NCBI GenBank assembly: GCA_001044335.1
Contig: CP011001.1
Span: forward strand, 1,178,001 to 1,242,000
Direction of reading: 5' to 3'
Length of the DNA stretch: 64,000 bases
DNA from: Methylophilales bacterium MBRSF5
GTDB taxonomy: Bacteria > Pseudomonadota > Gammaproteobacteria > Burkholderiales > Methylophilaceae
Shown: positions 1 to 64,000 of the stretch, in pieces
Layout of the letters: every line of letters starts with the position of its first letter
How positions within the stretch are numbered: position 1 is the first letter of the stretch
The notes under the pieces: generated by a model
Told to the model about the DNA's origin: nothing
Seen by the model: only the letters and a program-made list of their open reading frames with translations
The model's database searches: none
Position numbers and translations under genes: made by a program

Positions 1-108
1 ATTTTAATCAAACAGCTTACTAAGTTAATACAATCTCATTCCAATGCAATTATTAATGAAATTGATGGTCCTAAAGAAAATATAAAATTTAAGTTACCAA
101 TCATTTAA
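1..108 (+). CDS. C-terminal fragment of an unidentified upstream gene
   Basis: The frame starting at base 1 is open for 35 codons and stops at 106-108, six bases before the nudB start. It is lysine- and isoleucine-rich and ends in KFKLPII. The fragment is too short to assign to a family. Its tight spacing to nudB suggests it is the upstream member of the same transcript. It could be an accidental open frame, but with the next gene starting immediately a real gene tail is more likely. Confidence 0.5.
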   Translation: MLIKQLTKLIQSHSNAIINEIDGPKENIKFKLPII

Positions 109-113
109 TTGTT

Positions 114-551
114 TTGAAAAAAATACCGATATCTATTCAGGTCATTATCTTTTGTGATGATAAAAATATTTTACTTTTACAAAGAAAAGATAACCCCAAT
201 TATTGGCAGTCAGTCACTGGAAGTATTGAAAAAGATGAATCACCCAAAGAATGTGCTGGACGAGAAGTATTTGAGGAAACTGGTCTAATTGTAAATGATT
301 ATAATTTTTACTCGCTCAATCAAAGGAATCAGTACCAGATTTATCCTGAATGGAAACACCGTTATGATGAAAATGTCTCAACCAATATTGAACATTTGTT
401 TGCCTTACAATTGCCTAAAAAAGAACATATAATAATCAACCCACAAGAACACGTTGAATACATATGGACCGACCTGGAAGATGCAATAAAAAAAGTATTT
501 TCCTGGACCAATAGAAATGCTTTAATTAATTTTAAAAAATTTTATGAATGA
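114..551 (+). CDS. nudB: Nudix hydrolase, dihydroneopterin triphosphate pyrophosphatase (NudB type)
   Basis: NudB removes pyrophosphate from dihydroneopterin triphosphate in folate synthesis. The 145-residue product has a perfect Nudix box at residues 36-58: G36, E42, then R50-E51 and E54-E55-T-G-L with the canonical spacing. The flanking WQSVTGS and SWTNRNAL segments match E. coli NudB, as does the length of about 150. The start is TTG at 114 with no clear Shine-Dalgarno. It is preferred because the N-terminus then aligns with NudB and no ATG is available. The 3' end overlaps nadA by 8 bases, so the two are translationally linked. Substrate assignment is by family resemblance. Confidence 0.85.
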   Translation: MKKIPISIQVIIFCDDKNILLLQRKDNPNYWQSVTGSIEKDESPKECAGREVFEETGLIVNDYNFYSLNQRNQYQIYPEWKHRYDENVSTNIEHLFALQLPKKEHIIINPQEHVEYIWTDLEDAIKKVFSWTNRNALINFKKFYE

Positions 552-1641
552 AACTGTAATACAATTTGAAAAATTTCATCAACTTCAAGAAAATGATTGT
601 CAGCAAAAAATCATAGATGCCAAGTCGAAGCTTAAAGACAAGCTGGTTATTCTTGGACATCATTATCAAAATGAATCAGTATATCGACACGCTGATTTCA
701 CCGGAGACTCTCTCAAATTAGCTCAATATACTCAAAACCTTGAGGCGCAATATATTATTTTTCTTGGCGTTCACTTTATGGCTGAAGTCTCTAATATCTT
801 ATCTCGAAATGATCAAGTGACAATACTCCCTGATCTTTCTGCAGGATGCCAAATGGCCGATATGGCCGACCTACAAAAGGTGCAAAGAACATATCGTGAA
901 TTAAATAAAGTCTTAAACTTTGATGAAGTCATAACTCCAATTACTTACATTAATTCTGCGGCAGACTTAAAAGCCTTCTGTGGAGAACATGATGGCATCG
1001 TCTGTACCTCAACTAATGCTCCTAAGGTTCTTGAGTGGGCATTTCAACAAAAAGAAAAAGTATTATTCTTCCCTGATCAACATCTGGGTAGATGGACCGG
1101 ATTTAAAATGGGAATTGATCTTGATGATATGGTTGTATGGGATCCTGATTTACCCCTAGGAGGATTAACAAAAGAACAAATACATCGAGCTAAAATCCTA
1201 TTATGGAAAGGTCATTGTGCGGTTCATCAGATGTTCCGAGAGGATCATATTAAAAAATTTAGAGAAGAAAATCCTGATGGTATAGTCATTTCACATCCTG
1301 AATCGCCTTTTGAGGTCTGTGTTAACTCAGATATGGTTGGATCCACCGAATTTATTTTGAATACTATTAAAAATGCTGAAGCGGGAACAAAATGGTTAGT
1401 TGGGACTGAATTAAATTTGGTGAATCGTCTCGCCAATGAAATGATTAAAGAGGATAAAGTGGTTAAATTTATGTCACATATCGTATGCGAATGCACGACC
1501 ATGGCTAGAATTGACCCACAACATTTATCATGGGTCCTTGATAATTTACTTGAAGGGAAAGTGGTTAATGAAATAGTCGTTCCCCCATCAATCGCTCAGT
1601 CGGCTAAAGTTGCACTGGATAGGATGATGGCCATTGTCTGA
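544..1641 (+). CDS. nadA: Quinolinate synthase
   Basis: NadA condenses iminoaspartate with dihydroxyacetone phosphate to quinolinate in de novo NAD synthesis, using an oxygen-sensitive [4Fe-4S] cluster. The 365-residue protein shows the repeated family signatures: GHHYQ near the N-terminus, the LSAGCQMAD cysteine motif, a second cysteine in GIVCTSTNAP, VGTELNLVNRLA, and a C-terminal cysteine pair in HIVCECTTM. The length matches the longer NadA class. It starts with ATG inside the nudB tail and ends inside the HIT gene start (8-base overlaps both sides), so nudB-nadA-HIT is a compact operon. No nadB or nadC lies in the window. Confidence 0.95.
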   Translation: MNETVIQFEKFHQLQENDCQQKIIDAKSKLKDKLVILGHHYQNESVYRHADFTGDSLKLAQYTQNLEAQYIIFLGVHFMAEVSNILSRNDQVTILPDLSAGCQMADMADLQKVQRTYRELNKVLNFDEVITPITYINSAADLKAFCGEHDGIVCTSTNAPKVLEWAFQQKEKVLFFPDQHLGRWTGFKMGIDLDDMVVWDPDLPLGGLTKEQIHRAKILLWKGHCAVHQMFREDHIKKFREENPDGIVISHPESPFEVCVNSDMVGSTEFILNTIKNAEAGTKWLVGTELNLVNRLANEMIKEDKVVKFMSHIVCECTTMARIDPQHLSWVLDNLLEGKVVNEIVVPPSIAQSAKVALDRMMAIV

Positions 1642-2047
1642 TTGTGAATTATGTATCAGATCAACTTTACCCATATTGTGGCAAAACAAGACTTTTAGGA
1701 TTGTCTTAGTTAATAATCAGAACATTAGAGGCTATCTCCGTTTAGAGCTAATTGATCACGTCAAGGAAATACACCATCTCACCCCTGCCATTCAATGTGA
1801 AATGTATAAGATAATTAATATCATTGAACAAATTATCACTGATATTTATAAACCAGAAAAAATTAATTTAGCGTCCTTGGGAAACAAAACTCCCCACCTG
1901 CACTGGCATATCATTGCAAGATTTATGAATGATAATTTTTTCCCTGAGAGCATATGGGCTGATCCTGTTCGTCATTATAAATTTGAAAATTCAATAGATG
2001 AAATAAATCAACTTAAACAACAGCTAGATTTGAATTTAAATCATTAA
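1634..2047 (+). CDS. HIT-family nucleotide-binding hydrolase
   Basis: The 137-residue product carries the histidine triad HxHxH at H88, H90 and H92 in the segment PHLHWHIIARF, the nucleotidyl-transfer site of HIT hydrolases. A Cys4-x2-Cys7 pair at the N-terminus is common in proteobacterial members and may bind metal. Family members cleave dinucleoside polyphosphates or nucleoside phosphoramidates, and the exact substrate cannot be read from sequence. The start is TTG at 1634, overlapping nadA by 8 bases. The 3' end overlaps the tail of the convergent ferredoxin gene by 12 bases. Confidence 0.85.
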   Translation: MSDCELCIRSTLPILWQNKTFRIVLVNNQNIRGYLRLELIDHVKEIHHLTPAIQCEMYKIINIIEQIITDIYKPEKINLASLGNKTPHLHWHIIARFMNDNFFPESIWADPVRHYKFENSIDEINQLKQQLDLNLNH

Positions 2048-2347
2048 ACGTTCAACTGTTGTGTTGTTAATGATATGCGATTGAATAATTTCATCGATAT
2101 CTGCTTCATCAATAAATGTGTACCAAACTGCATCTGGATAAACAACCAACATAGGTCCTTCTGAACAACGATCAAAACAGCCGGAACGATTAATTCTCAC
2201 CAAACCTTTACCGCGTAAATTTAATGTTTTAATTTTTTGCTTCATGTAATCAAAAATTTTTAGTGCATTAAATTGTGAACAACACTGTGCTCCGTCGTCC
2301 CTTTCATTAAGACAAATAAAAATATGATATTTATAATAATTGTTCAT
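2036..2347 (-). CDS. Thioredoxin-fold (2Fe-2S) ferredoxin
   Basis: This 103-residue protein matches the small thioredoxin-like [2Fe-2S] ferredoxin family: a beta strand leading to C12, then the GAQCC pair (C22/C23), and the second loop SGCFDRCSEGP supplying C57 and C61. C12, one of C22/C23, C57 and C61 are the likely cluster ligands. The electron partner is unknown. The gene is last in the minus-strand series following the TonB-like gene, one base away. It converges on the HIT gene with overlapping ends and no terminator between them. Confidence 0.88.
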   Translation of the reverse strand: MNNYYKYHIFICLNERDDGAQCCSQFNALKIFDYMKQKIKTLNLRGKGLVRINRSGCFDRCSEGPMLVVYPDAVWYTFIDEADIDEIIQSHIINNTTVERLMI

Positions 2348-2348
2348 A

Positions 2349-3089
2349 TCACTCCATTAGATTATTTGTAAATCTCCATATCCGCCTAATCTGCAAAGTA
2401 TCTACTTGTTCTTTAATTGACGGAGGAAAAGGAGCATAGGGTGATCCAAGATTCACAATTTTTTTCGCTGCATCATCCAATTGGGGAACTCCTGAGGACT
2501 TATTAATTTTTATATCTAACACTTCTCCCTGATCATTCAGTATTACCGTCATAACCAGTGACTCACTAATTCCATTTCTAGCCGCAGCGGGATAATTTAA
2601 AGCCCCTATTTTTTCTACTTTATTCTTCCACACCTGATAGTAAGATTGAAAATCACGTTCTTTAGTTTTACTAGATATGACCTTTGTTCGTTTATCAATT
2701 TTTTTCTTATCGACAATATCAGATAATTGAGACTGGATAAAAGATGGATCAAGTTTAATTGGTTTTATTTTTTTCTCTTCTACTTCTTCTTCTGGTTTAC
2801 TTTCTGGGGTTGAAATGACAGTAGATTCCATAGCTTCTTGAATAATTTGTTGTTGAAATTTTTTTTGATCCTGTTTTATTTTTTTTATAACTTCTGGCTT
2901 CACCTCTTTTTTTAGATCAATCGTTTCTATATCCGTCACTTGATTAGGTATTTTTAAAATATTGACGATCAATTCTTTTTCATTAACCACCTCGTTAGAT
3001 TTTAAGTTGAAAAAATATAAGAGGCTCCCATGTAACAGCACTGAAATAATAAAAAAGATCGAAAAATAATTTGGTTTAATAATTTTCAT
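2349..3089 (-). CDS. TonB-like energy transducer
   Basis: The 246-residue protein has one N-terminal membrane helix (about residues 8-26), a long charged Lys/Glu-rich periplasmic linker (about 45-150) and a C-terminal TonB domain (about 165-245) with the typical LNYPAAARNGI opening and RRIWRF ending. TonB proteins transmit proton-motive force to outer-membrane transporters together with ExbB/ExbD, which are not in the window. The start codon overlaps the mpl stop by 4 bases, so it is translated from the mpl message. Because it is fused into a housekeeping operon, its receptor partner cannot be inferred. Confidence 0.85.
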   Translation of the reverse strand: MKIIKPNYFSIFFIISVLLHGSLLYFFNLKSNEVVNEKELIVNILKIPNQVTDIETIDLKKEVKPEVIKKIKQDQKKFQQQIIQEAMESTVISTPESKPEEEVEEKKIKPIKLDPSFIQSQLSDIVDKKKIDKRTKVISSKTKERDFQSYYQVWKNKVEKIGALNYPAAARNGISESLVMTVILNDQGEVLDIKINKSSGVPQLDDAAKKIVNLGSPYAPFPPSIKEQVDTLQIRRIWRFTNNLME

Positions 3090-4432
3090 TTTCTTAAAAA
3101 ACCAATTATTTTACTTTGCACACCCTCAAAACTTCCATTGCTTAAAAAAACAATATGGTCATAATCAAAAATTATATTTTTTAGTTTTTCAATAAATGCA
3201 GCAGCATCTTCAGCGATAAAAATTTTTGAGTCTAGGTCTGCAAGGTATTTCGCTGGTTCCCATAACAAATCTTTTGAAAAGAGCATAAATGCTGGAATAT
3301 TTTTCAAAATACTTCTTAACTCTTCTTTTAAATCTCCTCTTTTCATGGTGTTTGATCTAGGATCAATCACAAATAGAGTTTTATCTTTCGGGAAATTTTT
3401 CTTAAATGTTTCCGCTATAAAATGTATGGCTGTTGGATGATGAGCAAAATCATCATAGATTATTAGATTATTTTTCTTATAAATTATTTCTAAACGTCGC
3501 TTGGTATTTTTAAATGACGACAAAGACCTTAATGCATTTTCTTCTGAGACTCCCACATGTCTTGCTGCCAAAATGGCTGCCATGGCATTTAACTCGTTAT
3601 GCTCCCCTATCAAATTCCAATTAAGATGACCTATTTTTTTTTCTTTGTTAAAAAATAATTTCTCTTCATCGATCTGTTTAATATGCCATGATTGGGAAGA
3701 ATTGAATTCTTCGATCTCAGACCAGATTCCCATGTCTACTGTTTCTTTTGTATTTTTATCCTGTTGATTAATTACGATTTTTCCTTGTTCGGGAACAGTT
3801 CGAATCAAGTGATGAAAATGTCTTTTAATATGAGAAATATCGTCAAATATATCGGCGTGATCAAATTCAATATTATTTATCACCAAAGTCTTTGGGTGAT
3901 AATGGATAAATTTTGAGCGTTTATCAAAAAATGCTGTGTCGTATTCATCTGCTTCGATGACAAAAAATGGTGAATCCGATTGTGACAAGGAGCTACTCGA
4001 TGAAAAGTTTCCAGGGATCCCTCCGATAAGGTAACCGCAATCAATATCGTTATCTCTTAAGATCCAGTTGATCATTGATGTTGTTGTGGTTTTTCCGTGA
4101 GTCCCAGAGACGGCTATCACCCATTTATCGTGCAAGAGGTTTTCATATAACCACTGAGGTCCAGATTGGTACCTTAAATTTTGATTGAGAATTTCTTCCA
4201 TCAAAGGATTGCCTCTAGAGACAACATTTCCCACAATAAATAGATCAGGTTTTAAATTTACTTGGTTCGCATCAAACCCTGGAGTAATCTGAATATCTTT
4301 TGATTCTAAAAAAGTGGACATTGGTGGATAAACATTTTGATCGCACCCAGTAACCATGTGGCCTAAATCTTTTGCAAGAGAAGCCATGCCTGCCATAAAT
4401 GTACCGCAGATTCCAATCACATGAATATGCAT
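3086..4432 (-). CDS. mpl: UDP-N-acetylmuramate:L-alanyl-gamma-D-glutamyl-meso-diaminopimelate ligase
   Basis: Mpl re-attaches recycled murein tripeptide to UDP-MurNAc. The 448-residue protein begins with the Mur-ligase nucleotide fold (GICGTFMAGMASLAKDLGH, the Mpl-type variant of the MurC start). It carries the ATP loop GTHGKTTTTSM near residue 110 and the IEADEYDTAFFD segment, and later the central FAHHPTAI motif. Length agrees with Mpl (about 450-460). It sits 5 bases downstream of metH and overlaps the TonB-like gene. Confidence 0.93.
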   Translation of the reverse strand: MHIHVIGICGTFMAGMASLAKDLGHMVTGCDQNVYPPMSTFLESKDIQITPGFDANQVNLKPDLFIVGNVVSRGNPLMEEILNQNLRYQSGPQWLYENLLHDKWVIAVSGTHGKTTTTSMINWILRDNDIDCGYLIGGIPGNFSSSSSLSQSDSPFFVIEADEYDTAFFDKRSKFIHYHPKTLVINNIEFDHADIFDDISHIKRHFHHLIRTVPEQGKIVINQQDKNTKETVDMGIWSEIEEFNSSQSWHIKQIDEEKLFFNKEKKIGHLNWNLIGEHNELNAMAAILAARHVGVSEENALRSLSSFKNTKRRLEIIYKKNNLIIYDDFAHHPTAIHFIAETFKKNFPKDKTLFVIDPRSNTMKRGDLKEELRSILKNIPAFMLFSKDLLWEPAKYLADLDSKIFIAEDAAAFIEKLKNIIFDYDHIVFLSNGSFEGVQSKIIGFLRK

Positions 4433-4437
4433 AAAGA

Positions 4438-7400
4438 CTACTTTATATTAGAAGATAGTAACCGTCGAGCATTATCCACATCCATTGAAGATCGATTGGC
4501 AAAATCATTTAATTGATCCTCATCAATCTTGTCGACACTAAAATAGGTAGATTCTGGATGAGCAAAATAAAATCCTGAGACAGAGGAGGCCGGAATCATA
4601 GCGTAATTTTCAGTCAAGGACATCCCGATCTCATCCGTCTTCAAAAACTTAAAGAGATCTTCTTTCACAGAATGCTCAGGGCAAGCAGGATATCCAGGTG
4701 CTGGTCTTATTCCAAGATATTTTTCTTGAATTAGTTCTTCATTGGATAATTTTTCTTTTTGTGCATAACCCCAGAGATCTTGCCTGACTCTTAAGTGCAT
4801 ATATTCTGCACATGCCTCAGCCAATCGGTCCATCAATGCCTTGAACATGATGCCGCTGTAATCATCTTTATTTTTTTCATATTGGTTCAGATAAAATTCA
4901 CCACCATCACCAGCCGTCACAGCGAACATGCCGATGTAGTCATCAATAAGAGACTCTTGTGGAGCAATAAAATCGCTTAATGATAAGTTTGGCTTGGGCT
5001 TACCGCTAATAATTGGTTTTTCCGATTGTTGCCTTAACGTATGAAAGGTAAATTGTAAGTTATCTTGCTCATCTGATATGGCAATATCATCCTCAATTGC
5101 ATGTGCCTTACAAAAACCCACTACCGCATGAGCTTTTAATTTTCTGTCATTGATTACTTTCTTCAGCATCTTTTGGGCATCATCAAATAATTGATTTGCG
5201 GTATCACCAACCACCTCATCTTGTAAAATTTGTGGGTATCTTCCAGCCAAATCCCATGTCTTGAAAAATGGAGTCCAATCAATAAAATCAATTAATTCAT
5301 TTAAATTAATATTTTTAAATACTCTTCTTCCAATAAACTTTGGTTTTATTGGATTGAAATTTAAAGATAATTTGTTTTCTCTAGCAGCTTTTAAGCTAAT
5401 GTATTTCACCCCTTTTTTTTGCCCATGAAGTTGTCGGACTTTTTCATAATCTGCTTTTAGTTTCTCGATATAGTCCACCTTGGTGTCTGATGATAATAAC
5501 GACTGCATCACAGATACGGATCGAGATGCATCTGCCACATGCACAACCGGGCCCTCATAATTAGGTGAAATCTTGACCGCTGTATGTGCTCTTGATGTTG
5601 TTGCCCCACCAATTAAAAGTGGCATTTTTACCGACCTGAAATAGGGATCTCTTTGCATCTCACTGGCAACATGAGCCATCTCTTCTAAGGATGGAGTGAT
5701 TAACCCAGATAGCCCAATGATGTCGACATTTTCTTCTTTCGCCTTATTTAAAATTTCAGCGCAAGGAACCATCACGCCCATGTTCACCACTTCAAAGTTA
5801 TTACATTGGAGCACAACAGAAACAATATTTTTTCCTATGTCGTGGACATCGCCCTTAACGGTTGCGATCAGCATTTTGCCTTTTGGTTTGGATTTTTGTC
5901 CCGTCCTGGCCTCCTCTTCCTCCTTTTCCTTTTCAATAAATGGAATCAGGTGGGCCACCGCCTGTTTCATAACCCTGGCTGATTTAACCACCTGAGGCAA
6001 AAACATTTTTCCTTCAGCAAACAAATCGCCCACCACATTCATACCATCCATTAGGGGCCCCTCGATCACATTGATCGGACGACCACCACTTTCCATGATC
6101 TGTAAACGAGCTGTTTCTGTGTCTTCCTCGATGTAATTAGTGATGCCATGAATGAGGGCGTACTCGATTTTTTTCTCAACAGACACAGGCTGAGTATCAG
6201 AACCTCGCCACTCATTAGTATCTTTTTCTTTTTTCTTTCCTTGCAGGGAACCAGCAATTTCAATCATGTGATCGGTAGCATCCTCGCGGCGATTTAGAAC
6301 CACATCTTCAACCACCTCTTTTAACTCTTTCGTCAGATCATCAATCACCCCAATCATGCCTGCATTAACGATACCCATGGTCATCCCGTTCTTTATGGCA
6401 TGATTTAAAAATACGGTATGGATGGCCTCCCTCGCAGCCTCATTCCCTCTAAAGCTGAAACTCACGTTGGATACCCCACCAGAAATTTTTGCATGAGGCA
6501 GATTATCCTTGATCCACTTGGTCGCATTGATAAAGTCGACCGCATAATTGTTGTGCTCTGCAATTCCTGTAGCGATGGCAAAAATATTTGGATCAAAAAT
6601 GATATCTTCCACCGGGAAGCCAACCGTGTCTTTTAAAATGTTGTAAGCACGCTCACAAATTTCAATTTTTCTCTCATAAGTATCCGCTTGTCCTTGTTCA
6701 TCAAAAGCCATGACAATCACTGCTGCGCCATACTGCATACATAATTTAGCTTGATGAATGAAGCTCTCTTCACCCTCTTTTAATGAGATCGAATTGACTA
6801 TCGGTTTACCCTGAATGCATTTGAGACCAGCTTCAATGACTGACCATTTTGAAGAATCAATCATAATCGGCACCCTAGAAATATCTGGCTCAGAGGCAAT
6901 CAAATTGAGGAATGTCGTCATCGCCCTCTCGGCATCTAGCATACCCTCGTCCATATTGATATCGATGACCTGAGCCCCATTTTCAACCTGCTGCCTAGCT
7001 ACACTGACGGCCTCCTCATAATTTTCATCAATGATTAACTTGGCAAAAACTCGTGAACCAGTCACATTGGTTCGCTCACCAACGTTCACAAATAAATCAT
7101 CGTCGCCAATAATCATTGGCTCGAGTCCTGATAGGCGCATTTTTTTTGCAATCGTTGGTAATGTTCTGGGTGGAATATTTTTGAGTGATTGGGTAATCGC
7201 AAGAATATGCTCCGGTGTCGTTCCACAACACCCACCAGCCACGTTCACAAAACCGCTCTCAGCAAATTCCTTTAATAAGGTAGACGTGTCTTCTGGTTTT
7301 TCGTCAAACCCAGTATCTGACATTGGATTAGGTAGTCCCGCATTTGGATAAATACACACAAAGGTTTCGGCAATGTTAGACAATTCTTCAGCATACGGTC

Positions 7401-8187
7401 TCATGAGTGCTGCCCCTAGGGCGCAGTTTAATCCAATAGTCAAAGGTTTCGCATGTCGAATCGAGTTCCAAAATGCTGTCACCGTCTGGCCTGATAAGAT
7501 ACGCCCAGAAGCATCAGTGACCGTCCCAGAAATCATGATTGGGAGAGTTTTTCCTAATTGATCAAATGTAGATTGCACTGCAGCAATGGCTGCTTTACAG
7601 TTCAGGGTATCAAACACGGTTTCAATCAGAATAATGTCAGCCCCATTAGATATGAGAGCCTCCGCCTGTTCAGCATAAGAATCAAATAACTGGTCGAAGG
7701 TGATGTTTCTAGCACCCGGGTCATTCACGTCTGGTGATATGGAAGCCGTTTTGGGTGTTGGTCCGATCGCGCCGGCCACAAATCGCGGCCTATCTTCGGT
7801 GGAATATTTCTCTGCCGCCGCCTTCGCTAATTTAACCGACTCGATATTCATCTCTTTCACGAGGCTAGCCATGAAGTAATCTTCCTGGGCCACGCTATTT
7901 GCACCGAAGGTATTGGTTTCAATAATGTCTGCACCCGCAGCTAGGTAATCCTCATGGATTTTTTGAATGACAGTAGGCTGGGTAATACTGAGAAGCTCAT
8001 TATTTCCTTTTAAAAATAATTCACGTTGGCCTTCTGGGGCCGCGAAAGATTTAAATCGCTCACCCCGGTAATCTGCTTCAACAAATTGGTGTTGTTGGAT
8101 CATCGTACCCATCGCACCATCCATAAAAAGAATACGCTTCTTTAATTCAGCCTTTAAAAACTCATCTGTATTTTTATATGGGTCCAT
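4438..8187 (-). CDS. metH: B12-dependent methionine synthase
   Basis: MetH transfers the methyl group of 5-methyltetrahydrofolate to homocysteine via methylcobalamin. All four modules are present in 1249 residues. The homocysteine domain has zinc cysteines C255, C320 and C321 (GGCCGTT). The pterin-binding domain starts near residue 360. The cobalamin domain carries D780-x-H782-x-x-G785. The C-terminal reactivation domain contains the [13 protein letters not shown]-adenosylmethionine-binding motif. Size matches the E. coli enzyme (1227). No cobalamin riboswitch is seen, as only 39 bases separate it from ubiK upstream. It leads the metH-mpl-tonB-ferredoxin run. Confidence 0.97.
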
Positions 8188-8226
8188 GGATTATTAGGGT
8201 GTGTATAAATGGTTTTCTGTATGAGA

Positions 8227-8460
8227 TTACTTTGACTGTTTAGTTTCATACTCAGCCAAGGCTTTTTCCATGGCTTCTAACTTTTCACGGGTTTTGCGGA
8301 GCACTTCGGTTTGCACATCAAATTCTTCACGAGAAACAAGCCCCAAATCAGTGCACTTGTTCTTAATTAGTGCATTTATATTGTTTTCCATGTCCTCTAA
8401 TGGTGAATTTTTTAATAATTCACGAATTTTGTCAGAAATATTTTGAAACTTGTCTTTCAT
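8227..8460 (-). CDS. ubiK: Ubiquinone biosynthesis accessory factor UbiK (YqiC/BMFP family)
   Basis: The 77-residue protein is almost entirely helical. It has the pattern of the YqiC/BMFP family: an N-terminal segment KFQNISDKIRELL followed by a coiled coil around FDVQTEVLRKTREKLEAME. UbiK supports aerobic ubiquinone synthesis with UbiJ in gamma- and betaproteobacteria. It lies 39 bases upstream of metH on the same strand and probably shares its transcript. The gene is divergent from the nitrogen-regulated porin operon. The identification rests on size and coiled-coil pattern. Confidence 0.8.
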   Translation of the reverse strand: MKDKFQNISDKIRELLKNSPLEDMENNINALIKNKCTDLGLVSREEFDVQTEVLRKTREKLEAMEKALAEYETKQSK

Positions 8461-8577
8461 CTATATAACATATCGTTGTAAATCGTTGATTCTAACAGAG
8501 TTTTCTGATTTACATAAGGCAGAAAATTAACATTGTTATTCCCCAATAATAAATTAATTCAGCTATGAAATTTAAGT

Positions 8578-8593
8578 TGGCACGGAAATTGCA
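8578..8593 (+). promoter_or_regulatory. Sigma-54 (RpoN) promoter for the porin-glnK-amtB operon
   Basis: The sequence TGGCACGGAAATTGCA is an essentially perfect -24/-12 element: GG at 8579-8580 and GC at 8591-8592, separated by exactly 10 bases. Transcription would begin near 8604, leaving a leader of about 65 bases before the porin ATG. RpoN control of glnK-amtB is the classical nitrogen-limitation response and needs an NtrC-type activator. I found no clear NtrC dyad in the roughly 115 bases upstream, only a direct repeat ATCGTTG at 8472 and 8482. Confidence 0.9.
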
Positions 8594-8671
8594 TTATAAG
8601 AATTACATGTTTATGTTTTTTTCGGATCACTTAAACATTTTATAAATTATAAAATCTTAGGAGAGTATTTT

Positions 8672-9469
8672 ATGAAAACTTTAAAACTTGCGTTGGCAGC
8701 TGCCTTAACAATGCCAACGATGAGTATTTTTGCGGAGGAAGCCGAATCAGACCACAGCGTATCTTATAACGTTGGTTTGTTTTCTGAATACGTTTTCCGT
8801 GGATATACTCAAACACATAATGACCCTGCCTTACAAGGCGGTGTCGATTATGAACATTCTAGCGGTTTTTACTTAGGCCTTTGGGCTTCTAACATTAGTT
8901 GGCTTCGTGATGCAGAACAATCTGACAGTGGTCACTCACTAGAGGTTGATGTTTATGGAGGTTATGCCGGTGAATTTGGTGAAACAGGCATCGGTTATGA
9001 TGTTGGTTTCTTACAATATTTCTATCCAGGAGAGCTTAAAACAGGTCAAGCTGCAGCAAATACACTAGAGCTGTATGCAGGTTTAAGCTACAAGGACTTA
9101 GCAGTTACTTATTATGAAGTAATGACTGAAGATGCTTGGACATGGGGTAACTCAGTCGCTGGCGGTCTACCTGATAGTGCCAAAGGTACTTACTACTGGT
9201 CAGTTGACTATGATCATGACGTAGGTCAGTACATGGGCATTGATGGCTTAACTGCAAGTCTTCATTATGGTCGTCAAGAATTTGAAGGAAACGCTCATGA
9301 TCCATACAGCTACTCTGACTATCTTGTTGGTCTAGACAAAGAAGTAATGGGTCTGAATGTCGGCTATAACTTCACCACAACCAATCAATCAAAAACCACT
9401 TGGGGCAAAGTTGATGGTAAATACCTTGGTGAGTCAAGACACATATTTTACGTAGCAAAAGAATTTTAA
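8672..9469 (+). CDS. TorF-family putative outer-membrane porin
   Basis: The 265-residue protein has a signal peptide (about residues 1-21, ending FAEEAE) followed by alternating beta strands typical of a small barrel. It opens with SYNVGLFSEYVFRGYTQT and ends with the outer-membrane C-terminal phenylalanine (KEF). The opening matches the TorF/Gcw_chp family, which is often placed before glnK-amtB in betaproteobacteria. A strong Shine-Dalgarno (TAGGAGAG) precedes the ATG. As the first gene after the RpoN promoter it is probably made under nitrogen limitation. Uptake of ammonium or another small nitrogen compound is an inference. Confidence 0.88.
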   Translation: MKTLKLALAAALTMPTMSIFAEEAESDHSVSYNVGLFSEYVFRGYTQTHNDPALQGGVDYEHSSGFYLGLWASNISWLRDAEQSDSGHSLEVDVYGGYAGEFGETGIGYDVGFLQYFYPGELKTGQAAANTLELYAGLSYKDLAVTYYEVMTEDAWTWGNSVAGGLPDSAKGTYYWSVDYDHDVGQYMGIDGLTASLHYGRQEFEGNAHDPYSYSDYLVGLDKEVMGLNVGYNFTTTNQSKTTWGKVDGKYLGESRHIFYVAKEF

Positions 9470-9473
9470 TTAA

Positions 9474-9842
<369 letters not shown>

Positions 9843-9852
9843 GGAGATCAGT

Positions 9853-11256
9853 ATGAAAAAATTATTATCCAAATTAGGATTAGTAAGTCTCATCAGTCTT
9901 TTCTTAATGGGCTTTACTAATATCAGTTTTGCTGACACCTCAGTGTTCAGTGACAATTCATTTCTGGTGGCAGAGATGGAAGAGATGCCAGCAGGAGATG
10001 AAGCAATGGCTTCGGAAGAAGCTGCAGAAGAAGCGACGATTGATACCGGCGATACCGCATGGATGATCGTGGCAACCATCCTCGTCATTGTGATGGCCAT
10101 TCCTGGCTTAGCCCTCTTTTACGGTGGACTAGTGAGAGCTAAGAATATGTTATCCGTGTTGATGCAAGTATTTGTAACGTTCTCACTCATGTCTGTACTT
10201 TGGGTGTTCTACGGTTACAGCTTAGCTTTCAGCGACGGTGGTGCATGGAATGATTACATTGGTGGTCTCAGTACTGCATTTTTAAGTGGCATTACAGCAG
10301 ACTCAGTGTCAGATACGATTCCTGAATTTGTGTTCGTGACTTTCCAGTTAACCTTCGCAGCATTAACACCGGCACTGATTGTTGGTGCATTTGCTGAGCG
10401 TATTAAATTTTCAGCACTACTTTTATTCATGCCATTATGGCTAACACTGGTGTACTTACCTATCTGTCACATGGTCTGGGGTGGTGGACTCATCGACTCA
10501 TGGGGCGCAGTTGACTTTGCTGGTGGTACGGTAGTTCACATCAATGCAGGTATTGCCGCATTAGTGGGTGCAATCATTATCGGTAAACGTATTGGTCTTG
10601 GCAAAACAGCCATGGCACCTCACAATCTTCCAGCAACCATGATCGGTGCATCTTTACTATGGGCTGGTTGGTTCGGTTTCAACGTGGGTAGTGAATTAGC
10701 TGCTGATGGAACTGCTGGCTTAGTGATGATTAACACACAAGCTGCAACTGCTGCTGCCGTACTTGGCTGGTTAGCGATCGAATGGGCTGCTAAAGGTAAA
10801 CCATCCATGCTTGGTGGTGCATCTGGTGCAATTGCTGGACTGGTTGCAATTACTCCTGCTTGTGCAGTGGTTGGTCCAATCGGTGCAATCGTACTGGGCT
10901 TTGTAGCAAGTATTATTGCTTTCTGGGCATGTAGCTCACTTAAAAATGCTCTTGGTTATGACGACTCATTGGATGTCTTTGGTATCCACGGTGTCGCAGG
11001 AATCATCGGCGCGATTGGTTTAGCAGTCTTAATGGCTCCACAATTTGGTGGTGTTGGTTATGACGACGGTGTGACTATGGCTACACAACTTTGGTCACAA
11101 ACTAAATCAGTGTTATTCACCATTGTATGGTGTGGTGTGATCAGCTTTATTCTATTCAAAATCGTTGACGCAGTTATCGGTCTTCGAGTGTCTGAAGAAG
11201 ATGAAGTGTCTGGTCTAGATACATCATCACATGGTGAGACAGCTTACCGCAACTAA
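9853..11256 (+). CDS. amtB: Ammonium transporter
   Basis: AmtB conducts ammonium across the inner membrane. I place the start at the ATG at 9853, eight bases after the AAGGAG ribosome site at 9841-9846, rather than 36 bases upstream inside glnK. The 467-residue product has a cleavable signal peptide (to about residue 28), an acidic Glu/Ala-rich spacer, then eleven expected membrane spans. Amt signatures include ALFYGGLVRAKN, AFAERIKF, GGTVVHINAG and DVFGIHGVAGIIG. The gene is closed by a strong terminator at 11294. Partner and regulation: GlnK and the RpoN promoter upstream. Confidence 0.96.
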   Translation: MKKLLSKLGLVSLISLFLMGFTNISFADTSVFSDNSFLVAEMEEMPAGDEAMASEEAAEEATIDTGDTAWMIVATILVIVMAIPGLALFYGGLVRAKNMLSVLMQVFVTFSLMSVLWVFYGYSLAFSDGGAWNDYIGGLSTAFLSGITADSVSDTIPEFVFVTFQLTFAALTPALIVGAFAERIKFSALLLFMPLWLTLVYLPICHMVWGGGLIDSWGAVDFAGGTVVHINAGIAALVGAIIIGKRIGLGKTAMAPHNLPATMIGASLLWAGWFGFNVGSELAADGTAGLVMINTQAATAAAVLGWLAIEWAAKGKPSMLGGASGAIAGLVAITPACAVVGPIGAIVLGFVASIIAFWACSSLKNALGYDDSLDVFGIHGVAGIIGAIGLAVLMAPQFGGVGYDDGVTMATQLWSQTKSVLFTIVWCGVISFILFKIVDAVIGLRVSEEDEVSGLDTSSHGETAYRN

Positions 11257-11293
11257 GATACCTCTCCTCTCTTCAAGATATCTTAGTGATCCT

Positions 11294-11324
11294 AAAAGGG
11301 TGCATGTAAATGCACCCTTTTTTT
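11294..11324 (+). terminator. Rho-independent terminator of the porin-glnK-amtB operon
   Basis: A 12-base stem (AAAAGGGTGCAT pairing with ATGCACCCTTTT) around a four-base loop is followed by a run of T. It lies 37 bases after the amtB stop and separates the nitrogen operon from the next transcript. Confidence 0.95.
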
Positions 11325-11325
11325 A

Positions 11326-11353
11326 TTCATAAGGCTTAATCTTTCAGTATAAT
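11326..11353 (+). promoter_or_regulatory. Probable sigma-70 promoter before the LtaS-like gene
   Basis: A perfect -10 TATAAT at 11348-11353 is preceded, 16 bases upstream, by TTCATA (11326-11331), which matches four of six -35 positions. It lies between the amtB terminator and the ATG at 11381, the expected place for a new promoter. Confidence 0.5.
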
Positions 11354-11380
11354 TCGCATAAGTAATAAAAAAATTAACTT

Positions 11381-13291
11381 ATGTTTTCTAAGCTATCAAG
11401 CAATCCTTACCACCCATTTCTAAAGGCTTATCTTTTTGGTTTAATTTTTTTTAGCCTATCAAGATTGGGGTTAATCTTTTGGCAGTTAGATGCCGTTAAT
11501 GCAACCGATAAATTATTAAATATTATCGTACAAGGTGTTCGAGTGGACCTTATCCAGCTGGGATTAATATTTCTAATTCCCTTGTTAATTTTTCCACTCA
11601 GTTTCATTAATAGTCAAACAAAAAATATTTACTCTGCATTTTTAAGATTTTGGATCATTGTCAGTTTTATAATTTTATTTATCATCGAAGCATGCTCAAT
11701 CACATTTATCAATGAATACAATACAAGACCTAATGTCCTATTTCTAGAATATCTAAAATATCCCAGAGAAGTCTTTGAAATGTTATTTAAGGGATTTACC
11801 CTGGATGCGATTTTAGTGGTTGGGTCTGTGTTACTTTTCTCAAGACTTATCATTCTTGCATTCCGAAAACAAAACCAGATTGAGCATAAATTAATGCACC
11901 TTGTGATTTGGCCAATCATCCTCGTCTTAATGTTGATCAGCATTAGGTCAAGCTTTGGTCACCGTCCTGCAAATCCGGCAATGTTTGCAATCACTGACAA
12001 TGCTATGGTGAATTCTCTTGTTCTCAACTCCCCATACTCTGTGTTTTACGCTGCTTATAGTATGAAGCATGAAGCCTCGGCCTCAAAAGTGTATGGAAAG
12101 ATGGATGTTGATAAAATTTATTCTTTGACATCTCAACAGGGCCCGGCTGAATACCCAACCCAAAAATCTTTAACGCCAAGCTATCAAGGTAAACCCAAAA
12201 ATATTGTTATCCTCCTTCAAGAAAGTTTGGGTGCCACTTTTGTTGAGTCTCTGGGTGGAGTACCGGTCACCCCAAATTTAGAAAAATTAAAAAATGAGGG
12301 CATCTGGTTTACCCAGCTGTACGCCACAGGAACACGTTCTGTCCGAGGAATTGAGGCCGTCGTCTCAGGTTTCCCGCCTACACCGGCGCAAAGTACGGTG
12401 AAGCTGCCCTTGTCACAATCTAATTTTTTTACTCTGGCTACTTTATTAAAAGAGAAGAATTATGATACAAGTTTTATTTATGGCGGAGAAGCCCATTTTG
12501 ATAATATGCGTAGCTTTTTTACTGGGAACGGTTTTAAAAAGATAATTGAACAAAAAGATTTTACTAACCCAATATTCAAAGGAAGCTGGGGTGCGTCAGA
12601 TCAGGATCTATATCAAAAGGCACATGAAGAATTCTTAGAACGTCATAACCAAAATCAACCTTTTTTTAGCCTGGTCTTTACGTCCTCCAATCATGCACCT
12701 TTTGAATTTCCAGCAGGTGTAATTGATTTATACGAACAACCGCAAGCCACAGAAAAAAATGCTGTGAAATATGCAGATCATGCCTTGGGTGAATTTATAC
12801 AAAAAGCAAAACAAAGTGATTACTGGAAGGAAACTATTTTCTTGATTGTAGCTGATCATGACATACGCCCCAGAGGAGACTTCTTAATTCCAATAAAAAA
12901 CTTTCATATACCTGGCTTAATCATGGGGGGCGGTATCAATCCCAAAGTCATCAGCTCAATTACTAGCCAGATTGATTTGCCTGTGACCATACTCTCATTA
13001 GCAGGCATCCATGCAAAACATCCTATGATTGGACAAGACATGAGTGCTATTGATCAGTCCTATAAAGGTCGAGCGATTATGCAATACTACGATAACTTTG
13101 CCTGGATGGAGCAGGACGAACTCTTTGTTTTACAACCTAACCAAGAAATTTTTTATGGCAAGTATGACTTTATAAATAATAAAATTATCCCAAGCGACAA
13201 AAATAATATTAACTATGATAAACAGTTAGCACATGCCCTGCTGCCCAGTATTTTATATAGTCAGAAACTTTATAGATTGCCTCCACAATGA
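11381..13291 (+). CDS. LtaS-like membrane sulfatase-fold phosphoglycerol/phosphoethanolamine transferase
   Basis: The 636-residue protein has five predicted membrane spans in the first ~190 residues and a sulfatase-fold domain from about 273 to 560. Catalytic features are the metal-binding E281 (LLQESLG), the nucleophile T318 in GTRSVRG, and the late metal site VADHDIR near residue 500. LtaS-family enzymes move phosphoglycerol or phosphoethanolamine head groups onto glycans. In Gram-negatives the acceptors are periplasmic glucans, lipid A or polysaccharide. The acceptor here is unknown. It overlaps the next gene by 4 bases (ATGA), so both act together. Confidence 0.85.
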   Translation: MFSKLSSNPYHPFLKAYLFGLIFFSLSRLGLIFWQLDAVNATDKLLNIIVQGVRVDLIQLGLIFLIPLLIFPLSFINSQTKNIYSAFLRFWIIVSFIILFIIEACSITFINEYNTRPNVLFLEYLKYPREVFEMLFKGFTLDAILVVGSVLLFSRLIILAFRKQNQIEHKLMHLVIWPIILVLMLISIRSSFGHRPANPAMFAITDNAMVNSLVLNSPYSVFYAAYSMKHEASASKVYGKMDVDKIYSLTSQQGPAEYPTQKSLTPSYQGKPKNIVILLQESLGATFVESLGGVPVTPNLEKLKNEGIWFTQLYATGTRSVRGIEAVVSGFPPTPAQSTVKLPLSQSNFFTLATLLKEKNYDTSFIYGGEAHFDNMRSFFTGNGFKKIIEQKDFTNPIFKGSWGASDQDLYQKAHEEFLERHNQNQPFFSLVFTSSNHAPFEFPAGVIDLYEQPQATEKNAVKYADHALGEFIQKAKQSDYWKETIFLIVADHDIRPRGDFLIPIKNFHIPGLIMGGGINPKVISSITSQIDLPVTILSLAGIHAKHPMIGQDMSAIDQSYKGRAIMQYYDNFAWMEQDELFVLQPNQEIFYGKYDFINNKIIPSDKNNINYDKQLAHALLPSILYSQKLYRLPPQ

Positions 13292-15483
13292 AATTGAGTC
13301 ATATATTCACAAATTTAAAATACCTCTCACAATTTCTTCTATTTTATGCACGATCAAATATAAGAAATATTGAAAAAGCAGATGCACGCCATGTTGTTCC
13401 CGAAAATTTTATCGGAGTGAATATTGCCAGCAATGAAAATGAGGAAACCGATGAATATATCTTAGACAAAATTCAGGATCTTGAAGTAAAAAACTTAAGG
13501 ATATATTTTACATACCAAGATTTGAACAATCATAAAGCAAGATTGCTAAAAAAATTAAAACATTTTAGTGGATCAATCATTGTCAATCTCAGCCCTCCAC
13601 CCAAGGATGCTGTCAATATTTCAACTGAGCATGGAATGATCGCCTGGAAAAATTTTATCAATAAATTCTTTAATGATTTTAAAGAAATACCATTTGCAGT
13701 CGAAATAGGATCCACAATTAATAGACCATCATGGACAAAACTCACTTTTAAAAGCTTCTTCATGATCTGGGCCTCTACTTACTCAGTGTGTCGAATTCAT
13801 AAACGTTCTATCATCGGCCCTAATATTACTGACTTTGAGCCCTTTATCAATTTTGGAATATATAAGTCTTTGCAATCCAAACATCAATTACCAGATGAGA
13901 TATCAAATAATCTATTTGTGGAAAGAACGATTGAACCGGAACCATATGATCGTCGTATCTTTTTAAGAAAATATCCAAGGTTGTTTAAGTTTGATATATA
14001 TAAAAAATCAGCACTATATAAAGTTATAGCAGAGCACTTTAATATTAAATCCCTGATATCTCCGTGTGCATTCTGGAGTAAAAAAAGAGTCAATAGACTT
14101 ATAGGACAGCCAAATCTTCAAAGGTCGAAATATGTAACTCGTTACTTTGCCCTGCTGGCAGCTAAGGGTGACTTCTCAAAAGTATTTTGGGGTCCACTGA
14201 TTTGTGGACGTGAGGGACTGATCTCCAACAGCATCAAGGAGCCAGATTATCCCAAGCTAGAACAGGTCACATACTACAAAGAGGCTCGGGGTCAGATTTC
14301 TGACTTTAATATTAAAAAGATGTATTATGCCCTACGTTTTTTTAACACTACTATCCCTGGTGCTAAATTTATTAAGGATTATTCTTATGATCAAAATATT
14401 CATATCTTAGAGTTTGAAAAGAATAATCAGATCATTCATCTCATATGGACACAAAATAACTTAATTCAAGATATTCAACTTCACTATCATTTAAATGATT
14501 TAAGCAACGGACAATATAAAGACCATCTTGGCAATGAGATTGAAACACCACATACCATAACTGAAAATCCTATCTATATTTTTTGGAATAAATTAAATCA
14601 ACCTAATTTAATTCAAGCTCCCAAAATCTCTAACCATTATTTTATTCACCATAATTCAGAAAAGTATTTTTTTCTTCATGATGCGGAATGGAATGGGCTA
14701 ATTAAAGTAAACAATAAAATGGCATTAAATTCATTTTTAAAGGCCTGCCATCCATCTAAACTAGTCAGTCCTGACAAAAAAGACAGTCTTAGACTATCTA
14801 GGAATGCAGTGTGGATTCATGATATTCCAAATTTAGGGAAGGTCGTGATCAAAAAGCCGGCACATGTCTACCCACATAAACATTTCCTTGATCGACACCG
14901 TCCTAACAAATCCATAAGAGCTTGGAATGGGGCAAATGCCTTACTTGCAAAAGGAATTAATACCGCACCTCCAATTGCAGTATTTAGCAAAAAAAATGAT
15001 AAGACAGGTCTTGAAAATTTTTATATTTGTTCACACAGTGATGCATACAATTTTAACGACCTCGCTCTCCATTTCCAAACTGAAAATACATTCAAAGGGT
15101 TAAGCAAAAGACATATTTTTGAGCGTACAGCTCGATTTATTAATGATATGCATGGCCGTGGTTTATTTTTTAATGACCTATCTGCGGGGAATCTCTTTAT
15201 TAACATTAATGATAAACACTTTGATTTTGAATTAATTGATACAGGTAGGGTGAAGAATTTTTACAGCAATCTTAGCTTCCAGTCGCGCAAGAAACAACGG
15301 ATGAAAGACATCGTAAGACTGCTTAATAAATTTGATTGGGAGACCAGAAATATTTTCCTTAAATATTATTTCCAATTCAATAATCAATCTTTAACCCTAT
15401 TAGATAAGCTATCTCTTATAAGGTACGATATTTTTGTTGAAACCAAAAGATATAGAAAGAAAATACAAAAAAAACTCTCATGA
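13288..15483 (+). CDS. Fusion of a glycosidase-like N-terminal region and a lipopolysaccharide-kinase-like C-terminal domain
   Basis: The 731-residue protein has no close family I can name. Residues ~40-440 look like a TIM-barrel glycoside-hydrolase-type region (FIGVNIAS, LRIYFTYQDL, FAVEIGSTINRP, KVFWGPLICGREG) with a beta-rich tail. Residues ~505-720 resemble the Kdo/WaaP/InaA small-kinase fold: lysine K522/K523 in VVIKKP, the helix RAWNGANALLAKGI, the catalytic loop HGRGLFFNDLSAGNLF with D630 and N635, and a metal aspartate D651 in LIDTGRV. There is no signal peptide, so it is probably cytosolic or membrane-associated. It is translationally coupled to the LtaS-like transferase, which suggests glycan phosphorylation or modification. 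Function is inferred only. Confidence 0.65.
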   Translation: MKLSHIFTNLKYLSQFLLFYARSNIRNIEKADARHVVPENFIGVNIASNENEETDEYILDKIQDLEVKNLRIYFTYQDLNNHKARLLKKLKHFSGSIIVNLSPPPKDAVNISTEHGMIAWKNFINKFFNDFKEIPFAVEIGSTINRPSWTKLTFKSFFMIWASTYSVCRIHKRSIIGPNITDFEPFINFGIYKSLQSKHQLPDEISNNLFVERTIEPEPYDRRIFLRKYPRLFKFDIYKKSALYKVIAEHFNIKSLISPCAFWSKKRVNRLIGQPNLQRSKYVTRYFALLAAKGDFSKVFWGPLICGREGLISNSIKEPDYPKLEQVTYYKEARGQISDFNIKKMYYALRFFNTTIPGAKFIKDYSYDQNIHILEFEKNNQIIHLIWTQNNLIQDIQLHYHLNDLSNGQYKDHLGNEIETPHTITENPIYIFWNKLNQPNLIQAPKISNHYFIHHNSEKYFFLHDAEWNGLIKVNNKMALNSFLKACHPSKLVSPDKKDSLRLSRNAVWIHDIPNLGKVVIKKPAHVYPHKHFLDRHRPNKSIRAWNGANALLAKGINTAPPIAVFSKKNDKTGLENFYICSHSDAYNFNDLALHFQTENTFKGLSKRHIFERTARFINDMHGRGLFFNDLSAGNLFININDKHFDFELIDTGRVKNFYSNLSFQSRKKQRMKDIVRLLNKFDWETRNIFLKYYFQFNNQSLTLLDKLSLIRYDIFVETKRYRKKIQKKLS

Positions 15484-15588
15484 AAATCATTAGGTTTTTT
15501 TCAGCGTTATTAAATGTTTATTTTTTGATCTTTTAAGTAAAGTAAATCTACTGTTTTATACAGAATTTAATTGAAAGGAGATTACATT

Positions 15589-15660
15589 ATGTGGACAACA
15601 CCTGCTGCTACTGAAATGCGTTTCGGTTTTGAAGTAACAATGTACGTATGCAATAAGTAA
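15589..15660 (+). CDS. pqqA: PQQ precursor peptide PqqA
   Basis: This 23-codon gene encodes a peptide with the conserved PqqA core: MWTTPAATEMRFGFEV and then a Tyr three residues later. The Glu15 and Tyr19 pair (ExxxY) is cross-linked by PqqE and becomes the PQQ skeleton. A good ribosome site (AAAGGAG) precedes the ATG by 7 bases, and a terminator follows directly, so it is a mono-cistronic gene. No pqqBCDE is in the window. PQQ is the cofactor of methanol dehydrogenases, which supports a methylotroph. The promoter is unclear; a weak TTTAAG / TATACA pair at 15533 and 15557 is possible. Confidence 0.95.
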   Translation: MWTTPAATEMRFGFEVTMYVCNK

Positions 15661-15675
15661 TTATTGTTTAGGTAT

Positions 15676-15704
15676 AAAAAAGGAGCTTATTGCTCCTTTT
15701 TTTT
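15676..15704 (+). terminator. Terminator of pqqA, overlapping the end of mltA
   Basis: GGAGC and GCTCC around a five-base loop, extended by A and T runs on both sides, make a symmetric hairpin ending in eight T. It starts 15 bases after the pqqA stop. The mltA stop codon (15687-15689, minus strand) lies in its loop and 3' arm, so the last mltA codons form the hairpin. Because of the symmetric A/T tracts it can serve both strands. Confidence 0.9.
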
Positions 15705-16916
15705 ATTGATCTTAAATTCTTTGGGTAACATAACCCAAATATTTCCTTGCTGTTTCATGGCGCCCGCCTTTTTACCCGCTTCTGGTCCTGCCCCCCAATA
15801 ATAGTCTGCTCGAATTGGGCCTCTGATTGCTCCTCCCGTATCTTGTGCAATGACCAAACGATTTAGTGATTCATTTGAATTAGGAAATGTGGTCGCGAGA
15901 AATACTGGAGAGCCAATTGGGACATAACGTCTATCAATGGCAATTGATCTCTCAGCCGTTATCGGAACTCCTTGGGCTCCAATTGGGCCATCCAGACCAT
16001 TATCGAGCTCTCTAAAAAATACAAAGCTGGGGTTTTTATCTAGGAATTTTTTTAACTTTTTCTTGTTCTTATTGGCCCATGATTTTATTCCCTGCATGGA
16101 TGCATTATCTTTTGTTAGCTCACCAGCATTAATTAATGCTCTTCCCATAGAGCGATAAGGGTGGCCATTTTGATCAGCATAGCCGATAGGTATCTCACTT
16201 CCATCCTCAAATTTTATTATTCCAGAACCTTGAATCTCAAGAAAAAATGCTTCAACCGCATTATCCACCCAAAATAATTCATTGCCTTTTAAGATATTCT
16301 CACTTGATGAGATTTGCTCTCTTGAAAAGTAAGGTAATAACTTATTGCCCTCAACTTTTCCTCTCAATCTTTTATATTTCATCTCTGGATAGAGCTCAGA
16401 TAAATCGACCGTAATCAAATCTTCTGGTGTTTTGTAAATTGGGGTTGAATATTTTTTTGTTTTCTCCTTGCTGCCATTGAGAATAGGTTGATAGTACCCA
16501 GTGATTAATCCATAATCAGTGCCATCATCTTTCCATGACTTATAGAGAGTAAAGTTTGTTTTAAAAAATTCAATAACCTCTTCAGAAGATGGATCTTCCA
16601 TTAAGTTAGCAATGCTGCACACTTTTTTCCATTGTTTTTGATTAATAAGGGTAGAACAACTTTTTTGCCAAGCAGGCCAAGAATCTTTTACATTGTCACT
16701 CTTTAAAATAAAATCTATCTCATACCACTCAGATTGCCTGAGCTGACTAAATGGAACAATATTTTCATCAGACTTTTCTTTTACCTCAACAACATTACAT
16801 TCCTCAGACTTTTTACTTTCTACTGTTTCATCACATTGGCAATCTGTTTTTTCTATTTGCTTTGGAACACAGCCAATGAAAATAAAAAATATGAGCGGAA
16901 GAAGAAATTTAATCAA
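15687..16916 (-). CDS. mltA: Membrane-bound lytic murein transglycosylase A (lipoprotein)
   Basis: MltA cleaves peptidoglycan glycan strands to anhydromuropeptides. The 409-residue product has a lipoprotein signal with lipobox ending at C16 (FIGC), so it is anchored to the outer membrane. The MltA domain (TGYYQP, EIQGSGIIKFEDGS, IGYADQNGHPYRSMGR) is followed by the C-terminal 3D domain with the catalytic aspartate in IAQDTGGAI and the DYYWGAG segment. It overlaps apaG by 4 bases and is last in the thiS-thiG-apaG-mltA run. Its 3' end is shared with the pqqA terminator. Confidence 0.95.
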   Translation of the reverse strand: MIKFLLPLIFFIFIGCVPKQIEKTDCQCDETVESKKSEECNVVEVKEKSDENIVPFSQLRQSEWYEIDFILKSDNVKDSWPAWQKSCSTLINQKQWKKVCSIANLMEDPSSEEVIEFFKTNFTLYKSWKDDGTDYGLITGYYQPILNGSKEKTKKYSTPIYKTPEDLITVDLSELYPEMKYKRLRGKVEGNKLLPYFSREQISSSENILKGNELFWVDNAVEAFFLEIQGSGIIKFEDGSEIPIGYADQNGHPYRSMGRALINAGELTKDNASMQGIKSWANKNKKKLKKFLDKNPSFVFFRELDNGLDGPIGAQGVPITAERSIAIDRRYVPIGSPVFLATTFPNSNESLNRLVIAQDTGGAIRGPIRADYYWGAGPEAGKKAGAMKQQGNIWVMLPKEFKINKKKEQ

Positions 16917-17293
16917 TGCAGACTCCTCGGCATGATCAAATCAAATTTTGGTATCTCTGCATCAAACCTTTCACCAAACTCAGTTTCCATAGAGTAGGAG
17001 CCAAACATTTCGCCTATAGGTGTATCTATTTCAGTAGCACTGGTATAGGTAAAATTATCACCAGGATAAATGATGGGTTGTTCGCCAATAACGCCGATTC
17101 CATCTACTGTTTTGATATTACCGTTAGAGTTGACTATCTTCCAATGCCGAGAGACTAATTGGACATTGATATCAGATTCATTTTTGATGGTCACCGAATA
17201 AGCAAAAAAATATTTGCTTTCTTCATCTGATGAGTGTGAAGGCATATATTCTGTCAGCACACTGATTTCAATTTTTTTACTCAGATGGCTCAT
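16913..17293 (-). CDS. apaG: ApaG protein (DUF525)
   Basis: The 126-residue single-domain beta-sandwich protein has the ApaG hallmarks: YFFAYSVTIKNES, the RHWKIVNSNG strand, GVIGEQPIIYPGDNFTYTSA and the GSYSMETEFGERFDAEIP ending. ApaG is a widespread protein linked to divalent-cation and Ap4A-related phenotypes, and its molecular role is not settled. It lies one base from thiG and overlaps mltA by 4 bases. Confidence 0.95.
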   Translation of the reverse strand: MSHLSKKIEISVLTEYMPSHSSDEESKYFFAYSVTIKNESDINVQLVSRHWKIVNSNGNIKTVDGIGVIGEQPIIYPGDNFTYTSATEIDTPIGEMFGSYSMETEFGERFDAEIPKFDLIMPRSLH

Positions 17294-17294
17294 G

Positions 17295-18110
17295 TTATTT
17301 GATTAGTCCAGAAGTTGGTGAACTGGGATCAGCTTGATATAATTTTTTATCCATCCTCCCAGCCAGATAAGCTTCTCTTCCTGCATCAATAGCCTTTCTC
17401 ATGGCTCCAGCCATCATGATAGGATTTTTTGCCTCAGCAATAGCCGTATTCATTAATACGCCATCGCATCCAAGCTCCATCGCAATAGAAGCATCGGATG
17501 CTGTTCCAACCCCAGCATCAACTATAACTGGCACTGATGAATTCTTTATGATGATTTCAAGATTCCATGGATTCAAAATACCCATTCCCGAACCAATTAA
17601 AGATGCAAGAGGCATAATCGCTACACAGCCAATATCCTCTAACATTTTGGCAACAATAGGATCATCTGATGTATACACCATGACCTCAAAACCATCATTT
17701 ACTAGAACCTTTGCCGCCTCAATGGTTTCAATCACATTTGGATATAGTGTTTCTTTATCTCCTAACACTTCAAGCTTCACCAAATTATGGCCGTCTAACA
17801 ATTCACGAGCCAACCTCAGTGTTCTAATTGAATCTTCAGCATTAAAACAGCCGGCCGTATTTGGGAGATAGGTAAAGTCTGAGGGTGGTACGAAATCAAT
17901 TAGGCTAGGCTCACCTACATTTTGACCAATGTTGGTTCTTCTAATAGCAACAGTAACAATTTCAGCCCCAGATTCAGTTATTGCTTCTTTTGTCTCTTTA
18001 AAGTCCTTATACTTTCCAGTGCCTACTAACAATCTAGAATTAAATTCTCTCGAACCAACTATAAATTTATCTGAAGTGCTATCCACCACCAACTGCTCCG
18101 ACAATTTCAA
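17295..18110 (-). CDS. thiG: Thiazole synthase
   Basis: ThiG makes the thiazole phosphate moiety of thiamine from deoxyxylulose phosphate, dehydroglycine and ThiS-thiocarboxylate. Family features include [10 protein letters not shown], the Schiff-base lysine in LVKLEVLGD, the VYTSDDP loop and the phosphate-binding [11 protein letters not shown]. The coding frame opens with TTG at 18110, which overlaps thiS by 32 bases. GTG codons at 18089 or 18086 are better placed relative to a GGAG and would give the usual ThiG N-terminal length, so the true start is uncertain. Transcribed with thiS upstream and apaG downstream. Confidence 0.95.
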
Positions 18111-18279
18111 ACTTATCTCCCTCTTTTACTAGCGTATCTTTAAGACTACTTTTTGGAATAATCTCACCATTACACTCAACTGCAAATTTTTTACTCGCCA
18201 CACCAATTTCTTCTACTAAATTGTATACAGTTAAATTTTCCTCAAAATTTTTTATCTCGCCATTTACCCAAATCTTCAT
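18079..18279 (-). CDS. thiS: Sulfur carrier protein ThiS
   Basis: This 66-residue ubiquitin-fold protein carries the C-terminal Gly-Gly (here VGAVGGG), whose carboxylate is adenylated and thiocarboxylated to donate sulfur to ThiG. The WVNGE start and YNLVEEIG helix match the family. The gene overlaps thiG, as in many bacteria. No TPP riboswitch precedes it; only 12 bases separate it from the hydrolase gene upstream. ThiF and the dehydroglycine-forming enzyme (ThiO/ThiH) are not in the window. Confidence 0.95.
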
Positions 18280-18291
18280 GGTCTTTATTCG

Positions 18292-19032
18292 TTATGCACT
18301 AAAGTTTCTTGTAAAAAATCTAAACGACATCTCATAACAAATTGAGGCCAATTCAGCATCATATCGATCACCCTCATCCCTCATAAAGGCATGTTGTGCA
18401 TTAAATTCGTGCCATTCAAATGTAATATCTGTTGATAATAACTTTTGTCTAATTTCAGACAATGCCTCTGTTGAGACATGGGTATCCTGTTTTCCCCAAA
18501 TCATTAACAGCTCACCCGAGATGTCTTTCAACCGCTCCATGCTGTGTTGACCTGGCTTATTGGGAATGATGGTTGTATGTAAGTCTGTGGCATAAAAACA
18601 TGCAGTCGCCTTTATATTCTTATTTAGCGCAGCGCGAAAAGCTAAATGGCCACCAATGCAAAATCCCATCGCTCCAAAATTACCGTTATGCCAATCTTGC
18701 TCTTTTGCCCAATTTATAAGGGCATCGTTATCACTATCGTACGACTCAACATCTTTATTTGCCTTGTCCGCATTTCCTTTATCCCTTCCTGCGTCGTCAT
18801 ATCCCAACACCGTTCCGATTGGATTTAACTCATGGAACACCTCTGGTACAAGAACGTTATAACCATGACTTGCTACAATTTGTGCAGCGCGCAATATAGG
18901 TCCAGTTTGTTGAAAGATTTCAGAATAAAATAAAATAGTTGGAAATTTGCCTATTTGTGCAGGCTGATGAACATATGTTCTCATCTTTCCGGTAGGGGTA
19001 TCAATATCAATATGATGGGATTTGATTAGCAT
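18292..19032 (-). CDS. Dienelactone hydrolase family protein
   Basis: The 246-residue alpha/beta hydrolase shows the dienelactone-hydrolase triad: nucleophile C125 in GFCIGG, D183 in GKQDTHV and H214 in NAQHAF. The DAGRDKGNADK segment matches the subgroup annotated as carboxymethylenebutenolidase-like. Substrate in this organism is unknown; many genomes carry such a gene without an aromatic pathway. It lies 12 bases upstream of thiS and 9 bases downstream of a small cysteine protein, in one minus-strand series. Confidence 0.88.
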   Translation of the reverse strand: MLIKSHHIDIDTPTGKMRTYVHQPAQIGKFPTILFYSEIFQQTGPILRAAQIVASHGYNVLVPEVFHELNPIGTVLGYDDAGRDKGNADKANKDVESYDSDNDALINWAKEQDWHNGNFGAMGFCIGGHLAFRAALNKNIKATACFYATDLHTTIIPNKPGQHSMERLKDISGELLMIWGKQDTHVSTEALSEIRQKLLSTDITFEWHEFNAQHAFMRDEGDRYDAELASICYEMSFRFFTRNFSA

Positions 19033-19041
19033 TTTCTTTCC

Positions 19042-19242
19042 TTAATAATCAGCACTTCTTCCTGTTGCATAGTTTTCTGGGAGATCATTTTGCCATCTAT
19101 TGCACGATCCACATTGATGATCTTCCATTGTTGGGCAGTATTTTAACCCTTTGTTATTACAAAATTTACATTCATTATTTTTATTTTTTTTGTGGATTTC
19201 TGTCGCTACTTTTGAACTTCCAAGACCGTATTTATTATCCAT
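19042..19242 (-). CDS. Small cysteine-rich hypothetical protein
   Basis: The 66-residue product is not recognised. It has two CxxC knuckles (C25-C28 and C44-C47) with H42 and C36 between them, a pattern that would bind one zinc ion. There is no signal peptide or membrane segment. It is the first gene of the minus-strand run leading into the hydrolase, thiS, thiG, apaG and mltA. It is probably real because of its spacing to the hydrolase and its cysteine pattern. Confidence 0.6.
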   Translation of the reverse strand: MDNKYGLGSSKVATEIHKKNKNNECKFCNNKGLKYCPTMEDHQCGSCNRWQNDLPENYATGRSADY

Positions 19243-19311
19243 AATAAGTAACTCATGAAGTTTAACAATATAACTATAAGTTACTCTATGTTAACTATGT
19301 TATCAAGCATG

Positions 19312-19701
19312 CTAATTGCTCCGAACAGGATTACAATTGGAAAAAACAAAGTCCATATTTTCTTGCTCTTTTAATGTTTTAATGTTCACCTGACTGTTTG
19401 AGAGTTTCAGAATCAGCATGTCGTTTTGATAAGTCTCATCGTCTATGAAATTAAGTCTATACTCCATATTTTTTAAGATAAGCCACTTATCAATGTTTTC
19501 TTCAACACCAGAAATATCTCTCAAATAAAATTCTTTGTTTTCTTCACACTGATATAACGTTGAGTCTTTTGGAGTGGTATCAAGCTCATAATAATCGGTT
19601 GATAAAACACGGCCGATCTTGTCTGTATTGACGTAAGAACATGCTTGAAAATTTAATACAACAAATAATAAGCTAATTTTTACTAAATTCTTGAATTTCA
19701 C
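19312..19701 (-). CDS. Small putative lipoprotein of unknown function
   Basis: The 129-residue protein starts with a lipoprotein signal whose lipobox FQAC places the lipidated cysteine at C21. The mature part is about 108 residues, hydrophilic, with two further cysteines that could form a disulfide. No family is recognised. Its start lies 29 bases inside the protease gene upstream, so the two are probably co-translated and may work together in the periplasm. Confidence 0.65.
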   Translation of the reverse strand: MKFKNLVKISLLFVVLNFQACSYVNTDKIGRVLSTDYYELDTTPKDSTLYQCEENKEFYLRDISGVEENIDKWLILKNMEYRLNFIDDETYQNDMLILKLSNSQVNIKTLKEQENMDFVFSNCNPVRSN

Positions 19702-20659
19702 TATCTAATTCCATGAAGACTTTTGAATGGTATTCAGATTTTACCAAATTTCCTTCATCTGCATATATTTTTGATAGCAATTGATGTGCCATAGAGTGAT
19801 TTTCTTTTTTGGCAAGCACTTCCATGAGTTCATTTTTCGATTCCTCGACCTGATTGAGATGATATAAACTTCTAGCAAAATAATATTTTGCCTCAAATGC
19901 ATTCGTTTCTTTTATCCATTCTTGAGAAATATTTTTCAATTCATTCCAATCTTCATCAAATAAGGGTTTAACTATTTTCATAAAGTAAGGAAGATTGGTT
20001 GGAGGTTCATCCCAAAAAGGAATCTGAGCTTGTGTAGTCACCTCTAAGCGCTCACCTTTTTCTATAAGCTCCTTAACTACCTCAATTGGGATTGAATAAT
20101 ATAAGGCGCCGCGCCCAGGGGTCTTAAATGTTGTAATACCTAATAGCTTTCCGGTTTCATCAAATAAACCACCACCACTTGCTCCTAAAGAAAACCATGT
20201 TGACGACTGAATCACTTTTTTACCCTTTAAATCAAAAATATCTCTGACTTTACCAATTGATGTCACCGGCCTGGTAGCATTACCACCATAGCTTTTAGCG
20301 ATTACGTTAGTGCCGTAATCAACATCAGAACTAGAACCCAATGTCACAGGCTCTAAATTAAGATATTTGAAAGTGAGAATACATATATCATGCTCCCAAT
20401 CCGCGATTAATTTTTCTGGGGGATAGCTCGTTCCATATTTTGTGACATGAATGCCTGTTGAATTTGCGATCACGTGACAATTAGTAACCACATGATCTTT
20501 TGCAACCACAACGCCTGAACCCACTCCATGGTTACCTGCCTGGTTAGCAGAATGAACTTTCACTATGGAACGATTTAATTGCAATGTTAGCTCTTGGGTA
20601 AGGCCAGCTGAATTAGAAATTGTAGGGATTAAAAAAAGGATTAATAATAATTTTTGCAT
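19673..20659 (-). CDS. Trypsin-like periplasmic serine protease with C-terminal TPR region
   Basis: A signal peptide (about residues 1-18) leads into a chymotrypsin-fold domain with the full triad: H62 in TNCHVI, D91 in EHDICIL and S161 in LGASGGG. Residues ~235-328 form helical TPR-like repeats (AKYYFARSLYHLNQ, AHQLLSKIYADEGN). There is no PDZ domain, so it is not a DegP/HtrA of the usual type. The ATG lies directly beside a 12-base inverted repeat (20660-20702), and no separate Shine-Dalgarno is visible. It is co-transcribed with the small lipoprotein gene downstream. Confidence 0.85.
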   Translation of the reverse strand: MQKLLLILFLIPTISNSAGLTQELTLQLNRSIVKVHSANQAGNHGVGSGVVVAKDHVVTNCHVIANSTGIHVTKYGTSYPPEKLIADWEHDICILTFKYLNLEPVTLGSSSDVDYGTNVIAKSYGGNATRPVTSIGKVRDIFDLKGKKVIQSSTWFSLGASGGGLFDETGKLLGITTFKTPGRGALYYSIPIEVVKELIEKGERLEVTTQAQIPFWDEPPTNLPYFMKIVKPLFDEDWNELKNISQEWIKETNAFEAKYYFARSLYHLNQVEESKNELMEVLAKKENHSMAHQLLSKIYADEGNLVKSEYHSKVFMELDSEIQEFSKN

Positions 20660-20702
20660 CGTATCTTATCAAAAGTTTATCTAATAGTTCTGATAAGATA
20701 CG
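20660..20702. repeat. Perfect 12-base inverted repeat next to the protease start codon
   Basis: CGTATCTTATCA at 20660-20671 is exactly complementary to TGATAAGATACG at 20691-20702, with a 19-base spacer. It fills most of the gap between the nrdJ C-terminal gene and the protease. There is no T run on either side, so it is not a standard intrinsic terminator. It could be an operator, or an RNA hairpin that ends at the base adjoining the AUG. Confidence 0.75.
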
Positions 20703-20719
20703 CAACAGTTAGTTCATGA

Positions 20720-21382
20720 TTAACCGCATTTACTTTCACCGCAGTTTAAGCAGGTTAGACATCCATCCATGAGAATGGCTGCTTTGGTATTACATTTTGA
20801 GCATAATTGACTATCCTTAGGAAATCCAGACTGATCAAGCTGGTCTTGATTCTTATCTAAGTACTCTTTCTTTTTTTCTTCAACTAATTTTTTTTGATGT
20901 TCATCAAGCTCTTTTGTTTTCAGCATGCCAATGTCAATCAAATGTTTTTCTAAGACCTCACCAATCTCAGCAACCAGGCTTGGAACGTACTTACCACCTT
21001 TTTTGTAATATCCACCATTAGGATCAAAAACACTTTGCAACTCTTCGAGCAAAAAAGTAACATCGCCGCCTTTACGAAAAACTGCAGACATCACTCTCGT
21101 TAATCCTACGATCCATTGAAAATGGTCCATATTTTTTGAATTAATAAATATTTCAAATGGTCTTGAGTGTTCTTGATCAGTGCCTTCATTCATCACCACG
21201 TCATTGATTGTGATATACAAAGCGTGCTCAGTAACGGGTGTTTTTACTTTATAAGTAGTTCCTCGAATATGCTCTGGTCTTTCAAGCGGCTCCCCTAGTT
21301 GAACAACATCAGCCTTAGGGGCATCGTTTTTGTCATTTAATACAGAGTAACCAACAATCTTTTTTTCAATTTTCTTTACCAT
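20720..21382 (-). CDS. nrdJ: Class II ribonucleotide reductase, C-terminal subunit (NrdJb, TSCPD domain)
   Basis: The 220-residue protein is the separately encoded C-terminal part of a split B12-dependent ribonucleotide reductase. It has a TSCPD-type domain (HALYITINDVV, FEIFINSKNMDHFQWIVGLTRV) and a C-terminal zinc-knuckle tail (LCSKCNTKA...CLTCLNCGESKCG). The terminal cysteines probably reduce the active site of the large part. It follows the catalytic gene by 9 bases and is read with it. Such splitting is known in proteobacteria such as Pseudomonas. Confidence 0.9.
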   Translation of the reverse strand: MVKKIEKKIVGYSVLNDKNDAPKADVVQLGEPLERPEHIRGTTYKVKTPVTEHALYITINDVVMNEGTDQEHSRPFEIFINSKNMDHFQWIVGLTRVMSAVFRKGGDVTFLLEELQSVFDPNGGYYKKGGKYVPSLVAEIGEVLEKHLIDIGMLKTKELDEHQKKLVEEKKKEYLDKNQDQLDQSGFPKDSQLCSKCNTKAAILMDGCLTCLNCGESKCG

Positions 21383-21391
21383 ATTTATCCC

Positions 21392-23551
21392 CTAGAACTT
21401 TCCGTAATATCCTTCTTTTAAAGCGTCATACAAGTTAGCTGCGGTGTGTTTTTCGCCGTCGTATTCAACTTCGTCGTTACCTTTTAACTCGACCGTAGAT
21501 CCGTCATCTAACTTGAATTGATACTTCGTATTTTCTAAATCTTTTTCGGTCACTAACACGCCTTGGAAAGCCTCTGGATTAAATCTAAATGTTGTACATC
21601 CTTTTAACCCTTTATCATAGGCATACATATAAATCTCTTTAAAGTCTTCAAAGTCGTAGTCTGTTGGCACATTAATAGTCTTTGAAATGGAGCTATCAAT
21701 CCATTTTTGTGCAGCCGCCTGAATATCCACATGATTTTTTGTTTTAATTGTAGATGAATCAATAAAATAATCTGGCAATACTTTATCCTCTTTTTCAGAA
21801 AAAGGCATGGCTTTATCATTGATCAAAGATCTGTAAGCCAATAATTCGAAAGAAAAAACATCTACTTTTTCCTTAGTTTTTTTACCTTCTCTAATCACGT
21901 TTCTGCTGTAATGATGGGCAAAAGATGGCTCGATACCATTACTTGCATTATTTGCTAATGATAATGAGATAGTCCCGGTTGGAGCAATTGAGCTATGGTG
22001 GCTAAATCGAACTCCATTTTCAGCGATCTCGTTTCTTAACTCTTCCGGGAACTGCTGCATATATTTGCTGTATTTTCCCATTAATACTTTACCAGCAACC
22101 TTATCTCCAACCTTGATTCCATCAGCTTTCATTTCTGGTCGCATCTGAAGCATTTGCTCAGTTATTTCAAATAACTCTTCCATGATAGGTGCAGAACCTT
22201 TTTCTTTGGCTAACTTAATGCCAACTTTCCATCCTTCTTCAGCAAGTATACGAGTCACTTCTTCAGTAAATTTAATTGATTCTGGGTCACCGTATTTAAT
22301 TTTCATCATCGTAAGTGTTGAGCCAAGGCCAAGGTAACCCATACCGTGTCGTCTTTTCTGCATGATTTCATCACGCTGCTTGCCAAGCGGGAGGCCATTA
22401 ATTTCAACGACATTATCAAGCATCCTGGTAAAAATACTGACTACTTTTTTATACTCATCCCAATCAAAATAGGCATCATCAGTAAATGGGTTTTTTACAA
22501 ACATCGTAAGATTTACTGAACCTAACAGACATGCTCCATATTCGGGAAGAGGTTGTTCCCCACAAGGGTTTGTGGCGCGAATATTTTCACAGAACCAGTT
22601 ATTGTTCATTTCATTAACGCGGTCGATCAAAATGAAACCAGGCTCTGCATAATCATAAGTTGATGCCATAATGACATCCCATAATCTTTTCGCTTTAATG
22701 GTTGAATAAACCTTGCATGCAACTTTCCCAGCATCTTTTCCTGACTCTTTGACTATGTACTTTTCTTTCACCGGCCAATCGCGCCAAACTATTTTTTCAG
22801 AATCTTTGAGGTCAAGGTTGTCTTGTTTGGCTTCTTTTTCGGTTACAGGAAAAGCTAGTTTCCAATCTGAATCTGATTTAACAGCCTCCATAAATTCTTT
22901 GGTTATCAAACAGGATAGGTTGAACTGACGAAGCCTTCCGTCCTCTCTTTTTGCTTTAATAAAATCAGTCACATCAGGATGAGAAATATCAAATGTTGCC
23001 ATTTGAGCACCTCGACGACCACCCGCACTAGATACGGTAAAGCACATACGATCATATATATCCATAAATGAAAGAGGTCCGCTGGTATATGCGCCGGCTC
23101 CTGCGACAAATGCTCCTTTTGGTCTTAAAGTTGAGAATTCATAACCGATACCACAACCTGCTTTTAAAGTAAGGCCTGCTTCATGAACTTTATCTAAAAT
23201 ATCAGTCATGCTGTCCTGAACTGCTCCCGAAACGGTGCAATTAATTGTACTGGTGGCTGGTTTGTGTTCTTTCGCACCCGCGTTCGATGTAATTCTTCCT
23301 GCTGGAATCGCGCCGTGTTGTAAAGCCCATAAGAAATTATCTTTCCATTCTTTCTTATTGGAGGGTTCTACATCCGCCAAAGCCTCTGCAACTCTTTCAT
23401 AGGTATCTTGAATCGTCTCATCGACATAATTTCCGTCCTTCTTTTTCAGTCGATATTTTTTATCCCAAATATCAACAGAAACTGACTGCATCTCTATTTT
23501 AGTTGCGACTTCGCCTTGGTCGGATTTATCTGAATGGACGGCTTCTAACAT
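21392..23551 (-). CDS. nrdJ: B12-dependent (class II) ribonucleotide reductase, catalytic subunit (NrdJa)
   Basis: NrdJ reduces ribonucleotides using adenosylcobalamin, independent of oxygen. I place the start at the ATG at 23551 (after AGGGG), not at the upstream in-frame ATG at 23629, which would add 26 atypical residues. The product is about 719 residues. It has the radical-enzyme barrel motifs STINCTVSG (redox cysteine), GCGIGYEFSTLRP, NPCGEQPLPEYGACLLGSVNL and APTGTISL. The redox C-terminus is on the separate downstream gene. Together with metH this implies dependence on B12. Transcription is likely controlled by NrdR. Confidence 0.95.
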   Translation of the reverse strand: MLEAVHSDKSDQGEVATKIEMQSVSVDIWDKKYRLKKKDGNYVDETIQDTYERVAEALADVEPSNKKEWKDNFLWALQHGAIPAGRITSNAGAKEHKPATSTINCTVSGAVQDSMTDILDKVHEAGLTLKAGCGIGYEFSTLRPKGAFVAGAGAYTSGPLSFMDIYDRMCFTVSSAGGRRGAQMATFDISHPDVTDFIKAKREDGRLRQFNLSCLITKEFMEAVKSDSDWKLAFPVTEKEAKQDNLDLKDSEKIVWRDWPVKEKYIVKESGKDAGKVACKVYSTIKAKRLWDVIMASTYDYAEPGFILIDRVNEMNNNWFCENIRATNPCGEQPLPEYGACLLGSVNLTMFVKNPFTDDAYFDWDEYKKVVSIFTRMLDNVVEINGLPLGKQRDEIMQKRRHGMGYLGLGSTLTMMKIKYGDPESIKFTEEVTRILAEEGWKVGIKLAKEKGSAPIMEELFEITEQMLQMRPEMKADGIKVGDKVAGKVLMGKYSKYMQQFPEELRNEIAENGVRFSHHSSIAPTGTISLSLANNASNGIEPSFAHHYSRNVIREGKKTKEKVDVFSFELLAYRSLINDKAMPFSEKEDKVLPDYFIDSSTIKTKNHVDIQAAAQKWIDSSISKTINVPTDYDFEDFKEIYMYAYDKGLKGCTTFRFNPEAFQGVLVTEKDLENTKYQFKLDDGSTVELKGNDEVEYDGEKHTAANLYDALKEGYYGKF

Positions 23552-23624
23552 GAATTTCCCCTGAAATATATTGCAAAAAAAATGATAATTAAGAAAATTG
23601 TAGCAATTCTTTAAATCATTTAAA

Positions 23625-23642
23625 ACCACAATATGTTGTGGT
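23625..23642 (-). promoter_or_regulatory. NrdR box 1 (strong palindrome)
   Basis: The site ACCACAATATGTTGTGGT has seven-base arms (ACCACAA / TTGTGGT) around TATG, matching the NrdR consensus acaCwAtATaTwGtgt. It begins just downstream of the inferred nrdJ start site, where bound repressor would block transcription. Confidence 0.75.
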
Positions 23643-23653
23643 CTTTAATCAAT

Positions 23654-23681
23654 ATTGTAACATCAAATTGTGGTTGGTCAA
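23654..23681 (-). promoter_or_regulatory. Sigma-70 promoter for the nrdJ pair
   Basis: On the minus strand TTGACC (plus 23676-23681) and TACAAT (plus 23654-23659) are separated by 16 bases, a strong -35/-10 pair. Transcription would begin near 23647, about 95 bases before the preferred nrdJ ATG. NrdR-like sites lie in the spacer and immediately downstream. Confidence 0.75.
23659..23674 (-). promoter_or_regulatory. NrdR box 2 (half-conserved)
   Basis: AACATCAAATTGTGGT has the conserved TTGTGGT arm and a degenerate second arm. It lies exactly 32 bases from box 1, three helical turns, the usual spacing of paired NrdR boxes. It occupies the spacer between the -35 and -10 elements. Confidence 0.6.
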
Positions 23682-23744
23682 TACATAAAATTGCTCAAAA
23701 TTAGTGCAATAATGATAAAAAGTATATAAATCAAAGACTTCAGG

Positions 23745-25034
23745 ATGAAATTTTTTTTTAGAGGTAAAATAACAATAATTATGAGATTTTTTTTATATCA
23801 GTTACTTATTCACATTCTTATTGTTTTGTCTCCCATAAAGTTTATTTACCGGAGCATCAAACAACCTGATTACTTAAAACATTTAGCTGAACGATATGGA
23901 GTATACAATCTTAAAAATATCAAAAATAATGATCTGATTTGGTTTCATTGTGTGTCTTTAGGAGAAACTAAAGCCATCAACAGTTTACTATCGCACTTAG
24001 TTCCCAGATTTAAAGATAAATTTTTTTTAGTTACTCATTCAACTCCCACCGGAAGAAATACTGAAATTTATAATTCAAACAGAATATTTCGAGCTTACCT
24101 GTGTTTTGATAGTTGGTTTTTAAACAAACTTTTTTTAAATTATTTTAAACCTAAGGTTGCGATTTTTTTAGAAACAGAGATTTGGCCAGGAATAACTAAA
24201 GAACTAAAATTAAGAAAAATTCCATCCCTATTGGTTAATGCAAGATTGTCCGATAAATCTCTAACAAAATACCAACACATCAAATATTTTATTAAACCAA
24301 CTTTTGATTCATTTGATTTGATCATAGCGCAGTCAGAACATGATAAGAATAATTTCAAGTCAATTACTGATAATAAAATTCAGATTTGTAGTAACTTAAA
24401 ATTTAATCAGCCCATTACAGAATTAACGCCATCTGAAAAAAATAAATTTAAAAAACTTTTAAACATAAATTCTAAAAAAGTTATTTCTTTGATCAGTTCA
24501 AGAAAAGGAGAGGAAGAGCTATTTTTAAAACAAATAAAGTTATTAAAGAACTTTAATGATTTTACATTTATGATTATCCCAAGGCACCCTCAGCGCTTCA
24601 AGGAAGTAGAAACGCTTGTATTGAAAAATGGGTATGCTTGTAATTTAGCTAGCCATCCAAAAAAAACTAATCAATCCAACACCATAGTTCTTGGAAACAC
24701 CATGGGTGAAATGAATAAATATATTTCGATTAGTGATTTAGTTTTAATTGGTGGTAGTTTCAAAAACTTTGGCTCCCAAAGCCCAGTTGAGTCTCTATTA
24801 TTAAAAACTCCATGTTTAGTTGGTCCATCCATTTATAATTTTTTATCGATCATACAACATGGAATAGCTGCAAAAGTAATCAAACAAATTACACCTGATG
24901 CCATAGCTGTTGAAATAAATAATTTTTTTAAAACCAAAAATAAAAAAGTTTTTGAACAACATTTAAATAAATTTCTTTTAAAGAATAAAAAAGATGAAGA
25001 GAAGGTTATTCAGCTGATTAGCAAATATTTTTAA
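23745..25034 (+). CDS. waaA: 3-deoxy-D-manno-octulosonic acid (Kdo) transferase
   Basis: WaaA attaches Kdo residues to lipid IVA in LPS inner-core synthesis at the cytoplasmic face of the inner membrane. The 429-residue frame has an N-terminal membrane anchor, the WFHCVSLGETKA segment, the catalytic-region motif ETEIWPG, LVNARLSDKS and the GT-B C-terminal VLIGGSFKNFGSQSPVE. The start may be the ATG at 23745, or the ATG at 23781 after a distant GAGGT. Composition is extremely AT-rich (10 G+C in 24421-24480). Its end overlaps the convergent isochorismatase-like gene by 17 bases. Confidence 0.92.
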   Translation: MKFFFRGKITIIMRFFLYQLLIHILIVLSPIKFIYRSIKQPDYLKHLAERYGVYNLKNIKNNDLIWFHCVSLGETKAINSLLSHLVPRFKDKFFLVTHSTPTGRNTEIYNSNRIFRAYLCFDSWFLNKLFLNYFKPKVAIFLETEIWPGITKELKLRKIPSLLVNARLSDKSLTKYQHIKYFIKPTFDSFDLIIAQSEHDKNNFKSITDNKIQICSNLKFNQPITELTPSEKNKFKKLLNINSKKVISLISSRKGEEELFLKQIKLLKNFNDFTFMIIPRHPQRFKEVETLVLKNGYACNLASHPKKTNQSNTIVLGNTMGEMNKYISISDLVLIGGSFKNFGSQSPVESLLLKTPCLVGPSIYNFLSIIQHGIAAKVIKQITPDAIAVEINNFFKTKNKKVFEQHLNKFLLKNKKDEEKVIQLISKYF

Positions 25035-25572
25035 TTAATGGTGCGATTGTTTTAAAGCTTGGGTTATCAGAATTTTTTAACCATTCAAATACGATTGATT
25101 CGACATTAGTTAGAATACAACCAACATCGCGCAGTCTGAAAATTGCATTTTGTTTATTTAAAATATTTCTTGATACTATGGCATCTTCTAAGATGTATAC
25201 TTTTTTACCTTGATCAATCAAATCGAGTGCCGTTTGTAGTATACATATATGTGACTCCATTCCAGCTAAAATAATTTGGTCTCTGGTTTCTATTAGTTTG
25301 GAATTAAACTTTGGCTCATCCACACATGAGAAAGCTGTTTTTTCAATAAAGCTTGCATGGGTTAAAAAAGGAATCATACTAGAGAGTGTTTTACCAAGGC
25401 CCTGGGGATACTGCTCAGTGACTAGAACTGGAATTTCTTCAATTTTAGCTAAAGTAGCAATAAGCTCACAACGTTGAATCATTTTATTAACCACTTCTTT
25501 AGGCATTGCGCCTGCAAGCTTGTCTTGCATGTCAATAATGACTAATTGACTTCTCTGTATTTCAGCTTTCAT
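25018..25572 (-). CDS. Isochorismatase-family cysteine hydrolase
   Basis: The 184-residue protein has the family triad: aspartate in VIIDMQDKL (D14), lysine in EKTAFS and cysteine in GMESHICILQTA. It resembles the YcaC-like group of small hydrolases whose substrates are mostly unknown. It is the last gene of the PCMT-like/tolC run, overlapping tolC by 11 bases. It converges with waaA. Confidence 0.87.
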   Translation of the reverse strand: MKAEIQRSQLVIIDMQDKLAGAMPKEVVNKMIQRCELIATLAKIEEIPVLVTEQYPQGLGKTLSSMIPFLTHASFIEKTAFSCVDEPKFNSKLIETRDQIILAGMESHICILQTALDLIDQGKKVYILEDAIVSRNILNKQNAIFRLRDVGCILTNVESIVFEWLKNSDNPSFKTIAPLIKNIC

Positions 25573-26953
25573 CTTCCTGACTAACCGTTAAATATTTGTT
25601 AATTTCTTCTAGATCTTTAATCGATAAAGTTCCAACAGTATGCTTCAAGTTTAACAGATTCTTCAAATAATTATACCTAGAAGATAGTAAATCATATTTT
25701 GCAGAAAATAACATTTGTTGAGCATTCAACACCTCAACACTATTTCTTAGACCTTCTCTAAAGCCGACTTGTGTGGACTTTAATTGCAGCTCAGATGATT
25801 TTAAAGCTTGCTGATAAGCATCAATTGCTGAAAGGTTAGTTTGAAGATTTAAATACGCCTCTCTTACCTCTAATTCAACTTGCCTTTTTAAGGCCTCAGC
25901 TTCTTGAATTGACTTTTCTTTTAATAATTCTGCTTCTCTAATTTTTGATGAAGTAAACCCACCAGAAAAAATTGGAATATTTATCTCAACGCCAATCGTA
26001 TCTGAGTAATTTCTTAAACCAAAAGCATATCCATCCTTATCCCAGGTTCTCCTTCTTGCAGCAAGAGCATCTATGGTTGGATACTGATCCCCTTTACGAA
26101 CATCAATTTCTTTTCTGGCAACCTCTACTTCAGCATCCTTAATTAAAATAGCTACACTGTTTTGCATTGCAATGTCTACCCACTCTTCTGGGAGGTTGTC
26201 CATTTTTTCAAATGAAATAAAATTCATTAGAGGTTTAAGTACGCCAGGTAATTCTCCGGTAATGGCTTCAATCTCTCTTTTTTTAATCTTTAATTCTTTA
26301 ACTGCATTAAGCAAATCCACTTCCATTAAATCTTTTTTGGTTTTAGCTTCATTAATATCAGTGATAGATATTAATCCTGCTTCAAATTTTATTTCAGCTT
26401 CCCGAAGTTGTTCTTGAATCGCTAATCTTTGAGTTTGAATGAGATCAACTTTATCTTTTGCCAACAGTGATTCAAAATAAAGCTCGGATACCTTCATCAT
26501 TAAATCTTGCTGAACTAAATGATATTTTTTATCAGCCAAACTGGTTTGTGCAAGAATTTGCTTATATGTTGAATAGGCAGAATAATTAAAAAGAGGTTGA
26601 CGGATTACAATATTATAACCATAGGCATCATAATCGGCTTTAGTTCCCCTGGTAAATAAACTGCTACCAAGTGCTGCATCTGTATTTAAAAATTTTCTCT
26701 CTTGGTTACGATCATCATAATTCATTGTGGCTGAAATAGATGGAAGAAAAAGTGAACGGCCCTGATTGATTAATTCTTTAACCGCTTCATTTTGAAATTT
26801 TTCAGAAGATAAGACGGGATCATTTTGTAAGGCTTGAAGATATAACTCAAAAAGATCTTTCTCTTCAGCAGTTACATGACTGAAATAAAAAAAGATTAGA
26901 AAAAGAGTAAATAAATTCTTTAGCCTTAAAATAAAAATTTGTTTGGCTCCCAT
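25562..26953 (-). CDS. tolC: TolC-family outer-membrane efflux channel
   Basis: The 463-residue protein has a signal peptide (ending near residue 29, VTAEEKD), then two repeats of long coiled-coil helices and short barrel strands typical of TolC. The first begins FELYLQALQNDPVLSSEKFQ. The second half ends with VEVLNAQQMLFSAKYDLLSSRYNYLKNLLNLKHTVG, the hallmark TolC closing region. TolC forms the outer-membrane tunnel for type I secretion and drug efflux. It overlaps the upstream methyltransferase gene by 28 bases. No inner-membrane pump partners are in the window. Confidence 0.93.
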   Translation of the reverse strand: MGAKQIFILRLKNLFTLFLIFFYFSHVTAEEKDLFELYLQALQNDPVLSSEKFQNEAVKELINQGRSLFLPSISATMNYDDRNQERKFLNTDAALGSSLFTRGTKADYDAYGYNIVIRQPLFNYSAYSTYKQILAQTSLADKKYHLVQQDLMMKVSELYFESLLAKDKVDLIQTQRLAIQEQLREAEIKFEAGLISITDINEAKTKKDLMEVDLLNAVKELKIKKREIEAITGELPGVLKPLMNFISFEKMDNLPEEWVDIAMQNSVAILIKDAEVEVARKEIDVRKGDQYPTIDALAARRRTWDKDGYAFGLRNYSDTIGVEINIPIFSGGFTSSKIREAELLKEKSIQEAEALKRQVELEVREAYLNLQTNLSAIDAYQQALKSSELQLKSTQVGFREGLRNSVEVLNAQQMLFSAKYDLLSSRYNYLKNLLNLKHTVGTLSIKDLEEINKYLTVSQEDES

Positions 26954-27579
26954 GATTCAATAAGCTGAGGAATTGAGGCCTCAAACATTGTTTGAGCACT
27001 ATATTCTGAATCAGATAATCTTTTAATTACTTTTGCATGCTGAAGCGATTGATCGCCTTCGAAAATAAACAGTTGTCCATCAATATTGAGTTGCTCTCTC
27101 AATCCTGGAGGCTCTTTCACATGCGATGCAGTAAATACAATAAGGTCATATGGGGCTTCTTGGTAATACCCATTAAACCCGTTGCTTACAATGTACTTAA
27201 CGTTATTTAACTTATTTTTTTTAAGTAATTGTTGTGCATGCGCAATAAACTCTGAGTCGATATCAACTGTGTATAACTCTTTAACATGACTTGCCAATAA
27301 AGCTGCAAAAAAGCCACTACCGGTTCCAATATGTAAGGCTTTCATTTTTTTATTCAACTCTAGCGAATCGATTATTTTTGCTTCAACTTTTGGAGCTAAC
27401 ATTGAAGCACTAGCATTAATTGGAATTTCTAAATCAGCAAATGCTAAGCCTTGATATTTTGAAGGTACAAAAAGTTTACGATCGTATTTTCTAAATAAAT
27501 CTAGAACAGATTCATTAAGAACATTCCATGTTCTTATCTGCTGTTCAATCATATTAAATTTACTTTTTTCAGAATGCAT
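26926..27579 (-). CDS. Protein-L-isoaspartate O-methyltransferase-like protein
   Basis: The 217-residue Rossmann-fold methyltransferase has the PCMT-like opening MIEQQIRTWNVL and an S-adenosylmethionine loop HIGTGSGFFAALLA followed by VDIDSEF. It belongs to the shorter PCMT-like group often found next to tolC in betaproteobacteria. Whether it repairs isoaspartate is uncertain. The start may be the ATG at 27579 or the internal one nine codons later. It is divergent from thiC and leads tolC and the isochorismatase-like gene. Confidence 0.85.
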   Translation of the reverse strand: MHSEKSKFNMIEQQIRTWNVLNESVLDLFRKYDRKLFVPSKYQGLAFADLEIPINASASMLAPKVEAKIIDSLELNKKMKALHIGTGSGFFAALLASHVKELYTVDIDSEFIAHAQQLLKKNKLNNVKYIVSNGFNGYYQEAPYDLIVFTASHVKEPPGLREQLNIDGQLFIFEGDQSLQHAKVIKRLSDSEYSAQTMFEASIPQLIESWEPNKFLF

Positions 27580-27653
27580 ATATGTCTTTGAATAGTATTA
27601 AAAAATAATACTTGAATTATATCTTATATTTTTGGTCGTTAAGACTGAAGGCA

Positions 27654-27682
27654 TTAACCTAAATTCATAATTTATGTACAAT
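27654..27682 (+). promoter_or_regulatory. Probable promoter of thiC
   Basis: TTAACC (27654-27659) and TACAAT (27677-27682) with a 17-base spacer make a plausible sigma-70 promoter. Its start point, near 27689, falls just ahead of the TPP riboswitch. Confidence 0.55.
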
Positions 27683-27691
27683 GTTTAAATA

Positions 27692-27756
27692 TTTGCTGGG
27701 GGTCAATTTTATATTGTGAGAAACACCCTTGGAACCTGATTCGGATAATACCGACG

Positions 27757-27769
<13 letters not shown>
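27692..27769 (+). ncRNA. TPP riboswitch aptamer (THI element)
   Basis: The conserved thi-box segments are all present: GCTGGGGGTC at the 5' side, GTGAGAAACACCCTT, GGAACCTGATTCGGATAAT and the closing ACCGACGTAGGGAATGC. P1 forms between TTTGC (27692-27696) and GCAAA (27765-27769). It binds thiamine pyrophosphate and turns off thiC when the cofactor is plentiful. Confidence 0.97.
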
Positions 27770-29695
<1,926 letters not shown>

Positions 29696-29701
29696 ACTTC
29701 A

Positions 29702-30496
29702 ATGACCTTAATTTTCTTTATTCAGGCAGTTGTATTAGGAGTTATTGAAGGTCTCACAGAGTTTTTACCTATCAGCTCCACTGGTCATTTGATCATTGGA
29801 GCTCATCTCATTAACGCCAACCATCCCAACATTGAAGTTTTTGAAATTTTTATTCAGCTCGGCGCAATACTAGCCATCATCTATGAATATAGAATTCAAC
29901 TGCTTAATAAAACACTTCATCTCTCTGACCAGAAATCAAAAACATTCTTTTCAAACATTTTTTTAGCATTTCTACCTGCAGCAATTGTAGGATTAGCATT
30001 CCATGATGTGATCAAAAAATTTCTATTTAATCCTATTGTTGTTAGCTGTGCTTTGATTATTGGAGGGATACTAATATTGCTGATTGAAAAGAAAACAAAT
30101 ATTGGATCAACAAAAACTGTAGACCATATCTCTCATAAGCAATCTCTTGGAATTGGATTGTTTCAATGTTTAGCATTAATTCCTGGAACATCAAGGTCTG
30201 GAGCAACAATTATGGGAGGGCTACTTTTAAAATTAGATCGAAAAACAGCGACCGAATTTTCATTTTTTTTAGCAATCCCCATTATGTTCGCTGCCTCATT
30301 TTATGATTTACTTAAAAACCTTCATAGCCTCTCATCAGATGACTTATGGTTTTTCTTAATTGGACTTTCTACGGCTTTTATATCAGCGCTGATAGTAGTT
30401 CGATTTCTAATAAAATTTGTTGCTCATAATGATTTTAAAATTTTTGCCTACTATCGGATTCTTATCGGGATCATTTTTCTAATTCTTTTTTATTAG
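29702..30496 (+). CDS. uppP: Undecaprenyl-diphosphate phosphatase
   Basis: UppP (BacA) recycles the undecaprenyl carrier for cell-wall and polysaccharide synthesis. The 264-residue integral membrane protein carries both signature motifs, EGLTEFLPISSTGH near the N-terminus and PGTSRSGAT in the middle, and about eight membrane segments. It starts 6 bases after thiC without an obvious Shine-Dalgarno, so it is probably translated by coupling, and is followed immediately by mutY. Confidence 0.96.
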   Translation: MTLIFFIQAVVLGVIEGLTEFLPISSTGHLIIGAHLINANHPNIEVFEIFIQLGAILAIIYEYRIQLLNKTLHLSDQKSKTFFSNIFLAFLPAAIVGLAFHDVIKKFLFNPIVVSCALIIGGILILLIEKKTNIGSTKTVDHISHKQSLGIGLFQCLALIPGTSRSGATIMGGLLLKLDRKTATEFSFFLAIPIMFAASFYDLLKNLHSLSSDDLWFFLIGLSTAFISALIVVRFLIKFVAHNDFKIFAYYRILIGIIFLILFY

Positions 30497-31507
30497 ATGA
30501 TAATTTCACAGTCCCAAAAAAAATTTTCAAATAAAATTTTGCGATGGCATAAACAACATGGAAGGTATGATCTTCCATGGCAAAAAAATAAAGATCCTTA
30601 CTTTGTGTGGGTGTCAGAAATAATGCTTCAACAAACCCAGGTCAGCACCGTTATCCCTTTCTATATTAAATTTATTGATCGATTTCAAAATATCAAACAT
30701 CTAGCTGAAGCCTCTGAAGACGAAGTCATGTCTCACTGGAGTGGTCTTGGGTTTTATTCAAGAGCGAGAAACCTTCATAAAACTGCGAGAATTATTGCCG
30801 AGCAATATTCTTGTAAATTTCCGGATACGTTTGAAAGCTTAATTCAACTTCCAGGAATTGGGAGATCAACGGCCGGAGCAATTTTGTCATTTTGCTTTAA
30901 AAAAAAATTTGCTATTTTGGATGGCAATGTCAAACGAGTGTTAACTCGTTTTTTTGGCATTCAAGAAAGCATAAGTTTAGCTAAAACAGAAAAAGATTTA
31001 TGGGATCTTAGCGAGCAACTATTACCTGATGGTGACATTGATATTTATACTCAAGGCATAATGGATTTTGGGGCCACATTGTGTACTCCCAAAAACCCTC
31101 AATGTCATTTCTGCCCAATGAATCAGACATGTATTGCAAAACAAAATAATTTAACCGAAACCATTCCTGTAAAAAATAAAACGAAAACCAAGGAGGACCA
31201 ATCAACCGAATTTTATATTTATGAATGTAATAAACAAATACTATTAGTCAAAAATAGAATAGGAGTTTGGAGTGGGTTATGGATTCCTCCTCAAAAAAAT
31301 TATTTAAGAAAAAAAAACAACCTTATCAAGCAAGGTGAAAGACAATGTGTCTTTTCACATTATCGATTAAAGTACAAATACTTTTTAATTAAAATTACCA
31401 ACAAATCAGATTTGATGGTTGATGGACTGTGGTTTGATTGGAAAGAAATACCAGAGCTTGGGCTCCCAGCTCCGATTAAGTCGCTGTTAATTAGTTTAAC
31501 GAACTAA
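30497..31507 (+). CDS. mutY: Adenine DNA glycosylase
   Basis: MutY removes adenine mispaired with 8-oxoguanine. The 336-residue protein has the HhH-GPD fold with catalytic E41 (SEIMLQQTQV) and D142 (ILDGNVKR), the hairpin LPGIGRSTAGAI, and the four [4Fe-4S] cysteines C196-x6-C203-x2-C206-x5-C212. A shorter C-terminal Nudix-like 8-oxoG recognition domain follows. The ATG directly abuts the uppP stop. The 3' end overlaps the convergent GNAT gene by 12 bases. Confidence 0.96.
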   Translation: MIISQSQKKFSNKILRWHKQHGRYDLPWQKNKDPYFVWVSEIMLQQTQVSTVIPFYIKFIDRFQNIKHLAEASEDEVMSHWSGLGFYSRARNLHKTARIIAEQYSCKFPDTFESLIQLPGIGRSTAGAILSFCFKKKFAILDGNVKRVLTRFFGIQESISLAKTEKDLWDLSEQLLPDGDIDIYTQGIMDFGATLCTPKNPQCHFCPMNQTCIAKQNNLTETIPVKNKTKTKEDQSTEFYIYECNKQILLVKNRIGVWSGLWIPPQKNYLRKKNNLIKQGERQCVFSHYRLKYKYFLIKITNKSDLMVDGLWFDWKEIPELGLPAPIKSLLISLTN

Positions 31508-31933
31508 CTCCATATCATAATGAATAATTCCAGCATCTAAGTATTTGTTCCCTCTAATTTGAAATAAGTTTTTTTCATAAAAAGGGATGGCTTGCTCTTG
31601 GGCTGATAACATAATTTTTTTTGAATATTGCCAGCTATCAACCTGATTAATAATATTTGATAACAAAAATGACCCCATCCCTAACCTTCTATATTTTTTC
31701 CTTACAGCCATTCGGCCAATATGAATTTTTTGTTTAATCAGAACCCTTGCATAGGCAATTAAAATGTCATTAGATAAAATACCAACATGATGTGCGTCTT
31801 CATCATCTTTATCCCACTCAAGTTCCTCTGGAATATTTTGTTCTTTGATAAACACCTCTGTCCTTAAATCTTTGATAATTTGAATATCTTTAGCCCAAGA
31901 TAGGAGGACAAATTTTTTGTCGTTAACTTGCAT
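31496..31933 (-). CDS. GNAT-family N-acetyltransferase
   Basis: The 145-residue protein has the acetyl-CoA-binding core GRMAVRKKYRRLGMGSFLL (R-x-x-G-x-G) and the ElaA-like opening ELEWDKDDEDAHHVG. The acceptor is unknown. It converges on mutY with a 12-base tail overlap and is divergent from the DoxX gene. Confidence 0.85.
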   Translation of the reverse strand: MQVNDKKFVLLSWAKDIQIIKDLRTEVFIKEQNIPEELEWDKDDEDAHHVGILSNDILIAYARVLIKQKIHIGRMAVRKKYRRLGMGSFLLSNIINQVDSWQYSKKIMLSAQEQAIPFYEKNLFQIRGNKYLDAGIIHYDMELVR

Positions 31934-31989
31934 AGTTTTTATTTTAAAGGCATCATCTTATTCAATTAAATAAATTATAAGGAAATATA

Positions 31990-32397
31990 ATGTCTAAACA
32001 CATTGGTCTCATATCAAGAATCTTGTTAGCTCAGATCTTTTTTATTTCTATTCTTTTTATTTTAAATAACATTATCTCCACACCAGGAGGTTATGGAATG
32101 TATCAAGATATGCTGGGGGCAAGGGGATTACCAGGAATCATGGCGCCGATTAGCATTCTTGTTCAATTTGTTGGTGGTTTAGCGCTAATCCTTGGTTATA
32201 AAACTAAAATTTCTGCATACGTATTATCTGCTTATTCTATCTTATGGGCATTAATTTACTTCATGAACGCTATGCAAGGTCAACCAGTCCTTATTATGAG
32301 TCTCTTATATGTCGCAATAGCAGGCGGCCTTCTCTTGGTTGGTGCTCATCCTGAAAATGCAGGATGCAGCCTTGATCAAAAACTTGCAAAAAAATAG
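31990..32397 (+). CDS. DoxX-family membrane protein
   Basis: The 135-residue protein has four membrane helices and the DoxX pattern (LISRILLAQIFFISI, MAPISILVQFVGGLALILGY, and a C-terminal LLLVGAHP segment before a hydrophilic tail). DoxX relatives are linked to quinone or redox processes. The specific role here is unknown. It has a clear ribosome site (AAGGAAAT) and faces the metallohydrolase gene downstream. Confidence 0.85.
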   Translation: MSKHIGLISRILLAQIFFISILFILNNIISTPGGYGMYQDMLGARGLPGIMAPISILVQFVGGLALILGYKTKISAYVLSAYSILWALIYFMNAMQGQPVLIMSLLYVAIAGGLLLVGAHPENAGCSLDQKLAKK

Positions 32398-32410
32398 TTT
32401 ATTAAATGAT

Positions 32411-32432
32411 GGGAATAAAAATTTTTATTCCC
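32411..32432. terminator. Perfect palindrome between doxX and the metallohydrolase, possible bidirectional terminator
   Basis: GGGAATAAAAA and its exact complement TTTTTATTCCC are adjacent, giving an 11-base dyad that overlaps the stop codon of the minus-strand gene (32425-32427). The AATGATGG flank repeats inversely beyond it with a five-base offset. There is no T run after the hairpin, so termination efficiency is uncertain. Confidence 0.5.
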
Positions 32433-33324
32433 ATTCCATCATTGGAAAAATACGATTAACATTTCTTTTATTCTGAACATCAAATAACAGCCACTCCTCC
32501 TTTAATGAGCTAGCTGCGTTTTCCATAGCAAACTCCAAAGACTCTCCTTTATCAATAAATTTGCGGACATCATCTCTTAATTGAATAAGGTAATTTAAAA
32601 TAGGTTGAATTGCCTCATTCTTTAGTGAAGGTTGTCCATGGCCCGGGATCACTAAGTCAATCTGTTTTTTATTTATTACCTCTAAAGCTTTTATGAAACC
32701 ATGAATATTTCCGTCGATAACTGGCGTTCTTTCTCGAAAGACCAAATCACCCGTCCATAATGTTCTGGTATTTTGATCGAAAATAATCATATCTGCTTCA
32801 GTATGTGCATCTGGGAAAGACTGAAGCGTAATTTGTCGTTCACCAAGATCTATAATTTTATCCTTGCCTATCTCCACCATATTGTTAGGTAAAATAAGTG
32901 GGCTATCTTTAGAAACTTTACCTAAATACTTTTCGTTTAATTTGCTATAAATCTCTTCTCGAGACTTCATCGCTTTGGTTAGGTTTGCGTGACCATATAT
33001 TTCGGCTTCGGAAAAGACCACATTGCCGTATATATGATCTAAATGAGGATGGGTATTGATGACATATTTAATTGGTTGATTAAAATTTTCAGTAATATAT
33101 TTTTTTAATTCTTGTCCGACAAGATTACTTCCACCAGAGTCAATCACCGCAATAGAATCATTACCAACAATAAATCCGATATTGCATATATCTCCATCAT
33201 AGCCAACATCCACATCAAGGTGTTTACCAACATGAACATAGATACCTGGAGCAACTTCTTTAACAAATGCATTAACATTGATTGCAACAAGCAAAAGAAA
33301 TAAAAAGATATAATGTTTTAACAT
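32425..33324 (-). CDS. Metallo-beta-lactamase-fold hydrolase, quinoprotein relay system zinc metallohydrolase 2 type
   Basis: The 299-residue protein has a signal peptide (about residues 1-19) and the metal motif HPHLDH (H92, H94, D96, H97), with further ligands in FPDAHTEAD and VIPGHGQ. It fits the periplasmic group associated with quinoprotein (PQQ-dependent) dehydrogenase systems and SoxH-like proteins. That fits the presence of pqqA in this window. The reaction is not known. It is divergent from the cytochrome b561 gene, separated by only 50 bases. Confidence 0.75.
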   Translation of the reverse strand: MLKHYIFLFLLLVAINVNAFVKEVAPGIYVHVGKHLDVDVGYDGDICNIGFIVGNDSIAVIDSGGSNLVGQELKKYITENFNQPIKYVINTHPHLDHIYGNVVFSEAEIYGHANLTKAMKSREEIYSKLNEKYLGKVSKDSPLILPNNMVEIGKDKIIDLGERQITLQSFPDAHTEADMIIFDQNTRTLWTGDLVFRERTPVIDGNIHGFIKALEVINKKQIDLVIPGHGQPSLKNEAIQPILNYLIQLRDDVRKFIDKGESLEFAMENAASSLKEEWLLFDVQNKRNVNRIFPMMEWE

Positions 33325-33374
33325 TAGTCCTACTATATTGATATTTATTTATTTAAGGTCTATATTAGCTGTTA

Positions 33375-34001
33375 ATGGCAAAAGTTAAAAATAATTATTT
33401 TGGTCCAAAAAAAGATAGGTATAACAATGTAGCCATTTTGCTGCATTGGTTACTAGCTATTGGGATAATTTTTATGTTTATTCTAGGAACATATATGGAA
33501 GAACTTCCCAAAGGTGGCACGAAAGTAACTAACTTTGATCTCTTTGACTTAGGATTAATAACAATTGAATCATCCAAAGAAATGTCAGTAAGGTCATTTT
33601 ACTTTACATTGCATAAATCTATTGGCGTAACCATTTTTTTCCTTGTTTTATTTAGAATATACTGGCGACTGACTCATAAACCGCCAAAAATGCTATCTAG
33701 CATGAGTGCTCTTGAGGTGAAATTAGCTACTGCAACCCACCACGCGTTTTATCTTTTAATGTTTTTAATACCATTAACAGGAATTATTATGTCGGTTGGT
33801 AGTAAATATGGTGTTCATTGGTTTGGAATTCCTTTTCTTCCAGGAATAGATAATGAAACCTTAAGAGAGTTATTTAAAGAATTCCATGAGATATTTGGAC
33901 TTATTTTATTATTATTTTTTATTCTTCATTTTGCAGGTGCAATTAAACACTCCTTAGTCAATAAAGACGGTGTCCTCAAAAGAATGTGGTTCCACAAATA
34001 A
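33375..34001 (+). CDS. Cytochrome b561 family protein
   Basis: The 208-residue membrane protein has four main hydrophobic helices with histidines in heme-ligand positions: H24 (LLHWLLA), H80 (TLHKSIG), H122/H123 (ATHHAFYL) and H185 (LHFAGAIKH). These small di-heme proteins pass electrons between quinol and periplasmic acceptors. It is divergent from the PQQ-associated hydrolase, so a shared promoter region and shared role in periplasmic oxidation are plausible. Confidence 0.88.
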   Translation: MAKVKNNYFGPKKDRYNNVAILLHWLLAIGIIFMFILGTYMEELPKGGTKVTNFDLFDLGLITIESSKEMSVRSFYFTLHKSIGVTIFFLVLFRIYWRLTHKPPKMLSSMSALEVKLATATHHAFYLLMFLIPLTGIIMSVGSKYGVHWFGIPFLPGIDNETLRELFKEFHEIFGLILLLFFILHFAGAIKHSLVNKDGVLKRMWFHK

Positions 34002-34036
34002 TTCAAACTATTTACTGTTAACAATTTCTAATTCCT

Positions 34037-34786
34037 ATGCGGAATTACATTATTTTTTCAGACCTCGATGGCACACTTCTTGATCATAAAACATACACTT
34101 TCGGGCCAGCCTCCGAAGCCCTGTCTGTTATAAAATCACGCAAGATTCCTTTAATCCTTTCCTCAAGTAAAACGAAAGCTGAAATTGAAAGAATACAGTC
34201 CAAATTAATTATTGAAGATCCTTTCATATTTGAAAATGGATCAGGTGTTTTTTATAACAATCAAGTCACTAGCTTTGGAATTAACTTAACCGAAATTCAC
34301 GACAAAATAATCCCTTTGCAAAAAACTTTTAATTTTAATTGTTACTCTATGCTACCAATTGAGGAAGCGGTTCACTTTACCGGGCTACCAATAGAGGAGG
34401 CTATGTTCTCACAACAAAGGCACTTCTCAGAACCCATTATTTGGCTTGATGATGAAGATAAAAAAATTGATTTTATTCAAAGCATTCATCTATTAGGGCT
34501 GCATGCTGCCCAAGGTGGTCGATTTTTAACCATTTCATCGCACCACGATAAAGCAAAAGCACTAAAATGGATCAAAAATACTCTCGAAAAAGATTGTCAA
34601 ACAGAATTTATCAGCATTGCATTGGGTGATGGAGAAAATGATATTAATATGATTGACGCATGTGACATTAAGATATTGATTAAAAATAAAAATGAACACT
34701 TGCATAAAGCTGGCTGGGTCATGAGCAAGGTGAGTGGACCCTCTGGCTGGAATCAAGAAATAATGAAAGTATTAAATAATGAGTGA
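34037..34786 (+). CDS. HAD phosphatase, mannosyl-/glucosyl-3-phosphoglycerate phosphatase type
   Basis: The 249-residue HAD-IIB protein has the nucleophile motif DLDGTLLDH (D9, D11), the serine motif LSSSKTKAE, the MPGP-type FENGSGVF and the metal site GDGENDINM. The family dephosphorylates mannosyl- or glucosyl-3-phosphoglycerate to the free glycosylglycerate. The next gene is a matching synthase (8-base overlap), which fixes the pathway and favours the glucosyl substrate. Confidence 0.82.
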   Translation: MRNYIIFSDLDGTLLDHKTYTFGPASEALSVIKSRKIPLILSSSKTKAEIERIQSKLIIEDPFIFENGSGVFYNNQVTSFGINLTEIHDKIIPLQKTFNFNCYSMLPIEEAVHFTGLPIEEAMFSQQRHFSEPIIWLDDEDKKIDFIQSIHLLGLHAAQGGRFLTISSHHDKAKALKWIKNTLEKDCQTEFISIALGDGENDINMIDACDIKILIKNKNEHLHKAGWVMSKVSGPSGWNQEIMKVLNNE

Positions 34787-36002
34787 TTTTTATCAAAATG
34801 GGATTATCAGCACCCTTCATAATTTAAGAACACAGTCCTTAGATGATTTAGAAAAAAATTTAGAGTCATTTGCTAAATCAAGGCCAATGACTTTGGTTCT
34901 GCCCAGTTTATTTTCTGAACTTGAAAAACCAGCACTTCAATTAATAGTGGACGAGCTAAAAAAGGTTAATTATCTAAATTCAATTGTTATCGGTTTAGAT
35001 CAAGCGACAAAAGAAGAGTATAAGTATGCATTACATTTTTTCAATCAACTTCCTCAAAAACACTTTGTTTTATGGAATGACGGTCCACGCTTAAAAAAAA
35101 TAGATGATAAACTCAAAAAGTTTGGTCTATCTCCAAAAGAGTTAGGTAAAGGACGAAACGTCTGGTTTTGTTTTGGATTTGTCCTCGCAGATGGCAGCGC
35201 AAAGTCAGTTGCTCTACATGATTGTGATATTGTCACTTATAATCGAGAATTACTAGCGCGTCTAATTTATCCAGTTGCTAATCCAAATTTTAATTATCAA
35301 TTTTGTAAAGGCTATTATTCAAGAGTGGCTAATGAAAAAATTAATGGCAGAGTCTGTCGTCTTCTTGTCACTCCTTTGATAAGATCTTTAAAAAAAATCT
35401 TCAATGACAATGAATATTTAAATTACCTTGATAGTTTCAGATATGCACTGGCTGGAGAATTTTCAATGCGCACTGAAGTGCTTAATGATATCCGTATTCC
35501 CAGTGACTGGGGTTTGGAAATAGGTGTGCTTTCTGAGGTCAATAGAAATTACTCAAATAATCATTTATGTCAGGTTGATATTGCCGATCATTATGATCAT
35601 AAACATCAGGACTTAAGTTTAGATGATCAAGAAAAAGGATTATCAAAAATGTCCATTGATATTTGTAAGTCCATCTTCAGAAAACTTGCAACCAACGGAC
35701 ATGTTTTCAATTCTGAAACCTTTAGATCCATCAAAGCTACATATTTTCGTATTGCCCTAGATTTTATTGAAACTTACAACAATGATGCTCTGATGAATGG
35801 ACTTAAATTAGATATTCATTCCGAAGAAAAAGCTGTTGAAATGTTTGCACAAAATATTCTTGACGCTGGAAATAGCTACTTAGACAATCCAATGGAAACC
35901 CCTTTTATACCATCTTGGACAAGGGTTAATAGTGCCATTCCTGATTTACAAAAAGAATTTATATCAGCAGTTACAGAGGATATGAATGAGTTTTCAAAAT
36001 AA
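34779..36002 (+). CDS. Glucosyl-3-phosphoglycerate synthase-like glycosyltransferase
   Basis: The 407-residue GT-A enzyme has a DxD-type metal motif D148-C-D150, followed by RELLARLIYPV and later AGEFSMRTEVLNDIRIPSDWGLEIGVL. These match GpgS-type retaining transferases (GT81), which join NDP-glucose and 3-phosphoglycerate. Length agrees with the roughly 400-residue archaeal and Persephonella forms rather than the shorter actinobacterial ones. It overlaps the phosphatase gene by 8 bases and the phosphorylase gene by 17. The product would be glucosyl-3-phosphoglycerate, precursor of a nitrogen-free osmolyte. Confidence 0.82.
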   Translation: MSDFYQNGIISTLHNLRTQSLDDLEKNLESFAKSRPMTLVLPSLFSELEKPALQLIVDELKKVNYLNSIVIGLDQATKEEYKYALHFFNQLPQKHFVLWNDGPRLKKIDDKLKKFGLSPKELGKGRNVWFCFGFVLADGSAKSVALHDCDIVTYNRELLARLIYPVANPNFNYQFCKGYYSRVANEKINGRVCRLLVTPLIRSLKKIFNDNEYLNYLDSFRYALAGEFSMRTEVLNDIRIPSDWGLEIGVLSEVNRNYSNNHLCQVDIADHYDHKHQDLSLDDQEKGLSKMSIDICKSIFRKLATNGHVFNSETFRSIKATYFRIALDFIETYNNDALMNGLKLDIHSEEKAVEMFAQNILDAGNSYLDNPMETPFIPSWTRVNSAIPDLQKEFISAVTEDMNEFSK

Positions 36003-37701
36003 AATCTGTGAGCAAATACTTAATCATCTCAATGTCATTTATCCCAAATCAAATAATACCCATTTAACTAACAAGATCTTTTCTATTTTTTTTGAAAAAA
36101 AATCACCCAAACAACATTTAATTCAAAACAGATGGGATGAGTCAGATGTTGCCTTAATTACTTATCTAGATACGTTCTATGATGATGATGAAAAAAATAT
36201 TCAGACTTTGAATAAAGTGCTAAATACTTATCTTCAAGACAGTGTATCAATTATCCATCTCCTTCCTTTTTTTCCCTATAGTTCAGATGATGGTTTTGCC
36301 GTTATTGATTATTTAAAAATTAAAAGAGGGTTAGCTACCTGGAGTGATATTAAAAAACTTTCCTCTAAATATAAAATTATGGCTGATCTTGTAATTAACC
36401 ATTGCTCAAGTGAGTCAGAATGGTTTCAACAATTCTTAAATAATCAACTTCCAGGGAAAAAATTTTTTTTAGATTATGAGGATAAGTTTGATACTTCTAA
36501 AATTGTCAGGCCTAGAAGTCACGACTTATTGCAGTTATTTAAAACAAAAAAAAATAAAAAATATGTGTGGTGTACTTTTAGTAGGGATCAAGTAGATTTA
36601 AATTTCAAAAATAAAGATGTTTTAATTGAATTTTTAAAGATTATTAAATTTTATCTAGACCAGGGTATTTCAATTTTACGATTAGATGCTGTTGCATTTC
36701 TTTGGAAAGAGCTTGGAACAAATTGTATAAATCTGAATGAAACTCACGAGATTATAAAGCTATTTAGACTGCTGCTCGATGCTAGCTCCCAAAAAACATT
36801 TTTAATTACAGAGACGAACCTTCCTAACAAAGAAAATCTTGATTATTTCGGGAATGGTAATGAAGCGCAATTAATATATAACTTTTCACTTCCTCCTTTA
36901 ATTCTTTATTCCATGCTTTATGGTAATTCGACTATCTTAAGAAAATGGCTTATGTCTATGCCTCCTCCAATGGAAGGGACTACTTACTTTAATTTTATTG
37001 CTTCTCATGATGGAATCGGAATGAGGCCTGCAGAAGGGTTGATATCGGAAAGAAATATCAAAGCTATCTTAAAAAGAATGAAAGAGTTTGGGGGCGAAGT
37101 TTCTTATCGCAAGGTTGAAAATAAAAGTAAACCATATGAAATCAATATTGCACTAATTGATGCCCTTAAGGGAACAATTAATAATCTAGATAATTTTCAA
37201 ATCCACAGATTTATATGTGCGCATGCAATTATGTTAAGCCTTGAGGGAATTCCAGCTATCTATGTTCATAGTTTTTTTGGAACAGAAAATGATTACGCTG
37301 GAATGCAATCAACAAAACAGAAAAGAAGTATCAATAGAAAACGATATGGTTTAAAAGACCTAAGCAATAAGATGAATAAAAAGACAATCCATTCTTCTGT
37401 CTTAAAACAGCTTAATTCTTTAATTTCTATTCGAAAAAAACAACCAGCATTTCATCCAAATGCAACACAATTTACATTGAACCTGGGAGAAAAAATATTT
37501 GCTTTGTGGAGACAATGTCAAAATAGAAAACAGAGCATTTTTGTCTTATGTAATATTACGAATCAGAAACAGCCGGTTGATCTTAATGAAATAAATTTAA
37601 TTTTCAATAAAAACTGGATAGATCTCATTTCCAATAAGAAAATTGAATCTAAAAAGATTTCTTTAAAGCCATATCAAACGATGTGGATTAGCAATTATTA
37701 A
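35986..37701 (+). CDS. GH13_18 sucrose-phosphorylase-like enzyme, probable glucosylglycerate phosphorylase
   Basis: The 571-residue alpha-amylase-fold enzyme has the conserved regions LLPFFPYSSDDGF, ADLVINH, nucleophile D234 (ILRLDAVAFLW), acid/base E276 (LITETNLP) and the transition-state pair H341-D342 (ASHDGIG). This is the sucrose phosphorylase subfamily, which includes glucosylglycerate phosphorylases. Translational overlap with a glucosyl-phosphoglycerate synthase and phosphatase makes glucosylglycerate the likely substrate, releasing glucose-1-phosphate and glycerate when the osmolyte is recycled. Sucrose is the alternative. Confidence 0.8.
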   Translation: MSFQNKICEQILNHLNVIYPKSNNTHLTNKIFSIFFEKKSPKQHLIQNRWDESDVALITYLDTFYDDDEKNIQTLNKVLNTYLQDSVSIIHLLPFFPYSSDDGFAVIDYLKIKRGLATWSDIKKLSSKYKIMADLVINHCSSESEWFQQFLNNQLPGKKFFLDYEDKFDTSKIVRPRSHDLLQLFKTKKNKKYVWCTFSRDQVDLNFKNKDVLIEFLKIIKFYLDQGISILRLDAVAFLWKELGTNCINLNETHEIIKLFRLLLDASSQKTFLITETNLPNKENLDYFGNGNEAQLIYNFSLPPLILYSMLYGNSTILRKWLMSMPPPMEGTTYFNFIASHDGIGMRPAEGLISERNIKAILKRMKEFGGEVSYRKVENKSKPYEINIALIDALKGTINNLDNFQIHRFICAHAIMLSLEGIPAIYVHSFFGTENDYAGMQSTKQKRSINRKRYGLKDLSNKMNKKTIHSSVLKQLNSLISIRKKQPAFHPNATQFTLNLGEKIFALWRQCQNRKQSIFVLCNITNQKQPVDLNEINLIFNKNWIDLISNKKIESKKISLKPYQTMWISNY

Positions 37702-37733
37702 TTTTTGTAAATTAAAGCCAGCTTAAAATTAGC

Positions 37734-37739
37734 TATAAT
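37734..37739 (+). promoter_or_regulatory. Consensus -10 element directly before the radical SAM gene
   Basis: A perfect TATAAT ends 7 bases before the ATG at 37747, so the transcript would begin at or next to the start codon. No convincing -35 is seen at 16-18 bases upstream (ATTAAA at best). Confidence 0.4.
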
Positions 37740-37746
37740 TGAAGAC

Positions 37747-38595
37747 ATGAACAAAAAAACTTATGTCCTTCATGCTGAAGATCATGATAGAAATATATTC
37801 GATTCAAAATATGTTTATCCTGTTGTCTCACGCAGAGCTGGGGGATTGTCTTTAGGGGTAAATCTCAATACCAATAATGCATGTAATTGGCAATGTATTT
37901 ATTGTGAAATTCCAAACCTCACAAGAGGTGGTCCGGAACCCATCCAAGTTGAATTTTTAAAAGATGAGTTAAACTTTTGGATTGATCAAATAATAAATTC
38001 TAACTTTTTAAAAGAAAATACTCCCCCCGGGACAACCTTTGCCGATGTAGCCCTATCAGGAAATGGAGAGCCCACTGCAGCACCAGAATTTTTAGAGGTT
38101 TTAGAAATTATCATTGCAAGTTTAAAAGAACATAAACTAATTGATAAAATTCCTGTTCGCTTAATTACAAACGGAAGCTTTATCAGCAAAAAAATAGAAT
38201 GCCTTAATATTTTTAATCGCTATCATGGTGAGGTCTGGTTCAAAATTGATGCAGCTGACGAAGGCTCTATAAAACTAATCAATCAAGTTAATTTAGATCC
38301 AAATTCAATGATTAATAATTTAAAAAAATGTGCAGAGGCTTGTCAGACAGTGATTCAAACCTGCCTATTAAAAATTAATCATCAAGTTCCGACAAACGAT
38401 TTTTTAAAAAATTATTCAAGACTAATTAAACCTTACGAAAAGTTAATTAAAAAAATTGATCTTTATAGCTTGGCAAGACCATCCTTACAGAATAATCAAG
38501 ATATTTCTATTGAAAGATTATCTTTAGACGAACTTAATCATATTAAGAACATATTACAAAAACAATTGACAATTAAAATCGATGTTTTTCCATGA
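37747..38595 (+). CDS. Radical SAM protein of unknown function
   Basis: The 282-residue protein has the [4Fe-4S] motif C46-x3-C50-x2-C53 (ACNWQCIYC) and radical-SAM strands such as DVALSGNGEPTAAPEF (the GGE-like motif) and VRLITNGSF. It lacks auxiliary cysteine-cluster domains. The family, found across proteobacteria, has no settled substrate; relatedness to TYW1-like tRNA-modifying enzymes is only at fold level. It stands alone between the glucosylglycerate operon and the symporter pair, and may be made from a leaderless message. Confidence 0.82.
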   Translation: MNKKTYVLHAEDHDRNIFDSKYVYPVVSRRAGGLSLGVNLNTNNACNWQCIYCEIPNLTRGGPEPIQVEFLKDELNFWIDQIINSNFLKENTPPGTTFADVALSGNGEPTAAPEFLEVLEIIIASLKEHKLIDKIPVRLITNGSFISKKIECLNIFNRYHGEVWFKIDAADEGSIKLINQVNLDPNSMINNLKKCAEACQTVIQTCLLKINHQVPTNDFLKNYSRLIKPYEKLIKKIDLYSLARPSLQNNQDISIERLSLDELNHIKNILQKQLTIKIDVFP

Positions 38596-38627
38596 GTAAC
38601 TTTAGTTATTAATGTTATATTTACAAC

Positions 38628-38891
38628 ATGAAAGATATAAGTCATCTAATAAGTATCAAAAAGAAAATGGTTGTGCCGCTCTTATTTATAATCATATTCT
38701 CCTATTTCTTATTTATTATTTGCATTGCTTATTTTCCTGAATTTTTAGGTCAGCAATTTTTTAATTCCACAATCTCATATGGAATCGTTTTTGGTTTCTT
38801 ATTAATTCTCATCATATTTATCGTCACCCTTGTGTATGTATTTTTATCAAATAAGTATTTAGAACCTGAAATCAAAAAAATCACGTCATGA
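38628..38891 (+). CDS. DUF485-type small membrane protein, symporter partner
   Basis: The 87-residue protein has two membrane helices (about residues 15-36 and 48-72) separated by a short loop, and ends in a hydrophilic tail. This is the shape of the DUF485 (YjcH) proteins encoded just before ActP-type sodium:solute symporters. Its stop overlaps the symporter start by 4 bases, strongly linking the two. Confidence 0.75.
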
Positions 38892-40450
38892 ACATCATTG
38901 CAGTTAGTTTATTTTTACTTTTTGTATTTGTAACGCTTTATATTACCTATTGGGCAGCGAAACAAATCTCTAACCGAGACTCTTTCTATACGGCCGGTGG
39001 AAATATATCTGGTTTTCAGAATGGACTAGCTATTTCAGGTGATTTTATGTCAGCCGCATCTTTTTTAGGGATCTCAGGCCTTGTCTTTGCAACAGGTTTT
39101 GATGGACTCATTTATTCAATTGGATTCTTAGTAGGATGGCCAATAGTTCTCTTATTAATCGCGGAACCATTAAGAAACTTAGGGAAATATACCTTCGCAG
39201 ATGTTGCTTCTTATCGGCTTCAACAAAGACCAATCAGAACATTATCAGCCTTGGGCTCTCTAGCAACCGTATCCCTCTATCTGATCGCACAAATGGTTGG
39301 TGCAGGAAAATTAATTCAAATCTTGTTTGGCCTTCCTTATGATTTAGCTGTTTATATTGTTGGTGGATTGATGATTTTATATGTCACCTTTGGAGGAATG
39401 ATTGCAACAACCTGGGTTCAAATCATTAAGGCTGTACTTCTTCTTTTTGGAGCCACATTAATTTCTATTCTGGTCCTATATCAATTCAATTTTAACCTTA
39501 ATAAATTTTTTGCTACCGCAGTGAATAATCATGAATTAGGATCAAAAATACTTAATCCGGGAGGTCTTATCAAGGATCCTATTTCTGCCATATCATTAGG
39601 GTTAGCACTGATGTTTGGTACCGCAGGATTACCACACATATTAATGCGTTTTTTTACAGTAAAAGACTCGATTCAGGCAAGAAAATCCGTAGTCTATGCT
39701 ACCGGCTTTATAGGATATTTTTATATTCTGACCTTCATCATTGGCTTTGGAGCCATCATTCTCGTTGGCTCCAATACCGACTATCTAAATCCTGAGGGTG
39801 GGCTAATTGGAAATAATAATATGGCAGCAATCCACCTTGCTCATGCCGTTGGTGGTGATGTGTTACTTGGATTTATTTCGGCTGTTGCCTTTGCTACTAT
39901 CTTGGCGGTTGTATCAGGATTAACTTTAGCCGGTGCATCAGCCATATCTCACGATATCTATGCCAATGTAATTAATTCTTCAAACAAAAATGAGAAAAAA
40001 GAATTATTTGTTTCAAGAATTGCCACGATTTTCCTAGGTATTTTGGCAATTTTTCTAGGCATCATATTTGAAAAACAAAATATTGCTTTTATGGTCGGGC
40101 TTGCTTTTGCTATCGCAGCCAGTACTAATTTTCCAATTATATTTTTATCCATGTTCTGGAAAAATCTAACGACAAGGGGGGCTTTTCTTGGTGGGTTAAT
40201 TGGTCTTTTAGTGACCATCGCATTGGTCATCCTCAGTCCTGTTGTTTGGGTAGATGTTTTCCATTTTAGTGAAGCCATTTTCCCTTATAAGTATCCAGCT
40301 TTGTTCTCTATGACTACAACATTCTTTTTTGTTATTTTTATATCTTTATCAGATCGATCAAGTCAGGCAATAAAAGATAAAAAAGGATTTCAGGAACAAT
40401 TCTATCGATCCATTACTGGGATTGGGATAGAAGAGGGTAAAAAACATTAA
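38888..40450 (+). CDS. Sodium:solute symporter, ActP-like
   Basis: The 520-residue protein has about thirteen membrane helices and SSS-family motifs: [53 protein letters not shown] and [15 protein letters not shown]. Closest kin by pattern are acetate/glycolate-type monocarboxylate symporters paired with DUF485 proteins. The substrate cannot be read from sequence. It converges on hemE with a 4-base overlap. Confidence 0.88.
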
Positions 40451-41502
40451 TGATATTTTTTACTGTACTCTTTCAACACATCGAGCATTAATGTCACTTT
40501 AGCAGGATCAGTGAATTGGGTAATGCCATGTCCAAGATTAAATATATGACCTTCACCATGGCCGTAATCATCGATAACTGATTTGACTGTGTCTTCAATT
40601 TTCTTATCGGATCCTAATAGGATTGCTGGGTCCATATTTCCTTGAAGCGCTACTTTATCTTTTGTTAATTCTCTTGCAGTTTTTAAACTGGTTTGCCAAT
40701 CAAGCCCTATTGCATTGGATCCCGCTTTTAATTGTTGATTTATCCATTGTCCACCGCCTTTGGTGAATATTATTTTTGGCACATCACCAAAGCCAAGGAT
40801 ATTAAGGTTATCTATAATGACTTTCATGAAATTCAATGATAATTTTTCATATTCCATATGACTTAATGCCCCACCCCAGGAATCAAAAATCATCACTGCA
40901 TCTGCCCCTGCCTTGATTTGTTCAGCAAGATATTGACTCACTGTTTCCGCATTAATTTTTAAAATATGATGCATTAGGTCATCACGCTCATATGCCATTT
41001 TTTTTACATTCAAAAAATCTGAACCACCTTTACCTTCAACCATATATGTCGCAAGTGTCCATGGACTTCCAGCAAATCCAATTAGGGGGACTCTATTTTG
41101 TAAAGCATCTTTAATTGAACGAACAGCATCAAAAACATAAGACAATTTTTCCATGGATGGAATGTCGAGTTTGTGAACGGATGATTCATCGATTAATGGA
41201 TTTGAAAACATAGGACCCTCACCAGGCAGAAAATTTAATCCCAGACCCATGGCATCAGGGATGGTCAAAATATCAGAGAATAAAATAGCGGCATCTAAGT
41301 GAGGATAACGGTCTAAGGGCTGCATGGTGACTTCAGTAGCAAAAGATGTGTTCCGACAAAGATCCATAAAAGACCCAGCATTTTTTCGAGTGTCTCTATA
41401 TTCAGGCAGGTAGCGGCCAGCTTGCCTCATTATCCATGCAGGAGTGTAGGATGTCTTTTCAAGTCTTAATGTCTTAAGAAATGAATCATTTAATAGATTC
41501 AT
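40447..41502 (-). CDS. hemE: Uroporphyrinogen decarboxylase
   Basis: HemE converts uroporphyrinogen III to coproporphyrinogen III in heme synthesis. The 351-residue enzyme carries the signature [17 protein letters not shown] near the N-terminus, the catalytic aspartate in [12 protein letters not shown], and [16 protein letters not shown]. It is last of the gltB-gltD-hemE series, 5 bases after gltD. hemL lies in the same direction upstream, beyond gltB. Confidence 0.97.
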
Positions 41503-41507
41503 GATGA

Positions 41508-42935
41508 TTATCTAGGTAGCGAGGTGCTTCCCATGAGATATTCATCAACCGCATGAGCACATTGTCTACCTTCACGAATTGCCCACACCACTAATGACTG
41601 ACCTCTTCTCATGTCCCCAGCTGCAAATACTTTATCTCGTGACGTAAAGTAAGCTTTTTTGCCTTCAGTATCTGCCTTAACATTGCCACGAGCATCTTTG
41701 TCAACACCAAATTTTTCAAGAATCGATTGTTGGGGGCTAACAAAACCCATTGCCAATAAAACAAGATCCGCTTTAATTCTGAACTCTGAGTTTGGTATTT
41801 CAGCCATCTTGCCATCTTTCCATTCGACTCGGCTAGCAACCAATTCTTTTACAACGCCATTGTCGCCAATCAATTCTTTGGTAGCAACAGACCAATCACG
41901 ATCACAACCTTCTTCGTGTGAGCTTGAGGTTCTCAGTTTCAGGGGCCAGTATGGCCACACCATCGATTTATTTTCTTTTTCAGGTGGCTGTGGCATCAAT
42001 TCAAATTGCGTCACTGATTTTGCACCATGACGGTTAGACGTCCCAACACAATCCGAACCAGTATCGCCGCCACCAATCACCACCACGTGTTTATCAGTCG
42101 CTAGAATCTGTTCTGACAACTTATCTCCAGCAACCACTTTATTTTGTGAGGGTAAAAAATCCATTGCAAAATGAACGCCGTCAAGTTCTCTTCCAGGAAC
42201 GGGAAGGTCTCTTGGCCATTCAGCGCCACCTGATAAAATCACCGCATCGTAATCTTTAATTAAATCGTCAGGATGAATATTTTCACCGACATTATGGTTA
42301 GTTAAAAAATTAACCCCTTCAGCAGCCATCTGCTCCATTCGTCGATCAATATGAGATTTTTCCATTTTAAAGTCGGGGATTCCATATCGAAGGAGTCCGC
42401 CAATACGATCATTTTTTTCCATTAGGTCCACATCATGGCCTGCACGGGCTAATTGTTGTGCTGCTGCTAAACCAGCTGGGCCAGAACCAACAATGGCAAT
42501 TTTTTTGCCAGTTTTCTTGTCTGCTACCTGAGGTTTTACCAGGCCTAGTTCCCATGCTTTATCAATAATCGCATGTTCAATTGATTTAATCCCAACCGCA
42601 TCGGAATTAATATTTAGGGTACAAGCAGCCTCACATGGTGCTGGGCATATTCTTCCAGTAAACTCAGGAAAGTTATTAGTAGAATGCAGCACCTTGATTG
42701 CTTCTTCCCAATTTTGGCGATACACCAGGTCATTCCAGTCAGGAATAATATTATTTACAGGGCATCCATTATTACAAAAAGGGATCCCGCAATCCATACA
42801 TCGGGCGCCTTGAACTTTGGCTTCTTCATCCGTTAAGTGCAGAACAAACTCTTTATAATTCTTTACTCGTTCATGAGGAGGAATATTTTGTTCAGATAGC
42901 CTATCAAACTCTAAAAATCCTGTTGCTTTACCCAT
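41508..42935 (-). CDS. gltD: Glutamate synthase (NADPH) small subunit
   Basis: GltD supplies electrons from NADPH to GltB. The 475-residue flavoprotein has the N-terminal cysteine-rich Fe-S region ([17 protein letters not shown]), an FAD loop ([17 protein letters not shown]) and an NADPH loop ([14 protein letters not shown]), then [16 protein letters not shown]. Its start shares one base with the gltB stop, so the subunits are coupled. Highly conserved. Confidence 0.97.
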
Positions 42936-45900
42936 TACACTGTTTCCTTGTTTGTTTTTTCTTGCAGCTCATTTAAAGCTCTTCGATATTCATTTGGCAT
43001 GACTTTGACAAAATGATTCAACATATCATCCCAATTATCAAGAATATGTTTTGCTACTTTACTATTGGTATATTTCAAATGATCACTGACTAAGGTTTTT
43101 AAGATCACTTCATCCGGTTGATTTAGATGTTGAGCTTCACTCGGTTGTGCATTCGCTGGTAACACTTTTTCTAACGTGACCATCGATTTATTGCAATTGG
43201 CTTCAAACGTCTTATTCACATCAAATATATAAGCTACACCGCCTGACATACCGGCCGCGAAGTTTTGACCTGTCGGTCCAAGCACGGTAACTGTTCCGCC
43301 CGTCATATATTCACACCCATGATTACCGACCCCTTCAACTACAGCGCTGGCTCCAGAATTTCTTACACAGAATCTTTCTCCAGCAATGCCGCTGAAGAAT
43401 GTTTTGCCAGATGTCGCACCGTACATCACTGTATTACCTACAATGATATTTTCAGATGCTTTTGCATTGAAAGTTTTCGGAGGTTTGATGATAATTTTTC
43501 CACCACACAAACCCTTGCCAACATAGTCATTACCTTCACCCTCTAGATTAAATGTAATGCCTTTTGCTAAAAAAGCCCCAAAACTTTGTCCAGCGGTTCC
43601 AGATAAATTCACTTGAATTGAGTCTTCAGGAAGTCCGTCATTGCCATATCTCTTCGCAATCTCGTGAGAAAGAAGCGTGCCAGCAGTTCGATTAATATTG
43701 GTAATTGGGGTATCAATGACACAAGAACCTTTATTCTCAATCGCATCTTTTGCTTGCTTAATCAGTTCATGATCAAGTGCCTTGTCTAGGCCGTGATCTT
43801 GAGTTTCTTGATGATATGTCCCAACCTCGTCTGACAATTCTGGACGATAGAAAATTTTTGTAAAATCTAGACCGTGTATTTTCCAGTGATTGATACCAGC
43901 CTGCATGTCTAAAAGATCTGAACGGCCAATAAGATCATTGAAATGTTTAACACCCAATTCAGCCATAATTTCTCTCACCTCTTCAGCAATAAAGAAGAAG
44001 TAATTGACCACATGGTCTGGTTGGCCTGTAAACCTTTTTCTCAATTCAGGGTCTTGAGTTGCCACGCCAACAGGGCATGTATTCAAATGACATTTTCTCA
44101 TCATGATGCATCCTTCCACCACTAATGGTGCAGTAGCAAAACCAAATTCGTCAGCACCCAGTAGCGCTCCAATGACAACATCTCGTCCGGTTTTCATTTG
44201 ACCGTCCACTTGTAAAATGACACGGCTTCGTAACTTATTCAGCACAAGAGTTTGTTGTGTTTCTGCAAGTCCAAGCTCCCATGGAGTGCCTGCATGCTTG
44301 ATCGATGAAAGTGGTGAAGCACCTGTACCCCCATCATGACCTGCGATCACAATGTGGTCTGATTTTGCCTTCGCCACTCCAGCTGCAACGGTGCCGACCC
44401 CAGTTTCAGATACCAACTTAACTGATATATCAGCCTGTGGGTTGGCATTTTTTAAGTCATGAATTAACTGAGCCAAATCCTCAATAGAGTAAATATCATG
44501 GTGGGGTGGAGGCGAAATTAAGCCAACACCTGGAACAGAAAATCTTAGCTGTGCAATGTACGGACTCACCTTATGACCAGGAAGTTGACCGCCCTCACCA
44601 GGTTTAGCGCCCTGGGCCATTTTAATTTGAACTTGATCTGCTGCCGCAAGATATTCAGCTGTTACTCCAAAACGACCGGAAGCAACTTGTTTAATTTTAG
44701 ACCGTAAAGAGTCTCCTTTTTTAAGCTGAATGTTTGCCTCAATTAAATCTTTTCCAAACATTTCTTCCAAGCTGGAATCCTTAGTCAGCGGTATAAACCT
44801 TTTCTTGTCCTCGCCGCCTTCGCCCGTGTTAGATTTACCACCAATACGATTCATTGCGATAGCCAGCGTCGTATGTGCTTCAGTTGAAATCGAGCCTAAT
44901 GACATGGCGCCGGTTGCAAACCGTTTAACAATTTCGGTGGCTGGCTCAACGTCATCAATTGAAATTGATTTATTGGAGGACTTAAATTGGAATAAACCTC
45001 TTAATGTCATAAATCTCTCGGATTGATTGTTAATCAATTCGGCATATTCTTTATACGTTTGGAAATCTTTTTTTCGTGTGGCGTGCTGCAATTTTGCAAT
45101 GGATTCTGGATTCCACATGTGTTGCTCACCACGAATTCTGAAGGCATACTCACCGCCAGCATCAAGCGCATTGGCTAACACAGGATCGTTTCCAAATGCA
45201 TCGCTATGTAATTTTTCAGCTTCTACTGAAACTTCGGCTAGACCAATTCCTTCAATATTTGTTGTCGTACCAGTAAAGTATTTTTCAATAAATTTTGAGT
45301 TTAAACCGATCGCTTCAAAAATTTGCGCACCACAATAGGATTGGAATGTTGAAATACCCATCTTCGACATAATTTTGTATAAGCCTTTGCCAACTGCCTT
45401 TATAAAATTAGTTTGCGCTTGAAGAGCATCATCCGTAATTTCTTTCATGGTCTCAAACACAAGCCATGGACATATTGCTTCAGCGCCGTAACCACCGAGT
45501 AATGCAAAATGATGAACCTCTCTTGCAGATCCAGTATCCACAACGAGGCCTGCGTTCGTTCTATTTCCCTCGTGTACTAAAAATTCATGTGTTGCAGAGG
45601 AAGCTAACAGTGCAGGGATGGCGATTCGATCATTAGACACATTTCGATCAGATAAAATTAAGATATTAAATCCATCACGAATCGCTTTGTTTGCTTCCTG
45701 ACAGACATTATCTAAGGCCTGCTGCATTCTTGATTCAGCATTTTCTGCTGTTGATTTTTCGTAAGTAATATCAATCACTTTTGATTTGAAGTGCCCGTTA
45801 GTTAGCTGTTGAATTGACTTTAATTGCTCTAATTCCTGAAGACTTAATACAGGCTGGCTAGCTTCAAGGCGCCATGGTGGATTGGTTTCTTCAATACCTA

Positions 45901-47560
45901 AAAGGTTTGGTTTTGGTCCAATAAAAGTCACCAATGACATCACGATTTCTTCTCTGATCGGATCAATTGGTGGATTCGTGACTTGAGCAAACAACTGTTT
46001 AAAGTAATTATATAAAGACTTGGCTTTATTTGATAACACTGGAAGAGCAGCATCATTTCCCATTGATCCTGATGCTTCCTGACCAGATTCAAACATTGGC
46101 TGTAGGATAAATTTGATGTCCTCTTGGGAGTAGCCGAAACTTTGCTGGATATCTAAGATTGGTTGAGACATTGTTTTCGATTCTTCAACCTTATCCAAAT
46201 CTCCTAAGAAAAATCTTGAATCATTGACCCACTTTTCGTAAGGTTTTGCTGATGCTAATAATTTTTTAACTTCTTGATCGTCAATCACTCTGCCGGCATC
46301 GGTATCAATTAGCAACATCTTGCCAGGCTCTAATCGCCATTTTTTAACAATCTTTTCTTCTGGGAAAGTAAGAACGCCCATCTCGGATGCCATCATCACC
46401 ACGCCGTCATCCGTCATCAGATACCTCGCTGGTCGTAATCCATTTCTATCGAGTGTGGCGCCGATCATTTGGCCATCGGTAAAAGCCACTGCGGCAGGTC
46501 CGTCCCATGGCTCCATCAATGCTGCGTGATATTCATAAAATGCTTTTCTTTCCTTGTCCATCAGAGGATTACCGGCCCAGGCCTCAGGAATTAACATCAT
46601 CATGGCATGCGGCAAGCTGTACCCACCAGCCACGAGAAGCTCTAAACAATTATCAAAACAGGCCGAGTCAGATTGACCATCTTCGATTAACGGCCATAGT
46701 TTTTCCAAATCCTCACCGAGCAACATCGATTTCATGGTCTCATGTCGCGCATGCATCCAATTCACATTCCCTTGGACCGTATTGATTTCTCCATTGTGCG
46801 CAATCATTCTGAAAGGATGAGCAAGATCCCAAGAGGGGAAAGTATTTGTTGAAAAACGCTGGTGCACTAGTGCAATGGCAGAGGTGAATTTTTCATCTTT
46901 TAGGTCTTTAAAGTAAACACCGACTTCCGCCGCTAACAACATCCCCTTGTACACGATTGTTCTGGATGACATCGATGGAATGTAAAACTTAGCGCTATCT
47001 TCCGGATTCAGTTTATTAACGGCTATTTCAATTCTTTTTCGGATGACAAATAATTTTCTTTCAAAGGCTGTGTGTTTGTCACACTCACTGCTTCTTTGAA
47101 TAAAAATTTGTTTAATGACTGGTTCAACCTCTTTGGCAGCATCGGCGATGTCAGAATTGTCCACCGGCACATCTCTCCAGCCCAGAGTCGTCTGTCCCTC
47201 TTCTTCGACTATTTTTTCAATCAGGGTCTCCACTTCATTTCGAAGTGTGTCGTCTTGGGGGAGGAATAGCATTCCGATGCCGTAATATCCGAAGTCTGGC
47301 AATTTAAATCCGGCTTCATTGGCTTCGGCTAAGAAAAATTCATGTGGGATTTGACTTAACAACCCTGCACCGTCACCAAGTTTTGGATCGTACCCAGTTG
47401 CTCCTCGGTGGGTGAGGTTGTCTAAGATGGTCAGGCCTTGTGCAACAATTTCATGACTTTTTTTACCATGAATATTTGCAACAAATCCAACGCCACAGGC
47501 ATCATGTTCGTTAGATGGATTATAAAGACCTTGTTTCTTAATATTTGATTTTTTTGCCAT
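42935..47560 (-). CDS. gltB: Glutamate synthase (NADPH) large subunit
   Basis: GltB makes two glutamates from glutamine and 2-oxoglutarate. The 1541-residue precursor has a 21-residue propeptide before the amidotransferase nucleophile C22 (HDACGVGF). It then has a central domain, the FMN synthase domain ([26 protein letters not shown]), the [3Fe-4S] cysteines in CHLNTCPVG and the C-terminal glycine-rich beta helix ([12 protein letters not shown]). It has its own promoter in the gap after hemL. It would work with AmtB/GlnK and glutamine synthetase under low ammonium. Confidence 0.97.
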
Positions 47561-47598
47561 AACTTTTTATCTATCGTTTTAAATGAGCCGAACCAACA

Positions 47599-47627
47599 AT
47601 AATACTGGTTTTATCCAGTAAATTCAA
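47599..47627 (-). promoter_or_regulatory. gltB promoter with an inverted repeat in the spacer
   Basis: On the minus strand TTGAAT (plus 47622-47627) and TATTAT (plus 47599-47604) lie 17 bases apart, a good sigma-70 promoter about 30-60 bases before the gltB ATG. The inverted repeat TACTGG / CCAGTA (plus 47603-47608 and 47615-47620) lies almost exactly between the two boxes, the position of a repressor operator. Confidence 0.65.
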
Positions 47628-47656
47628 TGTTTATGAGGGATTTATTCGGGTTTAGT

Positions 47657-48934
47657 TTAGATTTTTTGAAATGCTTTTTTGGCACATTCGATGGTGAAAT
47701 TAATGTCCTCATCTGAATGTTGTGCCGAGACAAAACCAGCCTCAAATGCAGACGGTCCAAAATAGATTCCTTGGCTCAACATTTCATGAAAAAATGCATT
47801 AAATTTTTCACGATCAGACGTCATCACATCTTGAAAAGAGTTAGGCGGTTGTTCGCTAAAATAGAGGCCAAACATTCCGCCCACACTGCGTGCACAAAAT
47901 TTGATACCCAATTCTTTGGCTGCATCAGTTAGTCCATCTGTCAATTTTTTGGTCTGTTGAGATAAAGATTCAAAGAAACCTTTGGTCTGAATGAGTTCGA
48001 GTGTTTTTAATCCTGCAGCCACGGCCACTGGGTTACCTGATAACGTTCCGGCTTGATAGACTGGCCCCAAGGGGGCTAATGTTTGCATGATCTCTTTGCG
48101 TCCACCAAAAGCTCCTACCGGCAATCCTCCTCCGATTACCTTACCTAAGGTGGTCATATCCGGGGTGATGCCAAAGAGTTCTTGCGCCCCACCCAGTGAG
48201 ACTCTAAAACCCGTCATTACCTCATCAAAAATCAACACCGCGCCATGTTTTTCTGTGACACTTCGTAGCGTGTTTAAAAACTCTTCTGACGGCACAATCA
48301 AATTCATATTTCCCACCACTGGCTCGAGAATGACGCAAGCAATGTCATCGCCTTGCTGATCAAACAGCTGTTGCAGTTCTTCCACATTGTTGTAGCTTAA
48401 AGTTAGGGTATCTTTAGCGACATCGGCTGGTACCCCAGCAGAACTCGGTTGGCCAAAGGTTAGTGCCCCTGAACCGGCTTTCACAAGCAGGGCATCAGCA
48501 TGGCCGTGGTAGCAACCCTCAAACTTTACAATCTTGTCTCGCCCGGTAAAGCCACGAGCTACTCGAATCGCACTCATGGTGGCCTCGGTGCCTGAGCTCA
48601 CGAGGCGGACCTGTTCGATCGAGGGCACAATTTTTACGATCTCTTGGGCCATTTCTAACTCTCTTGCCGTCGGTGCCCCGAAGGAAAGGCTATCTTTGGC
48701 AACGTCTTGAACAGCCTGAATGACCTCAGGGTGAGCATGGCCTAGAATCATCGGTCCCCATGAGTTGATGAAGTCAATATACTCCTTACCATCCTCGTCC
48801 CATAACTTTGAGCCTTGAGCCGACTTGAAAAAAATGGGGGTGCCGCCGACCGATCCAAATGCTCGCACAGGGGAATTGACCCCACCCGGGATAAAGTGTT
48901 GGGAATGTTCAAATAATTCTTTATTTCTGCTCAT
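47657..48934 (-). CDS. hemL: Glutamate-1-semialdehyde 2,1-aminomutase
   Basis: HemL forms 5-aminolevulinate in the C5 tetrapyrrole pathway. The 425-residue PLP enzyme begins [19 protein letters not shown] and has the [14 protein letters not shown] loop, FDEVMTGFR and the PLP-lysine motif [17 protein letters not shown]. It overlaps thiE by 14 bases and is followed by the gltB promoter. It belongs to the thiD-thiE-hemL run. Confidence 0.97.
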
Positions 48935-49580
48935 AAGTTTTTAAAATCTCGTTAAATGTTTTAACCGTCTGGGTAATGTCTTGAGATGAAAATATCTCAT
49001 TGACCACGGCGATTGCGCTCACACCACAATCTAATACTGACCTGCAATTATCTAAATTTATCCCTCCAATTGCAACCACTGGTTTGCTTGCCTGAGTCAT
49101 AATTTGTTGAATAAATTCTGTGGATGCGTGCGGTGCGTTGGGTTTTGTGGATGAGGGAAAACACGCACCAAGAGCAATGTAGTCACATGCTTGGGATAAG
49201 ATCGTCTCTACCCTCTTCCCATCGTTATAACAGGAGATGCCGATGATTTTATCTGGCCCTAATATGTGACGAACATCGTCTATTGTGCTGTCATCTTTTC
49301 CTAAATGAACGCCATCTGCATCCAAAGTGTCACATAATGTAATATCATCATTGATGATGAAAGTGACCTTACGCTGATCACAAATGTCTTTAATTAATGA
49401 GGCCTGTTGCAGTTTTAATTGCGCAGTTGCCACTTTATTGCGGTACTGCAGTACAGATACCCCTGACTCAACCGCCTCTGTTACTTTATCAACTAAAAGA
49501 GGTGTGTCGTCACAATCGGGGGTGATGGCATACAAGCCTTTAATGATGGGTGGGGTCGTCGTCACTGTCATCGAAGTCAT
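48921..49580 (-). CDS. thiE: Thiamine-phosphate synthase
   Basis: ThiE joins the pyrimidine and thiazole phosphates to thiamine monophosphate. The 219-residue TIM barrel shows [46 protein letters not shown] and [10 protein letters not shown]. The start at 49580 overlaps thiD by 41 bases; an ATG three codons later is also possible. It is coupled to thiD upstream and hemL downstream, with no riboswitch of its own. Confidence 0.95.
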
Positions 49581-50373
49581 TCATCCAAAAAAAACGATTG
49601 GGGATTCTCTGGCCTTGGCCAGTTTGTATGGCTGCATCTAAGGTGTGCCAGGTAAAATCTTGGCCTTCTTCAACGGCTTGTATGAGAGATAAGCCTTGCG
49701 CCACATAGGCAGCAATGGCTGATGCCAGCGTACAACCTGATCCGTGGTACTCATGGGGTAATCGCTTCCAGGCATAAGACTCAGTCTCGCCATCAGATAA
49801 ATAAAGTTTATTCATCACTTCATCTGTAGCATCATGGGTACCTGTAATCAATACATTTTCACAGCCACCTGCCAATAATCGTTTAGCCGCCTCATCGATT
49901 GAAATCTCTTTTATTTGATCATCTAGCTTCACCAGCTGTCTCGCCTCCATGATATTAGGTGTGAGTATTGTCACTCGAGGCAAAATGAGCTCAATCATCA
50001 ATTGACGCATCGATTCAGATGTTAATTCATCTCCCCGGCCAGAGGCCATAATTGGATCGAGCACTACAGGAATATTTGGGTATTCAGTGAGTAATTTAGC
50101 GAGCACACGAATATTTTCTTCGCTCGATAACATGCCGCATTTAATCAAATCAACTTTAGAGTCATCTAAAATGGTTTGAACTTGTGCTGCAAACAACTCT
50201 GATTCCACTGGGCTCACATGATAAACGCCCTTAGTATCTTGAACTGTTAATCCAGTAATTACAGTTAACGGGTGACAGCCTAAACTTGAAACGGTTTGAA
50301 TATCTGCCTGCATCCCAGCACCGCTGGTAGGGTCTGAAGCTGAAATGATTAATATGTTTGGTGTCGAATCCAT
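49540..50373 (-). CDS. thiD: Hydroxymethylpyrimidine/phosphomethylpyrimidine kinase
   Basis: ThiD phosphorylates the pyrimidine moiety for thiamine synthesis. The 277-residue ribokinase-fold enzyme has SASDPTSGAGMQADIQT at the start, VLDPIMASGRGDEL, TPNIMEARQL and the closing HGSGCTLASAIAAY motif with its catalytic aspartate-region anion hole. It is divergent from the pilin cassette and heads the thiD-thiE-hemL series. Confidence 0.96.
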   Translation of the reverse strand: MDSTPNILIISASDPTSGAGMQADIQTVSSLGCHPLTVITGLTVQDTKGVYHVSPVESELFAAQVQTILDDSKVDLIKCGMLSSEENIRVLAKLLTEYPNIPVVLDPIMASGRGDELTSESMRQLMIELILPRVTILTPNIMEARQLVKLDDQIKEISIDEAAKRLLAGGCENVLITGTHDATDEVMNKLYLSDGETESYAWKRLPHEYHGSGCTLASAIAAYVAQGLSLIQAVEEGQDFTWHTLDAAIQTGQGQRIPNRFFWMNDFDDSDDDPTHH

Positions 50374-50403
50374 AAATTGATATATTAATCCATCATGGTA
50401 TTA

Positions 50404-50432
50404 TTTAACAGTTAAAATCAAGCACATATTTA
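50404..50432 (+). promoter_or_regulatory. Possible promoter of the pilin cassette with an overlapping palindrome
   Basis: TTAACA (50405-50410) and TATTTA (50427-50432) are 16 bases apart. A perfect palindrome TTTAAC-A-GTTAAA (50404-50416) covers the -35 box in the short gap shared with the divergent thiD gene. Either feature could be chance in such AT-rich DNA. Confidence 0.3.
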
Positions 50433-50453
50433 AGTTTGGAGGAGGCTTAAACA

Positions 50454-50960
50454 GTGATAAAACAAGGTTTTTCATTAATCGAATTATTAGTGGTTGTTGC
50501 AATAATTGGTATCCTGGCAGCCATTGGCACGATCGGTTATCAAAACTACATTGACGGCACACGCATCTCCTCAGCAGACCAAGAAAGAAATCAGAAAGCA
50601 CGAAAATTAGAAAATGACATCATTGGTGCACAAACTGGAGTTATATCAAATTACTCAAGTTGTTTTGATTTGATAGATGATCAAATTTCAGATTTTAATT
50701 CCAGTGGTTCAGATAACCCTTATGACACTAATTACACTGGACAAATTTTTGTAAACGGACATACAGCACCAAAAAATGGATCTAATCAGATTGAGTTAGA
50801 TGCAGGCCAACAGATTATTATGTGCAGTACGCCATGCGCACCTCCAGAAAGTGTTGAAATTAGAATGTGTTCATGCACAGATCAAAATGGATGTTTAACT
50901 TCGTTAGGTTCACCAGCTACTGTAGCTTGTCCTACCCCTGCATCAGTTTCATCATGTTAA
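50454..50960 (+). CDS. Type IV pilin-like protein, cysteine-rich
   Basis: The GTG start at 50454 follows a strong GGAGGAGG site. The 168-residue protein has a five-residue leader ending in Gly, then F-S-L-I-E and a 20-residue hydrophobic helix: the prepilin-peptidase site and glutamate-5 of type IV pilins. The globular part is unusual in having eight cysteines (70, 124, 128, 139, 141, 147, 159, 168), most in the last 50 residues. Its first ~37 residues nearly match the pilin at 55315, but the rest is unrelated. With the two secreted proteins downstream it is probably a minor pilin carrying a tip factor. Confidence 0.85.
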   Translation: MIKQGFSLIELLVVVAIIGILAAIGTIGYQNYIDGTRISSADQERNQKARKLENDIIGAQTGVISNYSSCFDLIDDQISDFNSSGSDNPYDTNYTGQIFVNGHTAPKNGSNQIELDAGQQIIMCSTPCAPPESVEIRMCSCTDQNGCLTSLGSPATVACPTPASVSSC

Positions 50961-50987
50961 CTTTTATGAAAAATGAGGTATCAAATA

Positions 50988-52565
50988 ATGAAACACATAA
51001 AACAACTTAAATATATTGCTCTAGGGTCAGCACTCTTCGCAGGCTTTCATTTGGCAGCAGATATTGAGGAAGACAGAACCAATACAATCGGAAGTGGAGA
51101 TTGGCAAACTGGACTTATCACCCCAAGTGATTCTGACACAGATTCAGCTTGTAATGTCGTAGCTGGCATACCCTTTTCATGTACGCTTCCTGCATCCGGC
51201 GGGGGCGGTTCAGTAACCTGTTCGCCAGTCTCTATTCCTGGCGGATTAACACTATCATCAGGTTGTGTATTAGCTGGCTCATCACCGACTGACTTTTCTG
51301 TTGACGTTCAATTTGATGACGGGGTCAGTGATCCTGTTACAAAAACCATTAATCTCACAGCAGGTCCAAACCAAAGTCCAACTGCAAGTGATCCTAGCGG
51401 ATGTCCGGCAGCGAAAACTGGTGTTGCATGGTCATGTAATTTAGCTGGTTCAGCCACAGATCCAGAAGGTCAAGCAATGACCTACTCATTAGGCGCAAGT
51501 GCACCATCGTGGGCGTCGATCAATGGTGGGGTTTTATCAGGAACTCCGACTGCCTCTGGCTCAGTAGGCGTTCCATACGATATAAGTGATGGTGTAAATA
51601 TTATTTCATACACATACAACATTAATATTGCCGTAGGAGCAGCTGATGCTCTTGAGGGTGATGACCCAGTATCAATAGCAACTTTAGAAGATGCTGGTGT
51701 ATCATCGGCAATGACAACAGCGCTAAATTCAAATACATGTGGCACAACAGGAGATCAAAGTTGTCTTACTGCGTTTAATAATCAAAGATCATCAACAGCT
51801 TGTTCACTCGCCGGCGGCTCATCTGCAACTACATCACAGATGGAAGATTATGTTGAATGTGTTGTCTTCGAAACATATACAGCAGATGCCTCTGGTGTTT
51901 CTACTACTCCTGCGGCAGAATCTGCAGCATCTGGATGCGGTCAATCTGTAAACGTACCTATGCCACCCATGTGTGGTTATAGTGCATGGACATGTCCAAT
52001 TACTAATTTACCGACCGGATGGGTTAACAATGGTCAGACTGTTTCTATCCCAGATAGTGCAACTACTCAAAATATAACTCTGAACGTTGAAATGAGATTA
52101 GCAAGTTGGACAAATCATCTGATCAAGACCGTATCACAACCGGTGAATGTATCAGCAGCCATTTCTGGAGCCTCAAATGGATATAAGCTTTACCATGGTG
52201 GACAGACTGGTAAAAGTGGAGCATCGAACAGACGGTGGAACGTTTGGCAGGCCTGGGAATACTGCCAAGATATTGGTGGTAATTTAGCTACTATCAGCGA
52301 AGCTGAAAGTTCAGGTGTTTTGGGTACCGCTACTAGAGTTTATGGCCAGAAAGAGGGGCAAACTACCAAGCCTGCTAAACCATTTTGGAATGCTAGCCGT
52401 TATGGTACAGACTACAAAGCTGCCAAAGAAAATGGCGCATTAAGGTATATTCAAAGTCCTGGATCATACATATGTACAGCAATGAATAGATACACATGTG
52501 GAGGCAATGCTGCAACCACCAAGTACTTTGTATGTAAAGATCTTCCCTCATGCCCAGCAGACTAA
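50988..52565 (+). CDS. Secreted Ig-like / C-type-lectin-like protein, candidate pilus adhesin
   Basis: I start at the ATG at 50988 because GAGGT precedes it by 8 bases; an in-frame ATG at 50973 would add five residues. The 525-residue product has a signal peptide to about residue 24 and two putative Ig-like domains (about 55-125 and 130-217, the second with the SWASINGGVLSGTPTASG pattern). A cysteine-rich, Thr/Ser-rich middle follows. The C-terminal ~120 residues resemble a C-type-lectin fold (AWEYCQDIGGNLATISEAES and closing YFVCK). It probably binds a surface or glycan at the pilus tip, by analogy with PilY/Msh adhesins. Confidence 0.7.
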   Translation: MKHIKQLKYIALGSALFAGFHLAADIEEDRTNTIGSGDWQTGLITPSDSDTDSACNVVAGIPFSCTLPASGGGGSVTCSPVSIPGGLTLSSGCVLAGSSPTDFSVDVQFDDGVSDPVTKTINLTAGPNQSPTASDPSGCPAAKTGVAWSCNLAGSATDPEGQAMTYSLGASAPSWASINGGVLSGTPTASGSVGVPYDISDGVNIISYTYNINIAVGAADALEGDDPVSIATLEDAGVSSAMTTALNSNTCGTTGDQSCLTAFNNQRSSTACSLAGGSSATTSQMEDYVECVVFETYTADASGVSTTPAAESAASGCGQSVNVPMPPMCGYSAWTCPITNLPTGWVNNGQTVSIPDSATTQNITLNVEMRLASWTNHLIKTVSQPVNVSAAISGASNGYKLYHGGQTGKSGASNRRWNVWQAWEYCQDIGGNLATISEAESSGVLGTATRVYGQKEGQTTKPAKPFWNASRYGTDYKAAKENGALRYIQSPGSYICTAMNRYTCGGNAATTKYFVCKDLPSCPAD

Positions 52566-52595
52566 ATAAACTAAAATTCATTAAAGGAGAATGTT

Positions 52596-52784
52596 ATGAA
52601 GAAATTTTTATTGGCACTACTACTAGCAACTCCAGTTGCATATGCGGATTACCCGACATGCGATCCAAATGCTGCAGATAATGAAATATCTTGTCCAGTT
52701 TGTTTTGAAGCAGACAATCCGGCTATTGAAGATGCACCGGCCGATCAACAGATTGTATGTGTTGCAGCTTCTGATGAAACATAA
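52596..52784 (+). CDS. Tiny secreted cysteine protein
   Basis: The 62-residue product has a signal peptide cleaved after A17 (AYA-DYP), leaving an acidic 45-residue peptide with four cysteines (22, 33, 36, 55) able to form two disulfides. It has a strong ribosome site (AAAGGAG) and is followed by a terminator. No family is recognised. Its position as third gene of the pilin/lectin cassette suggests a structural partner or chaperone of the adhesin. Confidence 0.7.
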   Translation: MKKFLLALLLATPVAYADYPTCDPNAADNEISCPVCFEADNPAIEDAPADQQIVCVAASDET

Positions 52785-52798
52785 TATAAATTAATACT

Positions 52799-52830
52799 TA
52801 AAAACCCAATCTTTGCATTGGGTTTTTTTT
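52799..52830 (+). terminator. Terminator of the pilin/adhesin cassette
   Basis: AAAACCCAAT pairs with ATTGGGTTTT around a six-base loop (CTTTGC), followed by a T run. It lies 17 bases after the small cysteine protein. Confidence 0.93.
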
Positions 52831-52901
52831 GTCGAAATATTTCTTGTTTTAATGGTTAGTTATTTAATCCTTTAAATTCTATAGTAAGCTTATTAGTAGT
52901 C

Positions 52902-53672
52902 ATGAAAAATCAATTTAAAATTTTAGGTTGCTCTGGAAGTGTTGGTAAGGGGGGTTACACCACCTGTTTTCAAATCAATGATGATATTTTAATTGACGCA
53001 GGATCTGGATTGTTGGACCAAGGCTTTGAAGAACTAAAAAAAATAAATAAGATTTTTTTAACGCACAGTCATCTTGATCATATTTTGGGTATCCCTTTAC
53101 TGGCTGATTTGGTCGGCAACTATCGTGAACAGCCGATTGAGGTCTATGGGAGCAATGACACCATTATTAACGTTAAAAAAAATATTCTTAATGGTGTGAT
53201 CTGGCCTGATTTTTCTGTAATACCAACCGAATCAAAGCCTTACCTGAAGTTTTCTAATATCAGTACTGAGATACCTAAAGTTGTTGATGAATTTAGGATA
53301 ACCCCCTTTTATGTTAATCACACGGTACGTTGCTTTGGCTATAAGATCGAATCCCGGGACCAGGCCATTATTTTTTCAGGCGACACGGGCCCATCAGATA
53401 ATTTAATTCGTATGATTAATGAGACCAAGAATTTGGCCGCAGTCATTATTGATGTCTCATTCCAAGATAAGCGACAAAATATTGCTGACCTGTCCAGACA
53501 TTTTACCCCCCAGAGTTTAGCGAAGGCAGTGACGGCCATTGAAAAAAAACAAACGATTTACATCACCCACCAAAAACCAGGATGTGAAGAAAATATCCTA
53601 AAAGAAATTAAAGATCATAAGATCAAACAGGACATCAAAATCCTCGAAAGAGGTCTAGTGATTAATTTCTAG
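52902..53672 (+). CDS. Metallo-beta-lactamase-fold phosphodiesterase, class-II cyclic-nucleotide PDE/RNase Z-like
   Basis: The 256-residue protein begins KILGCSGSVGKGGYTTCF and has the metal motif THSHLDH (H55, H57, D59, H60), the later FSGDTGPS metal site and a C-terminal THQKPG. The layout matches the class-II 3',5'-cyclic-nucleotide phosphodiesterase / RNase Z branch and it lacks a signal peptide. A -10-like TATAGT (52880) lies 17 bases before the ATG. It converges on the SpoIIE phosphatase with an 11-base overlap. Cyclic AMP as substrate is a family-level inference. Confidence 0.75.
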   Translation: MKNQFKILGCSGSVGKGGYTTCFQINDDILIDAGSGLLDQGFEELKKINKIFLTHSHLDHILGIPLLADLVGNYREQPIEVYGSNDTIINVKKNILNGVIWPDFSVIPTESKPYLKFSNISTEIPKVVDEFRITPFYVNHTVRCFGYKIESRDQAIIFSGDTGPSDNLIRMINETKNLAAVIIDVSFQDKRQNIADLSRHFTPQSLAKAVTAIEKKQTIYITHQKPGCEENILKEIKDHKIKQDIKILERGLVINF

Positions 53673-54888
53673 GTAGTATCACCAACAATGTGGCATCGTC
53701 ATGCAGCCGGATGACATCCTTTTGCAAGAACCGGTTGATTTGTTCATATCGCTGCGGTGCGGTCATCCCTGATTGATTTTTTGCCATCTGGGCCAATCCC
53801 TTAGACTCAATCTCCTTGCCATTTATTTTTGCCTCGGTAATGCCATCTGTCGAGACATAAATAGCTGACCCCTCATGAATGGTGATATCTTGATTGGATG
53901 GATTGAATGCCTCGTCATTCAGAATGCCTACCGGTGGAGCGCTGGTCCCATATTCACGATACTTTCCATCTGCATAATGCAAGACCGGATTATGGCCACA
54001 ATTGACAAACTCCAGATCATTGCCATCCAACCAACCCATGACGCACGTTGCAAAACGGTCATCCGTGCCCTGGCCATAAATCTCAAAGTTCATCTTCTTA
54101 GCCATCTGGCTGGCTGACAACTCCTCTTTGGCAAAGAGTCTAAAGAGGGACATGCATCGCGACATGAGAATCGTGGCCGGTACCCCCTTGCCTGAGACAT
54201 CTCCTTGTATAAAAGCGATATTGCCATTCACCTCAAAGTAGTCAATAAAGTCTCCGGAGAGTTCTCGATAAGGTTTTACCCCGCCGGAGATAAAATCATA
54301 GGCATCCACCTTTGGGAATAAGACCGATTGGGCCACCTTGGCATCGGCAATATCTTTTTCGATCAGTTTATCTAAGACAGCTTTTTCGGTGAGCTCAATA
54401 TTTTTTAATATAATGCCGAGGTTCAATGAGAGCAATTCAAAGTATTCTAAATCCGCTGTGTCAAAAAATTGTTGGTCTGTATTTTTATTTAAGGCCTGCA
54501 GACAGCCAAACACATGTCCATCGAACAGGACCGGGACCGTCATCAGAGAGCGGGTCACAAAGCCGGTCTTCTGATCTACTTTATTTAAATGGGCGGCGTC
54601 TTTTTTGACATCCTCAATCAGCTTGCTTGTTTGATTGGTAAACACCTCCCCGACAATTCCTTGGTCTGATTTGATCGACAGTCCGGTGATGTCCACAGGG
54701 CCGATACAGGATTGGCACTCCAATTTATCTACCTCTTTTTTATAAATAAAAAATGAGGCGGCCTCGGCATGCATGAGCGTAGAAATTTCAGCTAATACAT
54801 TTTTTAATGTCTCCGAGATATTAGAACTCACAGAAAACTGGTTCAACATCTGCGTCAGTATCGCAATTAAATTTTTATTGTCATTCAT
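53662..54888 (-). CDS. GAF-SpoIIE (PP2C-type) serine phosphatase
   Basis: The 408-residue cytosolic protein has an N-terminal GAF sensor domain (about 20-165), a short helical linker, and a SpoIIE/RsbU-type PP2C domain (about 188-406). The metal aspartates are D213 (SGDFID), D230 (GDVSGKG) and D348 (STDGITEA). Such phosphatases remove phosphate from STAS-domain antagonists. Its start overlaps the HATPase gene by 4 bases, and a STAS gene lies about 900 bases upstream in the same operon. Together they make a complete partner-switching set. The GAF ligand is unknown. Confidence 0.88.
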   Translation of the reverse strand: MNDNKNLIAILTQMLNQFSVSSNISETLKNVLAEISTLMHAEAASFFIYKKEVDKLECQSCIGPVDITGLSIKSDQGIVGEVFTNQTSKLIEDVKKDAAHLNKVDQKTGFVTRSLMTVPVLFDGHVFGCLQALNKNTDQQFFDTADLEYFELLSLNLGIILKNIELTEKAVLDKLIEKDIADAKVAQSVLFPKVDAYDFISGGVKPYRELSGDFIDYFEVNGNIAFIQGDVSGKGVPATILMSRCMSLFRLFAKEELSASQMAKKMNFEIYGQGTDDRFATCVMGWLDGNDLEFVNCGHNPVLHYADGKYREYGTSAPPVGILNDEAFNPSNQDITIHEGSAIYVSTDGITEAKINGKEIESKGLAQMAKNQSGMTAPQRYEQINRFLQKDVIRLHDDATLLVILPRN

Positions 54889-55262
54889 GCGCTAAACTCC
54901 ATCTGGGTCAGGTGCCCATGCCCGGTATATTGAATGGTAAATGATTGGGCCACTTTCTTGATCAACCTCAGGCCCATGCCACCCTCCTCAGAGGGTTCAT
55001 GCTCTTGATCTAAAAAACTCAGGTCCATTGGCTTGGCGTAGTCGGTAATATCGAACCTCAGTCCATGTTCAGTATTTGTGATGGTCACATCAATCTGCAT
55101 CCCATCCGCCAGTTGGTAGGCATGTCGATAAATATTTTGTAACACCTCATTGACCGCAATGATGACCTCATCGGTGATCGCAGGAAAGTGATCTTTATTT
55201 TCTTGCAACCAGCGCAAGCTGTGGTGCAATAATTTATGTTCGGTCAAGAATGTCTTATTCAT
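54885..55262 (-). CDS. HATPase anti-sigma-factor-type serine kinase (RsbW-like)
   Basis: The protein is about 125 residues and consists of one GHKL ATP-binding domain: N-box NEVLQNIYRHAY, G1 box DITDYAKP and G2 box GGMGLRLIKK. It lacks a sensor or dimerisation domain, as in RsbW/SpoIIAB kinases that phosphorylate STAS proteins. The ATG at 55262 lies right after the T run of the pilin terminator. An in-frame GTG at 55274 sits inside the hairpin. Neither has a visible Shine-Dalgarno, so expression probably depends on readthrough. Confidence 0.83.
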   Translation of the reverse strand: MNKTFLTEHKLLHHSLRWLQENKDHFPAITDEVIIAVNEVLQNIYRHAYQLADGMQIDVTITNTEHGLRFDITDYAKPMDLSFLDQEHEPSEEGGMGLRLIKKVAQSFTIQYTGHGHLTQMEFSA

Positions 55263-55292
55263 AAAAAAGGCCACATATTGATATGCGGCCTT
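55263..55292 (-). terminator. Internal terminator between pilin and HATPase genes
   Basis: On the minus strand AAGGCCGCATA pairs with TATGTGGCCTT (one G-U pair) around a TCAA loop and is followed by six T. It lies 22 bases after the pilin stop and directly before the HATPase start codon. It should keep most transcripts from reaching the kinase and phosphatase genes. Confidence 0.85.
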
Positions 55293-55314
55293 CTAGATAA
55301 TTTAATAAATTAAA

Positions 55315-55764
55315 TTATGATGGATCATCAAGGTTAAGTGATGATTCAATATCGACTGTTGCGATATCGGCAGCATCAGTACCTGTACAAAATGAAATTG
55401 TACCAGCTGCTGCCATCCAAGGTTGGCCTAGGTCAGCGCCATCTGCTGTACAGTCAATCGCTGTAGTGCCAACTGCAGCATATGCCGCATTGCTAAATGG
55501 ATTCTCCATGCTTGATGCTGCGATGATTAAGTCTGCACATGCATTTTCAGTAGTACCATCAGCACATGTTGTGGTGTCAAGGCCAGCCGAGATAGCTAAA
55601 TCCTCAGCAGCAATAGCTTTTGCAACTGTTTCCATGTTTGTTTCAGCGACTCTGGCACGAGTTCCGTCAATGTAGTTCTGGTAGCCCACTGTACCTACAG
55701 CCGCCAAAATACCAATGATTGCAACCACAACCAATAACTCAATTAATGAAAAACCTTGTTTCAT
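55315..55764 (-). CDS. Type IV pilin, probable major subunit
   Basis: The start is the ATG at 55764, eight bases after GGAGG; a longer frame upstream runs through the STAS gene and is not real. The 149-residue product has leader MKQG, cleavage before F5, the conserved glutamate (fifth residue of mature pilin) and the hydrophobic helix. A small Ala/Asp-rich globular domain carries cysteines 67, 76, 105 and 126. It is encoded between the STAS gene (16-base gap) and a terminator, which would favour high production. It is exported through the PilB/PilC machinery encoded upstream. Confidence 0.93.
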   Translation of the reverse strand: MKQGFSLIELLVVVAIIGILAAVGTVGYQNYIDGTRARVAETNMETVAKAIAAEDLAISAGLDTTTCADGTTENACADLIIAASSMENPFSNAAYAAVGTTAIDCTADGADLGQPWMAAAGTISFCTGTDAADIATVDIESSLNLDDPS

Positions 55765-55780
55765 GTTTATTTCCTCCAAA

Positions 55781-56440
55781 TTACTCAAAAGTTCCTGGGT
55801 TAAATTCAAAATCATCTGACTTTGAATCGCCAGAATCATTCCCTTCTTTGGAATTGTTACCCGATTCACCAGCCTTGTCAACTGTGCTTGCACCCTCATC
55901 AGCAGGCGTGTCATCAAAACTAATATCAAAGTCATCGCCTGAAGGGGTGTCCTCTGAAAAATCCATCACCATGTCGTCGTCATTTTCTTCTATATTTGCT
56001 TCTGCAGGCTCGTTCAATTGAGGTTCCTCTTCTGACAAGTTAAGCTCTAGATCATCATCCGCAGCGGATAAATCTAACTCGGGAGATTCCTCCACACTGT
56101 TCTCACCTTGGGGATTCTCATCCACCTGTTCTGTTGCTTGCGGAAGCGAGAAGACCGCGCCCAGACCTGCCATGTCGATAATTTTTTTTGCCGAAGCTGA
56201 AATGGATTTGATCTCAAAAACCATCTGGTTCTCTTCCGCAACCCTTTTTGCAAATAACAATAAGGCCACCGCAGATGAGTCCATGTACTCGGTCTCACCG
56301 CACTCGATGACTAACTTTTTAAAGCCTGCCTTAGGCTCATTCTTAATTAAATCTTTGATCGAAGTCGTTTCCGATAAGTCCACGGTCCCTGAGAGACTTA
56401 AGATAAAAGATTCACCATTTGTTTGTAGATCGTATGCCAT
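55781..56440 (-). CDS. STAS-domain antagonist with a long acidic tail
   Basis: Residues 1-~100 form a STAS (anti-sigma-antagonist) domain with the phosphorylatable serine region YMDSSAVALL (S55/S56). Residues ~105-219 are almost entirely Asp, Glu, Ser, Asn and Pro and are likely disordered. The tail contains short repeated acidic patches (DDLELNLSEEE, DFDISFDD). It is the substrate expected for the HATPase kinase and SpoIIE phosphatase encoded downstream. Placed between pilT and the pilin gene, it may act on pilus output rather than on a sigma factor. The acidic tail is not typical of SpoIIAA/RsbV. Confidence 0.85.
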   Translation of the reverse strand: MAYDLQTNGESFILSLSGTVDLSETTSIKDLIKNEPKAGFKKLVIECGETEYMDSSAVALLLFAKRVAEENQMVFEIKSISASAKKIIDMAGLGAVFSLPQATEQVDENPQGENSVEESPELDLSAADDDLELNLSEEEPQLNEPAEANIEENDDDMVMDFSEDTPSGDDFDISFDDTPADEGASTVDKAGESGNNSKEGNDSGDSKSDDFEFNPGTFE

Positions 56441-56451
56441 GACAGTATCCC

Positions 56452-57465
56452 TTAATCAATTGACTCAATGAGCCCCTTACCCAACAAGATTTCTTTGTAT
56501 TTCTCCATTAACATCATACCTTCTTTGGCCCCGGTCTGCATCATGTTGGCAATCTGTGAAATTTTCTTCTCTCGGATCAGGTTAGCCACTGCCGGTGTAT
56601 TCACCATCACCTCAAAGGCTCCAATTCGACCGCCGCCTTTTTTCTTCATCAGTTGTTGGGTCATGACCAGCCTCAAAGAGAGGGATAATTGTGCCTGAGC
56701 TTTACTCTGTTCTTCAGGGGGAAACGCGTCCACCAGACGGTTGATCGTTTCAGGGGCCCCGTTGGTATGGAGCGTACCAAAAACCAGGTGGCCTGTTTCT
56801 GCGGCCGTCAGCGCCATGGATATGGTTTCATAGTCCCTTAGCTCACCCATCAGAATCACATCTGGATCCTGACGAAGGGCACCCTTCAAAGCCGATGCAA
56901 AGGTGTCGGTATCCTTTCCCACCTCTCGTTGCACAATTAACGACTTTTGGTTTTGGTGGGTGAACTCAATCGGATCCTCTACAGTGATAATATTTTCAGC
57001 CCTCGTTCTATTAATCTTATCGATCATGGCTGCGAGCGAGGTCGACTTACCCGAGCCTGTCGCCCCGGTCACCAGCACTAGGCCGTCTCTGAGTTCTAGA
57101 GCCTGGTGCACTGCAGGGGGCAGGCCCAGCATGTCAATGTTAGGCACCTCGGACACAATCACCCTCAAGACTAGGCCGGTGCCTGTTATTGTTCCTAAGG
57201 CCGAAGCACGAAATCGGGTATCCTTAATCACAAAGGCAAAGTCTAAGTCCTTATGTTCACGGAACTTTTGGTACCAGTCCTCAGGCACCTCTGAGGTGAT
57301 CAAGTCTTGCAGGTCATCCTCGGTGATCATCTTATCTTCATATGTTTTTAGTTCCCCGTGCACCCTACAGGTCAAAGGCTTGCCTGCATGTAAATGAAAA
57401 TCGGAAACCCTTTCTGCTTGCAAGGTGTCGTAAATATAAGAATATAAGGGATTACTGTCACTCAT
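56452..57465 (-). CDS. pilT: Type IV pilus retraction ATPase
   Basis: PilT drives pilus disassembly and twitching. The 337-residue hexameric ATPase has Walker A GATGSGKS (134-141), the acidic box ITVEDPIEFTH, Walker B DVILMGELRD, the His box TGHLVFGTLHT and, at residues 292-299, AVANLIRE. The last is the retraction motif close to the PilT consensus AIRNLIRE. PilU is an alternative. It lies 20 bases after pilC and 11 before the STAS gene. Confidence 0.93.
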   Translation of the reverse strand: MSDSNPLYSYIYDTLQAERVSDFHLHAGKPLTCRVHGELKTYEDKMITEDDLQDLITSEVPEDWYQKFREHKDLDFAFVIKDTRFRASALGTITGTGLVLRVIVSEVPNIDMLGLPPAVHQALELRDGLVLVTGATGSGKSTSLAAMIDKINRTRAENIITVEDPIEFTHQNQKSLIVQREVGKDTDTFASALKGALRQDPDVILMGELRDYETISMALTAAETGHLVFGTLHTNGAPETINRLVDAFPPEEQSKAQAQLSLSLRLVMTQQLMKKKGGGRIGAFEVMVNTPAVANLIREKKISQIANMMQTGAKEGMMLMEKYKEILLGKGLIESID

Positions 57466-57485
57466 TATCTTCAGTCCTTGTTAAG

Positions 57486-58715
57486 TTATGCAAACGCATC
57501 GCCCGCACTAAATATTGGTAAGTATAAGGCTACCACCATGACGCCAATCATGCCACCAACAAACACAATCATGACCGGCTCGATGATCGTGGTTAAGCCA
57601 GAGACCACCGCCTCAAACTCTTCTTGATAATAACGGGCAATGGACGCTAACATCTCATCCATATTACCGGTGCGTTCACCGACCTTGATGAGCTGGGATA
57701 ACTCCAATGGGAATACCGTCTCTTCAGCAAATAAGTCTGATAAATCAGACCCCGTGACCACTCGATCATTAATTCTTTCCATGGCCTCAATAAATTTTGT
57801 ATTGGTCGTGACATTCGTGGCCACCTTTAATATTTCTTCCACGCCAATCCCAGCGGCAAATAAATTAGCCATCAATAAAGAGAGTCGTGCCACAGTTGAT
57901 TTGATGATGATGTTTCCAAACAAGGGTAACTTCAGCATCATGCCGTGCACACTGGCACGGTAGGGATACGCATGCTTCATCAACATGCGATGGGTAAAAA
58001 TGATACCGACAATGGTGGCAATTAAACTCATAAAATTACCGCCGTCCATGATCCAGTCACTGGCATCGATAATCATTTGTGTCGGAGCTGGTAATTCAAC
58101 TCCCATGCCAGCATACATCTCCTGGAAAGTCGGTACGACAAAAATCAGCATCGCCCAGACGATGAGTATGGTGACCACAATCAAGGTTACCGGATAGAAT
58201 AAGGCACTCTTAATTCCGGATCGAATTTTCTCCATCCGCTCTTGGCCATCGACAATACGATCTAAGAACTGGTCTAATTTACCAGAAATTTCTCCAGCCT
58301 CGATCATGTTACAAAAAATACTATCAAAGCAAGAGGGGTGTTTACGGACCACCTCCGAGAACGGCATCCCCACATTGATGTCCTTAATCATCTCGTTAAT
58401 GTACTTTCTAAAGACAACATTTTGGGTTTGTGAGCTGATTAAGTTTAATGAATCTAGTATGGTTAAGCCACTGCGCACCATGGTCGCGAGCTTCTTGGTA
58501 AACACCAAGACATCCTTATTAGGAATTTTACCAAAGGGCCCCCAGGTAATTGCGGTTAACGTGGGATCCTTTTTTGGTTTAAGCTCTTTGGCTCTTATCT
58601 TTGTGTATTTTCTTGCTTTGAGTGTTGTTAAGGCGTCATTACGATTTCCTGCTTTGATCGATCCGTTAATCGATCTCCCTTTTTTATCTTTTGCCTTATA
58701 GCTAAATTCTTTCAT
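57486..58715 (-). CDS. pilC: Type IV pilus inner-membrane platform protein
   Basis: PilC is the polytopic platform on which PilB and PilT work. The 409-residue protein has two T2SSF cytoplasmic domains and three membrane helices. It begins FSYKAKDKKGRSINGSI and has LATMVRSGLTILDSLNL and ISQLIKVGERTGNMDEML-type segments. It shares one base with the pilB stop and precedes pilT. Confidence 0.95.
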   Translation of the reverse strand: MKEFSYKAKDKKGRSINGSIKAGNRNDALTTLKARKYTKIRAKELKPKKDPTLTAITWGPFGKIPNKDVLVFTKKLATMVRSGLTILDSLNLISSQTQNVVFRKYINEMIKDINVGMPFSEVVRKHPSCFDSIFCNMIEAGEISGKLDQFLDRIVDGQERMEKIRSGIKSALFYPVTLIVVTILIVWAMLIFVVPTFQEMYAGMGVELPAPTQMIIDASDWIMDGGNFMSLIATIVGIIFTHRMLMKHAYPYRASVHGMMLKLPLFGNIIIKSTVARLSLLMANLFAAGIGVEEILKVATNVTTNTKFIEAMERINDRVVTGSDLSDLFAEETVFPLELSQLIKVGERTGNMDEMLASIARYYQEEFEAVVSGLTTIIEPVMIVFVGGMIGVMVVALYLPIFSAGDAFA

Positions 58716-60493
58716 TAATTTTCAAGCTGAAGCGTATTCGCGTATTCCTCAATGGACAAAATACCTGTTTTCACAAAGTCCCGGCCTATTTCCTGCATGG
58801 TCCTGAAGCCATCTGTTTTCGCTGCCTTTTCAATTTCCTCCACCGACTTATTGTTCAGGATGGCGATCTCCATCTCCTTGGTCATTCTTAAAACTTCGTA
58901 GATACCTTGTCGACCCTTCAGTCCTGAGCCACCGCATACTTTGCACCCTTTGCCTCGCTGAGCTGTAAACGATTCAAGCTCACTTTCTTTAAAACCCATC
59001 TTAACTAATTCTTCGGGAGTGGCGCGAGGGTCATCCTCTAGACACTCTTGACAGCTTTTTCGCGCTAAGCGTTGCGCAACCACAACCGATAACGCACTCG
59101 CGATCATAAAGTTAGGAACGCCCATGTTCTGAATACGAGTAATCGTCGCAATGGCATCATTGGTGTGCAGTGTTGAGAGCAATAAATGTCCCGTCAATGC
59201 AGCCTTGATGGCAATGTCAATGGTTTCCTGATCTCGGATCTCACCCACCAAAATCACCTCGGGATCTTGTCGTAAAAAAGCGCGGAGGATAGAGCTAAAG
59301 GTGAGACCAATTTTCTCGTTGGCCTGCACCTGACCAGCGCCCTCTAAATAATATTCCACGGGGTCTTCTGCTGTCAGGATACAGGTATCAGGCTTATTAA
59401 TTTCTTGCAGTGCGCCATAGAGAGTGGTTGTTTTACCTGAACCTGTGGGACCTGTAACCAAAACCATCCCTTGCGGAGCGTTAATGGCATCAATGATTTT
59501 ATTGTAGTCGTCTGGATCAAAACCCAGCTTATCTAGAGACAGGGCGGGGTTACCTGCCAAGATACGCATCACGATCCGTTCACCATTTTTTGTTGGCATG
59601 ATATTGAAACGGAAATCGATATCGTCCTTTCCACCCATCGGATCCTTAATGGTGATGGCCCCGTCTTGCGGCAATCGTCTCTCAGAGATATCACAGTCCG
59701 CGAGAATTTTAAAACGAGTGATCACCCCTGCGTAATGTTTAAATAGGTACTTGCTGTATTCTTCAATCACCTGCATGGAGCCATCCCGTCGCATGCGCAC
59801 CTGGGCATAATCACGGAAGCATTCGATATGAATATCTGACGTCCCAGAGATCACCGATTCGTTTAAGATTTGATCACAAAAATCAATCACCATGTCTGGG
59901 TTCCCTAGTGGGAAATTATCTCGATACCTCATCCCCTTGGGGATGTTTAATTTTGTTTTTTGAATAACCCGAGGCGCCTCATCCTGTTTCTTCTCAACCA
60001 CCTTTTTCTTTGGTGCTCGGGCTTGGGATTCTGCTGCTAAAAAGACGTCACTCACTGCAGGGTAGGTCAGCATCTTTTCGAAATGGGAGAGGCTCGTAAT
60101 TTCGAAAACGACATTTAAACTAGATTGGGTCTTGATGGATGAAGATAAAGAAATGTTTTTTGGATCCAAAATTAAGACGTGTAGGACATCATCTTCAATC
60201 TTATAAGGAAGTAAAATATTTTCAATTATCGTAGAGCTATTGATGCTGCGGACTGCTTCACTCTGACATTCTTCGGGACTCGGAAAGGTCCTGGTTAAGC
60301 TAACACTCTTAGCAAAGGTATTGACCAGCCAGGATTCATCAATCGAGCCATCATTGATGAGCATTTTAAGTTTTTCATTCCATTCGAGTTTAGAGAAAAA
60401 GTCAGAATTAATTTTACTTTCTTCAAGGCGGCCTGCATTGATAATGGCCTTGATTGCTTTCTCACTTGTGGTTGGGGAATAATTGACCAGCAT
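58715..60493 (-). CDS. pilB: Type IV pilus assembly ATPase
   Basis: PilB powers pilus extension. The 592-residue protein has a degenerate N-terminal MshEN-like region, then the GspE/PilB core. The core holds Walker A GPTGSGKT (348-355), the Asp box TAEDPVEYY, Walker B EVILVGEIRD (412-421), the His box TGHLLLSTLHT, and the tetracysteine zinc site C481-x2-C484...C517-x2-C520. It ends one base into pilC and begins 3 bases after the PilP-like gene. Confidence 0.96.
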   Translation of the reverse strand: MLVNYSPTTSEKAIKAIINAGRLEESKINSDFFSKLEWNEKLKMLINDGSIDESWLVNTFAKSVSLTRTFPSPEECQSEAVRSINSSTIIENILLPYKIEDDVLHVLILDPKNISLSSSIKTQSSLNVVFEITSLSHFEKMLTYPAVSDVFLAAESQARAPKKKVVEKKQDEAPRVIQKTKLNIPKGMRYRDNFPLGNPDMVIDFCDQILNESVISGTSDIHIECFRDYAQVRMRRDGSMQVIEEYSKYLFKHYAGVITRFKILADCDISERRLPQDGAITIKDPMGGKDDIDFRFNIMPTKNGERIVMRILAGNPALSLDKLGFDPDDYNKIIDAINAPQGMVLVTGPTGSGKTTTLYGALQEINKPDTCILTAEDPVEYYLEGAGQVQANEKIGLTFSSILRAFLRQDPEVILVGEIRDQETIDIAIKAALTGHLLLSTLHTNDAIATITRIQNMGVPNFMIASALSVVVAQRLARKSCQECLEDDPRATPEELVKMGFKESELESFTAQRGKGCKVCGGSGLKGRQGIYEVLRMTKEMEIAILNNKSVEEIEKAAKTDGFRTMQEIGRDFVKTGILSIEEYANTLQLEN

Positions 60494-60496
60494 AAA

Positions 60497-61432
60497 TTAT
60501 TGTGTGGCTGGTGTGAGTGGTGCTGGTGAAGCTGAACTACTGCCCTCAATATTTATTGGGAATGTCGAGACCGGAATGAACATGGCATTGCCACTCAACC
60601 CAGTCACGCTGATACCATTGTCATTAATATTTGTGATCACAAATCCATGGGGGCCTAAAAGCTGGTCAACGGTGACCTCTAAAGTCATTTTTTTTAATTT
60701 TTCTAAGCTAAAGTCGTATGGTTTTTCTTTGAAGTCCAGTAATGCGAACTGAGACAGGCCAACAGTGGCTGTATTTTGAGTAGCCATTTCTTCTTGCTCC
60801 GAGACAAAGTGTTGATGGACTTGTGAGCAGTTCATGTTCTTATTCTTGGTTAATGCAGCCAAATAATGACAATGCGCGACTGTAATTTCTTTCGTCCGGA
60901 ATGGGCCGTACTCCAGATCATAGTTGCTCAACGTATTTTTTTCATTGAATCGAATGATGATATACCGGTTCAGGTCATCGTTATAATTGACCATTAAATT
61001 TTTTGCAACGGTACGGATTTCACCCAAATCTTGTTTCGATTGAATTTTGACGTAGTAGCCTTGGTGTTCATCACCAAAAAAATCATCGGGGTTCAGTTCT
61101 AGTATCTTCGGCATCTGTAATTCTTCGTCTGCAACGATGCCCACTACTCGGTAATACCGCAGATCCTGTAAATGCCTCAGATCATCAATTCTGCTCGAAT
61201 CACTAGCTGATTCTTCACCAAAGGTGGCGTATGCTGGAGATCTTGTCACCCCTCTTTTAAATGGGTCAGTGTATATTTGCTGATTCTCAATATCTAATTC
61301 AATCACTGAATCATCAACCATATCAGTTTGAGGTAAGTCTTCTGGAAGCATTCCATCAGCAAATGATGTAAAGACAAAGAATGTACCAATTAATGTTATG
61401 AAACATTTATTAAGTGTCTGTATCTTAATCAT
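60497..61432 (-). CDS. Periplasmic pilus assembly protein, PilP-like (tentative)
   Basis: The 311-residue protein has a signal peptide (about 1-25), a low-complexity acidic stretch, and a DPF motif (YTDPFKRG) before a beta-rich domain (LRYYRVVGIVAD, GYYVKIQSKQDLGEI), resembling PilP. The C-terminal ~100 residues extend beyond normal PilP length, with a second beta-rich segment (LLGPHGFVITNINDNG). Its place between the PilO-like gene and pilB supports a pilus alignment-complex role. No secretin gene (pilQ) is in view. Confidence 0.55.
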   Translation of the reverse strand: MIKIQTLNKCFITLIGTFFVFTSFADGMLPEDLPQTDMVDDSVIELDIENQQIYTDPFKRGVTRSPAYATFGEESASDSSRIDDLRHLQDLRYYRVVGIVADEELQMPKILELNPDDFFGDEHQGYYVKIQSKQDLGEIRTVAKNLMVNYNDDLNRYIIIRFNEKNTLSNYDLEYGPFRTKEITVAHCHYLAALTKNKNMNCSQVHQHFVSEQEEMATQNTATVGLSQFALLDFKEKPYDFSLEKLKKMTLEVTVDQLLGPHGFVITNINDNGISVTGLSGNAMFIPVSTFPINIEGSSSASPAPLTPATQ

Positions 61433-61436
61433 TTAT

Positions 61437-62492
61437 CTATCCTTTCCTCTTAGTAGATTGTATAGGATTATTTTCCGTGAAAAAAGGAATGTCGTAAATT
61501 ACTCTAAATTGGATTTCATCTTGATTGCTTTCAGTCACAATCTCTTCTACAGGAATAATTAGATAAGGGTACTGTTTAAGAACGTCCTGTCTCGCTTTTA
61601 AGTAATCCAGATACTGTCCTTTAAGTTGGAAGTGATAGGTCATGAATGACACATTTTTCGGTAAGCTCTTCATTAATTTTTGTTTACGTTGCGCTTCTTT
61701 ATTTTTGATCACATCCATAATTGTTTTATAATTATCCTTTAGAGCATTGGCCGCCTGGGTAACTTGTGGTTTTTCTTTCGCCTTAGGCTTTTTCTTATTA
61801 TCTTTTTTCTTACCTTTTCGCATTTTTTTACCAGTTAACTTTTCGGCTACATTTTTTTTATCTCTTTTAGCTTTAGGGGTATCGTCTTCTATTGGTACAA
61901 CAATATTTGAAAAGATGGTCGTATCGGCATCCGGTTTTTGTAATGGTGGAATCGAGAAAGTCACAGGAGATAATGATTTTTTAATTTGTATTTCTTGTTT
62001 CACAATTTTTAAATCCCCATTTTCCAATAACATCGCTACTTGATTGACCAAATCATCTGCTCCCGACTGGGATGGAATCTTATTCAGTTGATCTTGGATA
62101 TTCTGTTTTTTATTTAAGATATCTTGTTGGATTTTTTGTGCATTTTTTTCGATGTTTTTAATTTCAGCTAACACCTTGGGAAGCTTTTGTTTACTTTTTT
62201 TCACTTTCTCAGAGTATGTCTGATAACTACCCCAGCCGTTATTTGCAATAAAAAAGATAATAGCGCCTAGAACTATATATCCTACCGACCAGATGATCAT
62301 CTTGTTCTGTGCAGCAAATTTGCGATATTTGATTGCTGAAAATTTTTGCTTACTCCCTAAATAGCGAACAGCCAATCTATTTTCAGCAAAATCATTAGCA
62401 CTTACTTTATCTTGTGTAGATATCTCTTGAGCTTTGATCTCATCCAATAATTTTTGGGCTCTTTTTGATAGTTTTTTCTTAAAGATTGACAT
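61437..62492 (-). CDS. Inner-membrane pilus alignment protein, PilO-like with a Lys-rich insertion
   Basis: The 351-residue protein has a cytoplasmic N-terminal ~60 residues, one membrane helix (65-83) and a coiled coil (90-140). A ferredoxin-like PilO-type domain is split by a strongly basic low-complexity stretch (about 207-242, mostly Lys). The C-terminal half (FMTYHFQLKGQYLDYLKARQDVL...) is the classic PilO/PilN beta-alpha pattern. It shares one base with the PilM/N-like gene stop and starts the PilO-PilP-PilB series. Confidence 0.65.
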   Translation of the reverse strand: MSIFKKKLSKRAQKLLDEIKAQEISTQDKVSANDFAENRLAVRYLGSKQKFSAIKYRKFAAQNKMIIWSVGYIVLGAIIFFIANNGWGSYQTYSEKVKKSKQKLPKVLAEIKNIEKNAQKIQQDILNKKQNIQDQLNKIPSQSGADDLVNQVAMLLENGDLKIVKQEIQIKKSLSPVTFSIPPLQKPDADTTIFSNIVVPIEDDTPKAKRDKKNVAEKLTGKKMRKGKKKDNKKKPKAKEKPQVTQAANALKDNYKTIMDVIKNKEAQRKQKLMKSLPKNVSFMTYHFQLKGQYLDYLKARQDVLKQYPYLIIPVEEIVTESNQDEIQFRVIYDIPFFTENNPIQSTKRKG

Positions 62493-64000
62493 TAGGTTTT
62501 AATCACCCCCACCAATTCAAAAAAGTTCATCGAGCGATCTTTTCTTCTAAAGGAATCAATTTTAATATTTTCAAAATTGTTATCCTGCATAAATGTATTG
62601 TAAAAACTATTGACGCTCATGACGTTCAGACTATTACCAAAAATTTGAAAGGTATTGTCTCTGATGATTACTCGATCCAATTCAACATCCTTAGGAATAT
62701 CTCGAATTAACTTTTCAAACAGCTTCTGATTGGTTTGGCCATTCGAAAGGTCAGCGATAATTTCATACTCCGCCTCTTTTTGATTAATCTCTGCCTTACC
62801 TGACTTGATTGCCTGTTTCAGCCTTTCTAATTTTTTTTCAGACACGACTAGCTGTTTTTCTTGCTGGTTACCTCCCATATTTAGAGTAAACAGGCTTGCG
62901 CTAAAAATGAGTGCGCCGATGAGAAGCAGCCCAAATAAATAAAATCCTTTTTTGATTGCTGCCTCTTTTTCAAAGTTACTTTTGATGAAAGCAGCTTTTT
63001 CATGAAAGTTCATTATTGGAGCAGAGGTGACTTTATTCGGAATGGCAATTTCTGAAAAATATTTTAGCGAGTAATTGCCCAGTGCAGGAATAAATCTTGA
63101 ACCACCATAAAAATTGATATCTCCTTGGTCGTTACTCATGAATGAGTTTTTATCGAGAGGCTTTTGCACAGAGATATATTCAAACTGCTGGTTTATAGAT
63201 ATGATGTTAACAACCCTAAAATTCTCACGCAGTAAGCCAAAAAACGGCAATTCGTGGTCATAATCGCTGATAAAGTACATATTCTCAAACTTTAGAACTT
63301 TTGCCTCTTCTAAGAGATAATTTGTTGCTGTTTTTAGTGCGGTTGAGATTCGACCTACGACCTCATTCCAAAATGTTTTGTTTTCTTCATTAATTTCAGG
63401 AATATCATCTAACAATGACTCATCTAATTCATCAATATTCACTTGGGCGACGTCGACCTGCTCGGCATTGACATAAATGATTCGATTGTTGCCTTTACTT
63501 AGATGAAAAATCGCAAAAGGCCTCTCTCTTTGAACTCGGCTTAGGCGTGACTCAATAATTTTAATCAAAGCCTGATCCTCTGCGATATAACCCACTGGAT
63601 ATAGATTGGACTGTAGGGATAGATTTTGGTATAAGCGGGTCAATAATCGATCTACGGCAACATACATCAGATTTGAAGAATTTTCCTCGGCGTCAGTTGT
63701 AAGCAAACTCGAACGAATTTCCGCCAACTTCAAATCAGCCAAGTCTGGATCGTGTTCCTTCCAAAAATCATACGGGGTTGCCTTAGTCAGCGTATTAAAT
63801 TCTTTTTTATCGGCCTTTACATCCAGATTCATCGGAATGGTAATGCTCTTCATGCGGCTTTTTTGGTGGGGGATTATCCATGTGACTAACTCGCCCTCCA
63901 TTTTGTATTGCCTCACCATGCGGGAAATAAAAGAACTTAAAAACTCAATCTCAGGATTGATATTGTTTGGATCAATCACTTTCGGTAATTTCCACTCCAT
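62492..64000 (-). CDS. PilM/PilN-like fusion (may be incomplete at the window edge)
   Basis: The 502 visible residues begin with an in-frame ATG that is exactly the last three bases of the window, so the true start may lie outside. Residues ~1-350 resemble the later half of an actin-like PilM/GspL domain. A membrane helix follows (about 366-388), then a coiled coil and a periplasmic PilN-type domain (LFEKLIRDIPKDVELDRVIIRD). PilM and PilN are usually separate; here they are one chain, GspL-like. It is followed by the PilO-like gene. Confidence 0.65.
   Translation of the reverse strand: MEWKLPKVIDPNNINPEIEFLSSFISRMVRQYKMEGELVTWIIPHQKSRMKSITIPMNLDVKADKKEFNTLTKATPYDFWKEHDPDLADLKLAEIRSSLLTTDAEENSSNLMYVAVDRLLTRLYQNLSLQSNLYPVGYIAEDQALIKIIESRLSRVQRERPFAIFHLSKGNNRIIYVNAEQVDVAQVNIDELDESLLDDIPEINEENKTFWNEVVGRISTALKTATNYLLEEAKVLKFENMYFISDYDHELPFFGLLRENFRVVNIISINQQFEYISVQKPLDKNSFMSNDQGDINFYGGSRFIPALGNYSLKYFSEIAIPNKVTSAPIMNFHEKAAFIKSNFEKEAAIKKGFYLFGLLLIGALIFSASLFTLNMGGNQQEKQLVVSEKKLERLKQAIKSGKAEINQKEAEYEIIADLSNGQTNQKLFEKLIRDIPKDVELDRVIIRDNTFQIFGNSLNVMSVNSFYNTFMQDNNFENIKIDSFRRKDRSMNFFELVGVIKT

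Follow-up and report, generated by a model that had tools for sequence, protein, structure and literature searches.

A candidate partner switch devoted to a single type IV pilus, and perhaps driven by cAMP, in Methylophilales bacterium MBRSF5

Introduction

Partner switches built from a PP2C phosphatase, a HATPase kinase and a STAS protein have been described in several bacteria. In Nostoc punctiforme, such proteins (HmpU-HmpV-HmpW) are implicated in hormogonium development and motility, and HmpV and SypA are reported as STAS proteins that are themselves the output of the switch, with targets described as unknown (PMC8256260, PMC6495340). SypA/SypE of Vibrio fischeri and BtrV/BtrW of Bordetella also couple a STAS protein or a kinase to a surface-structure or secretion output (PMC8256260). 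In SiaABCD of Pseudomonas aeruginosa, a kinase, a phosphatase and a STAS-type target serve a non-sigma output and the partner is a diguanylate cyclase (PMC9239204, PMC7647112). The first of these sources also describes a cluster in Campylobacterota in which a CHASE2-adenylate cyclase adjoins FecR and TPR genes and to which a phosphodiesterase belongs.

Here we describe a locus of Methylophilales bacterium MBRSF5, analysed in a window, by which we mean the whole stretch of 64,000 nucleotides (contig CP011001.1, positions 1,178,001 to 1,242,000). In outline it resembles the Hmp system, with a PP2C phosphatase, a HATPase kinase and a STAS protein as presumed output. However, the hmp locus belongs to another phylum, whereas here genes of the module are found between pilT and a pilin gene, and a cyclase-linked GAF phosphatase replaces HmpU. 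The locus shares its domains, N box, phosphatase Asp set and STAS serine motif with SpoIIAA-SpoIIAB-SpoIIE and RsbV-RsbW-RsbU of Bacillus, but lies in an island without a cognate sigma factor, has an acidic tail on the STAS protein and takes a GAF or CHASE2 input. Unlike in SiaABCD, no diguanylate cyclase was seen in the stretches read here, and the Syp and Btr systems concern different organelles and a different input. As in the Campylobacterota cluster, a CHASE2-cyclase adjoins FecR and TPR genes and the island holds a phosphodiesterase candidate; here, however, a pilus and a partner switch accompany the cyclase, and the candidate is next to the phosphatase, at the island's far end. The best PDB matches of the locus GAF domain are the GAF domains of Lcd1 (Leptospira) and CyaB2 (Anabaena), whose output domain differs from that of the putative GAF sensor here. 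In the open-access literature (PMC) we found no pilus locus with a partner switch of the cAMP-GAF-PP2C kind, although Fig. 4B of PMC9239204, on combined pathways, may draw a similar idea.

Results

A sequence-only reading of this DNA had placed a STAS protein, a HATPase and a GAF-SpoIIE phosphatase together on the strand of pilB-pilC-pilT, with a pilin gene among them, and the open reading frames, Pfam matches and key residues confirm this. The four genes, which encode the STAS protein, the pilin, a HATPase of RsbW type and the GAF-SpoIIE phosphatase, span 53662-56440 on the minus strand, directly behind pilB-pilC-pilT (Table 1), with 11 bp between PilT and STAS, 16 bp between STAS and pilin, and a 4-bp overlap between HATPase and SpoIIE. 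The locus is held by a variable island of 28 kb, bounded by thiD and priA.

Table 1. Features of the locus, in window positions
Feature	Position	Strand	Basis or remark
MBL-fold hydrolase, convergent; candidate cyclic-nucleotide phosphodiesterase, RNase Z-like alternative	52902..53672	+	PDEase_II 4.4e-11
GAF-SpoIIE (PP2C) phosphatase, 408 aa	53662..54888	-	Pfam GAF 3e-11, SpoIIE 2.1e-33
RsbW/SpoIIAB-type HATPase, 125 aa, presumed STAS serine kinase	54885..~55262	-	HATPase_c_2 3.7e-16
Hairpin and T-run in pilin/HATPase gap, terminator-like; HATPase ATG next	55265..55295	-	sequence, folding energy
Type IV pilin, 149 aa, prepilin motif GFSLIE	55315..55764	-	Pfam N_methyl 1.1e-07
STAS protein, 219 aa, presumed switch output	55781..56440	-	Pfam STAS 4.1e-10
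PilT-family retraction ATPase, immediately upstream of STAS	56452..57465	-	T2SSE; TIGR01420
PilC platform protein	57486..58715	-	Pfam T2SSF
PilB/MshE-like extension ATPase, weak MshEN match	58715..60493	-	T2SSE; MshEN
PilP-like, PilO-like and PilM/N-like assembly proteins	60497..64000	-	last one continues past window end

Pfam found T2SSE twice, in the PilT and PilB open reading frames. PilT scored 409.7 bits against TIGR01420 (PilT/PilU subfamily), above the cut-off of 319.1, and PilB remained below the cut-offs of both its own model (513.4 against 675.65) and MshEN (21.7 against 23.1 bits). The PilM/N-like protein contains a PilN match (5e-06) and a secretin gene lies farther upstream; the PilO-like and PilP-like proteins had no Pfam match and are named by position alone.

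The STAS protein comprises a STAS domain (residues 1-105) and a 114-residue tail that is acidic (40 Asp/Glu against 3 Lys/Arg). It is above the Pfam cut-off for STAS and STAS_2 and just below that of TIGR00377 (52.0 against 53.45 bits), and the PDB matches of its profile are TM1442 and SpoIIAA. D54-S55-S56, the phosphorylatable serine motif of this family, is invariant in 5/5 aligned proteins. The HATPase is a predicted GHKL kinase without HisKA and with an intact ATP site: E39 and N43 of the N box, together with D74, G94 and G97, are invariant in all five aligned proteins, and E39, N43 and D74 presumably act as kinase N box and ATP site, as in the family. HATPase_c_2 was above cut-off in 5/5 proteins scanned by Pfam, a scan that covered the four genomes other than G001, whereas the alignment covered all five. 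Across the whole genome this model matched five places at E<=0.1 and passed its curated cut-off solely at this locus. The HATPase stayed below the cut-offs of the RsbW equivalog models (25.9 bits against 145 and 19.5 against 155.05), and a PDB sequence search with it alone gave no match. In the phosphatase, the SpoIIE domain passes its Pfam cut-off, and D213, D230, D348 and D398, presumably the metal-binding Asp set of PP2C, are invariant in 6/6 aligned proteins.

The hairpin between pilin and HATPase (-17.8 kcal/mol, z -5.2) is present in 5/5 relatives (z -5.1 to -8.9), with a T-run in four, where it is terminator-like; it is absent from the list given by a consensus terminator scan. The ORF list begins the HATPase at the GTG at 55274, but this GTG sits within the hairpin, and the ATG at 55262 is therefore the probable start. 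Since the hairpin parts pilin from HATPase, a single uniform operon is doubtful. Thus, of the earlier proposal of a complete partner switch within a pilus operon, the switch stands, being complete-looking, linked to a pilus type and present in two genera, but the one operon is in question.

Among 187 genomes of the family, STAS matches at E<=4.7e-25 occurred in five (G000, G001, G009, G088 and G091, from two genera), and the PilM/N-like protein of this pilus type was found in exactly the same five; few independent events lie behind this co-occurrence, G000 being closely related to G001. A further 11 family genomes had weak STAS matches, with E from 3.6e-8 to 9.2e-4. PilT-STAS-pilin-HATPase are contiguous in all but G009, where contig ends split the locus between STAS and pilin. 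In this respect the expected gene order is conserved across relatives, but SpoIIE is adjacent in three genomes only, all of the genus to which the window belongs. The HATPase of G088 and G091 is followed by a second pilin rather than by SpoIIE, and G088 (85% complete) gave no SpoIIE match. Order-wide, a STAS profile search at E<=1e-3 gave matches in 80 of 399 genomes, with nothing above 38.1 bits outside G000 and G001, and no match to PilB, PilC, PilT, a pilin or the HATPase lay within ~1.5 kb of 28 loci from the other 78 genomes or of the 11 weak family loci. A scan of genome contigs, which reaches close relatives only, returned four loci, all in Methylophilaceae. The bacteria that bear the module are a few small-genome water bacteria. 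The conserved gene order and the strict STAS-PilM/N linkage rule out a chance neighbourhood, and a defence-system origin was rejected, as the three proteins had 0 PADLOC matches.

The island also encodes a CHASE2-adenylate cyclase, outside the window and ~15-17 kb upstream of the module. Within the genus, CHASE2-cyclase matches (E<=1e-3) were confined to 3 of 31 genomes (G000, G001 and G009), always at the locus, and a full-length MBL protein (E<=1.1e-91) was found in the same three. The PDB matches of the cyclase are headed by adenylate cyclases, and the class III motifs, which we take to be the metal Asp pair, the Lys/Asp base pair and the Asn/Arg transition-state pair, are retained in 3/3 (positions 471, 514 and 595 in G000). 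The MBL protein scored higher with RNase Z models (81.9 bits) than with a cyclic-nucleotide phosphodiesterase model (54.8), both far under cut-off. In G091, the slot held by the cyclase in G000, which adjoins priA, minor pilin genes and the TPR and FecR genes, is filled by a CHASE2-SpoIIE fusion of 676 aa, whose identity to the G000 locus is 39% over ~410 aa for CHASE2 and 46% for the phosphatase. G085 also has CHASE2-SpoIIE, and there STAS and PilM/N matches are absent. The genome has one PF00027 match, a YihY-like membrane protein, and no CRP. The YihY-like protein, present in 30/31 genus genomes, was rejected as a cAMP receptor tracking the cyclase, because it is missing from island-bearing G009.

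Discussion

We propose that this locus encodes a partner switch that serves a single type IV pilus as its dedicated regulator and is probably driven by cAMP, an explanation to which, taken whole, we assign a probability of about 0.5. The presence of a phospho-switch and a likely cAMP maker in one pilus block points to a self-contained circuit for pilus control. The extracytoplasmic CHASE2 sensor-cyclase would make cAMP, which the SpoIIE phosphatase would bind at its GAF domain and which would alter phosphatase activity, in whichever direction, and the adjoining MBL hydrolase may terminate the signal. The phosphatase would strip phosphate from Ser55/56 of the STAS protein and the HATPase kinase would restore it. 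In one phosphorylation state the STAS protein would be the output, using both its STAS domain and its acidic tail to act on a cytoplasmic part of the pilus, which may be PilT, PilB or the PilM/N platform. Extension or retraction, or pilin expression, which the sequence-only reading suggested as what the STAS protein controls, may be affected. A more specific version, in which cAMP read by the GAF-PP2C protein leads through STAS phosphorylation to direct docking on the pilus motor, without CRP, sigma factor or transcription, and in which the sister-genus sensor-phosphatase fusion bypasses the messenger, is tentative and may well be wrong.

The metabolite sensed by the GAF domain may be cAMP, because the CHASE2-cyclase shares the island and a homologous CHASE2 is fused to the phosphatase in another genus. 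The residues of the GAF motif (D-x-x-T-G-F-x-T, N-K...F...D) include D105, T108, T112, N134, F142 and D146, present in 4/4; K135 is missing in G009, and the GAF domain of a cyclase-free genome scores alike. The PDB matches are headed by the CyaB2 and Lcd1 GAF domains, among PDB GAF entries skewed toward phosphodiesterases. As a control, the GAF domain of a SpoIIE protein from G030 (29% identical), a genome with no STAS, PilM/N or cyclase match, matched the same cyclic-nucleotide GAF structures equally well or better (3.2e-16 against 3.5e-13 for 1ykd). GAF similarity by itself is therefore not diagnostic of cAMP binding, and the argument from matching structures to binding is weakened. Lcd1 is cited as a cAMP-dependent diguanylate cyclase in PMC11800159. 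The G030 control also favours a dedicated pilus switch whose GAF domain senses some other input (redox, or a nitrogen or carbon metabolite), with the cyclase as an independent passenger of the island, and the cyclase/FecR/TPR cluster is known as a mobile unit by itself in Campylobacterota (PMC9239204). However, the CHASE2-SpoIIE fusions of G091 and G085 place that sensor immediately upstream of that phosphatase, and no other cyclic-nucleotide receptor in the genome tracks the cyclase, so we regard a passenger cyclase as a serious but rather improbable alternative.

A classical anti-sigma circuit, in which the HATPase would hold a sigma factor encoded elsewhere and so control transcription of pilus genes, would suit the RsbW-like kinase and a genome with four Sigma70_r2 proteins. 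Nevertheless, as the sequence-only reading had stated, no sigma gene lies near the module, none being present among the island ORFs read. By length, two of the four proteins resemble RpoD and RpoH, and another, of 229 aa, precedes an RseA-like gene. The remaining candidate, the least usual of the four, is an ECF-like protein of 208 aa that has close orthologues (74-88%) in G013, G004 and G029, all without the module, and only a 30% match in module-bearing G009; it was therefore rejected as the partner on co-occurrence, and on these comparisons no sigma factor follows the distribution of the module. Furthermore, we know of no SpoIIAB/RsbW kinase that holds an ECF factor. We therefore think an anti-sigma circuit unlikely.

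Still less credible is wiring like that of SiaABCD, described as such a pathway in PMC9239204, in which the STAS protein would control a c-di-GMP enzyme and c-di-GMP would act on the extension ATPase through MshEN: PilB does show a weak MshEN match, but this is below cut-off, and the stretches read around the locus hold no GGDEF gene. Finally, it is most improbable that STAS and kinase have no pilus role and form a selfish or hitch-hiking cassette linked to an exchangeable pilin: DNA identity between G000 and G001 does fall from ~97% to 48% exactly between the middle of pilin and the middle of HATPase, and the HATPase is the least conserved (40%) of 12 segments compared, but the key residues are invariant despite this divergence, and the module is retained in 5/5 streamlined genomes that keep the pilus. 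Nonetheless, given this V-shaped profile, hitch-hiking with an exchanged pilin explains the HATPase divergence equally well, which weakens its use as a sign of co-adaptation with the pilin.

In summary, the neighbourhood of this putatively pilus-dedicated module narrows the target of a STAS output to a pilus machine of ~10 proteins, in hosts whose genomes, at 1.2-1.35 Mb, have lost most of their regulators. The naturally occurring sensor swap between cyclase and phosphatase provides a direct and testable prediction for the GAF ligand. If our explanation is true, cAMP would be tied to pili without CRP, and, if the reading from cAMP to the pilus motor is also true, by a route that would need no transcription.

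The switch module and its hairpin

In the complete genome to which the window belongs (G000; 1.353 Mb, one contig), the minus strand reads PilB, PilC, PilT, STAS, pilin, an RsbW-type HATPase (the presumed kinase) and a GAF-SpoIIE phosphatase, followed by a convergent gene for an MBL-fold hydrolase that is a candidate cyclic-nucleotide phosphodiesterase (the MBL protein). The module described in the sequence-only reading, with the pilin gene between STAS and HATPase on the strand of pilB-pilC-pilT, is real and conserved. The residues needed by the STAS, HATPase and SpoIIE families are all in place, and among the five places in G000 that match HATPase_c_2 the module HATPase is the one that passes the cut-off. 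The STAS protein joins a domain of ~105 residues to a 114-residue tail in which 40 residues are acidic and just 3 basic. The STAS tails that we located differ greatly in length and have acidic-hydrophobic runs in common (for example, DISLDNLFD and DFALDDLFN); the C-terminus is PGTFE or PGSF in G000, in KB13 (G001), its closest relative among the genomes compared, and in G088, a genome of a second genus.

Only 11 bp separate pilT from STAS, and 16 bp STAS from pilin. Between pilin and HATPase, five of five genomes have a hairpin, with folding energies from -17.8 to -19.9 kcal/mol and z scores from -5.1 to -8.9; in four a T-run comes after it, and in G000, KB13 and G091 (also of the second genus) the HATPase ATG lies a few bases from that T-run. 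The automatic consensus terminator scan did not list this hairpin, so the evidence for it is folding and conservation. It sets the kinase and phosphatase apart from the pilin, which is a new part of the finding, and we infer that pilin would be made in excess, with kinase and phosphatase produced through read-through past the hairpin. The earlier placement of the module inside the type IV pilus operon is correct in that the genes adjoin on the pil strand, but this is not one uniform operon.

Coordinates of the features discussed
Feature	Position	Strand	Remark
Switch module	window 53662-56440	minus	
Variable island, ~28 kb	G000 1228373-1256363 (window 50373 to L018:10364)		between thiD and priA
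CHASE2-class III cyclase, 662 aa	G000 1249908-1251893		~15 kb upstream of STAS
STAS tails	window 55784-56125; L021:8828-8962; L022:1717-1779		
Identity dip, G000 vs KB13	window 54850-56200		V-shaped
Second pilin-like gene and 530-aa protein	window 50454-52565	plus	far island end
TetR-type regulator	L018:5897-6448		CHASE2-cyclase on one side, FecR on the other
FecR, TPR outer-membrane-like protein, FecR-like 210-aa protein	L018:6470-9945		adjoin CHASE2-cyclase
PilT of G091	L022:2103-3097		two ORFs in different frames
YihY-like membrane protein	L062:610-1800		fused to cyclic-nucleotide-binding domain
GspE/PilB-like ATPases	L035:1-2049; L037:1-2196		other Methylophilaceae
TPP riboswitch	window 27688-27780		66.9 bits; sole Rfam match in window at gathering score

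Linkage to a rare pilus island

Across 187 genomes of the family, STAS relatives were strong in five (E 9.8e-137 to 4.7e-25) and weak in 11 (E 3.6e-8 to 9.2e-4), and the PilM/N-like pilus protein occurs in exactly the five with a strong STAS. When 399 genomes from the order were searched, STAS scores above 38.1 bits came from G000 and KB13 alone, and the ~1.5 kb read on either side of 28 such order-wide STAS places was without a pilus gene. The linkage of the module to one rare pilus island is strict, and is likewise new. The gene order that the sequence-only reading proposed to look for in relatives holds in part: PilT-STAS-pilin-HATPase is unbroken in four of the five (G000, KB13, G088 and G091), and in G009, the third island genome of the same genus, the STAS gene runs off a contig end and pilin-HATPase-SpoIIE-MBL lies on a separate contig; but SpoIIE directly follows HATPase only in G000, KB13 and G009. 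The gene after HATPase is a second pilin in both G088 and G091; the SpoIIE of G091 lies at the opposite island end, fused to CHASE2, and a search of G088 (85% complete) for SpoIIE found none. PilT of G091 is split, through either a sequencing error or a broken gene.

The distance from thiD to priA is 27,990 bp in G000. In all three module-free genomes read (G013, G004 and G007) the order is dsbA-argS-priA-thiD-hemL-gltB, with a priA-thiD gap of ~310-340 bp, and seven island proteins searched at that site gave zero matches. Between G000 and G013, the genes adjoining the island are divergent (thiD 47%, priA 63% and argS 77% identity) and gltB, hemL and dsbA are 94-97% identical; the corresponding flank values against KB13 are 93, 97 and 96%. 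This pattern fits an island that may have been swapped along with its flanks. The type IV pilus cluster of 'Ca. M. planktonicus' ZE-M8 is described as incomplete in PMC10872708, and PMC6794327 reports the loss of motility in planktonic strains. The 530-aa protein at the far island end, which is without a Pfam match, has a counterpart in KB13. The TetR-type protein may control transcription of island genes.

Within the module, comparison of 12 segments between G000 and KB13 gave the lowest identities for HATPase (40%), the STAS tail (46%) and pilin (51%), the other nine being 80-98% identical. DNA identity falls stepwise from ~97% to 48% at pilin/HATPase and returns to ~80%, the dip being centred on the 3' half of pilin and the 5' half of HATPase. 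Because of this dip, and because the G000 pilin is nearer to that of G009 (71%) than to that of KB13 (51%), although KB13 is the nearer relative elsewhere, the comparison suggests that the pilin region has been exchanged, in a stretch that would also include HATPase.

Output and input of the switch

A sigma factor is an unlikely target of the switch, because one of the four sigma70_r2 genes of G000 is followed by an RseA-like gene and the ECF-like sigma does not track the module: genomes that lack the module carry close orthologues of it, and its match in G009 is only 30%. STAS proteins that are themselves the output, with targets given as unknown, are described in PMC8256260 and PMC6495340. 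Here the STAS gene lies between pilT and pilin, and we infer that the STAS target is a pilus component.

The best PDB matches of the island's CHASE2-cyclase are adenylate cyclases, and its catalytic motifs are kept in G000, KB13 and G009. These, the three with the pilus, are the only ones of the 31 genus genomes with a match to it (E<=1e-3) and the only ones with a full-length MBL protein, 11 more having only weak partial matches to the latter. The GAF domain of the phosphatase has as top PDB matches the GAF domains of CyaB2 and Lcd1 and those of phosphodiesterases. However, a control GAF, from a SpoIIE protein of a genome without a cyclase match, STAS or PilM/N (G030), gave a nearly identical list, and so the case for cAMP rests on co-occurrence, a domain swap and the absence of a rival receptor tracking the cyclase. 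The sole PF00027 protein of G000, which is YihY-like, was ruled out as such a receptor, since it occurs in 30 of the 31 genus genomes, most of them without a cyclase match, and is missing from island-bearing G009. The GspE/PilB-like ATPases of other Methylophilaceae have an N-terminal GAF with the same D-x-x-T-G-F-x-T motif as the GAF domain of the phosphatase.

In G091, the slot by priA, TPR, FecR and minor pilins holds the CHASE2-SpoIIE fusion instead of the cyclase; its CHASE2 is 39% identical to that of the cyclase and its phosphatase 46% identical to the window's. Another such fusion lies at a contig end in G085, a genome without a STAS or PilM/N match. A cluster of CHASE2-cyclase, FecR, TPR and phosphodiesterase is reported from Campylobacterota in PMC9239204. 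As CHASE2-cyclase accompanies the GAF-phosphatase in one genus and CHASE2 is joined to SpoIIE in the other, the same sensor would act via cAMP or directly on the phosphatase. A further new part of the finding is the CHASE2-cyclase as a likely candidate for the cAMP input to the switch, backed by this natural sensor swap.
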